Source of the DNA: a virus
IMG/VR virus record: IMGVR_UViG_3300015164_000003
Location: 1-42,943 of that record
Reading direction: 5' to 3' (one strand)
Length of the DNA: 42,943 nt
In this document: positions 1 to 42,943 of the stretch, piece by piece
Position numbering within the stretch: position 1 is the stretch's first letter
Layout: each line of letters opens with the position of its first letter
Notes under the pieces: model-generated
Database searches by the model: none
What the model saw: only the letters and a program-made list of their open reading frames with translations
Told to the model about the DNA's origin: nothing
Position numbers and translations under genes: made by a program

Positions 1-202
1 CGGTGCCGCGGGCCCCGGCGGTGGCGGTGCCGCGGTCCCCGGCGGTGGCGGTGCCGCCGTCCCCGGCGGTGGCGGTGCCGCGGTCCCCGGCGGTGGCGGT
101 GCCGCTGTGCCCGGCGGTGGCGGTGCCGCCGTACCCGGCGGCGGCGGTGCCGCGGTGCCCGGCGGTGGCGGTGCCGCCGTACCCGGCGGTGGCGGTGCCG
201 CC
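1..202. repeat. 24-bp tandem repeat, left arm
   Basis: Head-to-tail 24-bp units run from the first base to about 202; they encode one octapeptide each on the minus strand. Units differ mainly at the codons for repeat positions 7 and 8 (TAC, CAC or GAC followed by GGC, CGC or AGC). The same array resumes at the right-hand window end. Such arrays expand and contract easily and stall short-read assembly, which explains why the molecule was opened here. Confidence 0.95.
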
Positions 203-544
203 AATGATGGCGCGGCCTGGGGCACGCTTGCCCAGGTACGTCGTCGCGGTGAGCTGGTCGCCGCAGTGCACAACCTCGCCGCCCGGGAACTTGACCTTGC
301 CGCCCAGGTCGATGATGTCAGCGGCGAGGACTTTGACGACGAGCCATTTCGCGTCGGTGCTGAAGTTCAGCAGTCCGCCGTCGCCTTCGCCGAAGAGGGC
401 ACCGTGCAACCCGTTGCCGCATTCGGCGAGCGGCTTCCAGTCGGGGCAGGTGACAGGTCCACTTTCGGGCCAGACGAAGCCGCCGTGAGAGCTCATGTCA
501 GCGTTGCAGGTGCGCAGGATGAGGACGTGCTTCGGGGCGGTCAT
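1..544 (-). CDS. Octapeptide-repeat protein, N-terminal part (gene split by window ends)
   Basis: The ATG overlaps the stop of the Rad52-like gene (ATGA), and the frame stays open to base 1. The first ~110 residues form a compact globular part (starts MTAPKHVLILRTC, contains WLVVKVLA and FPGGEVVHCGD). Eight full 8-residue repeats of type GTATAGYG/GTATAGDR follow. The rest of the gene is at the right-hand window end. Proteins of this shape are common in actinobacteriophages and, I believe, fall under the name DUF7666; their function is not known to me. Short Gly/Ala/Thr repeats with one variable position could stack as a narrow beta-solenoid, which is inference. The split is an artefact of linearisation rather than a broken gene. 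Confidence 0.85.
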   Translation of the reverse strand, partial: MTAPKHVLILRTCNADMSSHGGFVWPESGPVTCPDWKPLAECGNGLHGALFGEGDGGLLNFSTDAKWLVVKVLAADIIDLGGKVKFPGGEVVHCGDQLTATTYLGKRAPGRAIIGGTATAGYGGTATAGHRGTAAAGYGGTATAGHSGTATAGDRGTATAGDGGTATAGDRGTATAGARGT

Positions 545-1215
545 GCGTGGGACCGCCGATTCGGAAGGCTGCCGTCGGGGCGGCGCTGCGCGGTGCCGAG
601 GTAGATGGCCTTGAGCGCGTTCATGTCCTCATCGGCAATCAGGCCGGCCTTGCCCTGCTCGACGGCCTCACCCCACAGGCCGCGCATCTCGCCGTCCGTC
701 GTTGTCCGTTCGAGACGGTCGGTCCAGGACCGCATCCATGCCTGGTCGGTCACGACCTCATCGCGCCACTGGTCGTCGGCAGGTACGCCGCGGGCGGCTT
801 TGCGGTCGGGCTGGGAGGCGTGCTGCTGCGCGACCGGACGGAGGTTGTCGCCGCCGTTCGGGTCGATGCTTTCGAGTTCGGTCTTGGACCAAAGGTCCAG
901 TGCCACACCGAATCTCATCGCGGCGTTTCTTACGGCGTCACCAATCCTCTGCTTCGGGTCGGGGCCGTCACCGACACCGATGCGGGTCACGCCGCAGACG
1001 GTGAGCCGGATCCACAGGCACCCGTTCTGGTAGGCGGGGAAGCCGTGCTCGTCGACCGCGAACGGCTCCCAGGTCCACCCCGGGTCGACCGCGAGCAGCC
1101 GATCGGTGACGGCGGCGTGGCCGACGAAGTCGAGCTGCGCGCCACCCTTCGGCAGCTTGCCGATGGTCTTGGCCGGGAACGGCTTGCGTAGCTCTGCGTG
1201 CTGCTCGGGGGTCAC
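541..1215 (-). CDS. Rad52/Erf-like single-strand annealing protein
   Basis: This 224-residue protein contains TIGKLPKGG, FVGHAAVTDRLL, GWTWEP, LWIRLTVCGVTRIG and AMRFGVALDLWSK. I recognise this series from actinophage recombination proteins assigned to the Rad52/Erf annealing group. It would anneal complementary single strands during phage recombination or replication. The C-terminal ~80 residues are polar and look like a flexible or partner-binding tail. I place the start at a GTG that overlaps the preceding stop as GTGA; an in-frame upstream start would add 11 residues and overlap the previous gene by 37 bp. The neighbouring genes are part of the same early operon, and a VRR-NUC nuclease lies further along it. 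The family call rests on motif memory only. Confidence 0.65.
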   Translation of the reverse strand: MTPEQHAELRKPFPAKTIGKLPKGGAQLDFVGHAAVTDRLLAVDPGWTWEPFAVDEHGFPAYQNGCLWIRLTVCGVTRIGVGDGPDPKQRIGDAVRNAAMRFGVALDLWSKTELESIDPNGGDNLRPVAQQHASQPDRKAARGVPADDQWRDEVVTDQAWMRSWTDRLERTTTDGEMRGLWGEAVEQGKAGLIADEDMNALKAIYLGTAQRRPDGSLPNRRSHA

Positions 1216-1307
1216 TGTGCGCTCCTGCTGTAGCGGTAGGCGGTCCACGCTGCGGGCGGCCCGAACATGACGAGCGTGCCGAGCACGGCGCCTGCGATGG
1301 TGGTCAT
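1212..1307 (-). CDS. 31-residue single-pass membrane protein
   Basis: Begins MTTIAGAVLGTLVMFGP and ends RYSRSAQ. Residues ~3-22 form one hydrophobic segment followed by a positively charged tail, so a small inner-membrane protein is likely. It is joined to the upstream gene by ATGA and to the annealing-protein gene by GTGA, which supports translation as part of the operon. No family recognised. Confidence 0.55.
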   Translation of the reverse strand: MTTIAGAVLGTLVMFGPPAAWTAYRYSRSAQ

Positions 1308-1507
1308 GCCGCCACCGGCAGAACTGCTGGCAGCGCGGGGGTTTCGTCCACGAACGGGTCCTCGACGAGCGCCCACGAGTCGTCGGCGCAGGCGCATTCG
1401 TCGGTGAGCCCGCACGGTCCGTCGCAACGCCAGGACGCGGCCGGGTCCCACAGGACCGGGAAGCCGTTGACGCGCGACAGGTCCGCGGTGAGCAGCGCCG
1501 ACCTCAT
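1304..1507 (-). CDS. Hypothetical 67-residue protein
   Basis: Sequence holds a Cys-containing centre (WRCDGPCGLTDECACADDSW) that could bind a metal through four cysteines, then an acidic and proline-rich tail. Start and stop overlap the neighbouring genes by 4 bp on each side. No family recognised; a zinc-binding early phage protein is the simplest guess. Confidence 0.6.
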   Translation of the reverse strand: MRSALLTADLSRVNGFPVLWDPAASWRCDGPCGLTDECACADDSWALVEDPFVDETPALPAVLPVAA

Positions 1508-2151
1508 GCGACGCTCGGGGGAGTAAGCCGCTCGATGACGGCGACGAGTCGGGACACGATCGCGCGGGGGTCACCAGTAGGGCAGCAGCAGCCCATCGGC
1601 AGTCCCATGTCGCACGGCCCGCACGTCTGCATCCAGGGCTGCGCGGCAGCGAGAGCAAGCGCAGGGTCGTGCCACGGGTCCGACGCCGTCATGCTGGACA
1701 CCTCGCCAGGCTCGGGGCTGACGATGCGCTGAAACAGGTTGCGGTACCCGGGGTGGGCGTTGATTGAGACGGAGACCGCCGCACCTGTCTTCCTAGACTC
1801 CTGCCACTCCCACAGCAGCTCGCCGAGCACGCCGCCGTCCTCTAGCGCTTCGTTGATGTCAGTAGCGAGACGGTCTGCGACCTCGGGCGCGACCATCCGC
1901 AGCACCTCCATCAAGGCGATGCACTGGAAGCCGTCGACGCTGCCGTAGAGCGCCCTGACATACTCGGGGTCCTTCATGTCGGGCTTGTCGCGGTGCTCGA
2001 TGCACTGCTGCATCGTGTCCATCCGGTCGTGGATGTAGCCCTGTGCCGTCTCGACGTTGGGGAACTTCTCGCCGCAGTTGATGCAGACCCGCAGGTCCGG
2101 TCCCTCGGCGTAGTGGGCGCCATGCCAGCAGTGCTTCTCGACGGCGCTCAT
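1504..2151 (-). CDS. Hypothetical Cys-rich protein, 215 residues
   Basis: The N-terminus has a zinc-ribbon-like patch (CWHGAHY then CINCGEKF). The middle, about residues 45-130, is acidic and helical. The C-terminus has a second Cys cluster (CGPCDMGLPMGCCC). An internal ATG before SDPWHDPAL could start a separate short product, but the frame is continuous and the ends overlap both neighbours, so I keep one gene. No family recognised. Confidence 0.65.
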   Translation of the reverse strand: MSAVEKHCWHGAHYAEGPDLRVCINCGEKFPNVETAQGYIHDRMDTMQQCIEHRDKPDMKDPEYVRALYGSVDGFQCIALMEVLRMVAPEVADRLATDINEALEDGGVLGELLWEWQESRKTGAAVSVSINAHPGYRNLFQRIVSPEPGEVSSMTASDPWHDPALALAAAQPWMQTCGPCDMGLPMGCCCPTGDPRAIVSRLVAVIERLTPPSVA

Positions 2152-2261
2152 CTCGGCAGCTCCCGCTCGGCCCTGTGCCGCTCGTAGTCGGCAGCAGCCT
2201 CGGAGCAGCGGTGCGCGAAGGTCACGATGCCCTCGGACAGGGCGACCAGCAGCGCGCTCAC
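2148..2261 (-). CDS. Small hypothetical protein, 37 residues
   Basis: A GTG start overlaps the upstream stop (GTGA), and the TGA overlaps the next ATG. The product starts VSALLVALSEGIVTF and ends with a charged amphipathic stretch (ADYERHRAERELPR). The perfect fit between neighbours is the main evidence; function unknown. Confidence 0.5.
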   Translation of the reverse strand: MSALLVALSEGIVTFAHRCSEAAADYERHRAERELPR

Positions 2262-2593
2262 GCCGCGTGCCCGAACGGGACCGCGTCGGCGTTGAGGTTC
2301 GCAGCGTTCACGTCGCGGGCGGCGTCGATGTCCGCGGCCTGCCGGTCGTGATCGGCCTGAGCGTCGGCGGCGTACTGGCCCAGGAGTTCGGCGCAGGAAC
2401 CGGCTGCGTGGCAGGCGGAAACGTACGCCACGGCGACCGTGGTGAGGTAGGTGCGGTCCGGGTCGCCGGTGGGGACACGGTCGGCGCGGGCGTACATGAG
2501 GTCTGCCTGCTCGCTGTAGAAGGCCGCGTCACCGACGCGTGCCTTCTGCCGTGCACGATGGGCAATCGCCCTGGTGAGGTGGTCGGTGGTCAC
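2258..2593 (-). CDS. Hypothetical helical protein, 111 residues
   Basis: A GTG start is preceded by a good GGAGG ribosome site. The protein is Ala- and Asp-rich and probably all helical (MYARADRVP, AVAYVSACHAAGSCAELLGQYAADAQADHDRQ). No family recognised. It is the first gene after the Cro-like regulator and so probably early-expressed. Confidence 0.65.
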   Translation of the reverse strand: MTTDHLTRAIAHRARQKARVGDAAFYSEQADLMYARADRVPTGDPDRTYLTTVAVAYVSACHAAGSCAELLGQYAADAQADHDRQAADIDAARDVNAANLNADAVPFGHAA

Positions 2594-2636
2594 TTGGTGC
2601 CTCCTGTGGGACGCTTGCGGGACTTGGTTCCTCCGG

Positions 2637-2660
2637 CCCGTCCTGTTTCCGCAGGGCGGG
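2637..2660. terminator. Hairpin between regulator and early operon
   Basis: Nine-base arms (CCCGTCCTG and CAGGGCGGG) flank a 6-base loop. Pairing is complete on the plus-strand RNA (one U-G) and has one mismatch on the minus-strand RNA. There is no T tract. It may attenuate read-through from the regulator gene or from the opposite direction. Confidence 0.35.
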
Positions 2661-2680
2661 TCGAGCCGTTCTACGGGGGG

Positions 2681-2944
2681 CTACGCCGCTTGGTCCGTGG
2701 ACGTTGGGGTGGACTTGGCGGGCGCGGTGAACAGCGCCTCGATGGGCTCACCGAGCGCCAAGCTGATGGCCTTCGCAGACGCCACAGATGCGCTGCGGCC
2801 GTTGCGCTTGCCCTTGCGCATCCGGGCCAGATAGCTGCCGTCGCCGTGGTTCACGCGCCGGGCCAGCTCGTTGCACGACATGCCCTGTGCGGTCATGGCC
2901 GCAGCGAGAGCGGGCGCGATGACGTGGAGTTTGGCGCGGGTCAT
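2681..2944 (-). CDS. XRE/Cro-type helix-turn-helix regulator
   Basis: The 87-residue product shows a five-helix XRE pattern: GMSCNELARRVNHGDGSYLARMRKGKR forms the helix-turn-helix around residues 21-47, followed by ASAKAISLALGEPIEALF. This is the usual end of the fold, where a helix scores the LGEP turn. Its gene is first in the leftward early operon and diverges from a plus-strand repressor candidate, the standard layout of a phage cro-like gene. A strong minus-strand promoter lies directly upstream. Confidence 0.75.
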   Translation of the reverse strand: MTRAKLHVIAPALAAAMTAQGMSCNELARRVNHGDGSYLARMRKGKRNGRSASVASAKAISLALGEPIEALFTAPAKSTPTSTDQAA

Positions 2945-2966
2945 GCGATGGCCTCTCGTCGGATAA

Positions 2967-3069
2967 CTAAGCGAATACTATGGACCGATCCAGGTGGAGT
3001 CAACACCTGAGCACGTATCCGCTTGGCAAACGCGACGAAAATCTGTCAACCCGCTTAGATGCGAGATAC
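2967..3069. promoter_or_regulatory. Repeated operator-like motifs of the lysogeny switch
   Basis: The word TATYCGCTTRG recurs: GTATTCGCTTAG on the minus strand (2967-2978), GTATCCGCTTGG on the plus strand (3015-3026), ACCCGCTTAG (3049-3058), and a partial inverted copy GCGAGATAC (3061-3069). One site sits on the leftward -10 box. A weak rightward promoter (TGTCAA, 17 bases, TACGCT) overlaps the last two. Spacing and position between divergent regulators suggest operators; which protein binds is unknown. Confidence 0.5.
2975..3003 (-). promoter_or_regulatory. Leftward early promoter
   Basis: Reading the minus strand, TTGACT and TAGTAT are separated by exactly 17 bases, a near-consensus vegetative promoter. 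It lies about 30 bases upstream of the Cro-like start. The -10 box overlaps one of the repeated operator-like motifs, so repressor binding there would block it. Confidence 0.75.
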
Positions 3070-3119
3070 GCTCGGACCAGTCCCCGCCGCGCCCGCGAGC
3101 CAAGACGGAGAGCCCACCC

Positions 3120-3527
3120 ATGAAGCCCGAACGCACGTTCACCCCCCTCTCCAAACTCATCCGCGACGCCATGGACGAGCACGGATGGCTTGTCAAAGAC
3201 TGCGTCGCCCCACCCAACGGACGCTGCGAAGGCGGCCCCACCTCCGCCACCCTGAGCTGGTACCGGCAGCCCGAGCAGTGGATGGGCGTCACCCCCCGCG
3301 AGAAGACAATCCGCGAGATAGCCACCGCCATCCGCGTCCCCGTCGACGTGGTCCGCACGGCCGCCATCGCCTCGCTGCGCAGCAACATGGACGCGCCTTC
3401 CGAGCCTGCTCCGAAGCGGACGCCGTCGCTGCCCCTCGACGGGCTGACGCCGGAGGATCAGCGGATGCTGCGCGACATGGCCCAGCGACTGCGATCAGCC
3501 CGCAAGCCACAGACCGCCACGCAGTAG
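3120..3527 (+). CDS. Putative immunity repressor
   Basis: A 135-residue basic protein begins MKPERTFTPLSKLIRDAM. Helices around EHGWLVKDCVAPPNG, EKTIREIATAIRVPVDVVRTAA resemble a helix-turn-helix domain with an inserted loop. A C-terminal helix (EDQRMLRDMAQRLRS) could dimerise. It is transcribed away from the Cro-like gene and immediately precedes the recombinase, the normal place for a repressor. I chose the ATG at the end of a purine-rich GACGGAGA ribosome site. Without a structure match, repressor is an inference from position and helix pattern. Confidence 0.55.
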   Translation: MKPERTFTPLSKLIRDAMDEHGWLVKDCVAPPNGRCEGGPTSATLSWYRQPEQWMGVTPREKTIREIATAIRVPVDVVRTAAIASLRSNMDAPSEPAPKRTPSLPLDGLTPEDQRMLRDMAQRLRSARKPQTATQ

Positions 3528-3539
3528 CCCGCCGTGAGC

Positions 3540-3620
3540 GTGCGACCACGCAGCGTGTGCAACCGGTGACCGTCACCCTGCGTGACAACACAACGTGTGC
3601 ACGAATCTCCTGGAACATGA
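3540..3620. other. Candidate recombination (attP or res) site
   Basis: The 127-base gap before the recombinase gene holds a perfect palindrome GGTGACCGTCACC (3565-3577). It is flanked by direct copies of CGTGTGCA (in GCAGCGTGTGCAAC and AACGTGTGCACG). Serine recombinase sites are short imperfect palindromes and typically adjoin the recombinase gene, so this is the best candidate here. No att core can be proven without the host junctions. Confidence 0.35.
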
Positions 3621-3654
3621 ACAACGAGCCGACGAAACGGGGCGAAAGGGACTA

Positions 3655-4410
3655 ATGGATCTGGTCGCGTATTTGAGGGTCAGCACGGCGCATCAAGCCG
3701 AGAGTTACGGCCTCGACGCCCAGCGGGCCAACATCGTCGAGTGGTCCGAGGTAAACGGGCACCGGGTCGTCGGCTGGTACCAGGACCCCGGCATCAGCGG
3801 AACCGTTGAAATCATCGACCGTCCCGGGATGACCGACGCGCTCGCCGCCCTGCACCCGGCGCCAGCCAAGGAGGACGACCCTGCCCAATGTGGACTGGTC
3901 GTGTCCAACCTCGACCGGATCGCCCGCCTCCTCCATCTGCAGGAGTCGGTGCTCGCGGTGGCGTGGAAGGCGGGAGGCTCCGTCTTCACCGTCGCCCAGG
4001 GCGAAGTGCTGGCCGACGACCCAGACGACGTGTACCGGACCTTCATCCGGCAGGTCATGGGCGGCATCTCCCAACTCGAACGAGGGCTGATCGCCAAGCG
4101 CATGCGAGACGGGCGAAAGGCGAAGGCGGCAGCCGGCGGGAAGTTCACTGGTCGCTACCCGTTCGGTCAGGCCGGCGAGGGAAAGCCCGGCCAGCGCGTC
4201 ACTGTCGTAGTCAAAGGCGAGGCTGCTATCGCCTACCGGCTTATCGAGCTGCGCGACGCAGGCTTGTCGTATCGGCAGATCGGCGCGGTCCTTGACGCAG
4301 AGGGATTGTCGCCTCGCATCGGCGATTCGTGGTGCGCGACATCGGTGCGGAACGTGGCGCTCAGATCAATCGAGGCACTCGGGCCTCCCGTCGATTTCGA
4401 GTCGGCGTGA
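3655..4410 (+). CDS. Serine recombinase, short form
   Basis: 251 residues. It begins MDLVAYLRVST, with the nucleophile at Ser10 and Arg8 beside it. GISGTVEIIDRPGM and NLDRIAR are further catalytic-domain landmarks. The long E helix runs through ~residues 127-150 (VYRTFIRQVMGGISQLERGLIAKRM). A recombinase-type DNA-binding part follows, with a helix-turn-helix around LSYRQIGAVLDAEG. The protein ends at about 250 residues, so the zinc ribbon and coiled-coil of 450-600-residue large serine integrases are missing. It could integrate or excise the prophage, or resolve plasmid multimers. Placement after the repressor favours integrase; the short length and plasmid genes favour resolvase. The start follows GAAAGGG. 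Confidence 0.9.
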   Translation: MDLVAYLRVSTAHQAESYGLDAQRANIVEWSEVNGHRVVGWYQDPGISGTVEIIDRPGMTDALAALHPAPAKEDDPAQCGLVVSNLDRIARLLHLQESVLAVAWKAGGSVFTVAQGEVLADDPDDVYRTFIRQVMGGISQLERGLIAKRMRDGRKAKAAAGGKFTGRYPFGQAGEGKPGQRVTVVVKGEAAIAYRLIELRDAGLSYRQIGAVLDAEGLSPRIGDSWCATSVRNVALRSIEALGPPVDFESA

Positions 4411-4610
4411 TCAACGCGCCGATCCGTCAGCGTTCCTGCAAGGGTGAGCCGCCGCCGTGGTCCGAGTTCACGCGCCGGTGCCGTTCGTGCGGTGCGTGCT
4501 TCATCGGCCTGGCGCCGGGCAAGACGGGTGAGCGTGGTTTGTGGGGTCCGAACGAGATGGTGTGGGCGTGCTCGCAGGAGTGCTACGACCAGGCGCTCGC
4601 CGGTCGCTAG
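4407..4610 (+). CDS. Small zinc-finger-like protein
   Basis: A GTG start overlaps the recombinase stop (GTGA), so it is probably co-translated with it. The 67-residue product carries CRSCGACF and CSQEC, a four-cysteine arrangement likely to bind zinc. It might be a recombination directionality or accessory factor, but nothing beyond position supports that. Confidence 0.55.
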   Translation: MINAPIRQRSCKGEPPPWSEFTRRCRSCGACFIGLAPGKTGERGLWGPNEMVWACSQECYDQALAGR

Positions 4611-4807
4611 CTCTCGTCCCCGACCAGCCGTGCGTACGTTTCCGCGCTGACCCGCATGACGCCGTGCGTCTGTCCGCACACCGGGCAGTGAGTGACCCGC
4701 CGACGTTCCCCGAGCCGTGCCTCTGCGGTGTCGTCCCCTTCGGCGGGTTCGAGGCGCAGCGCCACAGTGATGCCCTGGCAGACCGCGGCGAAGTGGTGGG
4801 CGGTCAC
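4607..4807 (-). CDS. Small protein with CPVCG zinc knuckle
   Basis: A 66-residue product starts at a GTG overlapping the upstream stop and ends VSAETYARLVGDES. The single CPVCGQTHG motif suggests a metal site or dimeric zinc binding. It is the last gene of the leftward transfer block and converges, with a 3-bp overlap, on the plus-strand zinc-finger gene. Confidence 0.5.
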   Translation of the reverse strand: MTAHHFAAVCQGITVALRLEPAEGDDTAEARLGERRRVTHCPVCGQTHGVMRVSAETYARLVGDES

Positions 4808-5271
4808 ACGTCCCCCTGCACCGGTTCGATGTCGGTCACGAGCCATCTGCTGCCGGTGCGTACGAGTGCTACCGACACACCATGCCGCATCCCGGTCTGC
4901 ACTACCCACACGGCGGTGGTGGGTGTGCTCCCGGCGAGTCCGGGGGTGCCGACGTGGGCGACGGTGATCCGGCGGGTGGTTTGGTCGAGGCCGTGGGCGA
5001 GCCGGGGGGTGGCGAGCCGCCGCATGGTGGCGTGCCACTGCGGGTCGGTGAGGCTGGGGCTGCCCCAGGCGCGCACGAACGCGGCAGCGACCGGCCCGGT
5101 CTGGGTGGCGGTGAGCGGGACGGGGGCGGCGCTCGCGTGCGGGGTCGGCGTCGGTGTGGGAGCTGCGACGACGACAGCGGTAGCGGTGGGGCGCAGGACG
5201 AGCAGCAGCCCGAAGCACACCAGGACGGCCAGGAGCAGCCCGGACAGGGCAACGATCGCGCGACGGGGCAT
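4804..5271 (-). CDS. Membrane-anchored NTF2-like protein of transfer block
   Basis: The 155-residue product begins MPRRAIVALSGLLLAVLV, a signal anchor to about residue 27. A Thr/Pro linker follows, then an extracytoplasmic domain ending VALVRTGSRWLVTDIEPVQG. That final pattern, with a Trp after a basic strand, is typical of NTF2-like folds used by TcpC/VirB8-type conjugation proteins and by small lipoproteins of actinobacterial plasmids. The start overlaps the upstream stop as TAATG. I infer a role in the cell-envelope part of DNA transfer. Confidence 0.55.
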   Translation of the reverse strand: MPRRAIVALSGLLLAVLVCFGLLLVLRPTATAVVVAAPTPTPTPHASAAPVPLTATQTGPVAAAFVRAWGSPSLTDPQWHATMRRLATPRLAHGLDQTTRRITVAHVGTPGLAGSTPTTAVWVVQTGMRHGVSVALVRTGSRWLVTDIEPVQGDV

Positions 5272-5618
5272 TAGGTGGTCGCCTCTCGCCCGAAGTCGGT
5301 GAGAATGTCTCGGACGTGGGTGCTGTGCTGATACCCCGAGAGCGCTCCCAACTTGCCGGTGGTCTCGAACCGCTCGCAGGCAGCCACGGCCGTGGTCAGC
5401 CTCTGTCGCAGCGTCTCGTTCTCCGCTGTGAGCGCCTTGACCTGCTCGCGCATGCCGATGCCCACGCAGTCTGGGCATCCCTGGCAGCACCTCGCTATCT
5501 CGCGCCCGTCTACGTACCCATGCACGTAGACGAGCTGCGTCGTCTCGCCCATGTAGGGGTTGGTCTTGGGCGCACAGCTATCGGGCTCATCCGCGGCGGG
5601 GCCGTCCGTGCCGTTCAC
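5271..5618 (-). CDS. Hypothetical Cys-cluster/coiled-coil protein
   Basis: The 115-residue product carries CCQGCPDCVG, probably a metal site, followed by a heptad stretch MREQVKALTAENETLRQRL. A GTG start overlaps the upstream TGA. No family recognised; it belongs to the operon between the NTF2-like protein and the divergent promoter. Confidence 0.6.
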   Translation of the reverse strand: MNGTDGPAADEPDSCAPKTNPYMGETTQLVYVHGYVDGREIARCCQGCPDCVGIGMREQVKALTAENETLRQRLTTAVAACERFETTGKLGALSGYQHSTHVRDILTDFGREATT

Positions 5619-5848
5619 GCGGCGACCGCCTTGCGAGTGCATCGGATCGCGCCGACGGTGTAGGCGTCGTGGGTCTCGGGGCGCAGCATCCACTCCGGGA
5701 GGAACTGGCCGGAGTACTTGGCGTTGTAGCCCTTGGCGTGGCGAACCATGATGCGGACGGCCTCGACGCCTGCGGCCTGCTTCGTGTCAGCGGTGACGCG
5801 GACGCGAAAGTCGCTGGTGGTGGTGACGGTGACGAGGTAGGTGTTCAT
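5615..5848 (-). CDS. Small hypothetical protein, 77 residues
   Basis: Begins MNTYLVTVTTTSDFRVRVTAD, a beta-rich start, with a helix around TKQAAGVEAVRIMVRHAKG. GGGAG precedes the ATG at a good distance. It is the first gene after a clear promoter and opposite the ribbon-helix-helix gene. Similar short proteins of the form MNTYxVTVxxxxxxRVxADTxxxA occur on actinobacterial plasmids, in my recollection; the function is unknown. Confidence 0.65.
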   Translation of the reverse strand: MNTYLVTVTTTSDFRVRVTADTKQAAGVEAVRIMVRHAKGYNAKYSGQFLPEWMLRPETHDAYTVGAIRCTRKAVAA

Positions 5849-5884
5849 TTCGGTCTCCCTGGTGTGTGCTTCCCTGTGAGACTT

Positions 5885-5913
5885 ACTGTAGGCGCATAAG
5901 TCACGGGGCGCAA
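5885..5913 (-). promoter_or_regulatory. Leftward promoter of the accessory operon
   Basis: On the minus strand TTGCGC and TACAGT are 17 bases apart, about 37 bases upstream of the 77-residue gene. Its -35 box lies next to the rightward -35 box of the divergent gene, so one bound regulator could control both. Confidence 0.6.
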
Positions 5914-5919
5914 GGCTTC

Positions 5920-5947
5920 TTGCCAAAGTTTCTGTAGTCGGTAAAGT
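5920..5947 (+). promoter_or_regulatory. Promoter giving a probable leaderless transcript
   Basis: TTGCCA and TAAAGT are separated by 16 bases, and only six bases lie between the -10 box and the ATG. Transcription would therefore start at or next to the A of ATG. Leaderless mRNAs are common in Actinobacteria. No ribosome site precedes the gene, in agreement. Confidence 0.6.
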
Positions 5948-5953
5948 GGCTGC

Positions 5954-6127
5954 ATGAGTCCCCGCACCGGTCGCCCGAAGTCCGACAACCCACACGTCAA
6001 GGTTGTGAGCGTGCGGCTCACGCAGGCCGAGTACGACGCCTGCCTTGATGCTGCCACGCGAAAGGAAGCGGGCATCGGCCCGTGGATGAGGGAGCGGCTC
6101 GTGGCAGCGGCGCGACGGTCCAAGTAG
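5954..6127 (+). CDS. Ribbon-helix-helix DNA-binding protein
   Basis: The 57-residue product contains VVSVRLTQAEYDACLDAATR, a typical beta strand plus first helix of the MetJ/Arc fold. The helix GIGPWMRERLVAAARR completes it. Such proteins act as dimers, often as plasmid copy-control, partition or relaxosome-type (MobC-like) proteins. It lies alone on the plus strand between two leftward transfer operons and probably autoregulates the divergent promoters. Confidence 0.75.
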   Translation: MSPRTGRPKSDNPHVKVVSVRLTQAEYDACLDAATRKEAGIGPWMRERLVAAARRSK

Positions 6128-6150
6128 TACGCGCCACCCGTGCGGCGTCC

Positions 6151-7440
6151 TCACGTTGTCCTCAGGGTGGCGGGGGTGGCGCAGGCGGCGGCTTGCACGG
6201 TGACGGGCTGAGCGACGCGCGCTCCGGGGAGCATCGAGGCGACGAGCGAGGCGGCCAGGCCTTCGTGTTTGGCGTAGGCGTCGGGGAAGGCGCTGTGCTG
6301 GACGGCCTGCGCGGCCTGTGTGAGGGGCATGGTGCGCCAGTGCGGGACGTGCTGGAGGTGCCGGTAGAAAGTCGCGGCGGCGAAGGCGGGGGTGGTGACT
6401 TGCGCGACGGTCCCCCAGCCTTGCGACGGGCGTTGCTGGAACAGCCCTTGGGAGTCGCGGTCGCCGTAGTGCAGGTTCCGCAAGCCCGACTCTTGCATGG
6501 CGGTGGCGATGGCGATGGTCTGCGCCCGCGGGCCGAGAGACGCGCCGACCTGGGCGATGATCGTGGCGTTGCGGGTCTGGTCGGCGGTGAGCCGGGTGCT
6601 GTGCGTGACGCTCGCGTTCAGGGCGGTGCCGCTGCTGGTGGGGCAGGGCTTCCCGCACGCTGCGACCTGCTGTGCTGTTGCGGTCTGCTGCTGGGCTTGC
6701 GCGGCCCGGTAGGACGCTGCCGCTGCCTGCTCCGGGGCGTTCGGCTCCCCCTTGATGCCGCTCTCAATCTCCCCGAAGATCCGGCCAATATCACGCGCCC
6801 CGGACATGATCGTCGAGCGCACATCAGAAGGTGTGATCTTGGCGTGCGCCACCTGCGAGACGGCGTTCCCGGCGTCGTGCGCCATCCACGCGATCCCTCG
6901 GACCATCTTCGGTTCCTCCCCGGCCGGTGCCGGTTGCGCCACGGCGGTCGTTGCGGTGTCGCAGGAGACCAGGCGGCGCAGCCCGAACGGGTCGAGCGGA
7001 ACCGGCCCCAGCCAGTACGGGTCCAGCGCCCCACCGTCGCCGTAGACCTGGCCGTGATGCTTCGCGGCCCACCCGGCGATCTCCCGGACCGGCTTCGGGA
7101 CGAGATAAAACCAGGCGCCCCACATCATCGCGCCGACCAGCAGGAAGACCCACACGAGCGTTTCGAGGACCGCTCGCGGCTGGGTGACTGCGGTGACCGC
7201 TGCTCCGACGGGGGTGGGGTTGCTGGCGAAGGTGCCGAGCGCGGCGGTCTTCCCGCCGCGCCGCTTGGCCTTGCGGATCGTCTCCGTGCGGATCTTCTGC
7301 CCGAACTCGTCCCGGCCGCGCATGACATGGCGGGGCACGTCCGTCCCGACCGTCGCGTGCATCCGCTCGGTGATCTGCGCATGCCGCTCGACGGCACCTT
7401 GCGCGACACCACGGGCGAACGCGGCAACGTCAACGCTCAC
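6151..7440 (-). CDS. Transglycosylase-like membrane protein of transfer block
   Basis: 429 residues. Residues 1-85 are basic and cytoplasmic, and 91-113 form one membrane segment (VLETLVWVFLLVGAMMWGAW). An Ala/Gln-rich linker follows, then a lytic-transglycosylase-like domain from ~290. That domain has TAMQESGL with the likely catalytic Glu317, and DSQGLFQQRPSQGWG. It would cut peptidoglycan at the transfer site, as VirB1/TcpG-type proteins do in conjugation. In actinobacterial integrative and plasmid elements such domains accompany FtsK/TraB translocases. It is ATGA-coupled to the small membrane protein upstream. A phage lysin role is unlikely given the anchor and a separate endolysin gene. 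Confidence 0.75.
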   Translation of the reverse strand: MSVDVAAFARGVAQGAVERHAQITERMHATVGTDVPRHVMRGRDEFGQKIRTETIRKAKRRGGKTAALGTFASNPTPVGAAVTAVTQPRAVLETLVWVFLLVGAMMWGAWFYLVPKPVREIAGWAAKHHGQVYGDGGALDPYWLGPVPLDPFGLRRLVSCDTATTAVAQPAPAGEEPKMVRGIAWMAHDAGNAVSQVAHAKITPSDVRSTIMSGARDIGRIFGEIESGIKGEPNAPEQAAAASYRAAQAQQQTATAQQVAACGKPCPTSSGTALNASVTHSTRLTADQTRNATIIAQVGASLGPRAQTIAIATAMQESGLRNLHYGDRDSQGLFQQRPSQGWGTVAQVTTPAFAAATFYRHLQHVPHWRTMPLTQAAQAVQHSAFPDAYAKHEGLAASLVASMLPGARVAQPVTVQAAACATPATLRTT

Positions 7441-7697
7441 GGCAGCGCCTCAGGCGGCGTGGCCTTGCGGTCGTGCGCGCCACGAGCAGCCCAGCCAAGC
7501 AGCGGCGACACAACCAGGAGCAGCACCACGAAGCGCGCCAGCCAACCGGCCTGCAGCCACCACCAGGCACCGAACATCGCCACGGCGGCGGTGACACGCC
7601 ACAGACGGCGGGCCAGGACACGGGCCAGCGGCGCCGTCCACGCACCCAGCAGCCCACCCAAGAAGCCACCACCGAAGGCAGAACGGCCAGTGCTCAT
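7437..7697 (-). CDS. Small two-segment membrane protein
   Basis: The 86-residue product has a Gly-rich start (SAFGGGFLGGLLGAW) and hydrophobic stretches around residues 34-46 and 54-70 (AVAMFGAWWWLQAGW, FVVLLLVVSPLLGWA). It sits between translocase and transglycosylase genes with ATGA-type overlap on both sides, which suggests a subunit of the same membrane complex. Confidence 0.65.
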   Translation of the reverse strand: MSTGRSAFGGGFLGGLLGAWTAPLARVLARRLWRVTAAVAMFGAWWWLQAGWLARFVVLLLVVSPLLGWAARGAHDRKATPPEALP

Positions 7698-9574
7698 CAG
7701 AAGTCCTCCACGGCAAGGTCCGACGTCACCGACGTCACGTCGGGCTGTGGGGGTGTCTGAGCGTGGGAGAGGCGGTCTCTGATGTCGGTGACCTCCGTTT
7801 GAGGCGTGTCACCGACATCAGAGAGGGCATCCACCGACGTCACACGGCGCCAGACGCGGGTGCTGCCAGACCACCCGGACTCCACCCCATCGACCATCTG
7901 GAGCGCCTTCCCGAGGGTGCGGACGGACGTGGTTCGCAGCCACTCCGGCAGGTCGAGGAACAGGTCGCTCGCGGAACGCGGCCCGTCCTGCAGGACCTCG
8001 TGGACGGCCACCTCAAGCGGGCTGCGCGGCACGGGCACGGCAGCCTTGACCAGGTCGACGCCCGCGTCCTCGATCGGCGGGAGTGGCATGTCCTGGCGCA
8101 GCACGGTGGCGCGCTTGATGACCTCGGCGAAGGCGGCGTCGTCGAACATCGGGACCTGCGCGAGTGCTGCTGTGTGCCGGTCGGAGCCGAACAAGAACTG
8201 CCCCGGCCGCGACGGCAGCACCTCCGGTGTGCGGTCCAGGATGTACCGGACCTCGGCTTCCTCGTACGTCTGTCCGACGCATCGCTGCGCCAGGTTCGCC
8301 CGGAGGTCGGTCGGGATGAACTCCGCGGTGCCGCGCTGCGCCAGCACCCAAATGCTGATCCCCCGCGAGCGGACGGTGGCGGCGAGCTCGATGAGCAGCG
8401 AGTCCAGTCGCTTCGCCAGCGCCGGGTCATGCCGGTTCGCTGCGGACCGGATCCGGGCCCACTCGTCGATGATGACGAGGATGGGTGCGTGCTCGCGGCC
8501 TTGCGTGCCGCGGTGGGCGCTGACCCGCTCGAGCGTCAGGAAGACTTCCTCGACCTGCCGGGCGCTGGCGTGGGTCGCGCCACCCACGAACGACTGGCAC
8601 AGATGGCCCACGGGATAGTCCTCGAGGTCATGCTTACCGTCGATCACGAACAGGTAGACGGTCGGGTCGAGCAGTGCATGGGCCAGGCCGTAGGCGGCCA
8701 GCCTGGTCTTGCCAGCGCCGGTCTGGGCACAGAAGGCCGTGTGCGCTCCGACGGTTTGGAGCACCACGGGCCTGCCCATGCGGTCTGGCCCGATGGGCAC
8801 TCCGTCTGCCCACACGGTCTGTTCGGGCAGGACGGCGACGGTGGTGCTCTTGGCTTGCGGGTCCAGGACGGTGATCGTCAGGTCGCAGGCGTCGTGCTCG
8901 TCGTTGTGCTCGAGGTGCAGTCGCTGGATGGGCAGGCGCATCGCCGAGGCCAGGGTGTCGTGCTTGCTGACGGCCTGCGTCCACACGTTCCCCTGTGGGA
9001 GTCGGATGGTGACCTGCATGCCCACGTCGGGGATGCGGACGGGCTTCCCTCGATAGCCGATCTTGGGGAGTAGGACAACGCCGTCTGAATCCTTCCCCGG
9101 GCTGCTGCAAATCCTGGAGGCAACGAGGGCCTTGCCGATGTTGGCGTGTGCCCACCACGACGCTGTGGGGGTGCCCTTCGGTGGCCGGCCGAGATATTCG
9201 ATCGCTCCGAGGGCGAGCAGGGCCGCCAGCACGGGCCGTCCGAGGCCGATGAGGAGCAGCGGCACGAGCACGCCGAGGGCGGTGAGGGCCGTCAGGTGCC
9301 GAGGTGAGCCGTGCAAGCCGACGCGCACGTCCAGCCCTGCTCGGGTGCGCCACACCCTGCGACCACCGACGAGCGCGACGAGCAGGGCGAGTCCGGGTGC
9401 GGTGCGGGCGGCGAGCAACGGCCCGAACGCCAGCAGCCCGAAGGCGAGGATGCCGAGGTGCGCTGCCTGCTTGGGGAGTCCTGCGCGGCGGGTTGCTTCG
9501 GCCCAGCGCTTCCAGGCGTAGCGCAGGATGAGGCTCGGGACCATGGGCGGCGTGCGCTCGATGGTGGTGCTCAT
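7697..9574 (-). CDS. FtsK/TraB-type DNA translocase
   Basis: 625 residues. Two hydrophobic regions (about 39-72 and 94-128) anchor it. A region of ~150 residues precedes the motor. The Walker A is AQTGAGKTR (283-291) and the Walker B ILVIIDEWA (365-373), in FtsK/HerA arrangement. Near the C-terminus a winged-helix-like part (residues ~525-585, ASDLFLDLPEWLRTTSVRTLGKAL) resembles the DNA-recognition domain of TraB proteins. Mycelial actinobacterial plasmids use one such protein to pump double-stranded DNA between cells. The ATG is placed just after the previous stop rather than far upstream. The last ~50 codons contain the repeated motif and perfect inverted repeat listed separately. It is the central transfer gene of this window. 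Confidence 0.88.
   Translation of the reverse strand: MSTTIERTPPMVPSLILRYAWKRWAEATRRAGLPKQAAHLGILAFGLLAFGPLLAARTAPGLALLVALVGGRRVWRTRAGLDVRVGLHGSPRHLTALTALGVLVPLLLIGLGRPVLAALLALGAIEYLGRPPKGTPTASWWAHANIGKALVASRICSSPGKDSDGVVLLPKIGYRGKPVRIPDVGMQVTIRLPQGNVWTQAVSKHDTLASAMRLPIQRLHLEHNDEHDACDLTITVLDPQAKSTTVAVLPEQTVWADGVPIGPDRMGRPVVLQTVGAHTAFCAQTGAGKTRLAAYGLAHALLDPTVYLFVIDGKHDLEDYPVGHLCQSFVGGATHASARQVEEVFLTLERVSAHRGTQGREHAPILVIIDEWARIRSAANRHDPALAKRLDSLLIELAATVRSRGISIWVLAQRGTAEFIPTDLRANLAQRCVGQTYEEAEVRYILDRTPEVLPSRPGQFLFGSDRHTAALAQVPMFDDAAFAEVIKRATVLRQDMPLPPIEDAGVDLVKAAVPVPRSPLEVAVHEVLQDGPRSASDLFLDLPEWLRTTSVRTLGKALQMVDGVESGWSGSTRVWRRVTSVDALSDVGDTPQTEVTDIRDRLSHAQTPPQPDVTSVTSDLAVEDF
7720..7843. repeat. 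Repeat cluster with perfect 17-bp inverted repeat, candidate cis-acting transfer locus
   Basis: CCGACRTCA occurs five times in 124 bases: 7720, 7729, 7812 and 7834 on the plus strand, and inverted at 7780-7788. Two of the copies are centred in a perfect inverted repeat, arms 7776-7792 and 7808-7824 (TCTCTGATGTCGGTGAC and its complement) around 15 bases. Coding needs alone do not explain such symmetry. In Streptomyces plasmids the TraB winged helix binds short repeats (clt) close to its own gene, so these could be its recognition sites. Confidence 0.6.
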
Positions 9575-9576
9575 GG

Positions 9577-9864
9577 TTAGCCGTGGGTGCTGTAGGCCGG
9601 CAACGCTGCTCCCCCGGCACCGGGCTTCGGGACAGCCGGCGCCGGTGCGGCAGCAGGCGGCGCTGGCGTGACCCCGGCCAGTTTGCGACCGTTCTCCACG
9701 CTGGTCTTGATGTCCCCAGCGGAGCCGCTGATGATCCCGACGGAGGTGGCGGCGGCGTTGAAGATGGCGTGACCGAACGCGGCAGCAGTCGCGGGTGCGC
9801 CGACCAAGCACAAACCGATGACCGGGTAGACAGCGACCTTCGTGAGCGTTTCGACGATAGGCAT
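9577..9864 (-). CDS. Small secreted or membrane protein upstream of translocase
   Basis: 95 residues: an N-terminal hydrophobic segment (TKVAVYPVIGLCLVGAPATAA), a Gly/Ala/Ser-rich second segment (FNAAATSVGIISGSAG), and a Pro/Ala tail. It ends just before the translocase ATG. GAAGGAG precedes the start. Its size and profile recall pilin-like or channel subunits of conjugation operons, but nothing proves this. Confidence 0.65.
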   Translation of the reverse strand: MPIVETLTKVAVYPVIGLCLVGAPATAAAFGHAIFNAAATSVGIISGSAGDIKTSVENGRKLAGVTPAPPAAAPAPAVPKPGAGGAALPAYSTHG

Positions 9865-9948
9865 GCGGTGCTCCTTCGTTGTGAGGTGGTGCGCGGTGCG
9901 TCACGCATCGCCGCCAGGAGCATAAGCCTTCGGCAAGTGCTTTGCGGT

Positions 9949-9960
9949 TAGTGTTCCGTT
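9949..9960 (+). promoter_or_regulatory. Possible -10 box for a leaderless transcript
   Basis: TAGTGT is followed by six bases and then the GTG start of the HTH gene, the same spacing as at the ribbon-helix-helix gene. Both upstream regions also share CATAAG. The -35 box is poor, so an activator may be needed. Confidence 0.35.
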
Positions 9961-10158
9961 GTGAACTACGAGCAGCGCGCCAAGACGGCTATGCGCAGGC
10001 TCGCGCGGCATGACGAGGACCTGGCGATGCGTGACGCTGCGATCTTCGGCATGTACGAGGTCGCCGGCATGAATCCGAGCGAGATCGGCCGGCGGCTGGA
10101 TCTGTCGCGGGGCACGGTGCGGTCGGCGATCTTGCGGCATCGGGCTTCGCGCCCGTAG
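9961..10158 (+). CDS. Helix-turn-helix regulator, 65 residues
   Basis: Residues 25-62 (RDAAIFGMYEVAGMNPSEIGRRLDLSRGTVRSAILRHR) form a sigma-region-4/homeodomain-like helix-turn-helix. The gene diverges from the translocase operon and has no ribosome site. It probably regulates the translocase operon, in the way KorA- or TraR-type repressors guard tra genes; this role is inferred from position. Confidence 0.7.
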   Translation: MNYEQRAKTAMRRLARHDEDLAMRDAAIFGMYEVAGMNPSEIGRRLDLSRGTVRSAILRHRASRP

Positions 10159-11150
10159 CGCGTCGCTGTCGCAAGTCGGGCGCTAGGGCGTAGGGTCCGA
10201 ACAAGCCGAAAGGCCACCGCCTCGACAACGGTGACCTTTCGAACCGCAAGACCTAGACCGGTAGGAATCGCGATGGCTGCAGATGCAGCGTACGACGGCA
10301 AGTGCCTCGCGTCACCGCTTGAGGCCCACAACACGCAACTGACTATGCGTAATGCATCGTGCCCGGGGGTGCCTGACGCCTAGCTGACCCCCCGACATGA
10401 CGAAGGACCGCCGGCAAGCGGTCCTGTCGTCCGTGCTGTTCTCGCCCACGAAGGCTCACGATGAAGGTATGGGACTGGTCCACACCGCGCAACAGCGGGT
10501 CTGGCGTGTCGCCTGGTGGCGCCGTTGGCTGATTGACACGGCAGCCGCCCAAGTCTGAACCTCCGGGCGGTGGTGAACGGTGTACTGGGTGTGCAACCGG
10601 GGCAGGGAGATAGCCGCCCGTCCGAGCTAACCCGGCGCTGCTGGCCGAAGCATCCGCGAACAGCTGTTCAGGCGCGCGGGGAGGATCGCCAGCGGGGTCA
10701 GGCGCTACGACGACGGGCAGGGGTCCTGCGGAAGCCGAAGTCAGGGACGTTCGGAAACGGCCTCAGTCGAACCGTTGCGAGGGGAAGTTCCTCGCCAGCC
10801 GAGCAGGCTGTACGGGAAAACAACGTCCAAATCAGCGCGAAGCGCCTCCCCCGAAGGGGCCAGCGGCGCAGCCGGACCTTGACTGGCACTGGACCTGGCA
10901 TCCGCGAGAAATCTTCCATCCACGAACGCGGGGCGCCGCCGGGCGCCAGCCCGGCCCTCCGGGAGGGAGAAGCGCAGCCGCCGGTCACAAGCGAAAGGCG
11001 CCAAGAGCAGGACGGGCAGCGGGAGCCGGGGCACAAGGAGGACGAGGGCAAGGTCACGAAGTGGCCGCGGCAGGCCAAGCGAAGCGCGGAGGCAGTTGGA
11101 CAGTTACCTCACCAACGCGCGCGCGAGGATTTTGCCGCGAGGCCGCGTGC
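10159..11150. other. About 1 kb without a credible gene; hairpin-rich, candidate structured RNA or origin
   Basis: No frame here has a ribosome site and a protein-like composition; the longest open frame gives a low-complexity Arg/Gly/Ser product. Many perfect local hairpins occur: GGACCGC/GCGGTCC near 10405, CGGGCGG/CCGCCCG enclosing ~45 bases near 10564-10620, GCGAGG/CCTCGC near 10780-10797, GCGC/GCGC and CCCC/GGGG near 10837-10860. The 12-bp palindrome GAACAGCTGTTC also lies here. On the minus strand one loop is cUUCGg, and the hairpin at 10207-10241 pairs fully only on that strand. A large noncoding RNA transcribed after the par operon, a plasmid origin, or both are possible. Confidence 0.45.
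10207..10241 (-). terminator. Strong hairpin, probable end of leftward transcript
   Basis: Thirteen-base arms surround a 9-base loop. On the minus-strand RNA every position pairs, one as G-U; on the plus-strand RNA there is one A-C mismatch. This bias suggests the leftward RNA is the functional one. Only a weak T-containing stretch (GCTTGTTC) follows. Confidence 0.45.
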
Positions 11151-11531
11151 TTACCTACCTACGTCCAGGTCCAACGCGCCCTCGGCGAGCAGGTGTGCGG
11201 TGGCGAGCGCCAGGAGCACATCGCGGATCGGCCGGTTCTGCCGGTCGCAGTAGGCGTCCAGCGCCTCGTAGACGACCTGCGGCCAGATCCCGGCGTTGCG
11301 CTGCCGACCACCCGAGCGGAGGATCTCCGGGCCCAGGGCTGCTTGCAGGTAGGCGCGCGGGTCGTCGTGATGCTCGCGGAAGGTCGCCCACGGATCGGCC
11401 GGCGGCTTCGTACGACGGGCACGGGCGGACGCGGCTGCCGTCTCCGAGATGGTGGGCGGCGGGTCCTGGTCGAGCGCGACCGGACGGTGCACATCAACGC
11501 CGAGCTGCTGCCGCGCATTCAGGGCGTTCAC
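11151..11531 (-). CDS. Last gene of the par operon, possible ParB-like partner
   Basis: 126 residues with a disordered N-terminal half and a helical C-terminal half (YLQAALGPEILRSGGRQR, WPQVVYEALDAYCDRQNRPI). Small basic or helical proteins after parA are usually centromere-binding partners, but I see no helix-turn-helix or ribbon-helix-helix. The start is one of two adjacent GTG codons; the second overlaps the upstream stop. Confidence 0.5.
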   Translation of the reverse strand: MNALNARQQLGVDVHRPVALDQDPPPTISETAAASARARRTKPPADPWATFREHHDDPRAYLQAALGPEILRSGGRQRNAGIWPQVVYEALDAYCDRQNRPIRDVLLALATAHLLAEGALDLDVGR

Positions 11532-12112
11532 CACGCACCGCCGTGTTGAAAGTTATGGACGGGATGCTCTGTTCGGATGGCGTACTCCTCTGCGGCGATT
11601 GCCTGCTCGTCTGAAGCGAAGTGCTCGACCGTGGAGTACGCGACTTCCGGCCACCACAGCGCGCACTCAGCGTGCTCCCAGAATCGATGCACGCCTCGTA
11701 CCGTCTTGCCTACGTAGAGCAGACGATGACCTGGGTCGAAGAACCGGTAGACACACGAAGGCCGAGACGTGCACGGCGGCGCCGACTCAGACCTGACTGC
11801 AAGCTGATCTAGCAGATCGCGCTGGGCCCGTTCTTTCCGCTCCCCAGATGCGCCACGGCGCGACCTGGCGCTCTTGAACGCGAGGCTCAGGAAGTAGGCC
11901 TTCCGGGCGTGCTCGGCGCGTCGCGCCCGCTCGGCCGGCTCAAGGACGCCCTCAGGGTCGACCTCGCGGTCGAAACGATCGTCGAAACCTTTGCGAGCGA
12001 GCGCTCCGGCCGCTCGCCGTTCCTCCTCGCTGGCATTGGCCCACCGTGAGTTCGCCGCGATCCGGGCGCGCATCGACCGCTCGGAAGGCGTCAGCGGCAG
12101 CGGCTTGCTCAC
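11528..12112 (-). CDS. GIY-YIG family nuclease
   Basis: 194 residues. The C-terminal half has the fold's landmarks: VYRFF, LLYVGKT, then RGVHRFWEHA, and the distal Glu in AIAAEEYAIR, with a typical ending near HPVHNFQHGG. The N-terminal half is basic and helical (RSMRARIAANSRWANASEEERRAAGAL). It lies between parA and the last gene of the operon, an unusual place for a nuclease. Homing activity, incoming-DNA processing or plasmid competition are possible. A GTG overlaps the parA stop. The first tyrosine of the GIY motif is present as VYR rather than GIY. Confidence 0.75.
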   Translation of the reverse strand: MSKPLPLTPSERSMRARIAANSRWANASEEERRAAGALARKGFDDRFDREVDPEGVLEPAERARRAEHARKAYFLSLAFKSARSRRGASGERKERAQRDLLDQLAVRSESAPPCTSRPSCVYRFFDPGHRLLYVGKTVRGVHRFWEHAECALWWPEVAYSTVEHFASDEQAIAAEEYAIRTEHPVHNFQHGGAW

Positions 12113-12921
12113 CACGCACCCACGGGCAGGGTCTGGACCATCATCCGCTCCGTGAGGGCGGCCATGACCGTGCGGTAGTCCGCTGCGGCGTCGTGAGCAG
12201 GCTTGTAGGCGGTGGGGAGCAGACCAGTCTGAGGAAGCCGTTCCACGGCGGTACGGGACCGCACAGGCGGCAGCAACAGCGCTTGCAACCTGCTCGCCAT
12301 GCCGATCTGCCGGAAGGCGTCAGCCGCCGCGATGGTCTGCGGGGCTGGGACCGCACACGGCAACAGGCCGCGGAGCAGCGTCACTCCCCTAGCCGCCTCC
12401 TCCTCACGGATCAGCCCGACCTCGTACTTCAGCGCAAACACGTTCATCCCGGCGGGGACGAACGGCACGATCACATGGTCGGCTGCCTCGAGGACGCACA
12501 GCACGAGCAGGCTCAGGGTGCTCTTGGGCGCGTCGATGACGATCAGGTCGTACATGCTCCGCAGCGGTTCGAGCAGATCGGAGATGGCGTCCTCGCGCCT
12601 GCGTTTGCGGCCGGCGATGTGGTCCTCGGCGAGCATCATGCGGCTGCCGACCGGGAGCAGATCGAGATTCTCGGTGACGCGGCTGATGGCCTGCGCTGGG
12701 GTGATGCTCCCGACGATGGCATCGCAGATGCCGTAGAAGCCCTGGTCCCCTGCGGGCCGGTCGGGGCTGGCGAGCCAGTCAGTGAGGGATGCTTGCGCGT
12801 CGAGGTCGACGAGCAGGACCTTCTGCCCGAACGATGCCTGCTCGGCCAGAGCTGCCGCCGAAGTCGTTTTGCCAGCGCCGCCCTTGCCCACGATGGCGAG
12901 CACGTCGGCGCGGTCAGGCAT
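12109..12921 (-). CDS. parA: ParA-type partition ATPase
   Basis: 270 residues. The deviant Walker A KGGAGKTT is at residues 13-20 with the signature lysine. VLLVDLDAQAS (35-45) and DLIVIDAPKS supply the other nucleotide-binding segments. No N-terminal helix-turn-helix is present, so this is a short ParA (type Ib-like). It would segregate the element in its extrachromosomal form. It is preceded by an overlapping 80-residue gene and followed by the GIY-YIG nuclease. The last codons and intercistronic bases (GGTGCGTGGTGA) recur at the end of the next gene. Confidence 0.88.
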   Translation of the reverse strand: MPDRADVLAIVGKGGAGKTTSAAALAEQASFGQKVLLVDLDAQASLTDWLASPDRPAGDQGFYGICDAIVGSITPAQAISRVTENLDLLPVGSRMMLAEDHIAGRKRRREDAISDLLEPLRSMYDLIVIDAPKSTLSLLVLCVLEAADHVIVPFVPAGMNVFALKYEVGLIREEEAARGVTLLRGLLPCAVPAPQTIAAADAFRQIGMASRLQALLLPPVRSRTAVERLPQTGLLPTAYKPAHDAAADYRTVMAALTERMMVQTLPVGAW

Positions 12922-13156
12922 GGGTGCGGGTGGGGTCGTTGGGGATCAGCCCGGTCTTGTTGGCCTGGTCGAGCCGGTCAGCGCATTCGAGGAGGGCGAC
13001 ACCCAGCGCGCGGAGCTGTTCGGGGTAGCTGGAGAAGACCTCGAAGCCGTCTTCCAGCACGACGACCCCGAGGTGCTCACCCGGCCGGCTCCCTGTCTGC
13101 ACCCGGACTTTCGGCTGGTCGTCGCAGCTGAGGACGTAGGCGCAGGACAGGCTCAC
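12914..13156 (-). CDS. Hypothetical first gene of the par operon
   Basis: 80 residues from a GTG after AGGAG. Alternating beta-like segments (HLGVVVLEDGFEVFSSYPEQLRALGVAL) and a C-terminal charged helix are seen. The 3' end overlaps parA by 8 bases. No family recognised. Confidence 0.6.
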   Translation of the reverse strand: MSLSCAYVLSCDDQPKVRVQTGSRPGEHLGVVVLEDGFEVFSSYPEQLRALGVALLECADRLDQANKTGLIPNDPTRTHA

Positions 13157-13176
13157 GGGGGTCTCCTGGGGAAGGT

Positions 13177-13245
13177 GCGCACGGTGTGCGCTGTCCTGCC
13201 AGGATGGATGGAGGTAAGTAAGTATGGAAGGAAGTAAGTAGGCAC
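13177..13245. promoter_or_regulatory. Candidate partition operator/centromere
   Basis: Upstream of the par operon lie two perfect inverted repeats, GCGCAC-ggt-GTGCGC (13177-13191) and TCCTG-c-CAGGA (13194-13204). They are followed by the direct repeats GGTAAGTAAGTA and GAAGTAAGTA. Clustered symmetric and iterated sites before parA are typical of par operators and centromeres. The AT-richer GTAAGTA repeats stand out from the GC-rich surroundings. Which element binds a partition protein is unknown. Confidence 0.5.
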
Positions 13246-13257
13246 ACTTCCCTTACT

Positions 13258-13419
13258 TCAGGCCGCGGTGCTCTTCCGCATCGACATCATTCGCCAGCGC
13301 GCGCGCATGATCGCCCAGCAGTCCTCGCAGATCGCCTTGCCCGGCGACGCGCAGCGGGTGGCGCACACCCCGCACAGGCGCATCTGGGGGAGCAGGTCCC
13401 GTTCGTCGACGACGCTCAT
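13258..13419 (-). CDS. Small zinc-ribbon-like protein, 53 residues
   Basis: CGVCATRC and CEDCW give a four-cysteine site. The start overlaps the upstream stop by ATGA. The C-terminus is basic (MRARWRMMSMRKS). Function unknown. Confidence 0.6.
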   Translation of the reverse strand: MSVVDERDLLPQMRLCGVCATRCASPGKAICEDCWAIMRARWRMMSMRKSTAA

Positions 13420-13757
13420 ACTGTGTCGGCGAGGCCGCAGGCGACGCCGAGCAAGCCGCGCAGGCGCAGCGCCTCGCCTACGTCGAGGATGAGCAGCTCA
13501 CCCAGGCCGAACTCGATCACGATGCTCTCGTCGTCGCGCAGGTCGCCGGGGTGGGCAACCTGGGTGACGCTCATGCCGAGCATGCCGAGGGACGGGCGGG
13601 TGATCCTGCCGTTCTCGCTGCGGTGTTCGCGTTGCCAGAAGCCGCCCACGGCGGCGGTGTGTGCGCGGCTGCCGACCTGCTCGCCGTGGGGGTTGTCGTC
13701 GGCGTGGTCCCGGCGGCACCAGGTGGGGCAGGGCAGGTCTGCGGTGCGGTTGGGCAT
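13416..13757 (-). CDS. DUF6907-like protein
   Basis: 113 residues, with CPTWCRRDH near the N-terminus and a C-terminal ending that alternates strand and helix (IVIEFGLGELLILDVGEALRLRGLL). I recall proteins of this build in Streptomyces genomes and plasmids under DUF6907; their role is unknown. The start chosen has GAGGAC upstream; extra in-frame sequence further upstream is Arg-rich and unlike protein. Confidence 0.6.
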   Translation of the reverse strand: MPNRTADLPCPTWCRRDHADDNPHGEQVGSRAHTAAVGGFWQREHRSENGRITRPSLGMLGMSVTQVAHPGDLRDDESIVIEFGLGELLILDVGEALRLRGLLGVACGLADTV

Positions 13758-14051
13758 GTGGCGGTCCTCAGGACAGCGTGCGGGGATCGTGCGCGGACAT
13801 TTGGTCCCGGCCCCGGGTGTGCCGCCCCTGCCACTCAGGGGGCGTGTTGTGGCTCCGGGGCGGGGGAGCCAAGCGTTCATGGCGTGTTCCGTTTTGTGCC
13901 GTTTCGTGGTGCGTATCACAGGAGTATCACGCCTGCGTCTGGCGTGTCTGTGCGTGATCAACGCGTGTCATGTGCTCTGTCACAATCTGTGACTCAAACG
14001 GTTCTGGGGCTTGCTAATCGGCAACAATCTGTCACCTGGCAGGTTCGGCCC
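13758..14051. promoter_or_regulatory. Divergent regulatory region with paired operators
   Basis: No gene is seen. A perfect 15-bp palindrome GTCACA-atc-TGTGAC (13979-13993) is followed 31 bases later by a related half, ACAATCTGTCAC (14024-14035), just before the AlpA-like start. Further left GTATCAC is repeated at an 11-base interval (13913, 13924), i.e. on one helix face. A GC-rich hairpin (CCCCTG/CAGGGG) lies near 13830. The two motif pairs probably serve the two divergent genes. Confidence 0.5.
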
Positions 14052-14249
14052 GTGACACATCATCTGGTCGGCGTGACCGAGATCGCGGCCATGTTGGGCG
14101 TCGGCCGCGAGCGGGTCCGGCAACTCACCCTCCGTGAGGACTTCCCCGCTCCGACAGTGGTTCTGACCGGCCAGAGGGTGTGGGAACGGAAGGCGATCTT
14201 GGACTGGTGCCGTGCCACCGGCCGGACCGTCGTACGCAAACGCCCCTGA
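14052..14249 (+). CDS. AlpA/excisionase-like helix-turn-helix protein
   Basis: 65 residues. LVGVTEIAAMLGVGRERVRQLTLREDFPAP is the winged-helix opening of MerR/AlpA-type proteins, and VWERKAILDWCRATGR its wing and last helix. Such proteins act as excisionases or activators of integrase or plasmid genes. The operator pair next to its start suggests autoregulation. It ends at a bidirectional terminator facing the lysis operon. Confidence 0.75.
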   Translation: MTHHLVGVTEIAAMLGVGRERVRQLTLREDFPAPTVVLTGQRVWERKAILDWCRATGRTVVRKRP

Positions 14250-14260
14250 ACGCCGAAACA

Positions 14261-14292
14261 CCCCCGCCTAGGCCATTTGGCCTAGACGGGGG
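14261..14292. terminator. Bidirectional terminator
   Basis: Fourteen-base arms (CCCCCGCCTAGGCC and GGCCTAGACGGGGG) around ATTT lie between two convergent genes. One position is C-A on the plus RNA and G-U on the minus RNA, so the leftward late transcript forms the complete stem, followed by TGTTT. Confidence 0.75.
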
Positions 14293-14316
14293 CGGAAGTG
14301 AACATTGCGTGAACGG

Positions 14317-14655
14317 TCAGGCAGCGGCGAGCGGAGCAGGCCGATCCGGGTCAGTCAGCGCGCGGCTCAGATGCCCAAGGGCCAGCATCCGCTCAGCAAC
14401 AGCCATCGACGCGGGCAACTGCGCCACCCGCACCGCCACCTCAAGGCCAGCCCGCAACACGGCCGGATCGGCACCACCCGCGAGACAGAAACGGACCAGT
14501 GCCTCCGTGCTGCCAGGGCGGGCGATCAGATAGGACATGTCGGTGCGCAGGTCCGAGACGGACCCGCCGCCGCGAAGGTAGGCGCCGACCAGAGCAGGGA
14601 CGGCAGTGAGCGCGGCGGTCGTCACCGCAGCGGGCACGTCCGGGTGCTCAGCCAC
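14317..14655 (-). CDS. Hypothetical late protein, 112 residues
   Basis: Helical and Ala-rich (AAVTTAALTAVPALVGAYLRGGG, ALVRFCLAGGADPAVLRAGLEVAVRVA). The GTG start overlaps the previous TAG by one base. It is the last gene of the late operon, after lysis genes. No family recognised. Confidence 0.6.
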   Translation of the reverse strand: MAEHPDVPAAVTTAALTAVPALVGAYLRGGGSVSDLRTDMSYLIARPGSTEALVRFCLAGGADPAVLRAGLEVAVRVAQLPASMAVAERMLALGHLSRALTDPDRPAPLAAA

Positions 14656-14723
14656 TACCGCCGCACGATGTAGAGCACAAGCTCATGCGCGGCGAGGACC
14701 AGGACGAGCGTGGTGAGGGTCAC
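14655..14723 (-). CDS. Very small membrane peptide, 22 residues
   Basis: From a GTG overlapping the holin stop, the product is one hydrophobic helix (TLTTLVLVLAAHELVLYIV) with two terminal arginines. Tight coupling on both sides supports translation. It could be a second holin-like or antiholin peptide; the size makes this uncertain. Confidence 0.4.
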   Translation of the reverse strand: MTLTTLVLVLAAHELVLYIVRR

Positions 14724-14956
14724 GGCGTCACCTGCACGTTGGTCGGGTCGTCGAGCGGCAGCGCCTCAGGCAGCGGGTCAGCGTTGGTCACGCCAACCAC
14801 ACCCGCAGCGGTCAGGACGGCCAGCACGACCGTCGCGACGTGCAGAGCCGTGCCCGACAGGACACCGAGGGTCACGAGCTGCCCGAGGACACCCACCAGG
14901 GCAACGAGGCCCTTGCGGTACTCGGCAAGGCGACGGGTGGACCACAGACCGACCAT
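14720..14956 (-). CDS. Holin-like membrane protein
   Basis: 78 residues with two hydrophobic segments (GLVALVGVLGQLVTLGVL and HVATVVLAVLTAAGVVGV), a charged N-terminus and an acidic C-terminus. It follows the endolysin gene with a TAATG junction. Small two-segment proteins in this place in actinophages permeabilise the membrane at the end of infection. Confidence 0.7.
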   Translation of the reverse strand: MVGLWSTRRLAEYRKGLVALVGVLGQLVTLGVLSGTALHVATVVLAVLTAAGVVGVTNADPLPEALPLDDPTNVQVTP

Positions 14957-15621
14957 TAGCGGTTCCTTCCACGAGCAAGATGGGCGAGGTGGGCGAGGTG
15001 CGCGGCGACGGCGCGGGCCCGGGCGAGGGCGGCGAGGGCGGCGACCCTCCGCACATGCATCTGATGCGCACTCAGGCCGGGCGCAGGCGTCCGGGCGGGG
15101 GTGATCATGCCGAGCAGCAAGGCGAGAGGGAACGGACCGGCCGCGTCCGGGTCCGTGTGCGACGACTGCCCGAACGCGAGCGACACCTGATGGTGGGTGG
15201 TGATCCCCCGCCGGCCCGCTTTCAGCCCCGCCGCATCCACGTAGACGAGCGGGAGGCTGTGCCGGTCACAGATGTCAGCCAGGAGCGCAGCGGTGCGGCG
15301 CAGCATCTGCACATGAGCCACGTCCTGCCACCGGCTGGCCGAGCCGGTCTGCGGGTCGGTCATCTCGACGCCGATCGAACCGGCGTTGGGCGGCGCGTGC
15401 CAGGTGCTGACGCGTTCGTCGGCGCAGCGCACGACTTCGTTCGGGTCGACGACGTAGTGCGCAAGGCCGCCCGCATCGGCCCGCTGAAAGTAGCTGGCGA
15501 CGTTGCGTGCCCCACCGTTGATGCAGGGACTGACGGTCGCGTGCAGCACGACGCGGGTGATCGCCCCGTTGGGCCCGGAGGTGTGGGCTTGGTTGCCCTC
15601 GACGAACGGGTAGACGGTCAC
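14956..15621 (-). CDS. Endolysin, N-acetylmuramoyl-L-alanine amidase
   Basis: 221 residues. The Amidase_2 signs are VVLHATVSP (zinc ligand His27), SIGVEMTD (about 82-89), and HHQVSLAFGQSSHTDPD (143-159, second His and Asp ligands). It cleaves the peptide from muramic acid in peptidoglycan. The last ~30 residues are an Ala/His/Arg helix (AALAALARARAVAAHLAHLAH) of low complexity instead of a recognised wall-binding domain. No signal peptide is visible, which fits holin-dependent export. Confidence 0.85.
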   Translation of the reverse strand: MTVYPFVEGNQAHTSGPNGAITRVVLHATVSPCINGGARNVASYFQRADAGGLAHYVVDPNEVVRCADERVSTWHAPPNAGSIGVEMTDPQTGSASRWQDVAHVQMLRRTAALLADICDRHSLPLVYVDAAGLKAGRRGITTHHQVSLAFGQSSHTDPDAAGPFPLALLLGMITPARTPAPGLSAHQMHVRRVAALAALARARAVAAHLAHLAHLARGRNR

Positions 15622-15628
15622 GGTGCTC

Positions 15629-16192
15629 CTAGCGGATCAGTAGTGCGGCGACAGCCGCGCCGAAGGACAGGACGCTGACCGCGACAGCGGCCAGGGTGAT
15701 CGTCTGGGAGGTGCCAGCGCGGGCCTCGGTGGTGGTGTCCCGGTACTCGACCCGGGTCTCCGCGGCACCCTGCTTGACGTACTCGATCTTGCCGACGCGG
15801 TCCTTCACGTCCCCGAGCGCAACGGTGACGCCACCGATGGCCGTGGAGAACGTCGCGGACTGCTGCTCAAGCTGCTTGCTGGTGGCTGCTTCGCTCTTGG
15901 CGATCGCCCGTTCCGACGCAATCGTCTGCTCCTTGACGGCTTCCTTCGCCGCAGACAACGCCGCATCAACAGCCGCCTTCGTGTCCGCCTTCTGCTCAAC
16001 TCGCTGGCCCTCGGCCTGCTCGAGGTAGCGCTCGACGGAGCGGAACTTTTCTTGCGTGATCTCGCGGGTGCCGTCGAGGCTGGTCCGCATGAGTTCGCGG
16101 AGGCTGCTGATCTCGCGCAGGAGCTGCTGCGTCGTGAGCGTCGTCGGATCAGGGACCGGCGGGGGAGCGGCTGCTGCGCGGGCGACGGTCAC
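15629..16192 (-). CDS. Coiled-coil protein with C-terminal membrane segment
   Basis: 187 residues. Two-thirds are predicted coiled coil (LLREISSLRELMRTSLDGT, QEKFRSVERYLEQAEGQR, KEQTIASERAIAKSEAATS), ending in a hydrophobic segment (ITLAAVAVSVLSFGAAVAALLIR). The GTG start has GGAGG five bases upstream. Proteins of this form between tail and lysis genes are frequent in actinophages; a structural or lysis-timing role is possible. Confidence 0.65.
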   Translation of the reverse strand: MTVARAAAAPPPVPDPTTLTTQQLLREISSLRELMRTSLDGTREITQEKFRSVERYLEQAEGQRVEQKADTKAAVDAALSAAKEAVKEQTIASERAIAKSEAATSKQLEQQSATFSTAIGGVTVALGDVKDRVGKIEYVKQGAAETRVEYRDTTTEARAGTSQTITLAAVAVSVLSFGAAVAALLIR

Positions 16193-16205
16193 AGCAACCT
16201 CCGGG

Positions 16206-17297
16206 TCAGCGGCGTTCGAGGTCGGTGAGTTTGCGGCGCAGCAGCCGTTGGCGACGGGGGAAGTCCGGCCTCGGCGCACCGAGGGTCATGGTGATGGACT
16301 CCTCGCCGGATTTTCCGATCGCAGCCTCGATCTCGAAGACCCGCAGGCTGGTGTCGACCGTGAGCCGTCCGCTCATCACGACGAGCCGCACCGGATCGCC
16401 GATCCACACATGCGACGGGCCCTGCCACCATCCGGCCTTGAGCTTCACCGTCCAGGCAGGGACAAGGTTTTGGCCGCTGGCAAGTTCGGTGTCGGCCTGC
16501 TCGTTCAGGTGCGCCTGCACGGTGATGTCAGGGTCGCCGAACTGTGCGTCCCAGCGCCCCTCAGGGCGGGTCGCGAGGTCGGCGACCTGACGGGTCTGGG
16601 CGGTGGTCGTTTCTGCGCCAGAGACCCGCACGACGTTGGCGTAGGTGCTGGGAGTCACCGTGCGAGTGCCGCTGACGACGGCCCAGCCGTAGTCCAGGAC
16701 CACATCGCGCTGCTGGCCGCGCGACGAGTAGTACAGGTTGAAGTTTTGGGCGGACGCCGAGACAGGTTCGATGTCCCAGTCGAAACCGTCGATGACCTCG
16801 GCAAGGTTGTCGATCAGGTCCCCGATCGCCTGCCCGGCCTCGTAGGTGCGGTCACGGAGGCGCCCGGTGACCGCCCCGATGCCCCGGTTGATCCCCAGGT
16901 TTCCGCCGGTGCGGCCCTGGGTGTCCTGCACGAGCGCCCAGGCGATCGTGGACTGGTCGGTGCTGCCCCAGGTGAGGGTGCTATCGGCGTACAGCAGCCG
17001 TCGGCGCAGAATCTCCCGGTAGCCGACGGACGGGACGGTCACGACGTGCGCAACATCGGTGAGGGCGTCGGAGGTTGCCCCGACCCGGCCGCGGTAAAGG
17101 ATCACGCCGTCGCGCAGGACATGCAGGTCGGTCGCGAGTTCGACCAGCGACGCGGCCTGTGCATGTCGGCCGTTGATCGCGCAGGACGCCTCGTGTGAGC
17201 CGACCAGACGCCAGGTGACGATGCGCGCCCCGGCTGCGGTGAGTTCCAGGTCATGGCCGCCGCTCGCCGGGCCGAGAACGAACTTCCAGGCGGTCAC
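16206..17297 (-). CDS. Minor tail protein (Gp37-like baseplate/tail protein)
   Basis: 363 residues. It opens VTAWKFVLGPASGG and contains INGRHAQAASL, VSVGYREIL-like segments and EQADTELASGQNLVPAWTVKLK. This pattern I associate with the siphovirus ReqiPepy6 Gp37-like family. The C-terminus is basic (RRQRLLRRKLTDLERR). The GTG overlaps the upstream stop. It is expected at the tail tip, downstream of Dit-like and tape measure genes. Confidence 0.65.
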   Translation of the reverse strand: MTAWKFVLGPASGGHDLELTAAGARIVTWRLVGSHEASCAINGRHAQAASLVELATDLHVLRDGVILYRGRVGATSDALTDVAHVVTVPSVGYREILRRRLLYADSTLTWGSTDQSTIAWALVQDTQGRTGGNLGINRGIGAVTGRLRDRTYEAGQAIGDLIDNLAEVIDGFDWDIEPVSASAQNFNLYYSSRGQQRDVVLDYGWAVVSGTRTVTPSTYANVVRVSGAETTTAQTRQVADLATRPEGRWDAQFGDPDITVQAHLNEQADTELASGQNLVPAWTVKLKAGWWQGPSHVWIGDPVRLVVMSGRLTVDTSLRVFEIEAAIGKSGEESITMTLGAPRPDFPRRQRLLRRKLTDLERR

Positions 17298-18202
17298 GAC
17301 GCCTCGACGGCGACCCAGTAAACGGAAAGGGTCGTCGTCTGAGAGGCCAACAAGTTCACCTGAACAGTGAACGAGGTGGCGCTTGCAGCAGTGATGAGAA
17401 TGGTTGATCCAACAGCGAGGCCCGCGGCGGACCTCACTGTCGCCACGACGTTCGGGGTGGCGACAAACAACCCGGCCGGGAGGGTGACTGCCAGAGACCC
17501 AGCCGTCGAAGCCGTGAACGTCACGGTGGACGTCCCCGAGGCCATCCGCATCGCCGACCCAACGGCGGTGTCGGCGGACGTGACGGTGCGGCGCCACAAA
17601 GCACCATCGGAGGTGAGCGTGTACTTCGTGTCGGTCTCGTAGATGGTGCGGCCCGCAACGTGCGCAGGTCGGGTCGTCGAGGTGCACAGGAGCTTCCCGC
17701 CAGGGGCTGCTACCGGCGCACGCTGGTCGACGATGAGGCTGTTGGTGATGCTCGCGGTGCCCAGCACCACCGGACCGACGAGGGCGAGGGTGATCGCATT
17801 GGCGGGCAGTGCGGGGGTGCCGCTGCCGGTGTCGGGCAGGCACTCCAGGACGGGCGTGTAGAGGGTGCCGCCGTCGTGGGTTTTGTCCCACTGTCGCAGG
17901 ATGATCCGGTGGGTGCGGCTCCCGGAGGCCGGTGCGGCGGGGATCGTCACCGACCCGACCGCAGTGCTCGTGATGAGGTAGCCGCCCTGCTGCGCGACAC
18001 TCTCACCGAGCACCATTGCCTGACCTGCGGCAACGTCAACAGTGAAGTTCGCCCCGGCGGCGCGCTGGGCCACGAGCAGCGCTCCGGTCGTCACGATGCC
18101 CTCGGACAGCACCGCCCCGACAAGCTGCCGGAAGTCCTGTGCACTTTCGGTGATCGCGGCATCGCCGCCGGATGCCTGCAGGTACAACGCTGACAGCGCC
18201 AA
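17294..18202 (-). CDS. Minor tail protein, possible tip or fibre
   Basis: 302 residues. It begins MALSALYLQASGGDAAITESAQDFR, a start shared by many actinophage tip proteins. It continues with beta-rich Thr/Ser/Gly segments (GTSTVTFTASTAGSLAVTLPAG). No enzymatic motif. It probably contributes to host recognition together with the tailspike. Confidence 0.65.
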   Translation of the reverse strand: MALSALYLQASGGDAAITESAQDFRQLVGAVLSEGIVTTGALLVAQRAAGANFTVDVAAGQAMVLGESVAQQGGYLITSTAVGSVTIPAAPASGSRTHRIILRQWDKTHDGGTLYTPVLECLPDTGSGTPALPANAITLALVGPVVLGTASITNSLIVDQRAPVAAPGGKLLCTSTTRPAHVAGRTIYETDTKYTLTSDGALWRRTVTSADTAVGSAMRMASGTSTVTFTASTAGSLAVTLPAGLFVATPNVVATVRSAAGLAVGSTILITAASATSFTVQVNLLASQTTTLSVYWVAVEAS

Positions 18203-18214
18203 GAGAATCTGCTC

Positions 18215-19066
18215 CTAAAGCCAGGTGGGGCGGAAGGTGACGACGGCCTGGCTCGCACCGGAGAACGACGCTGGGCTGAATCGGACCGCATTGGGGCCGG
18301 GCTGCAGTTGCCACCACGACGCGGTGGCGAACGTCAGGTAGCCGTAGCGGCTGCTGTCCGCCATGCTGTTCACCAGAGCACTTCGCTCGGTGAAGTTGAT
18401 CTCGACGTAGTCCCCTGCGGCGATGACGAGCGTCGGGAAGTCCAACATGCCGCCACCGTCGACGGACAGCCGCGGACCGGTGCACGGCCCGTACATGCGC
18501 ACGATCGGATCGGCGCCGGTGTTCCCGCTGTTCGTGACGGTCGTCGCCGTTCCCGATGCTGCAGCAGGGAACGACATCGGGAACGACAGCGGAAACGACA
18601 CGCCCTGCGACGTAGCGCCAGAGGCAGGGACGACCGTCTCGACCGCATCGGCGCCTTCCAGGACGCCATCAGGGGCCACCCAGGACACCTGCAGGCTGCT
18701 CGTCGTGGCCTGCCCGACCGCCAGCAGCACCCCTGACTGGTCGCTGCTGCGCAACCGGACCCGACGCACCTGAGCCCATTCGGGGGTGGCGTCGATGAGC
18801 AGATAAGGACGGGACCGGGGGCTGCAGAAGCTCCGCAGATTGTCGACGACAGCCTTCCGGTCCGGCCCGTACAGGGTGAGGGTCATGCTCACAACCCGAG
18901 GGCCGTGGTAGGCGGTGGTGTCGACGGTCCCGTCCGCATCGGTGCGTTCCTCGACGACCTCGCGGGCATTCGGCCAGCCCAGGTCGAGGCTTTGCAGCGC
19001 AACGCCATCATTGGGTTGGATGGCAAGGCTGCGGTCGCCGTCGACGAGCGTCAGCGTCGTCGTCAC
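18215..19066 (-). CDS. Distal-tail (Dit-like) protein
   Basis: 283 residues. The position directly after the tape measure gene and the all-beta composition ([49 protein letters not shown]) match siphovirus Dit/phage-tail family proteins. A small in-frame repeat encodes [11 protein letters not shown] around residue 155. It would form the hub joining the tube and tip. Confidence 0.65.
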
Positions 19067-22000
19067 GAGAAGCCGCCGGTGGTCAACTGGAACTCCATCT
19101 TGCGCGTGAACACGTCAATGTCGACGTGCTCGGAGAAGGTGTTGTGGTTCGTCACCTGCAGCGCCCGACCGCCCCCGCTCAGCGCGGCCATCGAGTCGGC
19201 ATGGCTGAGGATGCGGCCCGGACGGTCTGGCATCCACAACTCACGGCCCCGCTCGCCAATCCACGACGGCTCATTCATCGCAGGCCGCCCGCCGTTGGCG
19301 TAGCCACGGTGGCGCACCAGCGGATCAATCGCGGCGATGCTGCCGTAGCGGTGCAGTGCGTAGTTCAGCCCGGCGAAAATGCTGCCCCTCGGGTCGAAGA
19401 TTCCGCGGGAACGGAAAGGCCCGGCGTAGGCCGCGAACGTCGACGGGATCGTCTGCATGAGGCCGCGGGATGGATGGCCGGCCCTGGCATTGGAGTCCGT
19501 CAGGTTGATGGCGTTGGGGTTGCCGCCGCTCTCAAAGTTGATGCGCCTGAGCACGCCCGCGACCAAGCTGAGGGGCTGCCCGAGCTGCTGCAGCGCAGCG
19601 ATGACAAGGCTGGTCCATCGGGCGGCGCCACCCGCACCGCCGCCGCCGATGATCCCGGCGCCCGCGCCCTTGGCCTGCGCGACGACCTGATGGAACAGAG
19701 CAACAGCCCCGGCGGTCATTCTCGCCACGTTCGGGGTGTGGGCCTCGACATTGAACGCGACCGCACCGCCACGGGCGAAGCCGCGAAGGGCACCCCGCCG
19801 CATGGCCTCGACAGCACCATGCCCCCCGGCGCCGCGAACCTCCTTGGCAGTCCACACATGCTCGTCGTTGGACAGCCACGCCGCGATGCTGTCCGAGGTC
19901 CCCGTGCCGGCACCCCAGACAGGGCCGCCAGTGGCCCACCGGTTGCGCCCAGGGAGGCCCTGCGCTCCTTTCATCACGTTGCCGGGAGCGGAGCTCAAGA
20001 CGCTGATGCGGACGGTCTCGTCCTTGAAAGCCAGCGACGCGACGACAGACTCATGGAACTTGTCGAAGTCCGCGGCAGCCTTCTTAAGCTTCCCACCGAG
20101 GTCGGGGAGCCACCCGAATGCCGCCGCAGCACCATCGACGATCGCACCCACAACGGCAAGGAAGACCTTGACGATCAGTGCGAAGACCGGCTTGATGACA
20201 TTATTCCAGACCAAGGACAGTGCCGTTCCCATGCCATCCCAGGCAGTTTTCCACACCGTCGCGGACTTTTTCGTTGCCGTCCAGAGTGGCTGGAAGAAAG
20301 CAGTGTTCATCAGCCCGAAGATTTTCTTGATGAGCAGCCACGCCACGCTCAGGACAGCCTGAACGCCAGTCCACGCCCCGCGCCAGTGCTTGATCAGTTC
20401 GCCGAGGGCGAAGCCGAGCGGACCGAAGAAGGCAGTCATCAGGAGCACGTAGTGCCTCTTGATGAAGCCCCACGCAGATGCAAGGACCACCTGGATGCCG
20501 GTCCACACGTCGCGCCAGTGCTTGAACAGCTCGAAGATCGCGTAGCCGATGAGGGCAATGGGGAGGGCAATGATGAAGATTGCTGTGATGATCTCAGCGG
20601 AGTATTTTTTGATGAAGGCGACGGCAGACCGGAAGGTACCGGAGATGAAGTCCCACACCGACTTCACGACGTTGCGGAAGCCCTCAAAATGCTTCCAGGC
20701 GTAGATGAGGCCACCGACCAGGGCGGCCAGGGCGAGGACGACCAGGCCGATCGGGTTGGCGTCCATCGCGACGTTGAGGAGCCACTGGCCCACAGCCGCG
20801 ACCTTGGCCGCTGCTGCTGTGGCGTAGTACCTGACGATCGTGAGGGCCAGTGCCCCGTTCACCAGCACCGTCGTGACCGCGAAGACGGCCGAGTGGACCG
20901 CGGCAATCGTCAGGCCGGCGATGTAAGCGGTCAGCGCCGCGACCAGAACCCCGCCGATCGCGCTCGCCAACGCCATCGTCACCGTCTTGTGCCGACCGAA
21001 AAAGCCAATCGTGGAAGTCACAACTGGGATCAGCTTCGTACCGATCGTGATAGCCGTCGCAGTGATGACGGCCTTCGCACGGTCCATCTGGACGTTAAAC
21101 AGCTTCTGGGTGCTCGCCCAGCCCTCAACTTCCTTGCCACCATGGTGCAGCGACTCGGCGGTCTTCTTCGTCATCTCGGAGACGTAGGCGGTGTTCTCGC
21201 CTGTGAGCATCAGGGCAGTGTTGAGGCCCGTCGATCCGCCGAGCATCTTCTTGAGTTCGCTGGCCATCGTCGAAGCCATCGGGCTGCCAGACTTCAGCGC
21301 TGCAGAGAACCCACCAGCCTTCTTCTCCAGGGCCGCGAACTGCTGCGCCATAACGGCCTGCGGCAGAGAGAGTGCATGTGCTTGTTTGGAATAGTCCTTG
21401 ACGGTGACAGTGCCATTCACCAGCTCATTGGCGAGTTTCCGGGTTGCCGGTGCCATGTGGCTGAGCATTATCGTCATGTCCGCACCGGCAGACTTTGACT
21501 TGTTGAACGTGTCGAGCATGATCGCGCCCGACGGACCCATCTTCTTCGCGATCGTGTCGACAAAATATTCGAGAGTGCCAGCCAGGCCGCGCTTACCGAG
21601 CTTCAGGGCAACATCGGTGGACTCGATGCCGTACCGCTGCATCTGCGCGATTGCGATCTTGCTCGGCGCCTGCAGGTTCCTGATCGTGTTGGCCAGCTCG
21701 AACGTGGCCTCTTTCGCGGTCGTGCCGTGTCGGGTCAGGCCGGCGATGGCCCCGCCGACCTGCGCGAAGTCCAGCCCAGCAGCCGAGGCGATAGGCAGCA
21801 CCGTCGAAAGGGAGCCGGCGAACTCCTCCATGGTGCTCTTGCTGCCACCGGCGGCCGTTTTGAGGGCGTTCATCACGCCGACGGACTGGGTGGCGCCCAG
21901 GTGGTAGGAGGCCATGACCGACGTCATCGCGTTCGTGACCGTCGACAGGTTCGCGTTCTCCTCAGCCGCGCCCTGCGCCGCGGCCTTGAGGATCTTCAGG

Positions 22001-22359
22001 CCCCCAGCACCACGGAAGCCGGCCTTCTCAACCTGGTACATGCCGTCGGTGAGGTTCTGCCAGGTCGACCCTGTGCTCTTGGAAATGTCCAGGATGCCCT
22101 TGCGGACCAGGCCGAGGTTGGCTTGCGTCTCCCCCGCGGCAGTGACCAAAACGTTCGTTTGCTTCTCGAAGTTGCCGGCAGCCTTCAGCGACGCACCGGC
22201 GACAATGATCAGGCCGGCGGCGACGGCACCGCCCATGACCTTGCCGAAGGCAGAACCCTGGCGGCCTGCGCGTTCAGCGGCAAGCCCAACCCGGTCGAAG
22301 GTGCGGGAAGCCCCGACATCACGGGCGATGATGTCGAACGCAAGGGCGATAGCAGTCAT
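19063..22359 (-). CDS. Tail tape measure protein with transglycosylase-like domain
   Basis: 1098 residues, by far the longest gene, which sets tail length. The N-terminus is helical ([26 protein letters not shown]). A TP901-like core follows ([29 protein letters not shown]). The centre has repeated hydrophobic segments with recurring W..F..H motifs ([19 protein letters not shown]). The C-terminus holds an SLT-like domain ([16 protein letters not shown], Glu in [19 protein letters not shown]) that could locally cut peptidoglycan during DNA entry. The start is placed at the ATG overlapping the previous stop (ATGA); an in-frame start three codons upstream is less likely. Confidence 0.92.
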
Positions 22360-22829
22360 CGGTTGCACGCCCTCGCTATCTCATAGGCCAGGTCGTGCAG
22401 GGCAACCTCAAGGGCTGGCAGAACGAGCGTGGGGGCGTGCTGGCGGCAGGTCTCGTCAAACCAGCCCGTCGCGTTCGGGACCGGCTGGTCCACCCACTTC
22501 TTCGCGTCACCGAACACGGGATGGCGGACCACCCCGACGTTGGCGCCACGGGCGCCGCTGCCGCTCTTGCCAACGGTCAGCCTCACACCGGCGGTCCTGG
22601 CGCCGGTCCTGGCCTGAGGGGTCTGCTTGGCCTTCGCCACCCGCACGTTCATGCCGCCCCGCTTGGGGAGCTGCTCCATCGCTGCCGCCCTGGTGAGAGG
22701 GGTCAGCGGCTTCACTGCGACCCGCATTGCCTTGTGCAGCTCCTTGCGCAGCCCAAGCTCACCAGCGGCCTTCAGTGCCTTGCTGGCGCGGAGGAACTGC
22801 TCTGCACCAGTCACCTGGAAGCTGCTCAC
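22356..22829 (-). CDS. HK97 gp10-like protein
   Basis: 157 residues. [24 protein letters not shown], followed by a basic glycine-rich middle and [25 protein letters not shown], fits head-tail adaptor or tail-completion proteins of the gp10 group. The usual place is upstream of the major tail gene; here it lies between the chaperones and the tape measure, which is unusual. The GTG overlaps the end of the frameshift product. Confidence 0.55.
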
Positions 22830-23481
22830 GCCACCAACCCCAACGCTCGTCGAAGGTCCATCTGGTCACGGTCAAGCACCTCAGGCACCGCCGTCAGGTC
22901 AGCGTCGAAGTCGGCGCGGGCCTGCTCATACGACGGCAGGGTGACGCCCTCAGCGCCAGCAGCCATGAACACTGCCGCGATCTGACGCTCAGCCATCACC
23001 TGCCGTTCCAGGTGATCCAGGTGCCGGACGTAGACGAGGTCGCACAGCTCCTGCAGGGTCAGGCCGAGAGGGCCTCCTGTGCCCTCAGTACCGCTACCTG
23101 CAGGTCCGGCCGACCATCGAGCAGCCGCAAGGCTGGGGACGAGCCAGCCGTTGACCTCTCCGAGGTGGGAGGCGGCCCATCCGAGGAGTCGGAGGACCGC
23201 GAGGTAGGGCGCTTCCCGAGTTCCTCGAAGACCTTCCCGACCACGGCCATCAGCTCGTCACCATCGGCCCGGGACTTGTCGGCATGGTCGGAGAAGCGCT
23301 GCCACTCGTCGTCGGCGAGGCACTGCTCCAGGAGGTCGTACATGGCCGCGAGACCGGCCAGGTCGGCGCTGTCCACACCTGCCTGCGCGACCTTCGCGAA
23401 ACGCATCATCGGCATCAGGCCGATCTTGTCGGCGATGCGGAAGTCCTCGCCGCAGAACGGCACCGTCAAGGCTTCGGTCAC
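22826..23481 (-). CDS. Tail assembly chaperone GT, probable -1 frameshift product
   Basis: In the -1 frame an open stretch begins before the G stop and continues to 22826 without an obvious start codon. It encodes LTLQELCDLVYV and a charged helical end (YEQARADFDADLTAVPEVL), a T-like part. Both frames keep G/C-rich third positions across about 150 bases, as expected of dual coding. The GGG AAG pairs in frame 0 near LGKRP are possible slip points, but no canonical heptamer is present. Siphoviruses make GT this way as a rule, so a fused product is likely. Coordinates give the whole fusion span. Confidence 0.6.
23059..23481 (-). CDS. Tail assembly chaperone (G-like)
   Basis: 140 residues. It starts MTEALTVPFCGEDFRIADKIGLMPMMRFAKVAQ and has the characteristic C-terminal RPTSRSSDSSDGPPPTS, which I know from actinophage G-type chaperones. 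They bind the tape measure during tail assembly. The gene lies between the major tail protein and the tape measure gene. Confidence 0.8.
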   Translation of the reverse strand: MTEALTVPFCGEDFRIADKIGLMPMMRFAKVAQAGVDSADLAGLAAMYDLLEQCLADDEWQRFSDHADKSRADGDELMAVVGKVFEELGKRPTSRSSDSSDGPPPTSERSTAGSSPALRLLDGRPDLQVAVLRAQEALSA

Positions 23482-24056
23482 CGCGTCGCACCAGCGGTGA
23501 CGATCTTGTACGGGACGCCGGAAGCAGGGACCTCAAGCATGAAGTCGCACGGCAGGCCGGTGAAAGCGGGGGCCTTCTTGAGGTCCATCTGGATGTCACC
23601 GGAGTTGATCGCCTGGTAGGCGATGATCCGCACGGTGTGGTCCAGGCTCTCCCAGCCGATCATGGCCCGCACCTCGGTGCCAGGGGCGGGTGGGGTGTAC
23701 TCGTTCTTGGTCGTGGCCGCGCTGCCCGTAACGGTCAGGGTGCCGCCGTTGAACACCTTCTTCAGGTTCGCGGCGGTGTAGCTGGCGAGCGCGAAGCTGA
23801 TCTGCGACTCACGGCCGGTCGTGACGTACTTGATCGGGTCGAGGAACTCGGCGACCGAGATGGCCTCAACCTTCAGGCTTGCCTTGAACGAGGACCCGTC
23901 CACGGTCGAGCCGAGGTTGACGAAACCGGTCGTCCAGGCGTCGGTGAAGACCCCACCGGCGACGGTGCAGACGGGCTCGACAGTGCCGAGCGGCGCCCAG
24001 AGCAAATAACCCGGATCCGTCAAAAGCACGGGCGTGGCAAGGGCAGGAGTGGTCAT
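23478..24056 (-). CDS. Major tail protein
   Basis: 192 residues. A tube-protein layout is seen: beta-rich, with WTTGFVNLGSTVDGSSFKASLKVEAISVAEFLDPIKYVTTGRES and a C-terminal AFTGLPCDFMLEVPASG. It sits directly upstream of the chaperones, as is normal. Confidence 0.8.
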   Translation of the reverse strand: MTTPALATPVLLTDPGYLLWAPLGTVEPVCTVAGGVFTDAWTTGFVNLGSTVDGSSFKASLKVEAISVAEFLDPIKYVTTGRESQISFALASYTAANLKKVFNGGTLTVTGSAATTKNEYTPPAPGTEVRAMIGWESLDHTVRIIAYQAINSGDIQMDLKKAPAFTGLPCDFMLEVPASGVPYKIVTAGATR

Positions 24057-24057
24057 T

Positions 24058-24282
24058 TCAGTCCTTCTTCACGGTGGGGTCTGCCGCCGCGGCCGCGGCC
24101 TTGCTGCTGGTCTTCGCGACCAGGCCCTGCTCCAGGTAGCCGTACCGGACGGCATTGCTCGCCGGTACGGGGTCCCCGACGTTGTAGGCGCGGGCGTTCC
24201 CGAAGTTGATCGGGGCGATCGCCACGTACTGCGACCACTCCAACGTCTGTGCGGCGGCGAAATCCTCGACGGACTGGGACAT
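24058..24282 (-). CDS. Small hypothetical protein next to major tail gene
   Basis: 74 residues (MSQSVEDFAAAQTLEWSQYVAIAPINFGNARAYNVGDPVPAS...). The mixed start and short Ala/Lys tail fit a small head-tail or tail-associated protein often found before the major tail gene. No enzymatic motif. Confidence 0.65.
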   Translation of the reverse strand: MSQSVEDFAAAQTLEWSQYVAIAPINFGNARAYNVGDPVPASNAVRYGYLEQGLVAKTSSKAAAAAADPTVKKD

Positions 24283-24292
24283 GCGGGTCCTC

Positions 24293-24748
24293 TCAGGTCG
24301 TGACGATGTAGTTGATGGACAGCGGGAGCCATTGGGCGACGCCCGCGGCGGTGCTGGGGGAGAGCGGGTCGACGGTGAGCCACATCGAGGTGCCCTGCGG
24401 CAAGATCCCGAGGGTCTGGTCGGCGACGAGCCCGGCTTGGATGTCGTCGACGAGCGCGAACGCTGCCGTGCGGGCAGCAGCGAGGTTCCCGTCGCCGTTG
24501 CCGGCGTAAATCTCGCCGTGGATCACGCCGGTCTCGACGGTCTGGAAGCCGTTCCCTGAGCGGTCCTGCGAGAACGTCCCCGCGGACCCGTCACCACCGG
24601 AGGACTCGCGGACATACCCGACGGTGCAGAACGTGTCGGTCTGCTGCCCGTCGATCTCAGGGCCGTCATAGACGGGACAAGCGGCGAAGGCAGGCCGTGC
24701 CGGCATCCAGGTCAGCAGGCGGTTGTAGATGATCGGCCACTGCGCCAT
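24293..24748 (-). CDS. Tail terminator/completion protein
   Basis: 151 residues; MAQWPIIYNRLLTWMP at the start and DDIQAGLVADQTLGILPQG towards the end match small proteins that cap siphovirus tails. It is joined by TGATG to the connector gene. Assignment rests on order and size. Confidence 0.6.
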   Translation of the reverse strand: MAQWPIIYNRLLTWMPARPAFAACPVYDGPEIDGQQTDTFCTVGYVRESSGGDGSAGTFSQDRSGNGFQTVETGVIHGEIYAGNGDGNLAAARTAAFALVDDIQAGLVADQTLGILPQGTSMWLTVDPLSPSTAAGVAQWLPLSINYIVTT

Positions 24749-25287
24749 CAGCCGACCCTGGCCGGGCAGTAGGGGGCGATGAGTTCCTGCACCCGTGTCG
24801 GCCAGGAGTGCGCGGCGCCGATGACAACGGGTTCGTCGGCGAAGCCAGGTCGGCCGCTGGTGTTGCCCCGCTGGGTTTCCCACAGGTGCCGCACGAGTTC
24901 CTTCACGGCGTGTGTGAGGTCGGCGGGAAGGGTGGTGAACCCGGCGCTGTAGGTGACGGTGACGAAGCGCCTGCCGCCGGGGAAGACGCCTGCGGTGCCG
25001 TACTTCCAGCACAGCAGCCCGACGGTGCCTTCGATCTCGAAGTCACTCAGGGTGGCGGTGGTGCCGTCGGCGTAGGTGACGGAGGTGAGGCTGATCGCTC
25101 GGGGCTGCTTGAGCAGGATGGTGCTGCCGCCACCGTCGTGCCGTTCGGTCGTCGCGGTAGCGGTGAGCGGCCCCGTGAGGTGCCCGATGGCGGTCTCGGC
25201 GGCGTCGATGAACCGTTGCAGCTCGGCGTTCGCGGCGGCGGTCATCTGCAGGTGCGCTTGGACGTCGGTGAGGGTCACAGCAGACAC
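24748..25287 (-). CDS. Head-tail connector (gp6-like)
   Basis: 179 residues. The N-terminal helices (VQAHLQMTAAANAELQRFIDAAETAIGHLTG) and the C-terminal DLTHAVKELVRHLWETQRG are typical of gp6-like connector proteins. The GTG follows AGGAGG. An Arg-rich in-frame extension upstream is not protein-like. Confidence 0.75.
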   Translation of the reverse strand: MSAVTLTDVQAHLQMTAAANAELQRFIDAAETAIGHLTGPLTATATTERHDGGGSTILLKQPRAISLTSVTYADGTTATLSDFEIEGTVGLLCWKYGTAGVFPGGRRFVTVTYSAGFTTLPADLTHAVKELVRHLWETQRGNTSGRPGFADEPVVIGAAHSWPTRVQELIAPYCPARVG

Positions 25288-25349
25288 AGCGGGGCCTCCT
25301 GCGGTCGGGGTGGGACGGTCAGGAGGACGTGCGAGAGAGGAGAACCCCC

Positions 25350-25373
25350 CCTTAGCGCTAGGCCGCGCTAAGG
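25350..25373 (-). terminator. Hairpin after the tailspike gene
   Basis: Perfect nine-base arms CCTTAGCGC and GCGCTAAGG with a 6-base loop begin inside the tailspike stop codon. On the minus strand a run of seven G and then TTCT follows. It isolates the tailspike gene from the connector gene downstream. Confidence 0.65.
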
Positions 25374-27548
25374 CAGCAGCGCTGAGTAGATCGGGGAACT
25401 GAAGCCGGTGACCCCGGCGTCCGTGAAGGACCCAGGAAGGTCGGACTGCGCCCCGACGTAGCCGTTCAGGCGGGGCGCGATGGCATCCTCGGCGCGCAGC
25501 CCGTTGGAGTCGACCTGGCCGGTGAGCCAGTTGGGCATGGTGGTTGCGCTCACGACGAGATGACCGATGGCGTAGCGCTGGCCCGCCGTCTTCGCGATGG
25601 AAGCGCTGAGGTTGCTGGTGTAGGCCGTGTTGCTGGTGGCCCACAGGGTCGTGTCGTTGGCGACGGCGGCGACGAGCGTGCCCGCTCCAGCCCCGTCGAT
25701 GCTGTAGAGCCCGACCCGGCACAGGGTCGGCGTTGCGGCGGCGGCGTTGGTGCCCGACATGGTGCGGACCTTGGTGGTCGTCTCGCTCTTGCGAGCGGTG
25801 AAGTAGCTCAGGATCATCCGGCCGCTAGTGATCGTGACATCGGTGCGGGCGACGTGGCGTCGGCTGAACGTCTCCTCGCCCACCGATAGCAGGTCCGTAG
25901 TGTCACGAGGTGCCACCCAGGCGCCGGGCGTGCCAGCGGTGACACAGACGAACATTTGTCCATTTTGGGTAAGGACGTAGTCGCTGACGAGGAAGGTGCC
26001 GCTGGTCGGCGGTCCGGTGGTGGTGACGCCGACGAACCGGCCAGGATTGACGGCTCCGGGCAGCCCGGTGGCCTTGAGCGACGGTGCGTAGAACAGGCCA
26101 GCGGCGGTAACGCCTGCGTAGACGCCGCCGGAGCCGTCGGTCCACTGCTCCTGATCGGCGGTGCCGTTGGGCCGGTGCTGTGCGGCGACACCGGCTTGAG
26201 GCATGACCATGTCGGGGACGAGGTTGCATCCGCGCGTGTTGAAGGAGCTGAGCGAGCTGAGGTAGGCGAAAGGACTGGTGCCGCCGGGATAGGCCCCGGC
26301 GAAGGAGATTCCCTGCAGCAGCGGGAAGGTAGCGACTGTCTCGCTGTTCTTAATGGCGTAGGACTGCTTGGCGTCTGACGAGCTGATCTTGCCGCCGAGG
26401 ATGCCGCAGCCCGCGTTTCCTGCGGTGGGATGCGCAAAATCAACGTCTGGGTAGCGGGTCGTGAAGCCGCCGCTGCCGGTGTACTCGCGGCCGTTGTCGA
26501 GGGCGCCGACCTGCACGATCTGCGCGCTGGTGCAGCTGCGGAAGATGATCCCCTGGCGGCCGTTGTTGTTCGACTCGACCTTCGCTAGGCGATGCCCGTC
26601 GCCGTCGAGGACAACGCCGGCAAGGGCGTTGTTGAAGGAGTCGATGGTGTCGCCACGGAGCGGACCGCTGAGGGCGGTGGCGACCAGGCCGTTGCCGCCG
26701 GAGAAACCGACCAGGATCGAGCCGGCCATTTCGCAGTCGCTCGCGTCGATGGTCACGCCGTCAGCGGGGGCGAGCATGACGCGCAAGGACTGCACGCGCG
26801 TCTCGGGCTGGCCGATGTAGACATCGCCATTGTTGACCGCGACGTTGCGGAGCCGGTTACCACCCCGGTTCGTCGAGGAGGCGATGTTCACGCCGCGGCG
26901 GCCGTTTGCCATAACCAGGACGTTCCGAAGGGAGGCGTTGACGACGGTCGCGCCGAAGTCGACGACAGCCCCGGCGGTGCCGTCCGCCTCAAGCCAGCAA
27001 CTGTGAAACGGCCGCGGGTCGCTGTTGTAGCCCCACACCGACCACTCCATGTCCGGGCCAGCGAGGACGACCCTGGAGGCCATCGCCAACGTCGCGCTCA
27101 CAGGGTTGGCGCCGAGCCGCAACCGGACGAACCCTCCGCCCCCTGCGCTGCAGGCAGCGATGGCCGCCGCGATGCTGGCGTAGTCACCCACGGGGTAGAT
27201 CGCAAGGGCAGCCTTCGACGGGTAAGTGGCAGCAGCGGCTGTTCGCTCGGCAGCCACGATCTGCTCAGTCGAACGACGATCGGTCGCCACCGGGACGGAC
27301 GACACCGAACCTGAAGCCACGTCGATCACGCCAGGGCCGTACTCAAGACCATCAATCGTCGCCGAGCAGCGATAGGACCCGGCGTTCTTGAGATAGAAGT
27401 CGGTGTCAGCCGTGATGCTGGCAGGCATCGACACCGACACTGTGCAGGCGGCGTCGGAGAACACCGGCGCTGCGCTCGCGTCGAGGCGGGTGATGCTGAC
27501 AGTGACCGTCATGCCGTTCACGTCCGAGATGCGAATGGCAGCGCTCAC
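25368..27548 (-). CDS. Tailspike-like beta-helix protein in head module
   Basis: 726 residues. Residues 1-90 form an immunoglobulin-like or collar part (VNGMTVTVSITRLDASAAPVFSDAACTVSV). From ~115, KAALAIYPVGDYASIAAAIAACSAGGGGFVRLR looks like the pectate-lyase-type opening. It is followed by repeating short strands (LRNVLVMANG, LRNVAVNNGDVYIG, IDASDCEMAGSILVG, SFNNALAGVVLDGDG), a right-handed beta-helix pattern. The C-terminus is another beta domain. It may bind or degrade a surface glycan. It lies between the capsid and connector genes, bounded by hairpins, instead of with the tail genes. The GTG start has GGAAGGA upstream. Confidence 0.72.
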   Translation of the reverse strand: MSAAIRISDVNGMTVTVSITRLDASAAPVFSDAACTVSVSMPASITADTDFYLKNAGSYRCSATIDGLEYGPGVIDVASGSVSSVPVATDRRSTEQIVAAERTAAAATYPSKAALAIYPVGDYASIAAAIAACSAGGGGFVRLRLGANPVSATLAMASRVVLAGPDMEWSVWGYNSDPRPFHSCWLEADGTAGAVVDFGATVVNASLRNVLVMANGRRGVNIASSTNRGGNRLRNVAVNNGDVYIGQPETRVQSLRVMLAPADGVTIDASDCEMAGSILVGFSGGNGLVATALSGPLRGDTIDSFNNALAGVVLDGDGHRLAKVESNNNGRQGIIFRSCTSAQIVQVGALDNGREYTGSGGFTTRYPDVDFAHPTAGNAGCGILGGKISSSDAKQSYAIKNSETVATFPLLQGISFAGAYPGGTSPFAYLSSLSSFNTRGCNLVPDMVMPQAGVAAQHRPNGTADQEQWTDGSGGVYAGVTAAGLFYAPSLKATGLPGAVNPGRFVGVTTTGPPTSGTFLVSDYVLTQNGQMFVCVTAGTPGAWVAPRDTTDLLSVGEETFSRRHVARTDVTITSGRMILSYFTARKSETTTKVRTMSGTNAAAATPTLCRVGLYSIDGAGAGTLVAAVANDTTLWATSNTAYTSNLSASIAKTAGQRYAIGHLVVSATTMPNWLTGQVDSNGLRAEDAIAPRLNGYVGAQSDLPGSFTDAGVTGFSSPIYSALLP

Positions 27549-27584
27549 GGTCGATCCTTCCAAGAGGCTTGGGTACCGGGACAC

Positions 27585-27616
27585 CCTGGACGGCCTGCCT
27601 TCACAGACCGCCCAGG
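27585..27616 (-). terminator. Weak hairpin after capsid gene
   Basis: Arms CCTGGACGG and CCGCCCAGG (one G-U on the minus RNA) with a 14-base loop. It may lower expression of the tailspike relative to the capsid. Confidence 0.4.
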
Positions 27617-27624
27617 GGAGATGA

Positions 27625-28473
27625 TCAGGTGACCGTCACGTCCGCAGTGACCAGGCCCTCAGGCCGAACAACCTTCGTGCCGTACACGTGCAGGCCCTTG
27701 AGGTAGTCGGCGAACCGCTTCTCCATCCGGCCGGCCTCCACGTTCACGATCTGGTCGGCGTACGAAGTCGCACCGGGGTAGCCAGCCGTGACGATCGTGC
27801 CCGTGCTCGCGCCCGCAGCGCAGTTGTTCGACTCGTACACGTCGAAGCCGAGGACCCGACCCACCCGGCCGTTCCGCAGCGGCTCAGACGAACCGGACGC
27901 CTGCGCGTTGATGAAACGCGAGTCGAGCAGGAACTTGCCGTACAGGTCCGGGTGGACGATCAGCCAACGACCATCCACGGGCACGTTGCTCACGGTGAGC
28001 TTCTTGCGCATGTCGATGATGAGCTGGAAAGCGATGTCCACCGTCGACACGGCCTTCGCGCCGAGCTTGTTGCCCGCCAGCGTGTTGGCCTTCATCTCGG
28101 CCGCGACCACACCGTCAGCGACGTTGCGGAGCGCGTAGGCGGCCTGCACGGCAGCCTGCACCATCAGCGCACCACCATTGCGGCTCTGCACCTTGTCGAG
28201 GTCGTCGACCTCGAAGGCGAAGTACTTCTGGTTGTTGATGACCAGCGCACGGGTCGCATCGGTCAGCGCCTGCACCGTCAGGTCGGTGTCCTTCGCGAAC
28301 GTCCCGATCGTCGGGTCCGAGATGCTGGTGATGTTGACGGACGTGCCACCACCGGTGATCTCGCCCTCGTACTCGCGGTTCACCACGCCAGGCGCCGCGA
28401 ACACGAGGCTGTTCTTGAGCGTGTCGAGGAGGGTCGCCGCCCAGATGGTCGGCTGGAAGTTGGAAATCGCCAT
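27625..28473 (-). CDS. Major capsid protein
   Basis: 282 residues. It starts MAISNFQPTIWAATLLDTLKNSLVFA. VNREYEGEITGGGTSVNITSI, FAKDTDLTVQAL, FAFEVDDLDKVQ and RVLGFDVYESNN are characteristic of a widespread actinophage coat family (HK97/P22-like fold). AAAGGA precedes the ATG. The scaffold gene lies just upstream as expected. Confidence 0.92.
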   Translation of the reverse strand: MAISNFQPTIWAATLLDTLKNSLVFAAPGVVNREYEGEITGGGTSVNITSISDPTIGTFAKDTDLTVQALTDATRALVINNQKYFAFEVDDLDKVQSRNGGALMVQAAVQAAYALRNVADGVVAAEMKANTLAGNKLGAKAVSTVDIAFQLIIDMRKKLTVSNVPVDGRWLIVHPDLYGKFLLDSRFINAQASGSSEPLRNGRVGRVLGFDVYESNNCAAGASTGTIVTAGYPGATSYADQIVNVEAGRMEKRFADYLKGLHVYGTKVVRPEGLVTADVTVT

Positions 28474-28497
28474 CTTGGCGGTCCTTTCGGGGGTGCA

Positions 28498-28512
28498 GCG
28501 CCACGGTGGCGC
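28498..28512 (-). promoter_or_regulatory. Hairpin in scaffold-capsid gap
   Basis: A perfect inverted repeat GCGCCAC-g-GTGGCGC lies between scaffold and capsid genes. The minimal loop suggests a cruciform or RNA stem that could tune read-through; no T tract. Confidence 0.3.
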
Positions 28513-28528
28513 CTGCGGTGGTGACCCT

Positions 28529-29062
28529 CTAGCGCTTGATCCCCAGCAGGTCGTTGCACAAGCCCTCGGCCTGTGCCTTGACGATCTGACTAGGGCTCAT
28601 GCCCTGTAGGTCTGCTTGTTTGAGCTGCGCAGGCCCGGCGGTGCCGCCACCACGCACGCCCTGATCAACGTCACCCGCACCGCGGGAGGCTTTGAGCAGA
28701 GCGGTCAGGTTCTTTGCGTCCTCGTCGAGGGCTTCTGCGGTGTCACCGCGGAGCCGGTCGACCAGGTCGGCAGGCAGCCCGTTGTCGCTGGCGACCTTGG
28801 AGCGGAGCGCGTTCATCTCCAGGGTGGCGACACGCTTCTCAGCAGCGTCGGCACGGTCTGTGAGCTTCTGCGCCTCGGTCTTGTCGCGGTCCTCGAAGGC
28901 TTGGAGCTTGACTCGGAGGGCCGCGGCCTCCCTGTTGGCCTTCTTGACCTGCGACTCCGACTCGGAGGGCGCAGGCATGGGCTTCTCAGGGGTCGTCTTG
29001 TCGTCGACCGGTGCCGTCTCGGCGGGGTCAACTGGATCGGTGGTGCTGTCGTCGTCTGCCAT
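28529..29062 (-). CDS. Capsid scaffolding protein
   Basis: 177 residues, very acidic N-terminus (MADDDSTTDPVDPAETAPVDD), a long central coiled coil (VKKANREAAALRVKLQAFEDRDKTEAQKLTDRADAAEKRVATLE) and a basic C-terminus that would contact the shell. This three-part layout and its position just before the capsid gene are diagnostic. AAGGAG precedes the start. Confidence 0.85.
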   Translation of the reverse strand: MADDDSTTDPVDPAETAPVDDKTTPEKPMPAPSESESQVKKANREAAALRVKLQAFEDRDKTEAQKLTDRADAAEKRVATLEMNALRSKVASDNGLPADLVDRLRGDTAEALDEDAKNLTALLKASRGAGDVDQGVRGGGTAGPAQLKQADLQGMSPSQIVKAQAEGLCNDLLGIKR

Positions 29063-29162
29063 CTCGGCGGACTCCTTTGTGCTCGCCCACCCATCGCGGG
29101 TGAGGACATCTGTGGGCGTGTCGTATCACGCGGTATCTATCACTTGCCCTATGGTGTCTATT
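29063..29162. promoter_or_regulatory. Upstream region of the plus-strand cassette
   Basis: No gene. The part around 29120-29162 is AT-richer than its surroundings and contains GTATCAC, GGTATCTATCAC and TTGCCC-TATGGT stretches. A rightward promoter is likely here since both the arrays and the two plus-strand genes follow, but no clean -35/-10 pair can be fixed. Confidence 0.3.
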
Positions 29163-29358
29163 GCACGGCACGGCGGGGCTAGGCGCGGCGTGGCGGGGCT
29201 TGGCATGGCCCGGCAGGGCAAGGCAACTCAGGGGCTTGAGGTAGGGCGGCTGGCAGTCATCGGGGTTCGAGACCTCGACGCCCACGCACGGCACGGCGGG
29301 GCGAGGCAGGGCGGGGCGTGGCATGGCTGGGCTCGGCACGGCAAGGCAACTCAGGGGC
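29163..29358 (+). repeat. Two 73-bp arrays of GGCNN pentamers
   Basis: Copy 1 (29163-29235) and copy 2 (29286-29358) have equal length. Each is a row of twelve GCNNG units followed by the same tail, GCAACTCAGGGGC. Variable dinucleotides in copy 1 are AC, AC, GG, TA, GC, GT, GG, TT, AT, CC, AG, AA; in copy 2 AC, AC, GG, GA, AG, GG, GT, AT, TG, TC, AC, AA. The copies agree at both ends and differ inside. The 50 bases between them are not pentameric. Period 5 is incompatible with codon selection, so this is unlikely to be a protein gene even though one frame stays open. The second array ends 20 bases before the first cassette gene. Confidence 0.88.
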
Positions 29359-29378
29359 ACCACAACCAAAGGACGATC

Positions 29379-29960
29379 ATGGACATCCGCATGACCTTCA
29401 CCGGCACAACACCGCTACTCATGCACAGCGACGTAACAGTGAACGCACTCAACCCGCTCACCAAGGCCATCAAGAAAGTGACGAGCAAAAAGACCGGCAA
29501 GACCGACGAGGACCACGAAGAAATCGCACGACTCGAACACCTCGCAGGGCTCTACTTCGCAGAAGGCATCGGCCCCTACATGCCCGGCCGGAACGTCGAA
29601 GCCTGCCTCATCAAAGCGGGCGGCATCACCCGCATGGGCACGAAACTCAAGCAGGCACTGTTCGTCTCTACCGACACCAACCCGCTGGCCTACACCGGAC
29701 CACGAGACATCAAAGCCCTGTGGGCAGACGAAAACTTCCGCTACATGTCATCCGTCAAGGTCGGCCAAGCCCGCACGATGCGCTGCCGCCCGCAGTTTCG
29801 CGAGTGGAAGTTCGAATGCGAGGCGATCCTCGACACCAGCGTGATTGACCTTGCCGACCTGACGGACATCGCCGACACGGCCGGGCAGCGGATCGGCCTC
29901 GGCGACTTCCGGCCCCGCTTCGGCCGGTTCACGGCCACCGTGGAGCAGGCCACAGGGTGA
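29379..29960 (+). CDS. Orphan RAMP/Cas7-like protein (candidate), first gene of cassette
   Basis: 193 residues, AAGGA before the ATG. The N-terminus MDIRMTFTGTTPLLMHSD resembles the first strand and loop of RAMP proteins (pattern TPLxxxS). The C-terminus RIGLGDFRPRFGRFTATVE resembles their glycine-rich loop (GxGxxRxxxFGR). Between are conserved-looking blocks YMPGRNVEACLIKAGG, TNPLAYTGPRDIKALW and CRPQFREWKFECEAI. No CRISPR or other Cas gene is near. I recall homologues in unrelated phages and prophages, annotated only as hypothetical. RNA binding is an inference from the fold resemblance and from the arrays just upstream. It lies on the strand opposite to all structural genes around it. Confidence 0.7.
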   Translation: MDIRMTFTGTTPLLMHSDVTVNALNPLTKAIKKVTSKKTGKTDEDHEEIARLEHLAGLYFAEGIGPYMPGRNVEACLIKAGGITRMGTKLKQALFVSTDTNPLAYTGPRDIKALWADENFRYMSSVKVGQARTMRCRPQFREWKFECEAILDTSVIDLADLTDIADTAGQRIGLGDFRPRFGRFTATVEQATG

Positions 29961-30493
29961 GCCCCTTCAACCCGATCGGCGATGTTGCCCGATGGCGCAC
30001 CCTCTACGCCCTACTCGTGACCGTTCCCACTGACGGGGTCCTCACCTACGAGGACATGGCCGGCGCCCTTGATCTCCACCCCGGCGACGATCGACACACC
30101 ATTCAGATGGCGGTACGCCGCGCGGCCAAGGAGCACGAGGCCAAGGACAAGCGCGCCATCGAGTCGGTGCCAAACGTCGGGTACAGGGTGGTGCAGGTGC
30201 AGGAACACCTGCGACTCGCACGGAGCCAGCAAAAGCGTGCCGGGAAAGCCCTCGTGCGGGGACACTCCAAGGTCGTCAATGTCGACTTCAACGACATGCC
30301 CGCCGAGATCCGTAAGTCATTCGAGACCGTCGCGCACGCCTTTGCGATGCAAATGGACTTCAACCGGCGGTTTGACGTACGTCAGAGGCGGCTTGAGGAC
30401 ACGCTATCCGCATTCACCGAACGGTCACAGCGCACCGAAAGCGAGGTAGCCGAGTTGCGGGAGCGGCTCGCGCGGCTTGAACAGTCAACGTAA
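29957..30493 (+). CDS. Winged-helix/coiled-coil partner, second gene of cassette
   Basis: 178 residues, with a GTG overlapping the previous stop as GTGA. Residues 10-80 (RWRTLYALLVTVPTDGVLTYEDMAGALDL, IQMAVRRAAKEHEAKDKRAIESVPNVGYRVV) read as a winged helix of OmpR-like topology. A linker follows, with KALVRGHSKVVNVDFNDMP. The end is a coiled coil (RQRRLEDTLSAFTERSQRTESEVAELRERLARLEQ). It probably binds nucleic acid and oligomerises. It is translationally coupled to the RAMP-like gene and converges on the portal gene with a gap of only five bases. Confidence 0.7.
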   Translation: MSPFNPIGDVARWRTLYALLVTVPTDGVLTYEDMAGALDLHPGDDRHTIQMAVRRAAKEHEAKDKRAIESVPNVGYRVVQVQEHLRLARSQQKRAGKALVRGHSKVVNVDFNDMPAEIRKSFETVAHAFAMQMDFNRRFDVRQRRLEDTLSAFTERSQRTESEVAELRERLARLEQST

Positions 30494-30498
30494 CCGCG

Positions 30499-31878
30499 CT
30501 ACGCGGCGGTGTCGTCCATCGGCATCGGCGCAGCCGGGGGCATCGGCGCCGGGGTGGCAGCGGCGAGCTTCAGAGCCGCAGCATCAGCCACGACACGCTG
30601 CGCCTGCATCCGCTCAATCTGCACCGGCGAATAACCCAAATCCTCCTGCGCCTGCTCCACACTGATCGCCCCGGCAGTCAGGAGCTTCACCGCAGCATCA
30701 GCCTTCTGCGCCACCGTCGGGGTCTCCGGGTCACGCCAGATCGTCTCCATCGACAGCGCAGCAGGATCAGCCACACCCCCATCACGAACGAGCATCGCCA
30801 AGCGCATCACGCGCTCCCACGAACCGCCGAACACGCGCTGCTTCCGCTTCACCGTCTGGATCAGGGACGCCTCAGACGCCCTGATCGCATCGGCGGAAGC
30901 CGGGTTGTCGCCCTTGTTCGCCACCGCCAGGTAGTGCGGCGGCAGACCGGACACCGCAGCGATGTTCGCGGCGAACATGCCGATCGCCTGGATGAAGTTC
31001 GCCAACGTCGCCTCGGTGAACTGTCCGAACTGCGTGGTAGGGGAGTCCGACGTCCACACCCGGTCAGCAGCCGCATCCGACCAGCGCTTACGGATCAGCT
31101 CACGACTGCGCTCGGCAGTGCCATCCTCCGCGCCAAGATCAACACCCACCGCCCAGCGGCGCGGCATCGCATGATATTCAGCGGCCACCATCAAATCGGT
31201 CGCTAGCTTATTGATCGCATCAGACATAGGGATGATGTCCGTCAGTTCAGACTCGCCAAGCGGACGGATCAGCCGCGGCCGGTTCACAAACGGCACCACC
31301 GGGACCTGACCGAACAGGTTTTCGATCGGCTCAGACCGAAGGCGCCACTCAGCCTGCGAAGCAGCACCGGAGTCAGACCAAAACCGTTCGATACGGGTCG
31401 GGGAGTAGACCGTCAGGAACTTCTCGTCGCCCTCCTTCCACTGCTTCGCAGCCTTCACGATGCGGCGGGTCGTCGGGTCGTACTGCACAGCCATCTGAGC
31501 GGCCGACTCGACCGTGATCCGCGGTGTCGACGGGTCCTCAGGGTCGGGCCACACCATCACGAACGACCGGCCATACAGCAGCGCATCTAGGTGGCACTGC
31601 TGCGACCACTCATCAAGATCATTGGCCTGCCAGATCCGCCAAATGTCGTCGTCGGCCTTCTCCGACGCCAGGCGGAAGCCCTCCACGTCGAGGCGCTCCT
31701 CGATCGCACCCAACACCAGCCGCGGCCAGTTGATGACCAGGCTCGTAAGCCGACTGCGGGCCTTGTCGTCCAGGTCGGGGTGCAAAAAGTTCAGCGGCTG
31801 CGCACCGCGGTAGATAGCATCGAGCTGAGGGATGGTCCGCAGGTCGTTCGTGCCGTTGTGCAGCGCATCGAAGTCCAC
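30499..31878 (-). CDS. Portal protein
   Basis: 459 residues of the SPP1 gp6-like type. LDAIYRGAQPLNFLHPD, LVINWPRLVLGAIEERLDVEGFRL, LDALLYGRSFVMVWPD, VPVVPFVNRPRL and SGLPPHYLAVANKGDNPASADAIRASEASL are the usual landmarks. The C-terminal 40 residues are Ala/Pro/Met-rich. It is downstream of the terminase as normal and forms the dodecameric DNA channel. Confidence 0.92.
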   Translation of the reverse strand: MDFDALHNGTNDLRTIPQLDAIYRGAQPLNFLHPDLDDKARSRLTSLVINWPRLVLGAIEERLDVEGFRLASEKADDDIWRIWQANDLDEWSQQCHLDALLYGRSFVMVWPDPEDPSTPRITVESAAQMAVQYDPTTRRIVKAAKQWKEGDEKFLTVYSPTRIERFWSDSGAASQAEWRLRSEPIENLFGQVPVVPFVNRPRLIRPLGESELTDIIPMSDAINKLATDLMVAAEYHAMPRRWAVGVDLGAEDGTAERSRELIRKRWSDAAADRVWTSDSPTTQFGQFTEATLANFIQAIGMFAANIAAVSGLPPHYLAVANKGDNPASADAIRASEASLIQTVKRKQRVFGGSWERVMRLAMLVRDGGVADPAALSMETIWRDPETPTVAQKADAAVKLLTAGAISVEQAQEDLGYSPVQIERMQAQRVVADAAALKLAAATPAPMPPAAPMPMDDTAA

Positions 31879-31895
31879 GCAGATCCCCCCCTCTC

Positions 31896-33290
31896 TCAGA
31901 AGCTCATGAAGCGGCCAGGCCGGGCCGCCGTCGGGTTCGTGAGGCCGTGCGCGGCGAGCATCACCGCAATGAGCGGGCTGATCTCGGCCGTGCCCTTGCG
32001 GTCAATGACCCGGCCGTCACCCAACGGGCGCCAATGAGCGCCACGAACAGCCGTCGTCAGCTCACCCTGATCGTCATGCCAGGTACTACCGGCCAGCAAA
32101 GCGTCAGTGAAGGCGTTGTGCGCCCTGCCCTGATCGGCCTGCGACGGTTCCTGGGTGCCCTCGACCAGCCCGCGGGAAGCCGTGTCGGTCAGCACCTCAG
32201 CCGGACGCGCCCCCAACGCCTTCAGGCGAGCAGCCACCCATGTCGTGTCACGCCGGTAGTCCACCACCGACACCTGCACACCCCCATCAGGGCGATACCA
32301 GGCCGCCCCGATCGCCGACCACGACCGATCCGGGGCTGTTGCGACCGCATAGCGCGGAGCAGCGCCCTGCACCGCAGCCGGATCGGCCTGCCGAGCCCAC
32401 AACGACAGGTCAATCGCGGTGTCCGCGGCGCGCTCATCCACCCACTGGTTCAGGTAGGCGCGCCGGAACTCGTCCTCAGGCATCGACAGGAACTCGGCAG
32501 CGATCGTGGCCTCGTTGATCGTGTGCCCCAGCGCGGGCATGCACTCGCGCCACACCTCACGGTCCCCAGCAGGAGCGTCCTGCGGCGCCGACCACTCGAA
32601 GTAGGCGATCGCCCCCGAGTCGACCGCGAGACGGCCTGCCTTCACCTTGTCGCGGAAGAACGTGTGCTGCGGCGTGCCTGCCGTCGACACGAACCACAGT
32701 TGCGGCTCAGGGCGGGTGATCTGCGCGGGCGAGAACGCCTGCTCGAGGCGCCCGTCAGGCTGCGCGAACGCCTCGTCGACCACCGCAAGGTCCAGCGTCG
32801 AACCGTGTCCTGACTTCTCGGTGCCCGCGCTGATGTGATGGCGGCTGCCGTTCTGCCACAGCACCGCCTCGTGCCCGTTCGTCTTGCGAACGTGGAACAG
32901 CTGGCTGAGCAGCGACCGCTCGAGCATCGGGACGTGCTCGTCGATGAACTTCTTCCGCGCATCCACACCGGTCTGGGCGGCGTAGCTCATCACCTGCGGA
33001 CCGCCGAAGCCCAACGCCCGGTGGGCGAACAAGGCCAGCAGCAACGTCGTCTTACCCGACTGACGCGGGACCGTCAGGATCACCCGGCGGTACTTCAGTC
33101 GCCCCGTGGCGTTGTCGACCTCCAGCGCCACATCAGCGACGTGCTGCTGCCACGGCATCAGCGGCGTACCAAGTGCCGCAGCGAACTCGGCCACCCGGGC
33201 GCCATGGGTGGCGCACGACAGGTCGCGGCTAGTTCCGAAGCGGGGAAGACATTCCTGCGAGGAGGCGAGCGAGACCGTCGCTAGGCTCAT
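31896..33290 (-). CDS. Terminase large subunit
   Basis: 464 residues. Walker A VPRQSGKTT at 74-82 and Walker B LDLAVVDEA at 166-174 define the packaging ATPase. The nuclease half carries aspartates in RYAVATAPDRSW and VLTDTASRG. The ATG follows GAAGGAG, and the first 62 bases overlap the end of the small-subunit gene in another frame. It cuts and pumps DNA through the portal. Confidence 0.93.
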   Translation of the reverse strand: MSLATVSLASSQECLPRFGTSRDLSCATHGARVAEFAAALGTPLMPWQQHVADVALEVDNATGRLKYRRVILTVPRQSGKTTLLLALFAHRALGFGGPQVMSYAAQTGVDARKKFIDEHVPMLERSLLSQLFHVRKTNGHEAVLWQNGSRHHISAGTEKSGHGSTLDLAVVDEAFAQPDGRLEQAFSPAQITRPEPQLWFVSTAGTPQHTFFRDKVKAGRLAVDSGAIAYFEWSAPQDAPAGDREVWRECMPALGHTINEATIAAEFLSMPEDEFRRAYLNQWVDERAADTAIDLSLWARQADPAAVQGAAPRYAVATAPDRSWSAIGAAWYRPDGGVQVSVVDYRRDTTWVAARLKALGARPAEVLTDTASRGLVEGTQEPSQADQGRAHNAFTDALLAGSTWHDDQGELTTAVRGAHWRPLGDGRVIDRKGTAEISPLIAVMLAAHGLTNPTAARPGRFMSF

Positions 33291-33591
33291 CGTTCTCCTT
33301 CGGGGTCAGCTCCTCCAGCGTCGCGACGATCTGGCGCAGCGTCCCTGCCTGCTGACGCGCCTCGCTGAGAGCAGCGTCGATGTGCAGCTCCAGGTCACCG
33401 CAGTCGTCGGAGCGGATATGCACCCAGGTGCCCACGTCACCGCGGAGCAGCGCGTCAAGCTTGTCGAGCCGATCCACCAACCGACACGCCTCGACCGCCA
33501 GGACGCCCGCTGACGGGCTCAGAGCGTGACCCTTGGTCAGTGCCTCCCAGAGCGCTGCGCCGCGCTTAGCGAGGCCCTCAGGTGCCGTCAC
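33229..33591 (-). CDS. Terminase small subunit (candidate)
   Basis: 120 residues, entirely helical (LAKRGAALWEALTKGHALSPSAGVLAVEACRLVDRLDKLDALLRG) with a long ending helix (AALSEARQQAGTLRQIVATLEELTP). Size, position before the large subunit and pattern fit P27-like small subunits of actinophages, which recognise the packaging site. GTG start after GAGGCGA. Confidence 0.7.
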   Translation of the reverse strand: MTAPEGLAKRGAALWEALTKGHALSPSAGVLAVEACRLVDRLDKLDALLRGDVGTWVHIRSDDCGDLELHIDAALSEARQQAGTLRQIVATLEELTPKENDEPSDGLARLLAGMSSPLRN

Positions 33592-33616
33592 GGGGTCGCC
33601 TCGTTCCGTGCGGGGA

Positions 33617-33647
33617 GAGAAAAAAGTTAGCGGGCGGGTCCGCTAAC
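33617..33647 (-). terminator. Rho-independent terminator between HNH and terminase genes
   Basis: Perfect eight-base arms GTTAGCGG and CCGCTAAC with a 6-base loop, followed on the minus strand by a T run (TTTTTT then CTC). It should end early or HNH transcripts before the terminase genes, so the terminase operon needs read-through or its own promoter. Confidence 0.85.
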
Positions 33648-33677
33648 GATCATGTCGAGGGAGGTCGCCCCCTGGGG

Positions 33678-34352
33678 TCAGGCCTCGACGCTGAGCGCGA
33701 TCGCGGTCAGGTGCCAGTACCTGGGGTCCGTTGGTGACCACTCGGTTGTTCGTTCAGGCTTGCCATGCTGGACGCGGTGGGCAGCCCACTCGGCGAGAGT
33801 GTTGCTGCCCTTGTCCGAGTTGCATGCGGGGCAGGTGGGAAGCAGGTTCGCTAGCACGTTGGGTCCACCGCGCGACAATGGCACGACGTGATCGGGGTCG
33901 AGACGCTCTGGCTTCACACCGCAGTAGGCGCAGCAGTAGGCGAACCTGCGGGCCATGCGCATGAAGTCTGACCAGCGCCACTCGCCGTAACTGCCAGATT
34001 CACGAACGCGACGCCGTTGCTTGGCTGCCTTGCGGCTGCACTTCGATGAGCAGTTGACGATGATCGTGGTGAAGGCGTTAGTGAAGCTGGTCCCACATGT
34101 CGGGCACTCGCGGACGAGCGTCATCCACGACATGTCCTTCGCTATGGCCTGCTTGGGATGCAGGTGCTGCGCTTGGGCGTGCTTCGTGTGCCACATGCCA
34201 CATGGCTCGCAGTGCCGCCACTCGACTACGGACTTCGGGTAGCCATGCTGGAGAATCGCGCCGCACGTTCTGCTGCACGTTCGCTGGCCGCGGTAGGAGC
34301 CCTTGTATGGGGCTTCGCAGATATCGCACGGACGTACTGCGTAACGAGACAT
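33678..34352 (-). CDS. HNH endonuclease with zinc ribbons
   Basis: 224 residues. The N-terminal half has several Cys pairs (CDICEAPY, CSRTC, CEPCGMW, CPTCGTSF). The C-terminal half has the HNH core: CAYCGVKPERLDPDHVVPLSRGG, NLLPTCPACNSDKGS. HNH proteins beside the terminase often help cos cleavage in cos-type siphoviruses. Alternatively it is a free-standing homing nuclease. Confidence 0.85.
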   Translation of the reverse strand: MSRYAVRPCDICEAPYKGSYRGQRTCSRTCGAILQHGYPKSVVEWRHCEPCGMWHTKHAQAQHLHPKQAIAKDMSWMTLVRECPTCGTSFTNAFTTIIVNCSSKCSRKAAKQRRRVRESGSYGEWRWSDFMRMARRFAYCCAYCGVKPERLDPDHVVPLSRGGPNVLANLLPTCPACNSDKGSNTLAEWAAHRVQHGKPERTTEWSPTDPRYWHLTAIALSVEA

Positions 34353-34372
34353 GTCGTGCTCCCTAGTTTTAC

Positions 34373-34426
34373 GGAGAGCCCGCCGCTAGGGCGACGGACT
34401 CTCCTGGCCCCGGGGATCAACCGGGG
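34373..34426. terminator. Two consecutive hairpins upstream of HNH gene
   Basis: A 14-base-pair stem (GGAGAGCCCGCCGC with GCGACGGACTCTCC, loop TAGG; fully paired on the minus RNA with G-U pairs) lies next to a second stem CCCCGG/CCGGGG. On the minus strand TAAAAC follows, not T-rich, so it may be an attenuator or RNA-processing element instead of a terminator. Confidence 0.5.
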
Positions 34427-34445
34427 GTGCCTGCGGATCTTACCG

Positions 34446-34766
34446 TCACATCGGCCATGTGCGGGGTGCCCGTGGCCGTGGTGGCTGCCGTGCTGCCTTC
34501 TGCCTGGCTCGTCCGAGCTGCCCTGCTGCGCGCAGGTTGCACTTCACTCCGCAGGTGGGGCAGCGAGTGCCATGCGAGAAGCCGAGATAGATGCGCTTGT
34601 CGCTGTCATGGTGGTCGAGGTGGAGGTGGCTACCCATTGGGCCGAGGGGGTGGCCGCAGCGTGCGCATGGGTCGCTGTCGTGGTGTGCGAGGGCTGCTGC
34701 TTTGCGTGCCTTGTCGTGGGCGCTGCCGTGGGTTTCGCTGCGTGGCTTGGTGCGTGACCACGTCAT
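34446..34766 (-). CDS. Small HNH-type nuclease
   Basis: 106 residues. CARCGHPLGP, HLHLDHHDSDKR, GFSHGTRCPTCGVKCNLRAAG gives the two Cys pairs, the DHH core and the terminal Asn of a minimal HNH fold. The flanks are basic and disordered. It may work with the adjacent HNH gene or represent a decaying homing unit. Confidence 0.7.
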   Translation of the reverse strand: MTWSRTKPRSETHGSAHDKARKAAALAHHDSDPCARCGHPLGPMGSHLHLDHHDSDKRIYLGFSHGTRCPTCGVKCNLRAAGQLGRARQKAARQPPRPRAPRTWPM

Positions 34767-34815
34767 CGCGTGCCCTTCATGGGCGGCGCGAGGGAAAGGC
34801 GTCGCACAGGTTTAG

Positions 34816-34845
34816 ATACTTCATCCTTACCTTGGGGTAAGTCAA
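34816..34845 (-). promoter_or_regulatory. Promoter with internal palindrome
   Basis: On the minus strand TTGACT is followed by AAGTAT with an 18-base spacer (a second -10, TATCTA, lies three bases further). The spacer and -35 box contain the palindrome CTTACC-ttgg-GGTAAG (34826-34841). A repressor bound there would occlude the polymerase. The promoter faces the HNH and terminase genes. Confidence 0.55.
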
Positions 34846-34864
34846 ACAGCCGTTCGGTGTGTCG

Positions 34865-35899
34865 TCACGCTGCTTTCGTCTCGGCTTCCTCCGCTGCCGC
34901 CTTGGCCTTGCGTCGAGCGAGCGCCTCCGCTCTCAGGCGACGCCGCTCCCTCATGCCCACGACGAGGACTGCGACGGCCTCGTACTGCACCCGCTGGCGG
35001 GGATCCGCCATCACGCATGCGATGGCGAGGTGACCGCGTCGCATCCATGTCAGGACCGTCCCGACGGGCACGCCGAGGACGAGAGCGACGTGGGCGGGCA
35101 GGGACCAGCCCTCGGCGGGGGTGCTGAGCAGACGTTCTCGCAGTGCCAGCAGGTAGCGCTCCCAGGCGTATGCCTTGCCGCAGCGCTCGCAGGTCCAGTG
35201 GTCGTCGTAGCCGCCGATGCGTACGCCGTCGGCTGTGACCCGGTCGGAGACGAGCCGGACGAGGTCGCCGCCGCAGTCGAAGCATTCGGCTTCTGCGGCG
35301 ATCTTGCGTTCACTGCGGCCGGTGACGTGGAGCAGCTGCGCGTGGAGCTTGCGGAGGTCGGCGTGGAGTTCGTCGAAGGCCGGGTGGGTGGTGGCGGCCC
35401 AGCGCATGTGGACTTCGAGGTAGCCGGCGGCGCTTGCGAGCGGCCCGTTCTTGGTGGGCATCGCTGCCGGGTCACCGCGGGTGTGCCGGATTGCGTCTTC
35501 CCATTGGCACAGAACTTGCGTCACGCTGCTCACGTCGCCGTCCTTGACGGTCGCGCCGGTGTCGGACACGCCCATCCCGCCTCCGGCGAGCATCACGAGC
35601 ACATCCCCGCCGGGCAGCGGCCTGTCGTCGCTGCCACCCCGGTTGCCATCGAGGCTCACGCCGTGGAGGTGGCCGAGGTGGTGGGGGAGTTCGGCGGTGA
35701 GGGTGACGATCGCGGCGAGGGTGGCGCGGGTCGCGGTCAGGTCCTTCTCGCAGCATTGCGTCTCGTCGCGGGTGAGGCTGCGGGCACAGACGATGCACAG
35801 CGGGTGCTGACTGTCGGTGGCGTGCGATAGGAGCTGCTGACGGGGGCTGGCTTCCTCAGCGGGATCGCTCTCGAAGTCGCAGCGCAGGCACAGGCTCAC
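34865..35899 (-). CDS. Zinc-ribbon DNA-binding protein
   Basis: 344 residues. N-terminal CLRCDF and CIVCARSL pairs, then a helical centre (YLEVHMRWAATTHPAFDELHADLRKLHAQLLHVTGRSERK), a second zinc ribbon (CFDCGGDL ... CERCGKAY) and a helix-turn-helix (LPAHVALVLGVPVGTVLTWMRRGHL). Proteins with this layout are common in actinophage early regions and are thought to be regulators. It is the last gene of the early operon. Confidence 0.7.
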   Translation of the reverse strand: MSLCLRCDFESDPAEEASPRQQLLSHATDSQHPLCIVCARSLTRDETQCCEKDLTATRATLAAIVTLTAELPHHLGHLHGVSLDGNRGGSDDRPLPGGDVLVMLAGGGMGVSDTGATVKDGDVSSVTQVLCQWEDAIRHTRGDPAAMPTKNGPLASAAGYLEVHMRWAATTHPAFDELHADLRKLHAQLLHVTGRSERKIAAEAECFDCGGDLVRLVSDRVTADGVRIGGYDDHWTCERCGKAYAWERYLLALRERLLSTPAEGWSLPAHVALVLGVPVGTVLTWMRRGHLAIACVMADPRQRVQYEAVAVLVVGMRERRRLRAEALARRKAKAAAEEAETKAA

Positions 35900-36300
35900 G
35901 GCTGTGAACCGCCCTTAGCGTCTGGGTGGTTGAGATCCGTTTCGAGCCGCATGGCGAACTGCTCGATGTTCAGCCCACCGGCGTGAGCGTTCAGGTTCCG
36001 CAGCGGCCTGACCCACGACATCGGGTGCCCTCGGTCAGGATGTGCGTGCTCCACAAGGAATCGCTCCCGGGCTTCGTGACGACCGCTGACAGGCTCGGGA
36101 ACGCGGCCGACGCGGGGGATGGACAGCGTGGCGACCTCCTGGGTCCCGCAGACCATGCACTCCAGGCCGATGCGGGCAATGCCCAGCAGGCGAGTCGACG
36201 ACCAGATCGGCCACCACTTGTCGTGCGTCCGCCCGTAGGCGTAGATCACCCACGGCTGGGTCTCCTCGGCGCGCTCGGTCCACCCGTCGTTGCTCGTCAT
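35896..36300 (-). CDS. Hypothetical protein, 134 residues
   Basis: Begins MTSNDGWTERAEETQPWVIYAYGRTHDKWWPIW; a CMVCGTQEV knuckle and histidine-rich RFLVEHAHPDRGHP follow. The ATG overlaps the upstream stop. It might be a small nucleic-acid-binding protein; no family known to me. Confidence 0.6.
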   Translation of the reverse strand: MTSNDGWTERAEETQPWVIYAYGRTHDKWWPIWSSTRLLGIARIGLECMVCGTQEVATLSIPRVGRVPEPVSGRHEARERFLVEHAHPDRGHPMSWVRPLRNLNAHAGGLNIEQFAMRLETDLNHPDAKGGSQP

Positions 36301-36917
36301 GCGGCACCGGCGGCGTCTGCGTCGCGGAGCGCGTTGGCGCAGGGTTCGCACAGCGGCCGGGTGACGTGCAGGTCGGGGTGCCGGTAGATGACGATCTCGC
36401 GGCGGGTCAGTGCCCGTTTGCAAGTGGGCGTGACGCAGTGCGCTGCGACAGGTTCGGGGGCGACGGGTTCCAGCACGGGGTGCTTGCTGTTCCAGACCTT
36501 CGCCATTGCCCGTTTGGTCCAGGTCGCCGCGTCGGGTCGTACGGCGTCGTTGACGCTGGTGAACGCGCTGTCGAGGGCGCGCATGTTCCGGGGCACCACG
36601 GCGTCGGCGCCTCGTTGCCGGCCGGTTTTGAGCGCGGCGATGTACGCGCTTGGGTCGTCGGGGTCGGCATCAGGTGCGCCTTCGACGATGCGGCTGAGCC
36701 TGTCTGCCCGGATCCGCTTGACGCCCTGGCGGACGTGACCGGGCATGAGCCACTCGCCGGTGCAGGTGCGAAAGTAGCTGAGCACGAAGGTCCGACAGTC
36801 TTCGAGGTCGAGGTCGTCGAGAGCGGCCTGCCAGGCGATGACGACGGCTTCGTCGAGTTTCCGGTTGTCGTACGACGCGATGATCGTCATGAGTTGCGCG
36901 CACTCGGTGCGGTTCAT
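36297..36917 (-). CDS. Replication-associated protein, possible helicase loader
   Basis: 206 residues. MNRTECAQLMTIIASYDNRKLDEAVVIAWQAALDDLDLEDCRTFVLSYF and EWLMPGHVRQGVKRIRADRL follow the pattern of small phage helicase-loader-like N-domains. A zinc-binding end is added (CVTPTCKRALTRRE, CEPCANAL). It follows the initiator-like gene by ATGA. The loader role is inferred from this pairing. Confidence 0.55.
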   Translation of the reverse strand: MNRTECAQLMTIIASYDNRKLDEAVVIAWQAALDDLDLEDCRTFVLSYFRTCTGEWLMPGHVRQGVKRIRADRLSRIVEGAPDADPDDPSAYIAALKTGRQRGADAVVPRNMRALDSAFTSVNDAVRPDAATWTKRAMAKVWNSKHPVLEPVAPEPVAAHCVTPTCKRALTRREIVIYRHPDLHVTRPLCEPCANALRDADAAGAA

Positions 36918-37744
36918 CCGCGGGCCTCCTGGTCGGCGAAGTGCTGGACGAGCGCGAGACCTTGCGTGACACCGGTCGTAGGTCGGCTGGTGGGTCGGGC
37001 TGGTCCTTCGTCGGCCCAGCACCCAGCGTTGAGCCAGGTCGACGGGTGCTTCGTGTACGCCGGATCTCGGGTTCGGTCGTCTCGGTAGCGGGCGGCCCCG
37101 GCGATGATCACCTGAGGCGTGGCCGACCTGACGGCTTTGACCCAGGCCTTCCTGGCGGCGTCCTTGCCGACGCGATGCGGGTACGTCTGCCAGAACTGAT
37201 CAAAGACGGCGACGAGGGGGCGGGTCCTCAACGCAGTTGAGGGAGAGGGTTTTAAGTTCTCCTCTGTTCCACTGCTCCCCTGTTCCACTGCTCCAGACGA
37301 TGGATCCTCGCGCAACCCTCGCGAGAGTTCATCGGATACGGGAGCCTCGGTTGCATCGTCGCAGGTCAGAGGGGGTGACGAGTTCTGGTCGGCCTGATCT
37401 GGGGTCGGGTAGCGCGGCAGGTTGGGCCGGTCGATCTTCTGGTGCACCTCCCAGTTGTTGATGCGCAGATATGGCTTCCCGTCGACCACGTAGCGGGTCA
37501 AAAAAGCGTGTTGCAACCCTCGCGAGAGTTCATCGAGGGTTCGCTGCACATGCGCGAGGGTGGCTATCGGGTCCTCTTCGAGGGGGTACAGCTCGGCCGC
37601 GATGAGCTTCGCTACGTCCCTGCCGACGCCGTTGTCGTCGACGTAGGACCAGAGTCCGATGAAGGTCAGCCGTGACTGCATGGACAGCCCGGCGATGGAC
37701 TCGCTCTTCCAAAACTCGGGCTTGATCGAGCGGATGCGGGCCAT
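36914..37744 (-). CDS. Replication initiation protein (DnaD/replisome-organiser-like)
   Basis: 276 residues. MARIRSIKPEFWKSESIAGLSMQSRLTFIGLWSYVDDNGVGRD and DGKPYLRINNWEVHQKIDRP form the winged-helix N-domain found in many phage initiators. An acidic linker follows. The C-terminal part (FDQFWQTYPHRVGKDAARKAWVKAV, YRDDRTRDPAYTKHPSTWLNAGCW) is a second typical block. It probably recruits the host helicase to the phage origin. Confidence 0.75.
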   Translation of the reverse strand: MARIRSIKPEFWKSESIAGLSMQSRLTFIGLWSYVDDNGVGRDVAKLIAAELYPLEEDPIATLAHVQRTLDELSRGLQHAFLTRYVVDGKPYLRINNWEVHQKIDRPNLPRYPTPDQADQNSSPPLTCDDATEAPVSDELSRGLREDPSSGAVEQGSSGTEENLKPSPSTALRTRPLVAVFDQFWQTYPHRVGKDAARKAWVKAVRSATPQVIIAGAARYRDDRTRDPAYTKHPSTWLNAGCWADEGPARPTSRPTTGVTQGLALVQHFADQEARG

Positions 37745-38385
37745 CAGCCACACGCCGCTTGGGCGAGGCGGGTGGATTGACACTCAGTCAGCCACTCGGC
37801 GCATTCTTGGTCAGCCAGTTCTTCCTCAGCAATCAAGGCTGCCGTCGCCTCCTGCAGCGCGGCAACTCGGCGCCAACACACGCCACAGAAGTACTTCCAC
37901 TTGTCGTATGGCCGCGCCTTGGACGCCATCGTGATCTTGACTACGTCGTGCAACATTTTCTTGGTCATGCCAGCCGACACGAACCTGTCAAGGCTGTCCC
38001 TCCATGCGTGCTCGCGTGGGAACTCGTCCTCCTCGTCTCCGTAGCACCAGTACGTCCACTGGTCGTCGAACCAGTCGTGCCAGGCGACACGGTCCTCGAT
38101 TGACCTCTCTGCTGCGCGTACAGCGAGGGTCATCGCCTGAGCCCAGCGAACGGCGTCCTCTGCCACGTTGGCTATGAGCGGCGATCCGGGCTGGACGCTG
38201 CTCTTGCCCGCGTTGCAATCCACACAACAGGTCACGAGGTTCTCGGGGATGTCCTGCCCGCCGAGCGTCACGGGAACGACGTGGTCGATGGTGAGCTTGA
38301 CGTCTGGAGCCATCGCTCCGCAGTAGCGACAAGCGTGCTTGTCGCGGGTGTAGACCTCGAACCGTAGGCGCTTGCTGACCGCCAT
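37744..38385 (-). CDS. HNH endonuclease
   Basis: 213 residues. The HNH core is at the N-terminus: CRYCGAMAPDVKLTIDHVVPVTLGG (Cys19, Cys22, Asp34-His35) and CCVDCNAGKSS. The remaining 150 residues are helical and unfamiliar. The ATG overlaps the previous TGA as TGATG. The same frame stays open upstream for 67 codons to a GTG coupled to an earlier gene, but the extension is not protein-like and two small coupled genes fill that space. Confidence 0.85.
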   Translation of the reverse strand: MAVSKRLRFEVYTRDKHACRYCGAMAPDVKLTIDHVVPVTLGGQDIPENLVTCCVDCNAGKSSVQPGSPLIANVAEDAVRWAQAMTLAVRAAERSIEDRVAWHDWFDDQWTYWCYGDEEDEFPREHAWRDSLDRFVSAGMTKKMLHDVVKITMASKARPYDKWKYFCGVCWRRVAALQEATAALIAEEELADQECAEWLTECQSTRLAQAACG

Positions 38386-38462
38386 CAGGCAGCCTTGGGC
38401 GTGTCGTCGGCGTGCCTCTGTGCATGGCAAAGCTCGGCGTGGCATGCTGTCTTCACGGTCAC
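38385..38462 (-). CDS. Very small Cys/His peptide, 25 residues
   Basis: A GTG overlaps the previous stop; the product contains ACHAELCHAQRHADDTPK, where two Cys and three His could hold one zinc. It ends one base into the HNH start. Its evidence is the coupling on both sides and the motif; a non-coding spacer cannot be excluded. Confidence 0.4.
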   Translation of the reverse strand: MTVKTACHAELCHAQRHADDTPKAA

Positions 38463-38539
38463 CCCTCACAGGTGCTCGGTGCGAAGCGAAACCCCCGGGA
38501 CTGGTCGGAAACGGGGGCATTCGCGCTGTCCGGACCCAT
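38459..38539 (-). CDS. Very small protein, 26 residues
   Basis: MGPDSANAPVSDQSRGFRF... follows a strong GGGAGG three bases before the ATG, a short spacing. It ends with a GTGA overlap to the next small gene. No family recognised. Confidence 0.4.
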   Translation of the reverse strand: MGPDSANAPVSDQSRGFRFAPSTCEG

Positions 38540-38582
38540 TGTCCTCCCGCTGGGCTCGCATGGCTGTTCGCCTCGCCGTAGA

Positions 38583-38897
38583 TCACGCGCTCTCATCTCC
38601 TCGTGCTGCTGCCCGCCGAGCGCTGCCGACGCGCTGGCCGAGACGTTCGACGCGGTCGTCTTCGCTGGTGCGGTTCGGTGTTGCGCCCATCCCGTAGGTG
38701 GCGCGCATGTGTGCTTCGGCGAGGAGCGGATCTGGCACCGGGTTGCGTGACGGTGAGCACCCGGCGCAGCGATGCCCGCAGGCGTGCAGCAGCGCCGGTG
38801 TGGCGCCGCACAACGTGCAGGGCCGGGGGAGGGCAGCAGCAGCACGCCGGGCGACGTTGGCGGTCACGTACGGCGGGACGGTGCCCGCGTCGGTCAT
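38583..38897 (-). CDS. Zinc-ribbon-like hypothetical protein, 104 residues
   Basis: CTLCGATPALLHACGHRCAGC supplies a four-cysteine site in the middle; the C-terminus is a basic helix (VERLGQRVGSARRAAARGDE). TGATG joins it to the gene upstream. Function unknown. Confidence 0.6.
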   Translation of the reverse strand: MTDAGTVPPYVTANVARRAAAALPRPCTLCGATPALLHACGHRCAGCSPSRNPVPDPLLAEAHMRATYGMGATPNRTSEDDRVERLGQRVGSARRAAARGDESA

Positions 38898-39106
38898 CAC
38901 GCCGCCGCCTGTGTGTCGCGGCCGAGTTCGCGCCGTCGCTTGCGCTGCAGGGCGAAGTCCCCAGCCCGTTCCGCCTCGGTCTTCGCGAGCGCTTCCGCGC
39001 ACATCGCCCGGTACGTGGGGCCTTCGACCGGTCCGGCGTCGGGGATCGACGGGCCGAAGCGCTCGGCGGTGAGAGCGGCCAGCAGGTCGCTCAAGGCCGG
39101 GGTCAC
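38897..39106 (-). CDS. Hypothetical helical protein, 69 residues
   Basis: VTPALSDLLAALTAERFGPSIP then a basic helix (EALAKTEAERAGDFALQRKRRREL). GTGA overlap upstream and TGATG downstream fix the ends. No family recognised. Confidence 0.6.
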   Translation of the reverse strand: MTPALSDLLAALTAERFGPSIPDAGPVEGPTYRAMCAEALAKTEAERAGDFALQRKRRRELGRDTQAAA

Positions 39107-39450
39107 GCCGCTGCCTGCTCGGCGTTCTGGCGTGCCCGATGCGCCCTGCGCCCTGCGTTGATGGCGTCGCGGCCCTGCCGGTACTTCCGTTCCCGATCCG
39201 CCGCCCGTGCCGCCTTCACGCACGGGTCGCACATCGTCGTGTGGTGCCGCCGGTGCGCTGCCCATCCGGCTTCGGTGCCGCACTCAGGCTGGCGACGGGC
39301 GCGTTGCTTCCGCTTCGGCAGCGGCGGGAGGTCGGCCAGGTCCTCGCCGCGCATGAGCTTGTGATGCTCGTCGAGGTGGTCGTCGCAAAACGGCCAGCCG
39401 GAGGCGAACTGGACAGCAGGGGTGTGGCAGGCGGCGGTAGCGCAGATCAC
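39103..39450 (-). CDS. Cys-rich basic protein, 115 residues
   Basis: Two metal-site halves: CATAACHTPAVQF...FCDDH at the N-terminus and ECGTEAGWAAHRRHHTTMCDPC at the centre, then a basic tail. The second half resembles short zinc proteins common on Streptomyces plasmids and phages (pattern GTxAGxxxHxxxxxxxCxxC). GTG start overlaps the upstream stop. Confidence 0.6.
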   Translation of the reverse strand: MICATAACHTPAVQFASGWPFCDDHLDEHHKLMRGEDLADLPPLPKRKQRARRQPECGTEAGWAAHRRHHTTMCDPCVKAARAADRERKYRQGRDAINAGRRAHRARQNAEQAAA

Positions 39451-39659
39451 GACGCGACCTCGTCGGCGTCCGCGGTGGGGTGGGTGAGAACCCACTCGGC
39501 CTGTACGGCGTGCTCGCACAGAAGCGTCAGGGCCAGGTCGATGCGTGCCTGGAGTTCGTCGCGTTCATCACGCCAGCGCAGAGCGTTCGCGGCCATGCTC
39601 GCGGTGATGCCGTGCCACAGCGTCGAGGGGTCCACAGACTCCGGCAGGTCCATGCTCAC
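39447..39659 (-). CDS. Hypothetical helical protein, 70 residues
   Basis: Starts VSMDLPESVDPSTLWHGITASM and continues with one long helix (ALRWRDERDELQARIDLALTLLCEHA). GTGA overlap supports the start; an ATG two codons later is an alternative. Function unknown. Confidence 0.6.
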   Translation of the reverse strand: MSMDLPESVDPSTLWHGITASMAANALRWRDERDELQARIDLALTLLCEHAVQAEWVLTHPTADADEVAS

Positions 39660-39871
39660 GACGCCACCCCATCGTCCCAAGATTGCTCGTCACAGTCGCC
39701 GCACGGGCTGTGATGGACCTCGGTGCAGTGCCACGTCCGCGCCGACAGGCCAGGATCGGTGCAGCATCCGCAGCAGGGCCACACGCGGGTGCTGTGCGGT
39801 TGCGGGAGCGCCCGGGCCAGGTGGGTGGCGAGCGGGACAGGGCGAGACAGCAGGCGGCGGAGGAGGGTCAC
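39656..39871 (-). CDS. Cys-rich small protein, 71 residues
   Basis: Contains CCGCCTDPG, HCTEVHHSPCGDCDE, giving eight Cys/His ligands in ~30 residues, enough for two zinc ions. N-terminal basic helix (LLRRLLSRPVPLATHLARAL). Coupled by GTGA to both neighbours. Confidence 0.6.
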   Translation of the reverse strand: MTLLRRLLSRPVPLATHLARALPQPHSTRVWPCCGCCTDPGLSARTWHCTEVHHSPCGDCDEQSWDDGVAS

Positions 39872-40122
39872 GGGGACGCCACCGAACCGCGATTAGCGAC
39901 TGTCACAAAGGAGGCGTAGTCGTGGCCGGAGTGGAGCCACTCAGGGGCTACGCCTTGGTCAGACCAGGTGCAGGAGCGCTGGCCGATCTCGAAGCCGTGA
40001 CGCGCCCACATGCGTGCTTCCAACACGTCGGAGCGCAGGCATTCGCACTCGTGCTCGCGGTGTTTGGCCGGACACCAGTCTTCGTGAGGCACGTCGTCCC
40101 ATGCCGCAGAAGGACCCGTCAT
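39868..40122 (-). CDS. Hypothetical Cys/His protein, 84 residues
   Basis: MTGPSAAWDDVPHEDWCPAKHREHECECLRSDVLEARMWARHGFE shows a CxxxHxxHxCxC cluster that may bind zinc. Starts at an ATGA junction. No family recognised. Confidence 0.6.
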   Translation of the reverse strand: MTGPSAAWDDVPHEDWCPAKHREHECECLRSDVLEARMWARHGFEIGQRSCTWSDQGVAPEWLHSGHDYASFVTVANRGSVASP

Positions 40123-40430
40123 CGCACGCGCTCCACGTTGATGATCAGGCCGGGATCGTCGGTGGCGGTCCCGATGGCCCGGACTCGTCGGACCTCGTAC
40201 TGCGACCCGTCGTACATCTCGACCAGCATCTGTGCGGGTGCAGCCACGGCAGGTCGCCACGGGCCGAACTCGCGGAAGTACGGGAGCCCTTCCGGGTCTG
40301 GGAGCAGCGCGCCGTCGTCGTCCAACCACCCCACGCAGTCCTGCCTCAGCGAGGAAGGTAGCGGGCGCTTGGACGCCGCCCACGGCGCCCCGCCTTGGGG
40401 GAGTTGGGCGTAGGACCCTGAGGGCGTCAT
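40119..40430 (-). CDS. Hypothetical protein, 103 residues
   Basis: The C-terminal half is beta-like (AQMLVEMYDGSQYEVRRVRAIG, DPGLIINVERVR); the N-terminus is disordered. ATGA junctions on both ends. Function unknown. Confidence 0.6.
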   Translation of the reverse strand: MTPSGSYAQLPQGGAPWAASKRPLPSSLRQDCVGWLDDDGALLPDPEGLPYFREFGPWRPAVAAPAQMLVEMYDGSQYEVRRVRAIGTATDDPGLIINVERVR

Positions 40431-40660
40431 GAGTGCTCAATCCGAGCGTGCTGGGCGTACTCGCCTGTGTAGGTCCGGCCGCACTGAGCGCAGACACAGG
40501 GCACCCGGTCCAGATCCTTCATCGACACCTCGTCTGCTTCGCGCCAGACGGTGTGGCACTCGGGGCACCACGCCCCGGCTGCGAGCAGCGTGAGAGCCGC
40601 TCCGTCCTTCGGGCACGGGTAGCCCTCGGCCTTGCTGCCAATGCTCACCTGGCCGCTCAT
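40427..40660 (-). CDS. Zinc-ribbon/C2H2-like protein, 77 residues
   Basis: Two metal sites: PCPKDGAAL...WCPECHTVW and VCAQCGRTYTGEYAQHARIEH, the second in C2H2-finger order. Probably a small nucleic-acid-binding protein. Confidence 0.65.
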   Translation of the reverse strand: MSGQVSIGSKAEGYPCPKDGAALTLLAAGAWCPECHTVWREADEVSMKDLDRVPCVCAQCGRTYTGEYAQHARIEHS

Positions 40661-40675
40661 GATGACTGCACGGCT

Positions 40676-40777
40676 TCACCCATCGACGGCCTCGTAGGTG
40701 GCCTCGATGACGACGGGCCTCTTATGGAACGCTCTTGATGGAGTCCGCCCCGACTCATAAGGACCATGCTCAGGCAT
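40676..40777 (-). CDS. KKPVxIEA-type small protein, 33 residues
   Basis: MPEHGPYESGR..., ending HKRPVVIEATYEAVDG. The KRPVVIEA stretch is the core of a short phage protein family that usually reads YKKKPVVIEAxxW. Its ATG overlaps the end of the upstream gene by 8 bases. A different frame in the same space gives a Ser/Pro-rich 36-residue product, which I consider a shadow. Confidence 0.55.
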   Translation of the reverse strand: MPEHGPYESGRTPSRAFHKRPVVIEATYEAVDG

Positions 40778-41177
40778 CGAGATCACCGCCGTTAGCGGAT
40801 GCCAGGTACTCGGACAGCAGCCGGTGCGCCTCAATGGCTGCTGCTATGTCGCCATCCCGGCGGAACCTGATTACGAGACCTTCGACCTCGCCCGCGACTC
40901 GCAGTCGTTCCTGCTTGGCCTCATAGCGAACAAACCGCTCGTCGGCGGGCCGAATGAGAGTGCTTCCGTCCCAGTCGCCCGCACCTATGCGGCTTAGGTC
41001 ACGGCGGCGGAATCGAGTCTCGCTTCGACCGGTACTGCATACGACCTGTGTCGCAGTGATCTTCTTGACCACCATGCGCTGACCACGCGAGTGGTTCCAA
41101 TCCACCACCACGTCACCCACGGCGGGCCATTCGGCCACTACAGAAGGACCAGCAGCGGACGTTCCTGGCGTGCTCAT
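40770..41177 (-). CDS. Hypothetical protein with SH3-like N-part, 135 residues
   Basis: AVGDVVVDWNHSRGQRMVVKKITATQVVCSTGRSETRFRRRDLSRIG looks like a small beta-barrel, followed by helices (IAAAIEAHRLLSEYLAS). ATGA junction to the nuclease gene upstream. No family recognised. Confidence 0.6.
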   Translation of the reverse strand: MSTPGTSAAGPSVVAEWPAVGDVVVDWNHSRGQRMVVKKITATQVVCSTGRSETRFRRRDLSRIGAGDWDGSTLIRPADERFVRYEAKQERLRVAGEVEGLVIRFRRDGDIAAAIEAHRLLSEYLASANGGDLDA

Positions 41178-41725
41178 GCGGCGCCGAGGATCTGCCGAAC
41201 GAGGCCGAGGTCGGACGGTCGCAGGACATAAACCTCAGCGCCGGTCGCTCGCAGCGCCGCCAGCCACTCCTCCTGCGCCTCCGTGACCGGCGCGTTGACC
41301 TGCCGCTTCAGCTCAGCGAACACGAGCCGGTCCCGCCTCACGAGCGTCAGATCCGGCCACCCGGCGCGGACGTCCTGAACGTGTCCGCTGGCGTTGGGAC
41401 GGTTCGCCGGGGCATGCCACCAACGCCACCCGTGGGCGGTCGCGAGGGCGCAGACCTTCGACTGGAACGCGGCCTCGGTGTAGGCCCGGTCGATGCGGTC
41501 CTGCGCGGTCAGGCGCGGCCGGCGGATGGGGACTGAGACAGCGTGGGTGACCGAGCCGGGGCCTTCCCCTGCCCCCGGCTCGGTCGTCTCCCCGCGGGTC
41601 ACCACGGGCAGCTCTAGGCCACACTCGCACGCTCGCGCCAGGCCGACAGGTACGCGGGCACGAGCACAGGATGGGCAGAAGAATGCCTGCTCGACCGGCC
41701 CCTCTACCGTGCGTGCGCGGGTCAC
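41174..41725 (-). CDS. VRR-NUC family nuclease
   Basis: 183 residues. The N-terminus is a zinc ribbon (CPSCARARVPVGLARACECG). From ~95, FQSKVCALATAHGWRWWHAPAN, AGWPDLTLVRRDRLVFAELKRQ and TEAQEEWLAALRATGAEVYVLRP give the VRR-NUC/PD-(D/E)xK core with catalytic Asp in GWPDL and Glu, Lys in AELK. It may resolve recombination or replication branches together with the Rad52-like protein. The GTG overlaps the upstream stop. Confidence 0.82.
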   Translation of the reverse strand: MTRARTVEGPVEQAFFCPSCARARVPVGLARACECGLELPVVTRGETTEPGAGEGPGSVTHAVSVPIRRPRLTAQDRIDRAYTEAAFQSKVCALATAHGWRWWHAPANRPNASGHVQDVRAGWPDLTLVRRDRLVFAELKRQVNAPVTEAQEEWLAALRATGAEVYVLRPSDLGLVRQILGAA

Positions 41726-41898
41726 GACTGACTGCGCAGGTAGGTCTCGACGCCAGCAACGACGGCGGTGGCTTCCTCGCACGCGACGCATGGCAGGACC
41801 GTGACCTCGCTGCCCCTGTCCCAGAGGATGCCGCACCTGCGCCCGCACTCTGAGCAAGTCGGCAGGTCGGAGTACTCCACCCACACGCCCGGCGTCAC
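41722..41898 (-). CDS. Small zinc-ribbon protein, 58 residues
   Basis: CSECGRRCGILWDRGSEVTVLPCVAC is a compact four-cysteine ribbon; a helix follows (EEATAVVAGVETYLRS). The GTG start overlaps the upstream stop by GTGA. Confidence 0.6.
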   Translation of the reverse strand: MTPGVWVEYSDLPTCSECGRRCGILWDRGSEVTVLPCVACEEATAVVAGVETYLRSQS

Positions 41899-42434
41899 GC
41901 CGCCTGCTCCTGACCGGCAGGCAGCGCGAGCAGGTCTGTGACGGTCAGCAGCCCGGCCTCCCACGCCGTCCGCACCAGCTCCGCCGCGTCGTCGACGAGG
42001 GTGAGCATCAGCCCGCCACCGGACGGTGCGCTGGGGGCGGTCGTGATGCCGTCCGGGGCCAGCAGCTCGCCCGTCGCAGGGTCAGGCCACCCCCCGCTCT
42101 CGACGAGCGGCAGGAGCACCTTCACGAACGACGCCCGCACCTGCTCGGACGCGGGGATCGTCTGGACCTCGGACGGGCAGTGCGCCGCGACCCACGCCAG
42201 CAGCGCGGCAGGGTCCGTCACGGTCGCCTTCGGCTTCCCGCCCTCGTCGCGCTTCTTGGCAGTGACGGCACCGACCGGGACCCATTCGGTGCCGTCACGG
42301 AATGCGGCGGCGATCCTCTCGCCCGGCACGGAGTCAGCCTCGATCGCTGCACGGAGGGTCTTGTCCGCCTCGGTGAGCATGTCCCGCAGGACCCTCACGC
42401 TGACGAGCATCGCGGCCTGCTCCCGGGGCGTCAT
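41895..42434 (-). CDS. Hypothetical early protein, 179 residues
   Basis: Helical N-terminus (REQAAMLVSVRVLRDMLTEADKTLRAAIEADSVPGERIAAAF) followed by GAVTAKKRDEGGKPKATVTDPAALLAWVAAHCP and a middle helical part. I have seen similar proteins near annealing proteins in actinophages, so a recombination-associated role is possible but unproven. Confidence 0.6.
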   Translation of the reverse strand: MTPREQAAMLVSVRVLRDMLTEADKTLRAAIEADSVPGERIAAAFRDGTEWVPVGAVTAKKRDEGGKPKATVTDPAALLAWVAAHCPSEVQTIPASEQVRASFVKVLLPLVESGGWPDPATGELLAPDGITTAPSAPSGGGLMLTLVDDAAELVRTAWEAGLLTVTDLLALPAGQEQAA

Positions 42435-42667
42435 GCCGCGACCGCGATGGTGGCCTTGTGCTTGACGAACTGGGGAGTGGTGCTCGGTGCCGCCGCTGCT
42501 TCCCCTTCAACGGCGGTGTCGAGGGTTGTGGGGGCGAGCGCGAGCAGCGCGTGGACGAAGGATGATGCGAAGGCTTCGATAACAGCCTGATCGGACCATT
42601 CTTCGGTGCGGTGCTCGATGTCGTCCAGCAGTACGGCTGCGACCCGGCCGTGCTCCGCGGGGGTCAT
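42431..42667 (-). CDS. Hypothetical helical protein, 78 residues
   Basis: HGRVAAVLLDDIEHRTEEWSDQAVIEAFASSFVHALLALAP suggests a two-helix hairpin and an Ala/Thr-rich tail. Its ATG overlaps the stop of the split octapeptide-repeat gene, and its stop overlaps the next ATG. Function unknown. Confidence 0.6.
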   Translation of the reverse strand: MTPAEHGRVAAVLLDDIEHRTEEWSDQAVIEAFASSFVHALLALAPTTLDTAVEGEAAAAPSTTPQFVKHKATIAVAA

Positions 42668-42943
42668 GTTGTTGCCGCCGGAATAATGCGGCCCTGCTCG
42701 TCGCAGCGGTAGGCGGTGCCTGGGGTGAGGCCGTTTTCGCCTATGTACCCGATGGTGACGCGGTAGCGATCGCGGGCATCGTCGTACCAGCGCAGCTCGA
42801 CGGTGCCGCGGTGCCCGGCGGTGGCGGTGCCGCCGTGCCCGGCGGTGGCGGTGCCGCGGTCCCCGGCGGTGGCGGTGCCGCGGTCCCCGGCGGTGGCGGT
42901 GCCGCGGTCCCCGGCGGTGGCGGTGCCGCGGTCCCCGGCGGTG
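42664..42943 (-). CDS. Octapeptide-repeat protein, C-terminal part (gene split by window ends)
   Basis: Open from the right-hand end in the frame that reads octapeptides TAGDRGTA and TAGHGGTA. After about six units the sequence leaves the repeat as VELRWYDDARDRYRVTIGYIGENGLTPG and ends IIPAATT. This continues the gene that starts at the left-hand end. The capping segment with Trp and Tyr residues is typical for this repeat family. Together the pieces give at least fourteen repeat units. Confidence 0.85.
   Translation of the reverse strand, partial: TAGDRGTATAGDRGTATAGDRGTATAGDRGTATAGHGGTATAGHRGTVELRWYDDARDRYRVTIGYIGENGLTPGTAYRCDEQGRIIPAATT
42803..42943. repeat. 24-bp tandem repeat, right arm
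   Basis: About six head-to-tail 24-bp units. The last four are identical to one another, unlike the more varied left arm, which indicates recent duplication or homogenisation. Confidence 0.95.

Follow-up and report, generated by a model that had tools for sequence, protein, structure and literature searches.

What does a short DNA word, repeated in both orientations, do inside the last codons of a translocase gene carried by a virus? The question is raised by IMG/VR virus record IMGVR_UViG_3300015164_000003, whose 42,943 bases (GC about 62-70%) were analysed as a whole and are here called the window. An earlier note on this DNA had proposed that the repeats are a clt, the loading site of a TraB-type protein encoded by the very gene in which they lie. 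We asked whether the array is real, at which level it is maintained, and which of the possible functions fits it best.

A nine-base word maintained at the DNA level

All five claimed copies of CCGACRTCA were recovered as exact matches within positions 7720-7842, four of them direct and one inverted, and a sixth copy with one mismatch was found in addition (Table 1). The extended form of the repeated word is CACCGACRTCA. Two of the exact copies lie in the arms of an inverted repeat (TCTCTGATGTCGGTGAC / GTCACCGACATCAGAGA), which proved to be perfect over 17 bp as claimed, with 15 bp between the arms. It is the longest inverted repeat in the window, the runner-up having 13 bp (gap up to 60). The array lies wholly within the final 49 codons of the translocase gene, which is on the minus strand and ends with the stop at 7699-7697, so its assignment to the last codons also held. 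A count across the window, which had been suggested as a check, returned only two further exact copies, at 21918 and 22313. If the 24-bp tandem array at the contig ends is left out, no 150-bp repeat cluster in the window is stronger than this one.

Table 1 Positions of the repeat array and of neighbouring genes in the window
Feature	Position	Strand	Remarks
Motif copy 1, CCGACGTCA	7720..7728	+	Exact
Motif copy 2, CCGACGTCA	7729..7737	+	Exact, in tandem with copy 1
Inverted copy, CCGACGTGA	7735..7743	-	One mismatch; overlaps copy 2
Inverted-repeat arm, 17 bp	7776..7792	-	Contains inverted motif copy 7780-7788 (CCGACATCA)
Inverted-repeat other arm, 17 bp	7808..7824	+	Contains motif copy 7812-7820 (CCGACATCA)
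Motif copy, CCGACGTCA	7834..7842	+	Exact
Serine recombinase gene	3595-4410		
Small protein	5954-6127		Ribbon-helix-helix-like by eye, without family match; flanks transfer operon
Peptidoglycan-hydrolase-like gene	6151..7440	-	Conserved residues about 263-426; phrog_10030, phrog_29272
One-span membrane protein, 86 aa	7437..7697	-	ATG overlaps translocase stop by one base (TGATG)
FtsK/TraB-like DNA translocase, 625 aa	7697..9574	-	phrog_1358 FtsK/SpoIIIE-like, TcpA chains, P-loop
One-span membrane protein, 95 aa	9577..9864	-	Directly upstream of translocase
Small HTH protein gene	9961-10158		Flanks transfer operon
ParA-type ATPase	12109..12921	-	AAA_31 1.9e-23; phrog_164 6.4e-29

When the final 57 codons were recoded synonymously according to the codon usage of the genome, at least four motif copies were never obtained (0 of 20,000 recodings). 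The 17-bp inverted repeat was likewise never reached (0 of 1,000, the best having 14 bp). When the motif was not presupposed and any family of 9-mers with one transition was allowed, none of 1,500 recodings contained five copies and the maximum was four; by the same measure, five was not attained in any of the other gene tails tested from the window. Translated from the coding strand, the word gives VTS at 7834, 7729, and 7720 and SDVGD at 7812, while the inverted copy at 7780 gives VTDI. Because it thus occupies two reading frames and both strands, it is the DNA word that repeats and not the peptide, bearing out the earlier view of the peptide repeat as a by-product. The iterated 9-bp word at the 3' end of this FtsK/TraB-like gene is maintained at the DNA level. 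A search of viral contigs for tandem CACCGACRTCA returned 18 unrelated stretches, some of low complexity.

The translocase and the genome that carries it

The translocase has a P-loop (CAQTGAGKT), a Walker B motif (ILVIIDEW), and, towards its N-terminus, two hydrophobic segments (residues 38 and 94). Its family matches are weak: phrog_1358 (FtsK/SpoIIIE-like) at 3e-16 and the TcpA chains 6o1z/6o1x at about 3e-5. These features are those of a membrane-anchored FtsK/SpoIIIE-like ATPase, as found in TraB/clt systems. Against NF041214, the curated TraB model, the translocase scored 18.9 bits where the cut-off is 800. It is TraB-like in anatomy but lies outside the curated TraB family. Its relatives are only about 22-35% identical; no close relative was found in the viral contig, genome contig, and phage collections, and distant alignment scans gave only 23-31% identity.

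A C-terminal winged helix had also been proposed. AF2 modelling of the C-terminal fragment (7697..8086, minus strand) predicted a helix-helix-helix-wing topology over about fragment residues 20-85, in a single-sequence model with a mean pLDDT of 60 (about 66-78 over fragment residues 21-80). Compared with winged-helix proteins, the model reached a best Z of 8-9. Its Foldseek matches were weak (best E 0.012, none with E <= 0.001), and no relevant family model matched the C-terminal part. The proposed winged helix is thus the topology of a low-confidence model. The repeat-coded peptide tail lies C-terminal to the predicted winged helix. A single-sequence fold of the full-length protein was uninformative (pLDDT 40).

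The right part of the window carries terminase (TerL), portal, major capsid, and tape-measure genes on the minus strand, and the left part carries a ParA gene, a serine recombinase gene, and a short minus-strand transfer-like operon. The peptidoglycan-hydrolase-like gene in this operon is of the type that adjoins transfer ATPases on actinobacterial plasmids (381 plasmid records). Neither spread genes (DUF2637/SpdB) nor a GntR regulator were found among the operon genes scanned. With virion genes (TerL, portal, tape measure, capsid), a plasmid partition gene, and a transfer-like operon on one molecule, the window is probably a phage-plasmid. The nearest matches of its capsid are in Streptomyces phage phiSASD1 (45% identity) and among the capsids that circular 88-93 kb plasmids of Streptomyces encode (43-44%). 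Among 26 viral records related by capsid or replication protein, several of them fragments, none had the translocase in the sequence available, which suggests that the transfer module is an accessory acquired by the lineage of the window.

Several other repeats were observed in the window. An identical 24-bp tandem repeat (CGGTGCCGCGGTCCCCGGCGGTGG) is present at both contig ends (1-201 and 42801-42943). The record therefore probably represents a molecule, circular or terminally redundant, that was opened within this array; circularity based on terminal repeats is not on record for the contig. A perfect 15-bp inverted repeat (9898-9912 / 10023-10037), with arms 110 bp apart, flanks the start of the HTH gene and sits just upstream of the transfer operon. 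Four near-copies of ATCTGTCAC at 13975-14060, immediately ahead of a helix-turn-helix coding region or at its beginning, look operator-like.

Possible functions of the array

One comparison that bears on function is with the Streptomyces plasmid pSVH1. There, GACCCGGA, which we take to be the recognition motif of TraB and which Vogelmann et al. in 2011 are said to have described as such, occurs in four direct and one inverted copies at 8158-8256, immediately after traB (5824-8142), and twice elsewhere. In pSVH1 and in the window alike, the 3' end of an FtsK-like gene is marked by about 100-125 bp in which an 8-9 bp word stands four times in direct and once in inverted orientation; most of each element's copies are in this cluster, two lie elsewhere, and spacings of 22 and 32 bp are common to both. 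The two differ in the word itself (GACCCGGA versus CCGACRTCA) and in the placement of the site, which is wholly behind the gene in pSVH1 and wholly inside it here. In addition, the translocases are 22% identical, and only the window has a 17-bp dyad and phage virion genes. The pSVH1 TraB protein recognises 8-bp motifs through a C-terminal winged helix (PMC4170104, PMC3583192). Published clt sites consist of direct and inverted repeats at or near tra genes, and that of the Streptomyces plasmid pWTY27, which combines both kinds, includes 16 bp of traA (PMC3583192). The pWTY27 site resembles the array in having short direct and inverted repeats at the end of a tra gene and in being partly coding, whereas only 16 bp of it lie inside traA, 159 bp are non-coding, and its motif is TGACACC (PMC3583192).

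The most likely reading, which we regard as probable, is that the 123 bp form a cis-acting, clt-like loading site for the translocase in whose gene they lie. It is the best supported of the readings, by comparison only. The window shares with TraB/clt systems an iterated motif of 7-9 bp at the end of the translocase gene, with pSVH1 as the positive control. The layout and position of the array, its gene neighbourhood, and the predicted type of C-terminal domain agree with the clt proposed in the earlier note, and pSVH1 provides a close match to a published clt; to that extent the proposal stands. Other observations fit it less well. The 17-bp dyad exceeds a motif of 9-13 bp and is not needed by the site model alone, the translocase scores far below the TraB cut-off and has only distant relatives, the winged helix comes from a single-sequence model, and a mismatch-tolerant enrichment at 3' ends was absent from a second set of loci (see below). 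Furthermore, the FtsK-like genes of phages Baka and pZL12 have no such array, which also implies that arrays of this kind belong to TraB-type transfer genes and not to phage FtsK genes generally.

If the array is a loading site, the predicted C-terminal winged helix would bind the CCGACRTCA word, and several array-bound subunits, aided by the inverted pair, could form a hexamer that closes on the double-stranded DNA. Anchored in the membrane, this ring would then pump the circular element into an adjacent cell, and the wall would be opened by the hydrolase, whose gene is the second one downstream of the translocase. The Streptomyces TraB plasmids looked at have a gap of about 160-270 bp behind the traB-type gene, and in most of them the site is in this gap, which is roughly 200 bp long. 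In the window, the translocase stop TGA and the next ATG share one base, leaving no intergenic space, and the site may lie inside the coding sequence because there is no room for it outside. Placed in the last codons, the site would dictate the peptide tail of the translocase. A wider proposal, which we put forward only tentatively, is that the window represents a 43-kb actinobacterial phage genome with a one-protein dsDNA conjugation module, whose transfer origin would lie wholly inside the translocase coding sequence and which could exit both by virion and by septal pumping.

The 17-bp dyad could instead form a hairpin in the translocase mRNA, controlling the membrane protein and hydrolase genes downstream through processing, stability, or coupled translation. 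Its predicted folding energy is -37 kcal/mol (z = -7.75, equalled by no shuffle), and the perfect 17-bp stem is longer than the repeated motif. However, the hairpin leaves unexplained the other three exact copies of the 9-mer, which lie outside it, and neither a terminator-like site nor an Rfam family match was found. We consider the hairpin unlikely as the explanation of the array, but it may be an added function besides the loading site.

A parS-like centromere for the ParA partition system encoded in the same genome has precedents, since the parS sites of extrachromosomal mycobacteriophages are arrays of an 8-bp direct repeat, some of them right behind another gene (PMC7157519). The parS of mycobacteriophage RedRock, an actinophage that likewise encodes ParA, resembles the array in being built from a repeated word, of 8 bp, but it adjoins parAB (PMC7157519), whereas the array is inside the translocase gene and 4.3 kb away from parA. 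Among the neighbours scanned, none was recognised as a ParB. A more natural candidate is a separate array at about 13201-13250, directly upstream of the parA operon and composed of GGTAAGTAAGTA / GGAAGTAAGTAG and an inverted copy of CTTAC, which makes a centromere at the translocase gene quite unlikely. The GGTAAGTAAGTA / GGAAGTAAGTAG repeats are purine-rich and form a candidate partition site in their own right.

The repeats could also be operators for a regulator of the transfer operon, such as the HTH protein or the small protein encoded on either side of it, both putative DNA-binding proteins, and short inverted and direct repeats are compatible with operators too. Yet the array occupies the far end of the longest gene with no sigma-70-like site nearby, and the region upstream of the operon contains no exact motif copy, so we hold this role to be distinctly improbable. 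Serine recombinases use short inverted-repeat half-sites, and the genome encodes such an enzyme; its gene, however, lies 3.3 kb from the array, which is inside another gene, and the unequal spacing and mixed orientation of the copies give no paired half-sites around one crossover point, making a recombination site very unlikely. A peptide-level repeat (VTS/VTD tail) or chance is hardly credible, as VTS does occur three times in the tail but the same word is read in another frame and on the opposite strand and never arose from synonymous recoding.

Repeated words at the ends of other TraB-type genes

The loading-site reading was compared with further actinobacterial loci. In Streptomyces althioticus (L023) and Streptomyces sp. 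D2-8 (L049), as in the window, the translocase is followed by a cell-wall hydrolase, here a transglycosylase, and an array begins in the last codons. This array, of direct and inverted CTCGCACA, the recurring 3'-end 8-mer in S. althioticus, straddles the translocase stop (L023 6950-7050, L049 4950-5050); between the two loci every copy is intact and substitutions are confined to the spacers, which makes these the most informative of the relatives. Unlike that of the window, it is mostly non-coding and uses a different word, the translocase is about 25% identical, and no phage genes were present in the stretches seen. Another locus, found via the hydrolase (L019), was rejected as a relative, having only one domain of a 2008-aa protein in common.

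Virion genes, a partition gene, and a transfer-type translocase also occur together on one genome, circular as that of the window may be, in the Streptomyces plasmid-phage pZL12 and related phage-plasmids (NBC_01483, S. europaeiscabiei), but these are about 90 kb in size, and the 3' end of the pZL12 translocase gene lacks a repeat array. The translocase ends of Baka and NBC_01483 also showed no clear array, and that of S. europaeiscabiei only a GC-rich heptamer. Two circular Streptomyces plasmids of 88-93 kb (L041 23139-29199, L043 8310-15770) carry virion genes, DUF2637, and a transfer-type ATPase, like the plasmid-phage pZL12.

Gene ends were surveyed in two sets, loci around distant translocase relatives on Streptomyces plasmids and 20 loci from actinomycete genomes; within each set not all loci are independent, some plasmids being related. 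At least three copies of an exact 8-mer were present at 23 of 33 actinobacterial translocase ends and at 47 of 135 ends of other, neighbouring genes (pooled p = 3e-5; first set p = 6e-4, second set p = 1.5e-4). When one mismatch was allowed, the 3'-end enrichment was not replicated in the second set (p = 0.45). Since the exact measure replicates and the tolerant one does not, the rule that a gene carries its own 8-mer at the 3' end applies to many TraB-type genes but not to all. Three plasmids have four to five copies of CGTCAGTA at the translocase 3' end, with one copy at the stop in two of them, and two plasmids have four copies of CCTGGACG.

If the loading-site reading is true, transfer of the clt/TraB type extends to a small phage-plasmid, and a loading site can be absorbed into coding sequence. 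The suggested rule is that the loading site of an uncharacterised TraB-type protein would be the repeated 7-9 bp word that ends its own gene. The element pSAM2, although well studied, is without a described clt motif (PMC9513070), and the rule would make this question directly testable. Arrays right after the stop of actinomycete TraB-type genes, with four copies of GCCTCTAGA or six of CGCTACAC, are candidate loading sites (L062 around 2907-2960, L063 around 2934-3030, L067 around 3117-3280).

Follow-up and report, generated by a model that had tools for sequence, protein, structure and literature searches.

A 992-bp gene-free interval with putative strand-biased terminators in an actinobacterial phage-plasmid

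The viral record IMGVR_UViG_3300015164_000003 (42,943 bases, analysed over its full length and called the window below) contains a gene-free interval of 992 bp at positions 10159–11150. We read this gap, with a probability of about 60%, as an intergenic space that holds strand-biased terminators and an orphan spacer. Hairpins A and B/C in its left third would end transcription, and the remaining 600 bp would, by default, be a spacer that yields no product itself.

Genomic context of the interval

The record is an actinobacterial phage-plasmid. It carries siphovirus-type genes for a terminase (31896–33290), an N4-gp56-type major capsid protein, a tape measure protein and an endolysin. The terminase resembles those of actinobacteriophages and also that of one Ilumatobacteraceae MAG. 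The record is classed as linear. A 24-bp tandem repeat, CGGTGCCGCGGTCCCCGGCGGTGG, is common to both of its ends (1–201 and 42801–42943); therefore, the molecule is probably circular and the contig a circle broken within the repeat array.

The gap is faced by convergent genes. On the left, a rightward gene (9961–10158, plus strand) encodes a 65-aa helix-turn-helix (HTH) protein similar to Sigma70 region 4 (Pfam PF04545, E 3.9e-6). A perfect 15-bp inverted repeat, GCGTCACGCATCGCC, has one arm in the promoter region of this gene (9898–9912) and the other inside the gene (10023–10037), and is possibly an operator pair. On the right, a leftward par operon (11151–13156, minus strand) encodes an 80-aa protein (12914–13156), ParA (270 aa, 12109–12921), a GIY-YIG-like protein (195 aa, 11528–12115) and a 127-aa protein with no assigned function (11151–11534). 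A leftward transfer-like operon (5271–9864, minus strand) encodes an FtsK/TraB-like translocase (7697–9574) and a cell-wall-lytic protein (6151–7440) resembling the C40/NlpC proteins found in transfer modules of Streptomyces plasmids. Genes for capsid, tail and terminase are present in this genome alongside the operon.

The gap runs from the stop codon of the HTH gene to the stop codon of the 127-aa gene, with no credible gene between them. By a coding-score gene model it is the longest gene-free stretch of the record, a marginal 53-aa open reading frame (10397–10558, coding score 2.9) being disregarded. Its period-3 power lies between the 0th and the 16th percentile of the whole window (300-nt windows). 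The description of the interval as one kilobase long and gene-free in a preliminary description of this DNA is thus upheld. That description had also held that a conserved protein frame would speak against an RNA in the gap. Such a frame was looked for, and the stop-free frames tested have no family in Pfam or PHROG. Most genes of the record overlap by a few bases, and a 600-bp spacer without function would be unusual here.

No DNA relatives of the gap are found in phages, plasmids or 396 Actinomycetota genomes, and comparison with 23 terminase-related viral records gives matches of chance length only. What the terminase relatives (L002–L024 and L033) have in common with the record is mainly genes for the virion and for packaging, and tblastn finds no par or transfer genes in the stretches of them that were compared. 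ParA, the FtsK-like protein and the 127-aa protein have no relatives in viral contigs that would supply homologous gaps. The HTH and FtsK-like proteins have only distant relatives, and a scan of genome contigs for the FtsK-like protein gives none. A 17-mer from the purine-rich part of the gap has nine matches in viral contigs, all in unrelated sequence.

Hairpins A, B and C

Hairpin A (10194–10253, minus strand) is proposed to be a leftward intrinsic terminator. It consists of a 16-bp core stem (10206–10242) with the loop GUCGA and two outer helices, and CUUGUUCG, with 4 U in 8 nt, comes next to the core in the leftward direction. The preliminary description had noted a strand-biased hairpin ending near 10207, and the calculation agrees: the segment 10190–10255 folds with −36.2 kcal/mol on the minus strand (z −5.4) and −23.0 kcal/mol on the plus strand (z −3.2). 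The hairpin is weaker on the plus strand because 8 of the 25 minus-strand pairs are G-U.

Hairpin B (10399–10431, minus strand; −23.6 kcal/mol, z −5.1) has a 14-bp stem with one bulge and the loop UGCC. Its tail, AUGUCGGG, is U-poor (2 U in 8 nt), and we propose an I-shaped terminator or a hairpin that protects a 3' end. Hairpin C (10360–10397, minus strand), with a GGGGGU/ACCCCC stem, comes directly after B. Folded together (10340–10440), B and C reach −46.8 kcal/mol on the minus strand (z −3.6), with z −1.5 on the plus strand. Hairpin A lies 36–95 nt past the HTH stop codon, and all three hairpins lie about 720–960 nt past the stop codon of the par operon.

In term-seq of Streptomyces clavuligerus, 3' ends counted as highly structured and U-rich when they folded below −23 kcal/mol and carried 3 or more U within 8 nt. 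Strong hairpins of the U-rich class were taken as intrinsic terminators, and strong hairpins poor in U were likened to ends of the I-shaped or Rho-associated kind (PMC8269248). Groups of adjacent hairpins are reported to serve commonly as terminators, and the distance from stop codon to terminator is usually no more than about 80 nt (PMC8355165). Hairpins A and B are both stable, GC-rich and beyond their shuffles, as expected of terminators. By the published energy and uridine limits hairpin A falls into the U-rich class, and hairpin B fits the U-poor class. A simple terminator scan with a threshold of 5 T in 8 finds no site in the gap.

A similar hairpin is present at another pair of convergent gene ends. 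The strongest structure of the window in a 150-nt scan is at 14251–14400, and a hairpin at 14240–14310, between the genes 14073–14249 (plus) and 14317–14655 (minus), folds with −41.9 kcal/mol on the minus strand (z −4.95) and −33.1 kcal/mol on the plus strand, a minus-strand bias as in hairpin A. We favor terminators because A and B fit the S. clavuligerus classes, because clusters of adjacent hairpins are common terminators, and because this second hairpin occupies a similar position. The convergent gene order, the shuffle-level folding of most sequence outside the hairpins, the lack of coding signal and the lack of a known RNA point the same way. The weak point is the distance of 720–960 nt between the stop codon of the par operon and the hairpins.

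Like intrinsic terminators of high-GC actinobacteria, the hairpins combine a strong GC-rich stem, a short loop and an energy below −23 kcal/mol with a location at convergent gene ends, and hairpin A adds the 4 U in 8 nt. They differ in their distance from the par-operon stop codon. As putative terminators, they add further examples to an ordinary class.

On this reading, two transcription units would meet head-on in the gap, one being the short rightward HTH gene and the other the leftward par operon. Leftward transcripts that pass the end of the par operon would cross a C/U-rich stretch of about 600 nt that has no special structure, and would stop at the tandem hairpins B/C (10360–10431) and then at A, before entering the HTH gene antisense. 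Hairpin A would probably also stop rightward transcripts of the HTH gene, less efficiently.

The leftward strand has stretches with more C than G at 10958–11119 and 10656–10793, which rank 35th and 44th of 944 in the genome. Rho loading on such C-rich, G-poor stretches is possible but weakly supported, and a Rho loading site was rejected as a feature of the gap, the stretches not being outstanding in the genome.

Folding across the interval

In a 100-nt scan with 60 shuffles per window, the minus strand gives z −4.9 at 10201–10300 and z −3.9 at 10326–10425. Structure is concentrated at two places (10200–10325 and 10300–10450), and the sequence between the hairpins (10251–10375) is at shuffle level. 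From 10450 to 11150 both strands are mostly near or above the shuffle mean, the exception being the plus strand at 11001–11100 (z −3.3). At the 300–600-nt scale, z stays between −0.4 and +1.8 in the right part of the gap, whichever strand is folded, and the segment 10540–11150 (611 nt) has z +1.5 on the plus strand and +0.9 on the minus strand. The left third (10159–10540) has z −3.1 to −4.4 on the minus strand and near 0 on the plus strand.

RNase P RNAs of Actinomycetota, with GC 0.51–0.72 and the sense strand set by covariance-model placement, were folded with the same code as controls. Nine of the 12 were counted (L074, L078 and L082 had wrong coordinates), and they give z −2.3 to −6.9. 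The minus strand of the left third is within this range and the remaining gap is outside it. Similar behaviour would be expected of a large ornate RNA with a GC content like theirs.

The preliminary description had called the whole interval hairpin-dense. The gap has two perfect stems of 7 bp or more that enclose loops of 3–15 nt, compared with 1.37 per kb for the window, and the excess folding is confined to the left third, so the term does not apply to the whole. Against shuffled controls, hairpins A and B/C place the left third below the shuffles, and the remaining 600 bp fold no better than shuffles. Of the long leftward RNA ending at 10207 that the description had suggested, the end is plausible, given the minus-strand bias of hairpin A and its 4 U in 8 nt; a long hairpin-dense RNA is not supported.

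Two smaller features in the right part had also been put forward. One, the c(UUCG)g loop, occurs at 10848–10859 on the minus strand, but is closed by a stem of only 4 bp. The other, the 12-bp palindrome GAACAGCTGTTC at 10658–10669, resembles a Gram-positive LexA box, but the window has five palindromes of this kind, and the pattern GAAC-N4-GTTC occurs at chance level; an SOS box at 10658 was rejected for this reason.

The right 600 bp as a possible transfer site or origin

The main alternative for the right 600 bp, and a possible one, is a site that acts in cis for the translocase encoded nearby. For the gap as a whole, such a DNA site would be an oriT or clt read by the adjacent FtsK/TraB-like translocase, or a replication origin, and the hairpins would be DNA structures or protein sites; we consider this rather unlikely. 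The gap adjoins both the transfer-like operon, whose lytic protein matches Streptomyces plasmid transfer modules, and the par operon, and long noncoding sites are usual in transfer and partition modules. The likeness to the clt or oriT of Streptomyces plasmids with a TraB-type translocase lies in noncoding DNA beside an FtsK/TraB-like gene. The difference is that the gap has no clustered recognition repeats: neither iterons nor any direct repeat present in at least three copies is found in it. The octamer GACCCGGA, which we take to be the Streptomyces TraB recognition sequence, is absent from the gap, although another translocase may read another sequence. There is no AT-rich segment in the gap, and the idea of a plasmid origin, raised in the preliminary description, gains no positive support from its repeats or composition. 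G-U pairs make the hairpins more stable on one of the two RNA strands, a bias that extrusion from DNA would not need. Partition-site-like tetranucleotide repeats lie upstream of the par operon instead (13210–13245).

A possible small leftward RNA

The left third could also encode a leftward small noncoding RNA of roughly 250–350 nt that starts near 10450–10540, contains hairpins B, C and A, and ends at hairpin A (about 10200). The folding of 10159–10540, within the RNase P range on the minus strand and near z 0 on the plus strand, is consistent with such an RNA. However, this z-score is produced by two sites with local hairpins, and the sequence between them is at shuffle level. A simple scan finds no promoter-like site, and neither an Rfam family nor a homologue was found. 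We regard this RNA as unlikely. Its more specific form, a structured RNA at about 10200–10540 that is unrelated to any Rfam family and serves the par/transfer region, for instance by regulating partition or transfer, is improbable. Should a discrete RNA come from the left third, the partition and transfer genes would have a new regulator beside them; nothing here demands that.

The reading as a missed or decayed gene

A protein gene that has decayed or been missed, for example within a 227-aa open frame at 10570–11253 (plus strand), is quite improbable. The frame is open and its coding score is slightly positive at 10821–11140, but the period-3 power of the gap is as low as given above, the third-position GC of the frame is 0.73–0.75 compared with about 0.85 for most genes, and Pfam and PHROGs give no family. 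The frame also overlaps the 127-aa gene antisense by 100 bp. A pseudogene was rejected, the gap having neither a period-3 signal nor protein families.

Giant RNAs and other known RNA families

The preliminary description had suggested a giant ornate RNA such as GOLLD or ROOL. Length near 1 kb, the phage genome and the purine-rich plus strand, as in RNase P RNAs, are compatible with a giant RNA that fills the gap, which we nevertheless judge very improbable. A covariance-model search with Rfam, the check proposed for large bacterial RNA families, gives nothing in the window at gathering score and nothing in 9850–11600 at E ≤ 10. The record has no tRNA, and thus no tRNA array; GOLLD is often, but not obligatorily, near tRNA islands (PMC12286853). 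On neither strand does the segment 10540–11150 fold better than its shuffles; the RNase P controls do. In addition, the structured part and the purine-rich part are on opposite strands. The purine content of the plus strand in the right part rises to 0.62, the maximum of the window, leaving a leftward transcript C/U-rich. In every correctly placed RNase P control the sense strand is the purine-rich one; in the gap, the purine-rich strand is the plus strand and not the leftward one.

The gap therefore shares with GOLLD (RF02032) and with ROOL a length class and a phage context, and differs from both in having no Rfam match, no tRNA array and no excess folding over two thirds of its length. The GOLLD model RF02032 has no match in the window and also none in 296 Actinomycetota genomes, hence no positive control. 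GOLLD and ROOL are excluded to the extent that Rfam models allow, and a candidate giant RNA is taken off the list. A group II intron, prompted by the purine-rich strand, was rejected, with no match to domain V or D1–D4 at E ≤ 10. Before a long gene-free interval in a GC-rich phage is called structured, its folding needs to be set against shuffles and against a positive control, for instance RNase P RNA.

Repeats outside the interval

Inverted repeats of tetranucleotide type, GTAAGTAGGCAC and GTAGGTAAGCAC, flank the par operon (13210–13245, plus strand; 11147–11162, minus strand) and are possibly a partition site or an operator. The pattern GTARGTARG, chosen after it had been seen, occurs 14 times with one mismatch allowed, compared with 4.9 expected. 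Around the start of the gene 29205–29960 (plus strand), two 73-nt direct repeats (29163–29235 and 29286–29358) are 86% identical and carry a GGC-type motif about every 5 nt.

What the first reader, a model, noticed from the sequence alone, without database searches (positions are those of the whole stretch)
29163..29358. Two equal-length arrays of pentamers with a fixed GGC and two variable bases
Each 73-bp array is twelve GCNNG units plus an identical tail (GCAACTCAGGGGC). First three and last units match between copies, inner units differ, yet length and phase are kept. Three constant plus two free bases per unit, repeated in phase, is not a microsatellite, a CRISPR or a protein repeat. The variable positions could carry information (24 bases per array), for instance as a discontinuous guide or a protein-binding ladder. 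A RAMP-like gene begins 20 bases downstream; Cas7 backbones also contact RNA with a short period, which makes the pairing suggestive.
Basis: partly seen in the sequence, partly recalled or inferred. Interest (0 to 1): 0.92.

Follow-up and report, generated by a model that had tools for sequence, protein, structure and literature searches.

The report
Gapped-guide RNA locus in actinophage
The two strange repeat arrays are very probably guide RNAs of a VIPR system, a recently reported relative of CRISPR in which phages aim a Cas7-like protein at other DNA by reading only two bases of every five; this copy, from a virus of high-G+C bacteria, adds a tRNA-like element after one guide and one guide that spells out the core motif of HNH nuclease genes.

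Summary
In detail: two 73-nt blocks of twelve GGCNN pentamers, 20 bases upstream of a RAMP-like gene. A 2026 preprint (PMC13142463, Doudna laboratory) describes such loci as VIPR: a Cas7-like Vipr protein, an accessory Vap, and vrRNAs of GGY/NN pentamers whose NN pairs read DNA with a one-base skip.

I tested membership here. The gene product folds confidently (pLDDT 95.8) and its best solved matches are CRISPR Cas7/Csm3 subunits. It is 35% identical to Vipr of phage SUSP1. The second gene belongs to the Vap family. In a capped sample, 90 of 120 viral stretches with nine GGY at five-base spacing carry a Vipr homologue. Read with the one-base skip, array 2's eight private units give antisense V-D-H-[IM]-T-P-L-S, the HNH nuclease motif. 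All 29 exact viral hits lie on such a motif, against 0 of 25 for three control codes. No target was found for array 1.

Not in the preprint's main text: actinophage-type vrRNAs are followed by a tRNA-like acceptor/T-arm minihelix with strong covariation (9 of 11 pairs compensated), probably a processing signal or tail. So: a known kind, with a possible new variant. No transcript or activity was tested for this locus.

The parts
29163..29235 (+). vrRNA 1 repeat tract: twelve GCNNG (GGCNN register 29167-29226) plus GCAACTCAGGGGC; NN = AC AC GG TA GC GT GG TT AT CC AG AA
29244..29287 (+). tRNA-like minihelix after vrRNA 1: acceptor GGGCG 29244-29248 / CGCCC 29279-29283; D-like loop GCTGGCAGTCA 29249-29259 with GG; T-stem TCGGGG 29260-29265 / CCTCGA 29273-29278; T-loop TTCGAGA 29266-29272; then ACGC
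   Evidence: covariation over 26 elements; folds so alone, but no more stably than shuffles; only weak Rfam match is mascRNA-menRNA, E 0.93
29286..29358 (+). vrRNA 2 repeat tract: twelve GCNNG (GGCNN register 29290-29349) plus GCAACTCAGGGGC; NN = AC AC GG GA AG GG GT AT TG TC AC AA; inner 8 units read antisense as V-D/E-H-I/M-T-P-L-S (HNH motif)
29379..29960 (+). vipr: 193-aa Cas7/RAMP-fold protein (phrog_4652)
29957..30493 (+). vap: 178-aa accessory protein (phrog_5926 family), winged-helix-like N-terminal part and long C-terminal helices

Best explanation
The region is the guide part of a two-gene VIPR cassette carried by a tailed phage of high-G+C (probably actinobacterial) hosts. Each array is transcribed as, or within, a vrRNA. 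Vipr subunits (29379-29960) are thought to line up on it, one per GGC, leaving the NN pairs exposed. The NN pairs read double-stranded DNA with one target base skipped between pairs, and binding represses the gene read. Array 2 most likely aims at HNH endonuclease genes of rival elements, with skipped bases at codon wobble positions. The tRNA-like element between the arrays most likely lets host tRNA-processing enzymes separate the vrRNAs, or caps vrRNA 1. Shown here: anatomy, protein fold, family membership, co-occurrence, tail covariation, the array 2 match. Inferred from the preprint on relatives: RNA-protein complex, one-base skip, repression. Inferred only: processing by RNase P and RNase Z, and the true target phage.
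For: Arrays exact. AlphaFold pLDDT 95.8, pTM 0.88; all 50 listed PDB matches are CRISPR effector subunits or complexes, top ones Csm3/Cas7, E from 1e-5. 35% identity, E 9e-42, to the gene at the VIPR position of SUSP1, the preprint's model phage. Second gene shares phrog_5926 with the corresponding gene of Felix-like wV8, and a profile from the window protein finds it in 80 of 94 loci. Period-5 arrays in 42 of 94 vipr loci, against 4 of 94 for period 6 and none for 4, 7, 8. Reverse test: 90 of 120. Array 2 with one-base skip: 29 of 29 hits on an HNH-type motif; skip 2: 0 of 13; skip 0: 0 of 4; permuted units: 0 of 8. Four of the target ORFs checked hit Pfam HNH. Independent of the window: in the local test an array of L062 matches vipr genes of L091-L093 exactly over 9 units at one-base skip, while its own locus has 5 mismatches. 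Tail: 99% of cells paired, 9 of 11 pairs with double changes, score 0.86 against 0.20 shuffled. Preprint.
Against: No expression data for this locus and no promoter found by simple scan. The HNH match covers 8 of 12 units; the shared end units (AC AC GG, AA) do not match, and the actual target phage is not identified. HNH motifs are very common in phages, so hit numbers reflect motif abundance, and several of the 29 contigs are near duplicates. Array 1 gave only scattered hits in mixed frames (11 viral, 45 genomic). The local skip test rests largely on one array (L062); over all arrays the excess at one-base skip is small (12 hits against 3 shuffled). Array 2 lacks the tRNA-like element. The window tail alone is not unusually stable (z -0.45).
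Confidence: 0.92

Rival explanations
1. The arrays are DNA-binding ladders or operator sites for the Vap or Vipr protein and carry no guide information.
For: Vap has a winged-helix-like fold typical of DNA-binding regulators; the arrays lie upstream of the genes here.
Against: NN is close to maximally variable (3.92 of 4 bits), unlike an operator; arrays also lie downstream of the genes in many relatives; covarying RNA-like elements sit between arrays; the NN code of array 2 and of an L062 array match coherent coding targets at one skip length only.
Confidence: 0.04
2. The locus is a VIPR, but array 2's match to the HNH motif is a coincidence; the real targets are unknown sequences.
For: Only 8 of 12 units match, the flanking units hardly ever do, and array 1 gave no coherent target.
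Against: 29 of 29 hits sit on the same motif in a wobble-aligned antisense frame, against 0 of 25 for three control codes; the reading extends into real HNH proteins outside the decoded residues, as PLSxGG in many and Pfam HNH in the four tested.
Confidence: 0.27
3. The pentamers are a GC-rich microsatellite or a remnant of a repetitive protein gene.
For: High G+C window; tandem period.
Against: Period 5 breaks the reading frame; phase and fixed triplet are kept while NN varies; the same architecture flanks homologous genes in Gordonia, Mycobacterium, Pseudomonas and Felix-like phages.
Confidence: 0.01

Closest known systems
VIPR of Escherichia phage SUSP1 (Felix-like; called type II in PMC13142463)
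   Same: Vipr homologue (35% identity) in the same two-gene order with a short second gene; GGY/NN pentamer RNAs flanking the genes in the closely related wV8 and Moogle loci; tail after the repeats.
   Different: Here the fixed triplet is GGC throughout; both arrays are upstream; the element after array 1 is tRNA-like rather than the pseudoknot tail described for the SUSP1 clade; high-G+C host range.
Unnamed pairs in Gordonia phages Trine and MakoManhole, Mycobacterium phages LittleE and prophiBWHA-1
   Same: Homologous gene pair, pentamer arrays (exact or degenerate) and tRNA-like tails.
   Different: Different insertion sites and different NN content; arrays up- and downstream in LittleE.
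CRISPR class 1 effectors (Csm3/Cas7)
   Same: RAMP fold; variable part capped by a constant part.
   Different: No CRISPR array, no Cas1/Cas2 or other cas genes seen, gapped instead of contiguous guide, one small protein.
mascRNA/menRNA tRNA-like RNAs (RF01684)
   Same: Acceptor stem stacked on T-arm with T-loop; weak covariance-model match.
   Different: Score 16.1 against a gathering score of 42.5, so not a member; phage, not animal.

Membership tests
VIPR system | Small single-domain RAMP/Cas7-fold protein related to known Vipr | tested here: met
   pLDDT 95.8; PDB matches Csm3/Cas7; 35% identity, E 9e-42 to the SUSP1 gene
VIPR system | Minimal locus of vipr plus vap in a phage genome | tested here: met
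   29379-29960 and 29957-30493, phrog_4652 and phrog_5926, in a tailed-phage structural region
VIPR system | Adjacent tandem repeats of 9-16 units with fixed GGY and hypervariable NN | tested here: met
   Two tracts of 12 GGCNN; NN entropy 3.92 of 4 bits across relatives
VIPR system | Conserved structured 3' tail after the repeats | tested here: inconclusive
   tRNA-like element after array 1 with strong covariation in relatives; array 2 has only the shared 13-nt tail before the vipr start codon
VIPR system | Target read with one skipped base, often at codon wobble positions | tested here: met
   Computational only: array 2, 29 of 29 HNH at skip 1 against 0 of 25 in controls; L062 array against vipr genes. 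Array 1 inconclusive
VIPR system | vrRNA expressed, bound by Vipr, represses target | not testable with these tools
   needs RNA sequencing, pull-down and reporter assays
VIPR type II (as in SUSP1) | Accessory gene of the vap1 family, predicted DNA-binding | tested here: met
   phrog_5926 shared with wV8 gp94; winged-helix-like model. The preprint's type definitions in its supplement could not be read
CRISPR-Cas | CRISPR array with repeats and unique spacers, cas1/cas2 | tested here: not met
   No such array near the cassette; the ten window proteins scanned in Pfam and PHROGs gave no Cas match
tRNA / mascRNA (RF00005, RF01684) | Score at or above the Rfam gathering threshold | tested here: not met
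   No match at gathering threshold; 16.1 bits against 42.5; ARAGORN none

The most novel reading that the evidence does not exclude
A clade of actinophage VIPR systems uses tRNA-like minihelices (acceptor stem, D-like loop with GG, T-arm) between guide RNAs, so that host RNase P and RNase Z cut a multi-guide transcript into single vrRNAs, a natural counterpart of engineered tRNA-spaced guide arrays; and such phages programme guides against the conserved core of HNH homing nucleases of competitors, a target hard to escape because skipped bases fall on wobble positions.
Probability: 0.4. Interest if true: 0.75.

Novelty: new variant of a known kind. Interest (0 to 1): 0.6.

Why it matters
VIPR was reported only in 2026 and is argued to be an ancestor of CRISPR RAMP systems. 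This locus, found independently from raw sequence, supports its anatomy and code in actinophage-type viruses. It adds two testable points absent from the preprint's main text: a tRNA-like element linked to the guides, which would explain how tandem vrRNAs are separated, and a guide whose code spells the catalytic motif of HNH endonucleases, which would let one guide hit many rivals. Culturable relatives (Gordonia phage Trine, Mycobacterium phage LittleE) make the tRNA-like processing step directly testable.

Tried and rejected
Rfam at gathering threshold and ARAGORN on the window: nothing. PADLOC: nothing. Pfam for Vipr: nothing. Array 1 target: 11 viral and 45 genomic hits in mixed frames, longest a 10-unit match in a Nostoc genome (L143), not distinguishable from chance. 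The translated peptide alone (VDHITPLS) was not taken as evidence, since the code fixes it; flanks, frame, Pfam and controls were used instead. A longest-ORF frame test of the 29 hits was ambiguous (20 of 29 in the wobble antisense frame) because HNH genes are short and G+C-rich. Array L211 was dropped as low complexity. Whether cluster J mycobacteriophage literature had described the repeats: the passages shown did not.

Full report
Observation. The two arrays are exactly as described: 29163-29235 and 29286-29358, twelve GCNNG units each and the same 13-nt end. The eight inner units all differ, the first three and the twelfth are identical. No other triplet and period in the window gives a run above 5.

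Surroundings. The window is a 42,943-base viral record with SPP1-like portal, terminase, scaffold and major head genes on the minus strand. Its terminase is closest, at 36%, to Arthrobacter phages and most matches are in actinophages, so an actinobacterial host is likely but not shown; there is no close DNA match among known phages. Between scaffold and portal, in the opposite direction, sit the arrays and two genes with overlapping ends: 29379-29960 (phrog_4652, E 5e-60) and 29957-30493 (phrog_5926, E 3e-7).

The protein. AlphaFold on a 61-sequence alignment gave pLDDT 95.8 and pTM 0.88. All 50 solved structures listed by Foldseek are subunits or complexes of CRISPR effectors, led by Csm3/Cas7 of type III-A systems.

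The association. Homologues occur in 129 phage records and hundreds of viral contigs. Arrays of fixed triplet plus two free bases at period 5 flank the gene pair in 42 of 94 loci by a strict test, against 4 of 94 for period 6 and none for periods 4, 7 and 8. Several apparent negatives that I read by eye have degenerate versions, GGYNN with interruptions. The triplet is GGC in high-G+C phages, GGT in Felix-like phages and TGA in one locus.

What is known. A literature search found one paper: PMC13142463 (bioRxiv 2026.04.26.720920 version 2). It names these VIPR systems and reports, for phage SUSP1 and a Pseudomonas fulva prophage, vrRNAs of 9-16 YNNGG units with a 3' tail that copurify with Vipr; for SUSP1, recognition of double-stranded DNA by NN pairs with a one-base skip and reporter repression; programmable phage defence; and natural targets in competing phages and satellites. 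The gene of SUSP1 at the VIPR position (KT454805, 28474-29061) is 35% identical to the window's; identifying it as the preprint's vipr rests on its position and homology.

Target test. With the one-base skip, the eight private units of array 2 give GANAGNGGNGTNATNTGNTCNAC. It occurs in 29 viral contigs; each hit lies antisense, in an open frame of 92 codons or more, on V-D/E-H-I/M-T-P-L-S, followed in many by xGG, as in HNH nucleases; four representative ORFs match Pfam HNH. Because the code itself dictates most of the peptide, controls matter: skip 2 gave 13 hits, skip 0 gave 4, permuted units 8, and none of these 25 lies on an HNH-like motif. The phage's own HNH gene reads DHVVPLS and the nearest own-genome matches have four mismatches, so it would be spared. 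The flanking shared units hardly ever match, so I treat them as constant ends, and the true target remains unidentified. Array 1 gave no coherent target.

Independent test of the code. All arrays from the fetched loci were compared with all fetched DNA outside arrays, skips 0-5. Low-complexity array L211 aside, the clearest signal is an L062 array that matches vipr genes of three related phages exactly over nine units, in the wobble frame, and others with one mismatch, while its own locus has five mismatches. This fits the preprint's statement that some vrRNAs target other VIPRs. It is one array, and the overall excess at skip 1 is modest (12 against 3 shuffled).

The tail. After the repeats in actinophage-type loci comes a linker and then a minihelix: a 5-bp outer stem, a loop of 9-12 nt with GG, a 6-7 bp stem and a TTCGANN loop, then usually ACGC or a close variant. 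This is the acceptor/T-arm half of a tRNA with a D-loop-like GG. Of 30 elements, 28 have an outer stem of 5 bp or more, against 11% when partners are swapped between loci. In 26 distinct elements 9 of 11 pairs show changes on both sides; 99% of cells pair, against 66% shuffled and at most 56% when slid. The outer stem was located by a pairing search, which inflates its share; the swap control measures that bias. The elements were picked by their T-loop motif, so its invariance is by selection. Rfam's only weak match in the window stretch is the tRNA-like mascRNA family, below threshold. The preprint's main text mentions pseudoknot tails and hammerhead-interspersed arrays, but not tRNA; its supplement was not readable here.

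Mechanism proposed. Transcription across the arrays, excision of vrRNAs with help of the tRNA-like element, Vipr assembly along the GGC units, DNA reading by NN with one-base skips, and repression with Vap (winged-helix-like) assisting. The first two steps are inferred here; the next three follow from experiments on relatives.

Verdict. The finding is real and important in kind, but the kind was described months before. This locus is a member, and its tRNA-like element marks a probable variant.

Noticed in passing
window 1-201 and 42801-42943: The same 24-bp tandem repeat at both ends, encoding (GAAVPGGG)n; the record probably broke inside a repetitive protein gene, or is circular.
   Followed up: partly
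L062 5052-5096; L088, L091, L092, L093 at 4073: A vrRNA of one phage reads the vipr gene of related phages with one-base skips (9 units exact in L091-L093), while its own locus has 5 mismatches.
   Followed up: yes
L011 6162-6428: Arrays with fixed triplet TGA instead of GGY, same period, near a vipr homologue.
   Followed up: no
L200, L204, L208, L232, L270, L293 and others: 30 of 120 (GGYNN)8 stretches lack a detectable vipr homologue in the DNA held; some are cut short, others may be other VIPR types or coding repeats.
   Followed up: no
L009 218-6862: Eight tRNA genes around one VIPR cassette that has tRNA-like tails.
   Followed up: no
L065, L070, L079, L089, L090 downstream of the genes: Another type of inter-array element in prophages of the Pseudomonas-like group (GGGCTG...AATGCCCCTTCAATGAGGGGCATTGC...), repeated with apparent compensatory changes between loci.
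   Followed up: no

What the first reader, a model, noticed from the sequence alone, without database searches (positions are those of the whole stretch)
29379..30493. Opposite-strand two-gene cassette: orphan RAMP/Cas7-like protein plus winged-helix coiled-coil protein
Within an otherwise all-leftward head operon, two GTGA-coupled genes run rightward between scaffold and portal. The first has a TPLLMHS start and a GLGDFRPRFGRF end, reminiscent of RAMP strands and glycine-rich loop; the second is a winged helix with a coiled coil. No adaptation or other interference gene is nearby. Such a moron with its own array could be a phage-borne defence, counter-defence or superinfection-exclusion system. 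The RAMP relation is my inference from two motifs.
Basis: inference. Interest (0 to 1): 0.88.

Follow-up and report, generated by a model that had tools for sequence, protein, structure and literature searches.

The report
Phage VIPR RNA-guided DNA-silencing cassette
The two opposite-facing genes and the repeat stretch beside them form a phage-carried, CRISPR-related RNA-guided DNA-recognition system called VIPR, first described in a 2026 preprint, so this is a new actinobacterial-phage member of a very recently discovered kind, with an unusual tRNA-like element between its guide RNAs.

Summary
Window 29379-29960 encodes a RAMP protein: its AlphaFold model (pLDDT 95.5) matches Csm3/Cas7 best (Z 11.1), and the family profile matches PDB 36pp, 'SUSP1 Vipr protein' (E 4e-72). 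The overlapping second gene is in the same PHROG (5926) as the partner gene of SUSP1-type phages. Upstream lie two arrays of exactly 12 GGCNN pentamers (29167-29226, 29290-29349). Such same-strand arrays accompany 97 of 98 homologues and are hypervariable. This is VIPR (Viral Interference Programmable Repeat; PMC13142463, April 2026): Vipr uses GGY/NN 'vrRNAs' to recognise DNA with a 1-nt-skip code and silence rival phages. I replicated the code with guides collected here (10 perfect 18/18 targets against 0 at other skips), and found a 22/22 target for a mycobacteriophage relative in a terminase gene, every skipped base a codon wobble position. The window's guides are separated by a tRNA-like acceptor/T-arm minihelix with strong covariation (25 loci), not mentioned in the preprint's main text. 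The window's own targets were not found. Verdict: new member of a known kind, with a possibly new guide-array architecture.

The parts
29167..29226 (+). vrRNA 1 repeat tract: 12 perfect GGCNN pentamers, NN = AC GG TA GC GT GG TT AT CC AG AA AA
   Evidence: absent from shuffles; same kind of tract in 97 of 98 homologous loci
29227..29235 (+). CTCAGGGGC following the repeats of guide 1, identical after guide 2; candidate start of the constant 3' tail
   Evidence: sequence
29236..29286 (+). tRNA-like minihelix: acceptor-like stem 29244-29248 / 29279-29283, T stem 29261-29265 / 29273-29277, T loop TTCGAGA 29266-29272
   Evidence: covariance model hit 55.7 bits, E 8e-9 (the window element was among the 20 training sequences); covariation in 20 aligned elements
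29290..29349 (+). vrRNA 2 repeat tract: 12 perfect GGCNN pentamers, NN = AC GG GA AG GG GT AT TG TC AC AA AA
29350..29358 (+). CTCAGGGGC after guide 2, leading into the vipr ribosome-binding region
   Evidence: sequence
29379..29960 (+). vipr: single-domain RAMP protein, 193 aa
   Evidence: profile match to PDB 36pp SUSP1 Vipr E 4.2e-72; phrog_4652; model pLDDT 95.5, best structural match Csm3/Cas7 Z 11.1
29957..30493 (+). vap (vipr accessory protein), 178 aa, phrog_5926 family, C-terminal coiled coil
   Evidence: phrog_5926 E 2.9e-7, the family of the partner genes in Felix-like, Pseudomonas, LittleE, MakoManhole and prophiBWHA-1 loci; alignment

Best explanation
The cassette is a VIPR system. 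Shown here: the Vipr family and RAMP fold, the conserved linked vap gene, the GGY/NN arrays, their strand coupling and hypervariability, and a 1-nt-skip match between guides and natural targets in relatives. Inferred from PMC13142463: Vipr subunits assemble on each ~12-pentamer vrRNA and hold the GGY bases; the exposed NN pairs base-pair with double-stranded DNA as NN, skip one base, NN, and so on; the complex blocks transcription of the target gene in a competing phage or satellite, and vap strengthens the effect. In this phage two guides lie upstream of vipr, against the direction of the head genes, so the cassette is a self-contained moron used in conflict with other phages. The tRNA-like minihelix between the guides probably serves as the 3' tail of the first vrRNA and/or as a processing signal for host tRNA-processing enzymes (inference).
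For: PDB 36pp Vipr match E 4.2e-72; fold match to Csm3/Cas7, Z 11.1 over 148 residues; GGYNN arrays on the gene strand in 97 of 98 homologous loci, 299 plus against 8 minus and in 31 of 33 further genome loci; hypervariable NN between phages with 100% identical vipr DNA, L105/L106; shared vap family; skip-1 code replicated: 10 perfect pairs against 0 for skips 0, 2, 3, 4 and 0 for shuffled order; LittleE guide with 22/22 match in terminase genes, skipped bases at wobble positions; system description and experiments in PMC13142463.
Against: No target found for the window's own two guides. The two guides share their first two and last two NN, so only 8 NN differ. Expression, RNA binding and repression of this copy are untested. 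The winged helix of P0002 is not confirmed.
Confidence: 0.95

Rival explanations
1. TRAP-like sensor or attenuator: the protein wraps the GGCNN RNA in its own mRNA leader only to regulate its own expression, and the NN positions carry no information.
For: One array directly precedes the vipr ribosome-binding site in the window and in many relatives; TRAP also binds about 11 triplets spaced by 2-3 bases (own knowledge).
Against: Arrays also lie downstream of both genes in many loci; NN strings match natural targets only at skip 1; the fold is a Cas7-type RAMP, not a TRAP ring; PMC13142463 shows programmable DNA targeting.
Confidence: 0.03
2. A divergent or remnant CRISPR-Cas effector (orphan Cas7/Cas5/Cas6) that uses crRNAs from a host CRISPR array.
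For: Csm3/Cas7 fold.
Against: The gene carries its own non-CRISPR pentamer arrays in nearly all homologues; no PADLOC or NCBIfam Cas model matches the window protein at E up to 1; closest family is Vipr.
Confidence: 0.01
3. A structural or morphogenesis gene pair of the head operon that happens to be inverted.
For: Location between head genes only.
Against: Homologues sit beside tail genes, replication genes, integrases, and on plasmids and chromosomes, nearly always with the arrays.
Confidence: 0.005

Closest known systems
VIPR (Viral Interference Programmable Repeat), SUSP1 / type II; PMC13142463; Vipr structure PDB 36pp
   Same: Vipr protein family; vap of the same PHROG; GGY/NN tracts of 9-16 repeats; hypervariable NN; phage-carried; skip-1 targets in relatives.
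   Different: Actinobacterial phage; GGC almost throughout; two guides upstream of vipr; guides separated by a tRNA-like acceptor/T-arm minihelix instead of the pseudoknotted tail reported for the SUSP1 clade; vap longer by a C-terminal coiled coil.
Class 1 CRISPR effectors, Csm3/Cas7 backbone
   Same: RAMP fold; oligomeric binding along a guide RNA with periodically unpaired positions (by analogy).
   Different: No CRISPR array, no other cas genes, no adaptation module; 5-nt guide period with 3 constant and 2 pairing bases.
TIGR-Tas (PMC12045711; only its abstract was seen)
   Same: Phage-carried RNA-guided DNA recognition with a tandem guide array.
   Different: Different protein family according to that abstract; different array grammar (own knowledge).
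TRAP attenuation protein
   Same: Short triplets spaced by 2-3 variable bases, about 11 per site (own knowledge).
   Different: Unrelated fold; TRAP spacers carry no targeting information.

Membership tests
VIPR | Vipr protein (ancestral single-domain RAMP) | tested here: met
   PDB 36pp E 4.2e-72 by profile; Csm3/Cas7 fold
VIPR | vrRNA tracts of 9-16 alternating GGY/NN repeats next to vipr | tested here: met
   two tracts of 12 perfect GGCNN
VIPR | adjacent vap gene | tested here: met
   overlapping P0002, same PHROG as the partner in SUSP1-type phages
VIPR | hypervariable NN with conserved GGY | tested here: met
   for the family; the window's two guides differ at 8 of 12 NN
VIPR | 1-nt-skip DNA targets | tested here: inconclusive
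   met for relatives; no target found for the window's guides
VIPR | vrRNA expression, Vipr binding, transcriptional repression | not testable with these tools
   shown for SUSP1 and P. fulva in PMC13142463
VIPR type II | type assigned by Vipr phylogeny, vrRNA architecture and vap | tested here: inconclusive
CRISPR-Cas class 1 | CRISPR array and multi-gene cas operon | tested here: not met
   no CRISPR-type repeats near the genes; two-gene cassette between head genes
CRISPR-Cas class 1 | RAMP fold of the backbone subunit | tested here: met
   Z 11.1 to Csm3

The most novel reading that the evidence does not exclude
In the actinobacterial VIPR lineage the guides are separated by tRNA mimics (acceptor stem plus T arm, without D and anticodon arms) that recruit the host's RNase P and/or RNase Z to cut the guide array into single vrRNAs: a natural counterpart of engineered tRNA-guide arrays, and an array architecture besides the hammerhead-interspersed and staggered ones.
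Probability: 0.35. Interest if true: 0.62.

Novelty: new member of a known kind. Interest (0 to 1): 0.5.

Why it matters
VIPR is proposed as a relative of CRISPR RAMPs that predates CRISPR, and its characterised examples come from Escherichia and Pseudomonas elements. This member adds a compact actinobacterial-phage version with two perfect 12-repeat guides. The set assembled here confirms the noncontiguous guide code independently and extends it to a mycobacteriophage that targets the terminase nuclease region with wobble positions skipped. It also exposes a covarying tRNA-like separator, which suggests a testable way in which the guide array might be matured.

Tried and rejected
Pfam, PADLOC and NCBIfam gave no family for P0001. 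A TRAP-like ring binder with meaningless NN spacers was considered before the literature hit and rejected by the skip-1 matches. Exact 10-NN target patterns for both window guides found nothing in viral contigs, nor did a 9-NN pattern for guide 2 or up to 1 mismatch in 396 genomes of one phylum. Self-targeting: best 14 of 20, no better than background. One LittleE guide also found no target. The plain RNA fold of the minihelix is not exceptional in energy (z -0.56), so that claim rests on covariation and not on energy. Folding P0002 from its single sequence did not show the winged helix. Loci that seemed to lack arrays (L013, L015, L138) carry arrays with another core (TGANN, GCANN, GGANN) by eye; L136 is masked by N. 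The preprint's supplement could not be read, so the T-arm element may be described there.

Full report
Observation. The two ORFs are present as described: P0001 at 29379-29960 and P0002 at 29957-30493, both on the plus strand, overlapping in GTGA. The genes on both sides run leftward. The gene at 30499-31878 is a portal, with matches in 2,444 phage records, and 27625-28473 matches major capsid proteins of Streptomyces, Gordonia and Mycobacterium phages. The window is a 42,943-base virus record. P0001 belongs to phrog_4652 (E 5e-60) and P0002 weakly to phrog_5926.

The array. Upstream of P0001 are two tracts of exactly 12 perfect GGCNN pentamers, 29167-29226 and 29290-29349. In a set of 98 loci (phages, plasmids, viral contigs) chosen only by P0001 homology, 97 have such GGYNN tracts on the gene strand: 299 tracts on plus, 8 on minus, and 2 in mononucleotide shuffles of all loci. 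A few loci in that set are duplicates of the same contig. Typical tracts have 10-13 pentamers. Of 33 further genome loci, 31 have them too. L013, phage phiHSIC (L015) and L138 carry tracts with a different core, TGANN, GCANN and GGANN respectively, judged by eye.

Hypervariability. Among Felix-like phages the genes and the hairpins between tracts are nearly identical, but the NN dinucleotides differ wholesale and the number of units differs. L105 and L106 have identical vipr DNA and different arrays. A few units are shared between strains, and one is shared over half its length, as expected of modular exchange. A second group shows the same between 98%-identical genes (L084 against L087). Not every close pair differs: L050/L052 arrays differ at only a few bases and L108/L109 are identical.

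Identity. A profile of 81 homologues has one PDB match, 36pp 'SUSP1 Vipr protein' (E 4.2e-72). The literature search then found the preprint PMC13142463 (first posted 27 April 2026), read. It describes VIPR: a single-domain ancestral RAMP (Vipr), a vap gene, and vrRNAs of 9-16 GGY/NN repeats that recognise double-stranded DNA through NN pairs with one skipped base. The complex represses transcription and acts against competing phages and satellites. The array, its hypervariability and its strand bias had been worked out here before that hit; the guide code and the function come from the preprint.

Fold. The AlphaFold2 model of the window protein (81-sequence alignment, pLDDT 95.5) matches Csm3/Cas7 subunits best: 9g9f_D Z 11.1, rmsd 3.3, 148 residues; type VII complex subunit 8yhe_F Z 11.0.

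Independent test of the code. I took the NN strings of all tracts and compared them with all fetched loci, tracts masked, for different skip lengths. With 10 NN and 681 kb, skip 1 gave 2 matches of 20/20, 15 of 19/20 and 53 of 18/20, while skips 0, 2 and 3 gave none above 18/20 and at most 3 there. With 9 NN and 917 kb, skip 1 gave 36 array-target pairs (10 perfect), other skips 0-8 pairs (0 perfect), and shuffled NN order 7 (0 perfect). Most of these come from one group of related loci (L077-L095), so they are not all independent; several guides there fall in the vipr gene of rivals, for instance the L088 guide against L089 and L080. For the tRNA-like group I scanned viral contigs with two guides of mycobacteriophage LittleE. 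One gave nothing. The other gave three contigs in which 11 consecutive NN match, 22 of 22, counting the GA codon just before the 10-NN pattern (read from the sequences printed; the match marks of that printout are out of register). Two target versions differ only at skipped bases, and the skipped bases are the third codon positions of DVGLKRDTTAV. The target gene is a terminase large subunit (TerL_nuclease E 2.9e-17) in 16-17 kb and 5.6 kb contigs; L143 also carries portal, capsid and tape-measure genes. By my own rough estimate chance would give about 0.01 such matches for one guide. Whether these contigs are satellites or fragments is not known.

The accessory gene. P0002, the LittleE, MakoManhole and prophiBWHA-1 partners, the Pseudomonas partners and the Felix-like partner all match phrog_5926, so they form one vap family, most consistent with the vap1 of SUSP1. 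The assignment to type II is inference: the type definitions are in a supplement that could not be opened. The winged helix was not resolved. The alignment shows a shared N-terminal part with an invariant GY and a longer C-terminal coiled coil in the actinobacterial proteins.

A tRNA-like element. Between the two guides lies GGGCG-N12-CGGGG-TTCGAGA-CCTCG-A-CGCCC: an acceptor-like stem, a T stem and a T loop, without D or anticodon arms. Twenty such elements align with 95.5% of cells paired, compensatory changes in 9 of 10 pairs, and a covariation score of 0.616 against at most 0.242 for slid controls. The elements were picked with a stem requirement, so part of the pairing is by construction, above all in the T stem. 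A covariance model found 56 elements in 25 loci, all on the vipr strand, 44 of them between two pentamer tracts; strand and position were not part of the model. The preprint's main text mentions hammerhead-interspersed and staggered arrays but has no occurrence of 'tRNA'. Acceptor/T-arm minihelices are known minimal RNase P substrates (own knowledge), so a role in guide maturation is plausible but untested; the element could equally be the vrRNA's 3' tail.

What is not shown. No target was found for the window's two guides, and expression and repression by this copy are untested.

Verdict. The window holds a new member from an actinobacterial phage. Its possibly new part is the tRNA-like separator of the guides.

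Noticed in passing
window 1-201 and 42801-42943: Both ends of the record carry the same 24-bp tandem repeat (CGGTGCCGCGGTCCCCGGCGGTGG), which suggests a circular or terminally redundant genome cut inside a repeat.
   Followed up: no
L013 5144, L015 4576-4920, L138 3884: Homologues whose pentamer arrays have another constant core (TGANN, GCANN, GGANN), which suggests that Vipr's constant-base recognition varies.
   Followed up: partly
L088 array 4058; L077 array 4047: Guides that match, at skip 1, the vipr gene of other VIPR loci, so VIPR systems appear to target each other.
   Followed up: partly
L018 3587-3897 (Gordonia phage UmaThurman): About 60 pentamers in a nearly unbroken run downstream of a very distant vipr homologue (24% identity, E 6), annotated there as a protein-coding gene.
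   Followed up: no
L016 (Bradyrhizobium plasmid), L017 (Azospirillum plasmid): Vipr homologues with an array beside a metallophosphoesterase plus AAA ATPase (L016), or a DNA methyltransferase plus helicase (L017), reminiscent of the enzyme-associated VIPR types.
   Followed up: no
window 29143-29168; L051 2895-2915: The string TATGGTGTCTATTGCACGGC directly before the first guide is shared by the window and L051: a candidate promoter or start of the guide transcript, not found by the sigma-70 consensus scan.
   Followed up: no
window 37259-37294: A 16-bp unit CTCCCCTGTTCCACTG repeated 2.2 times.
   Followed up: no
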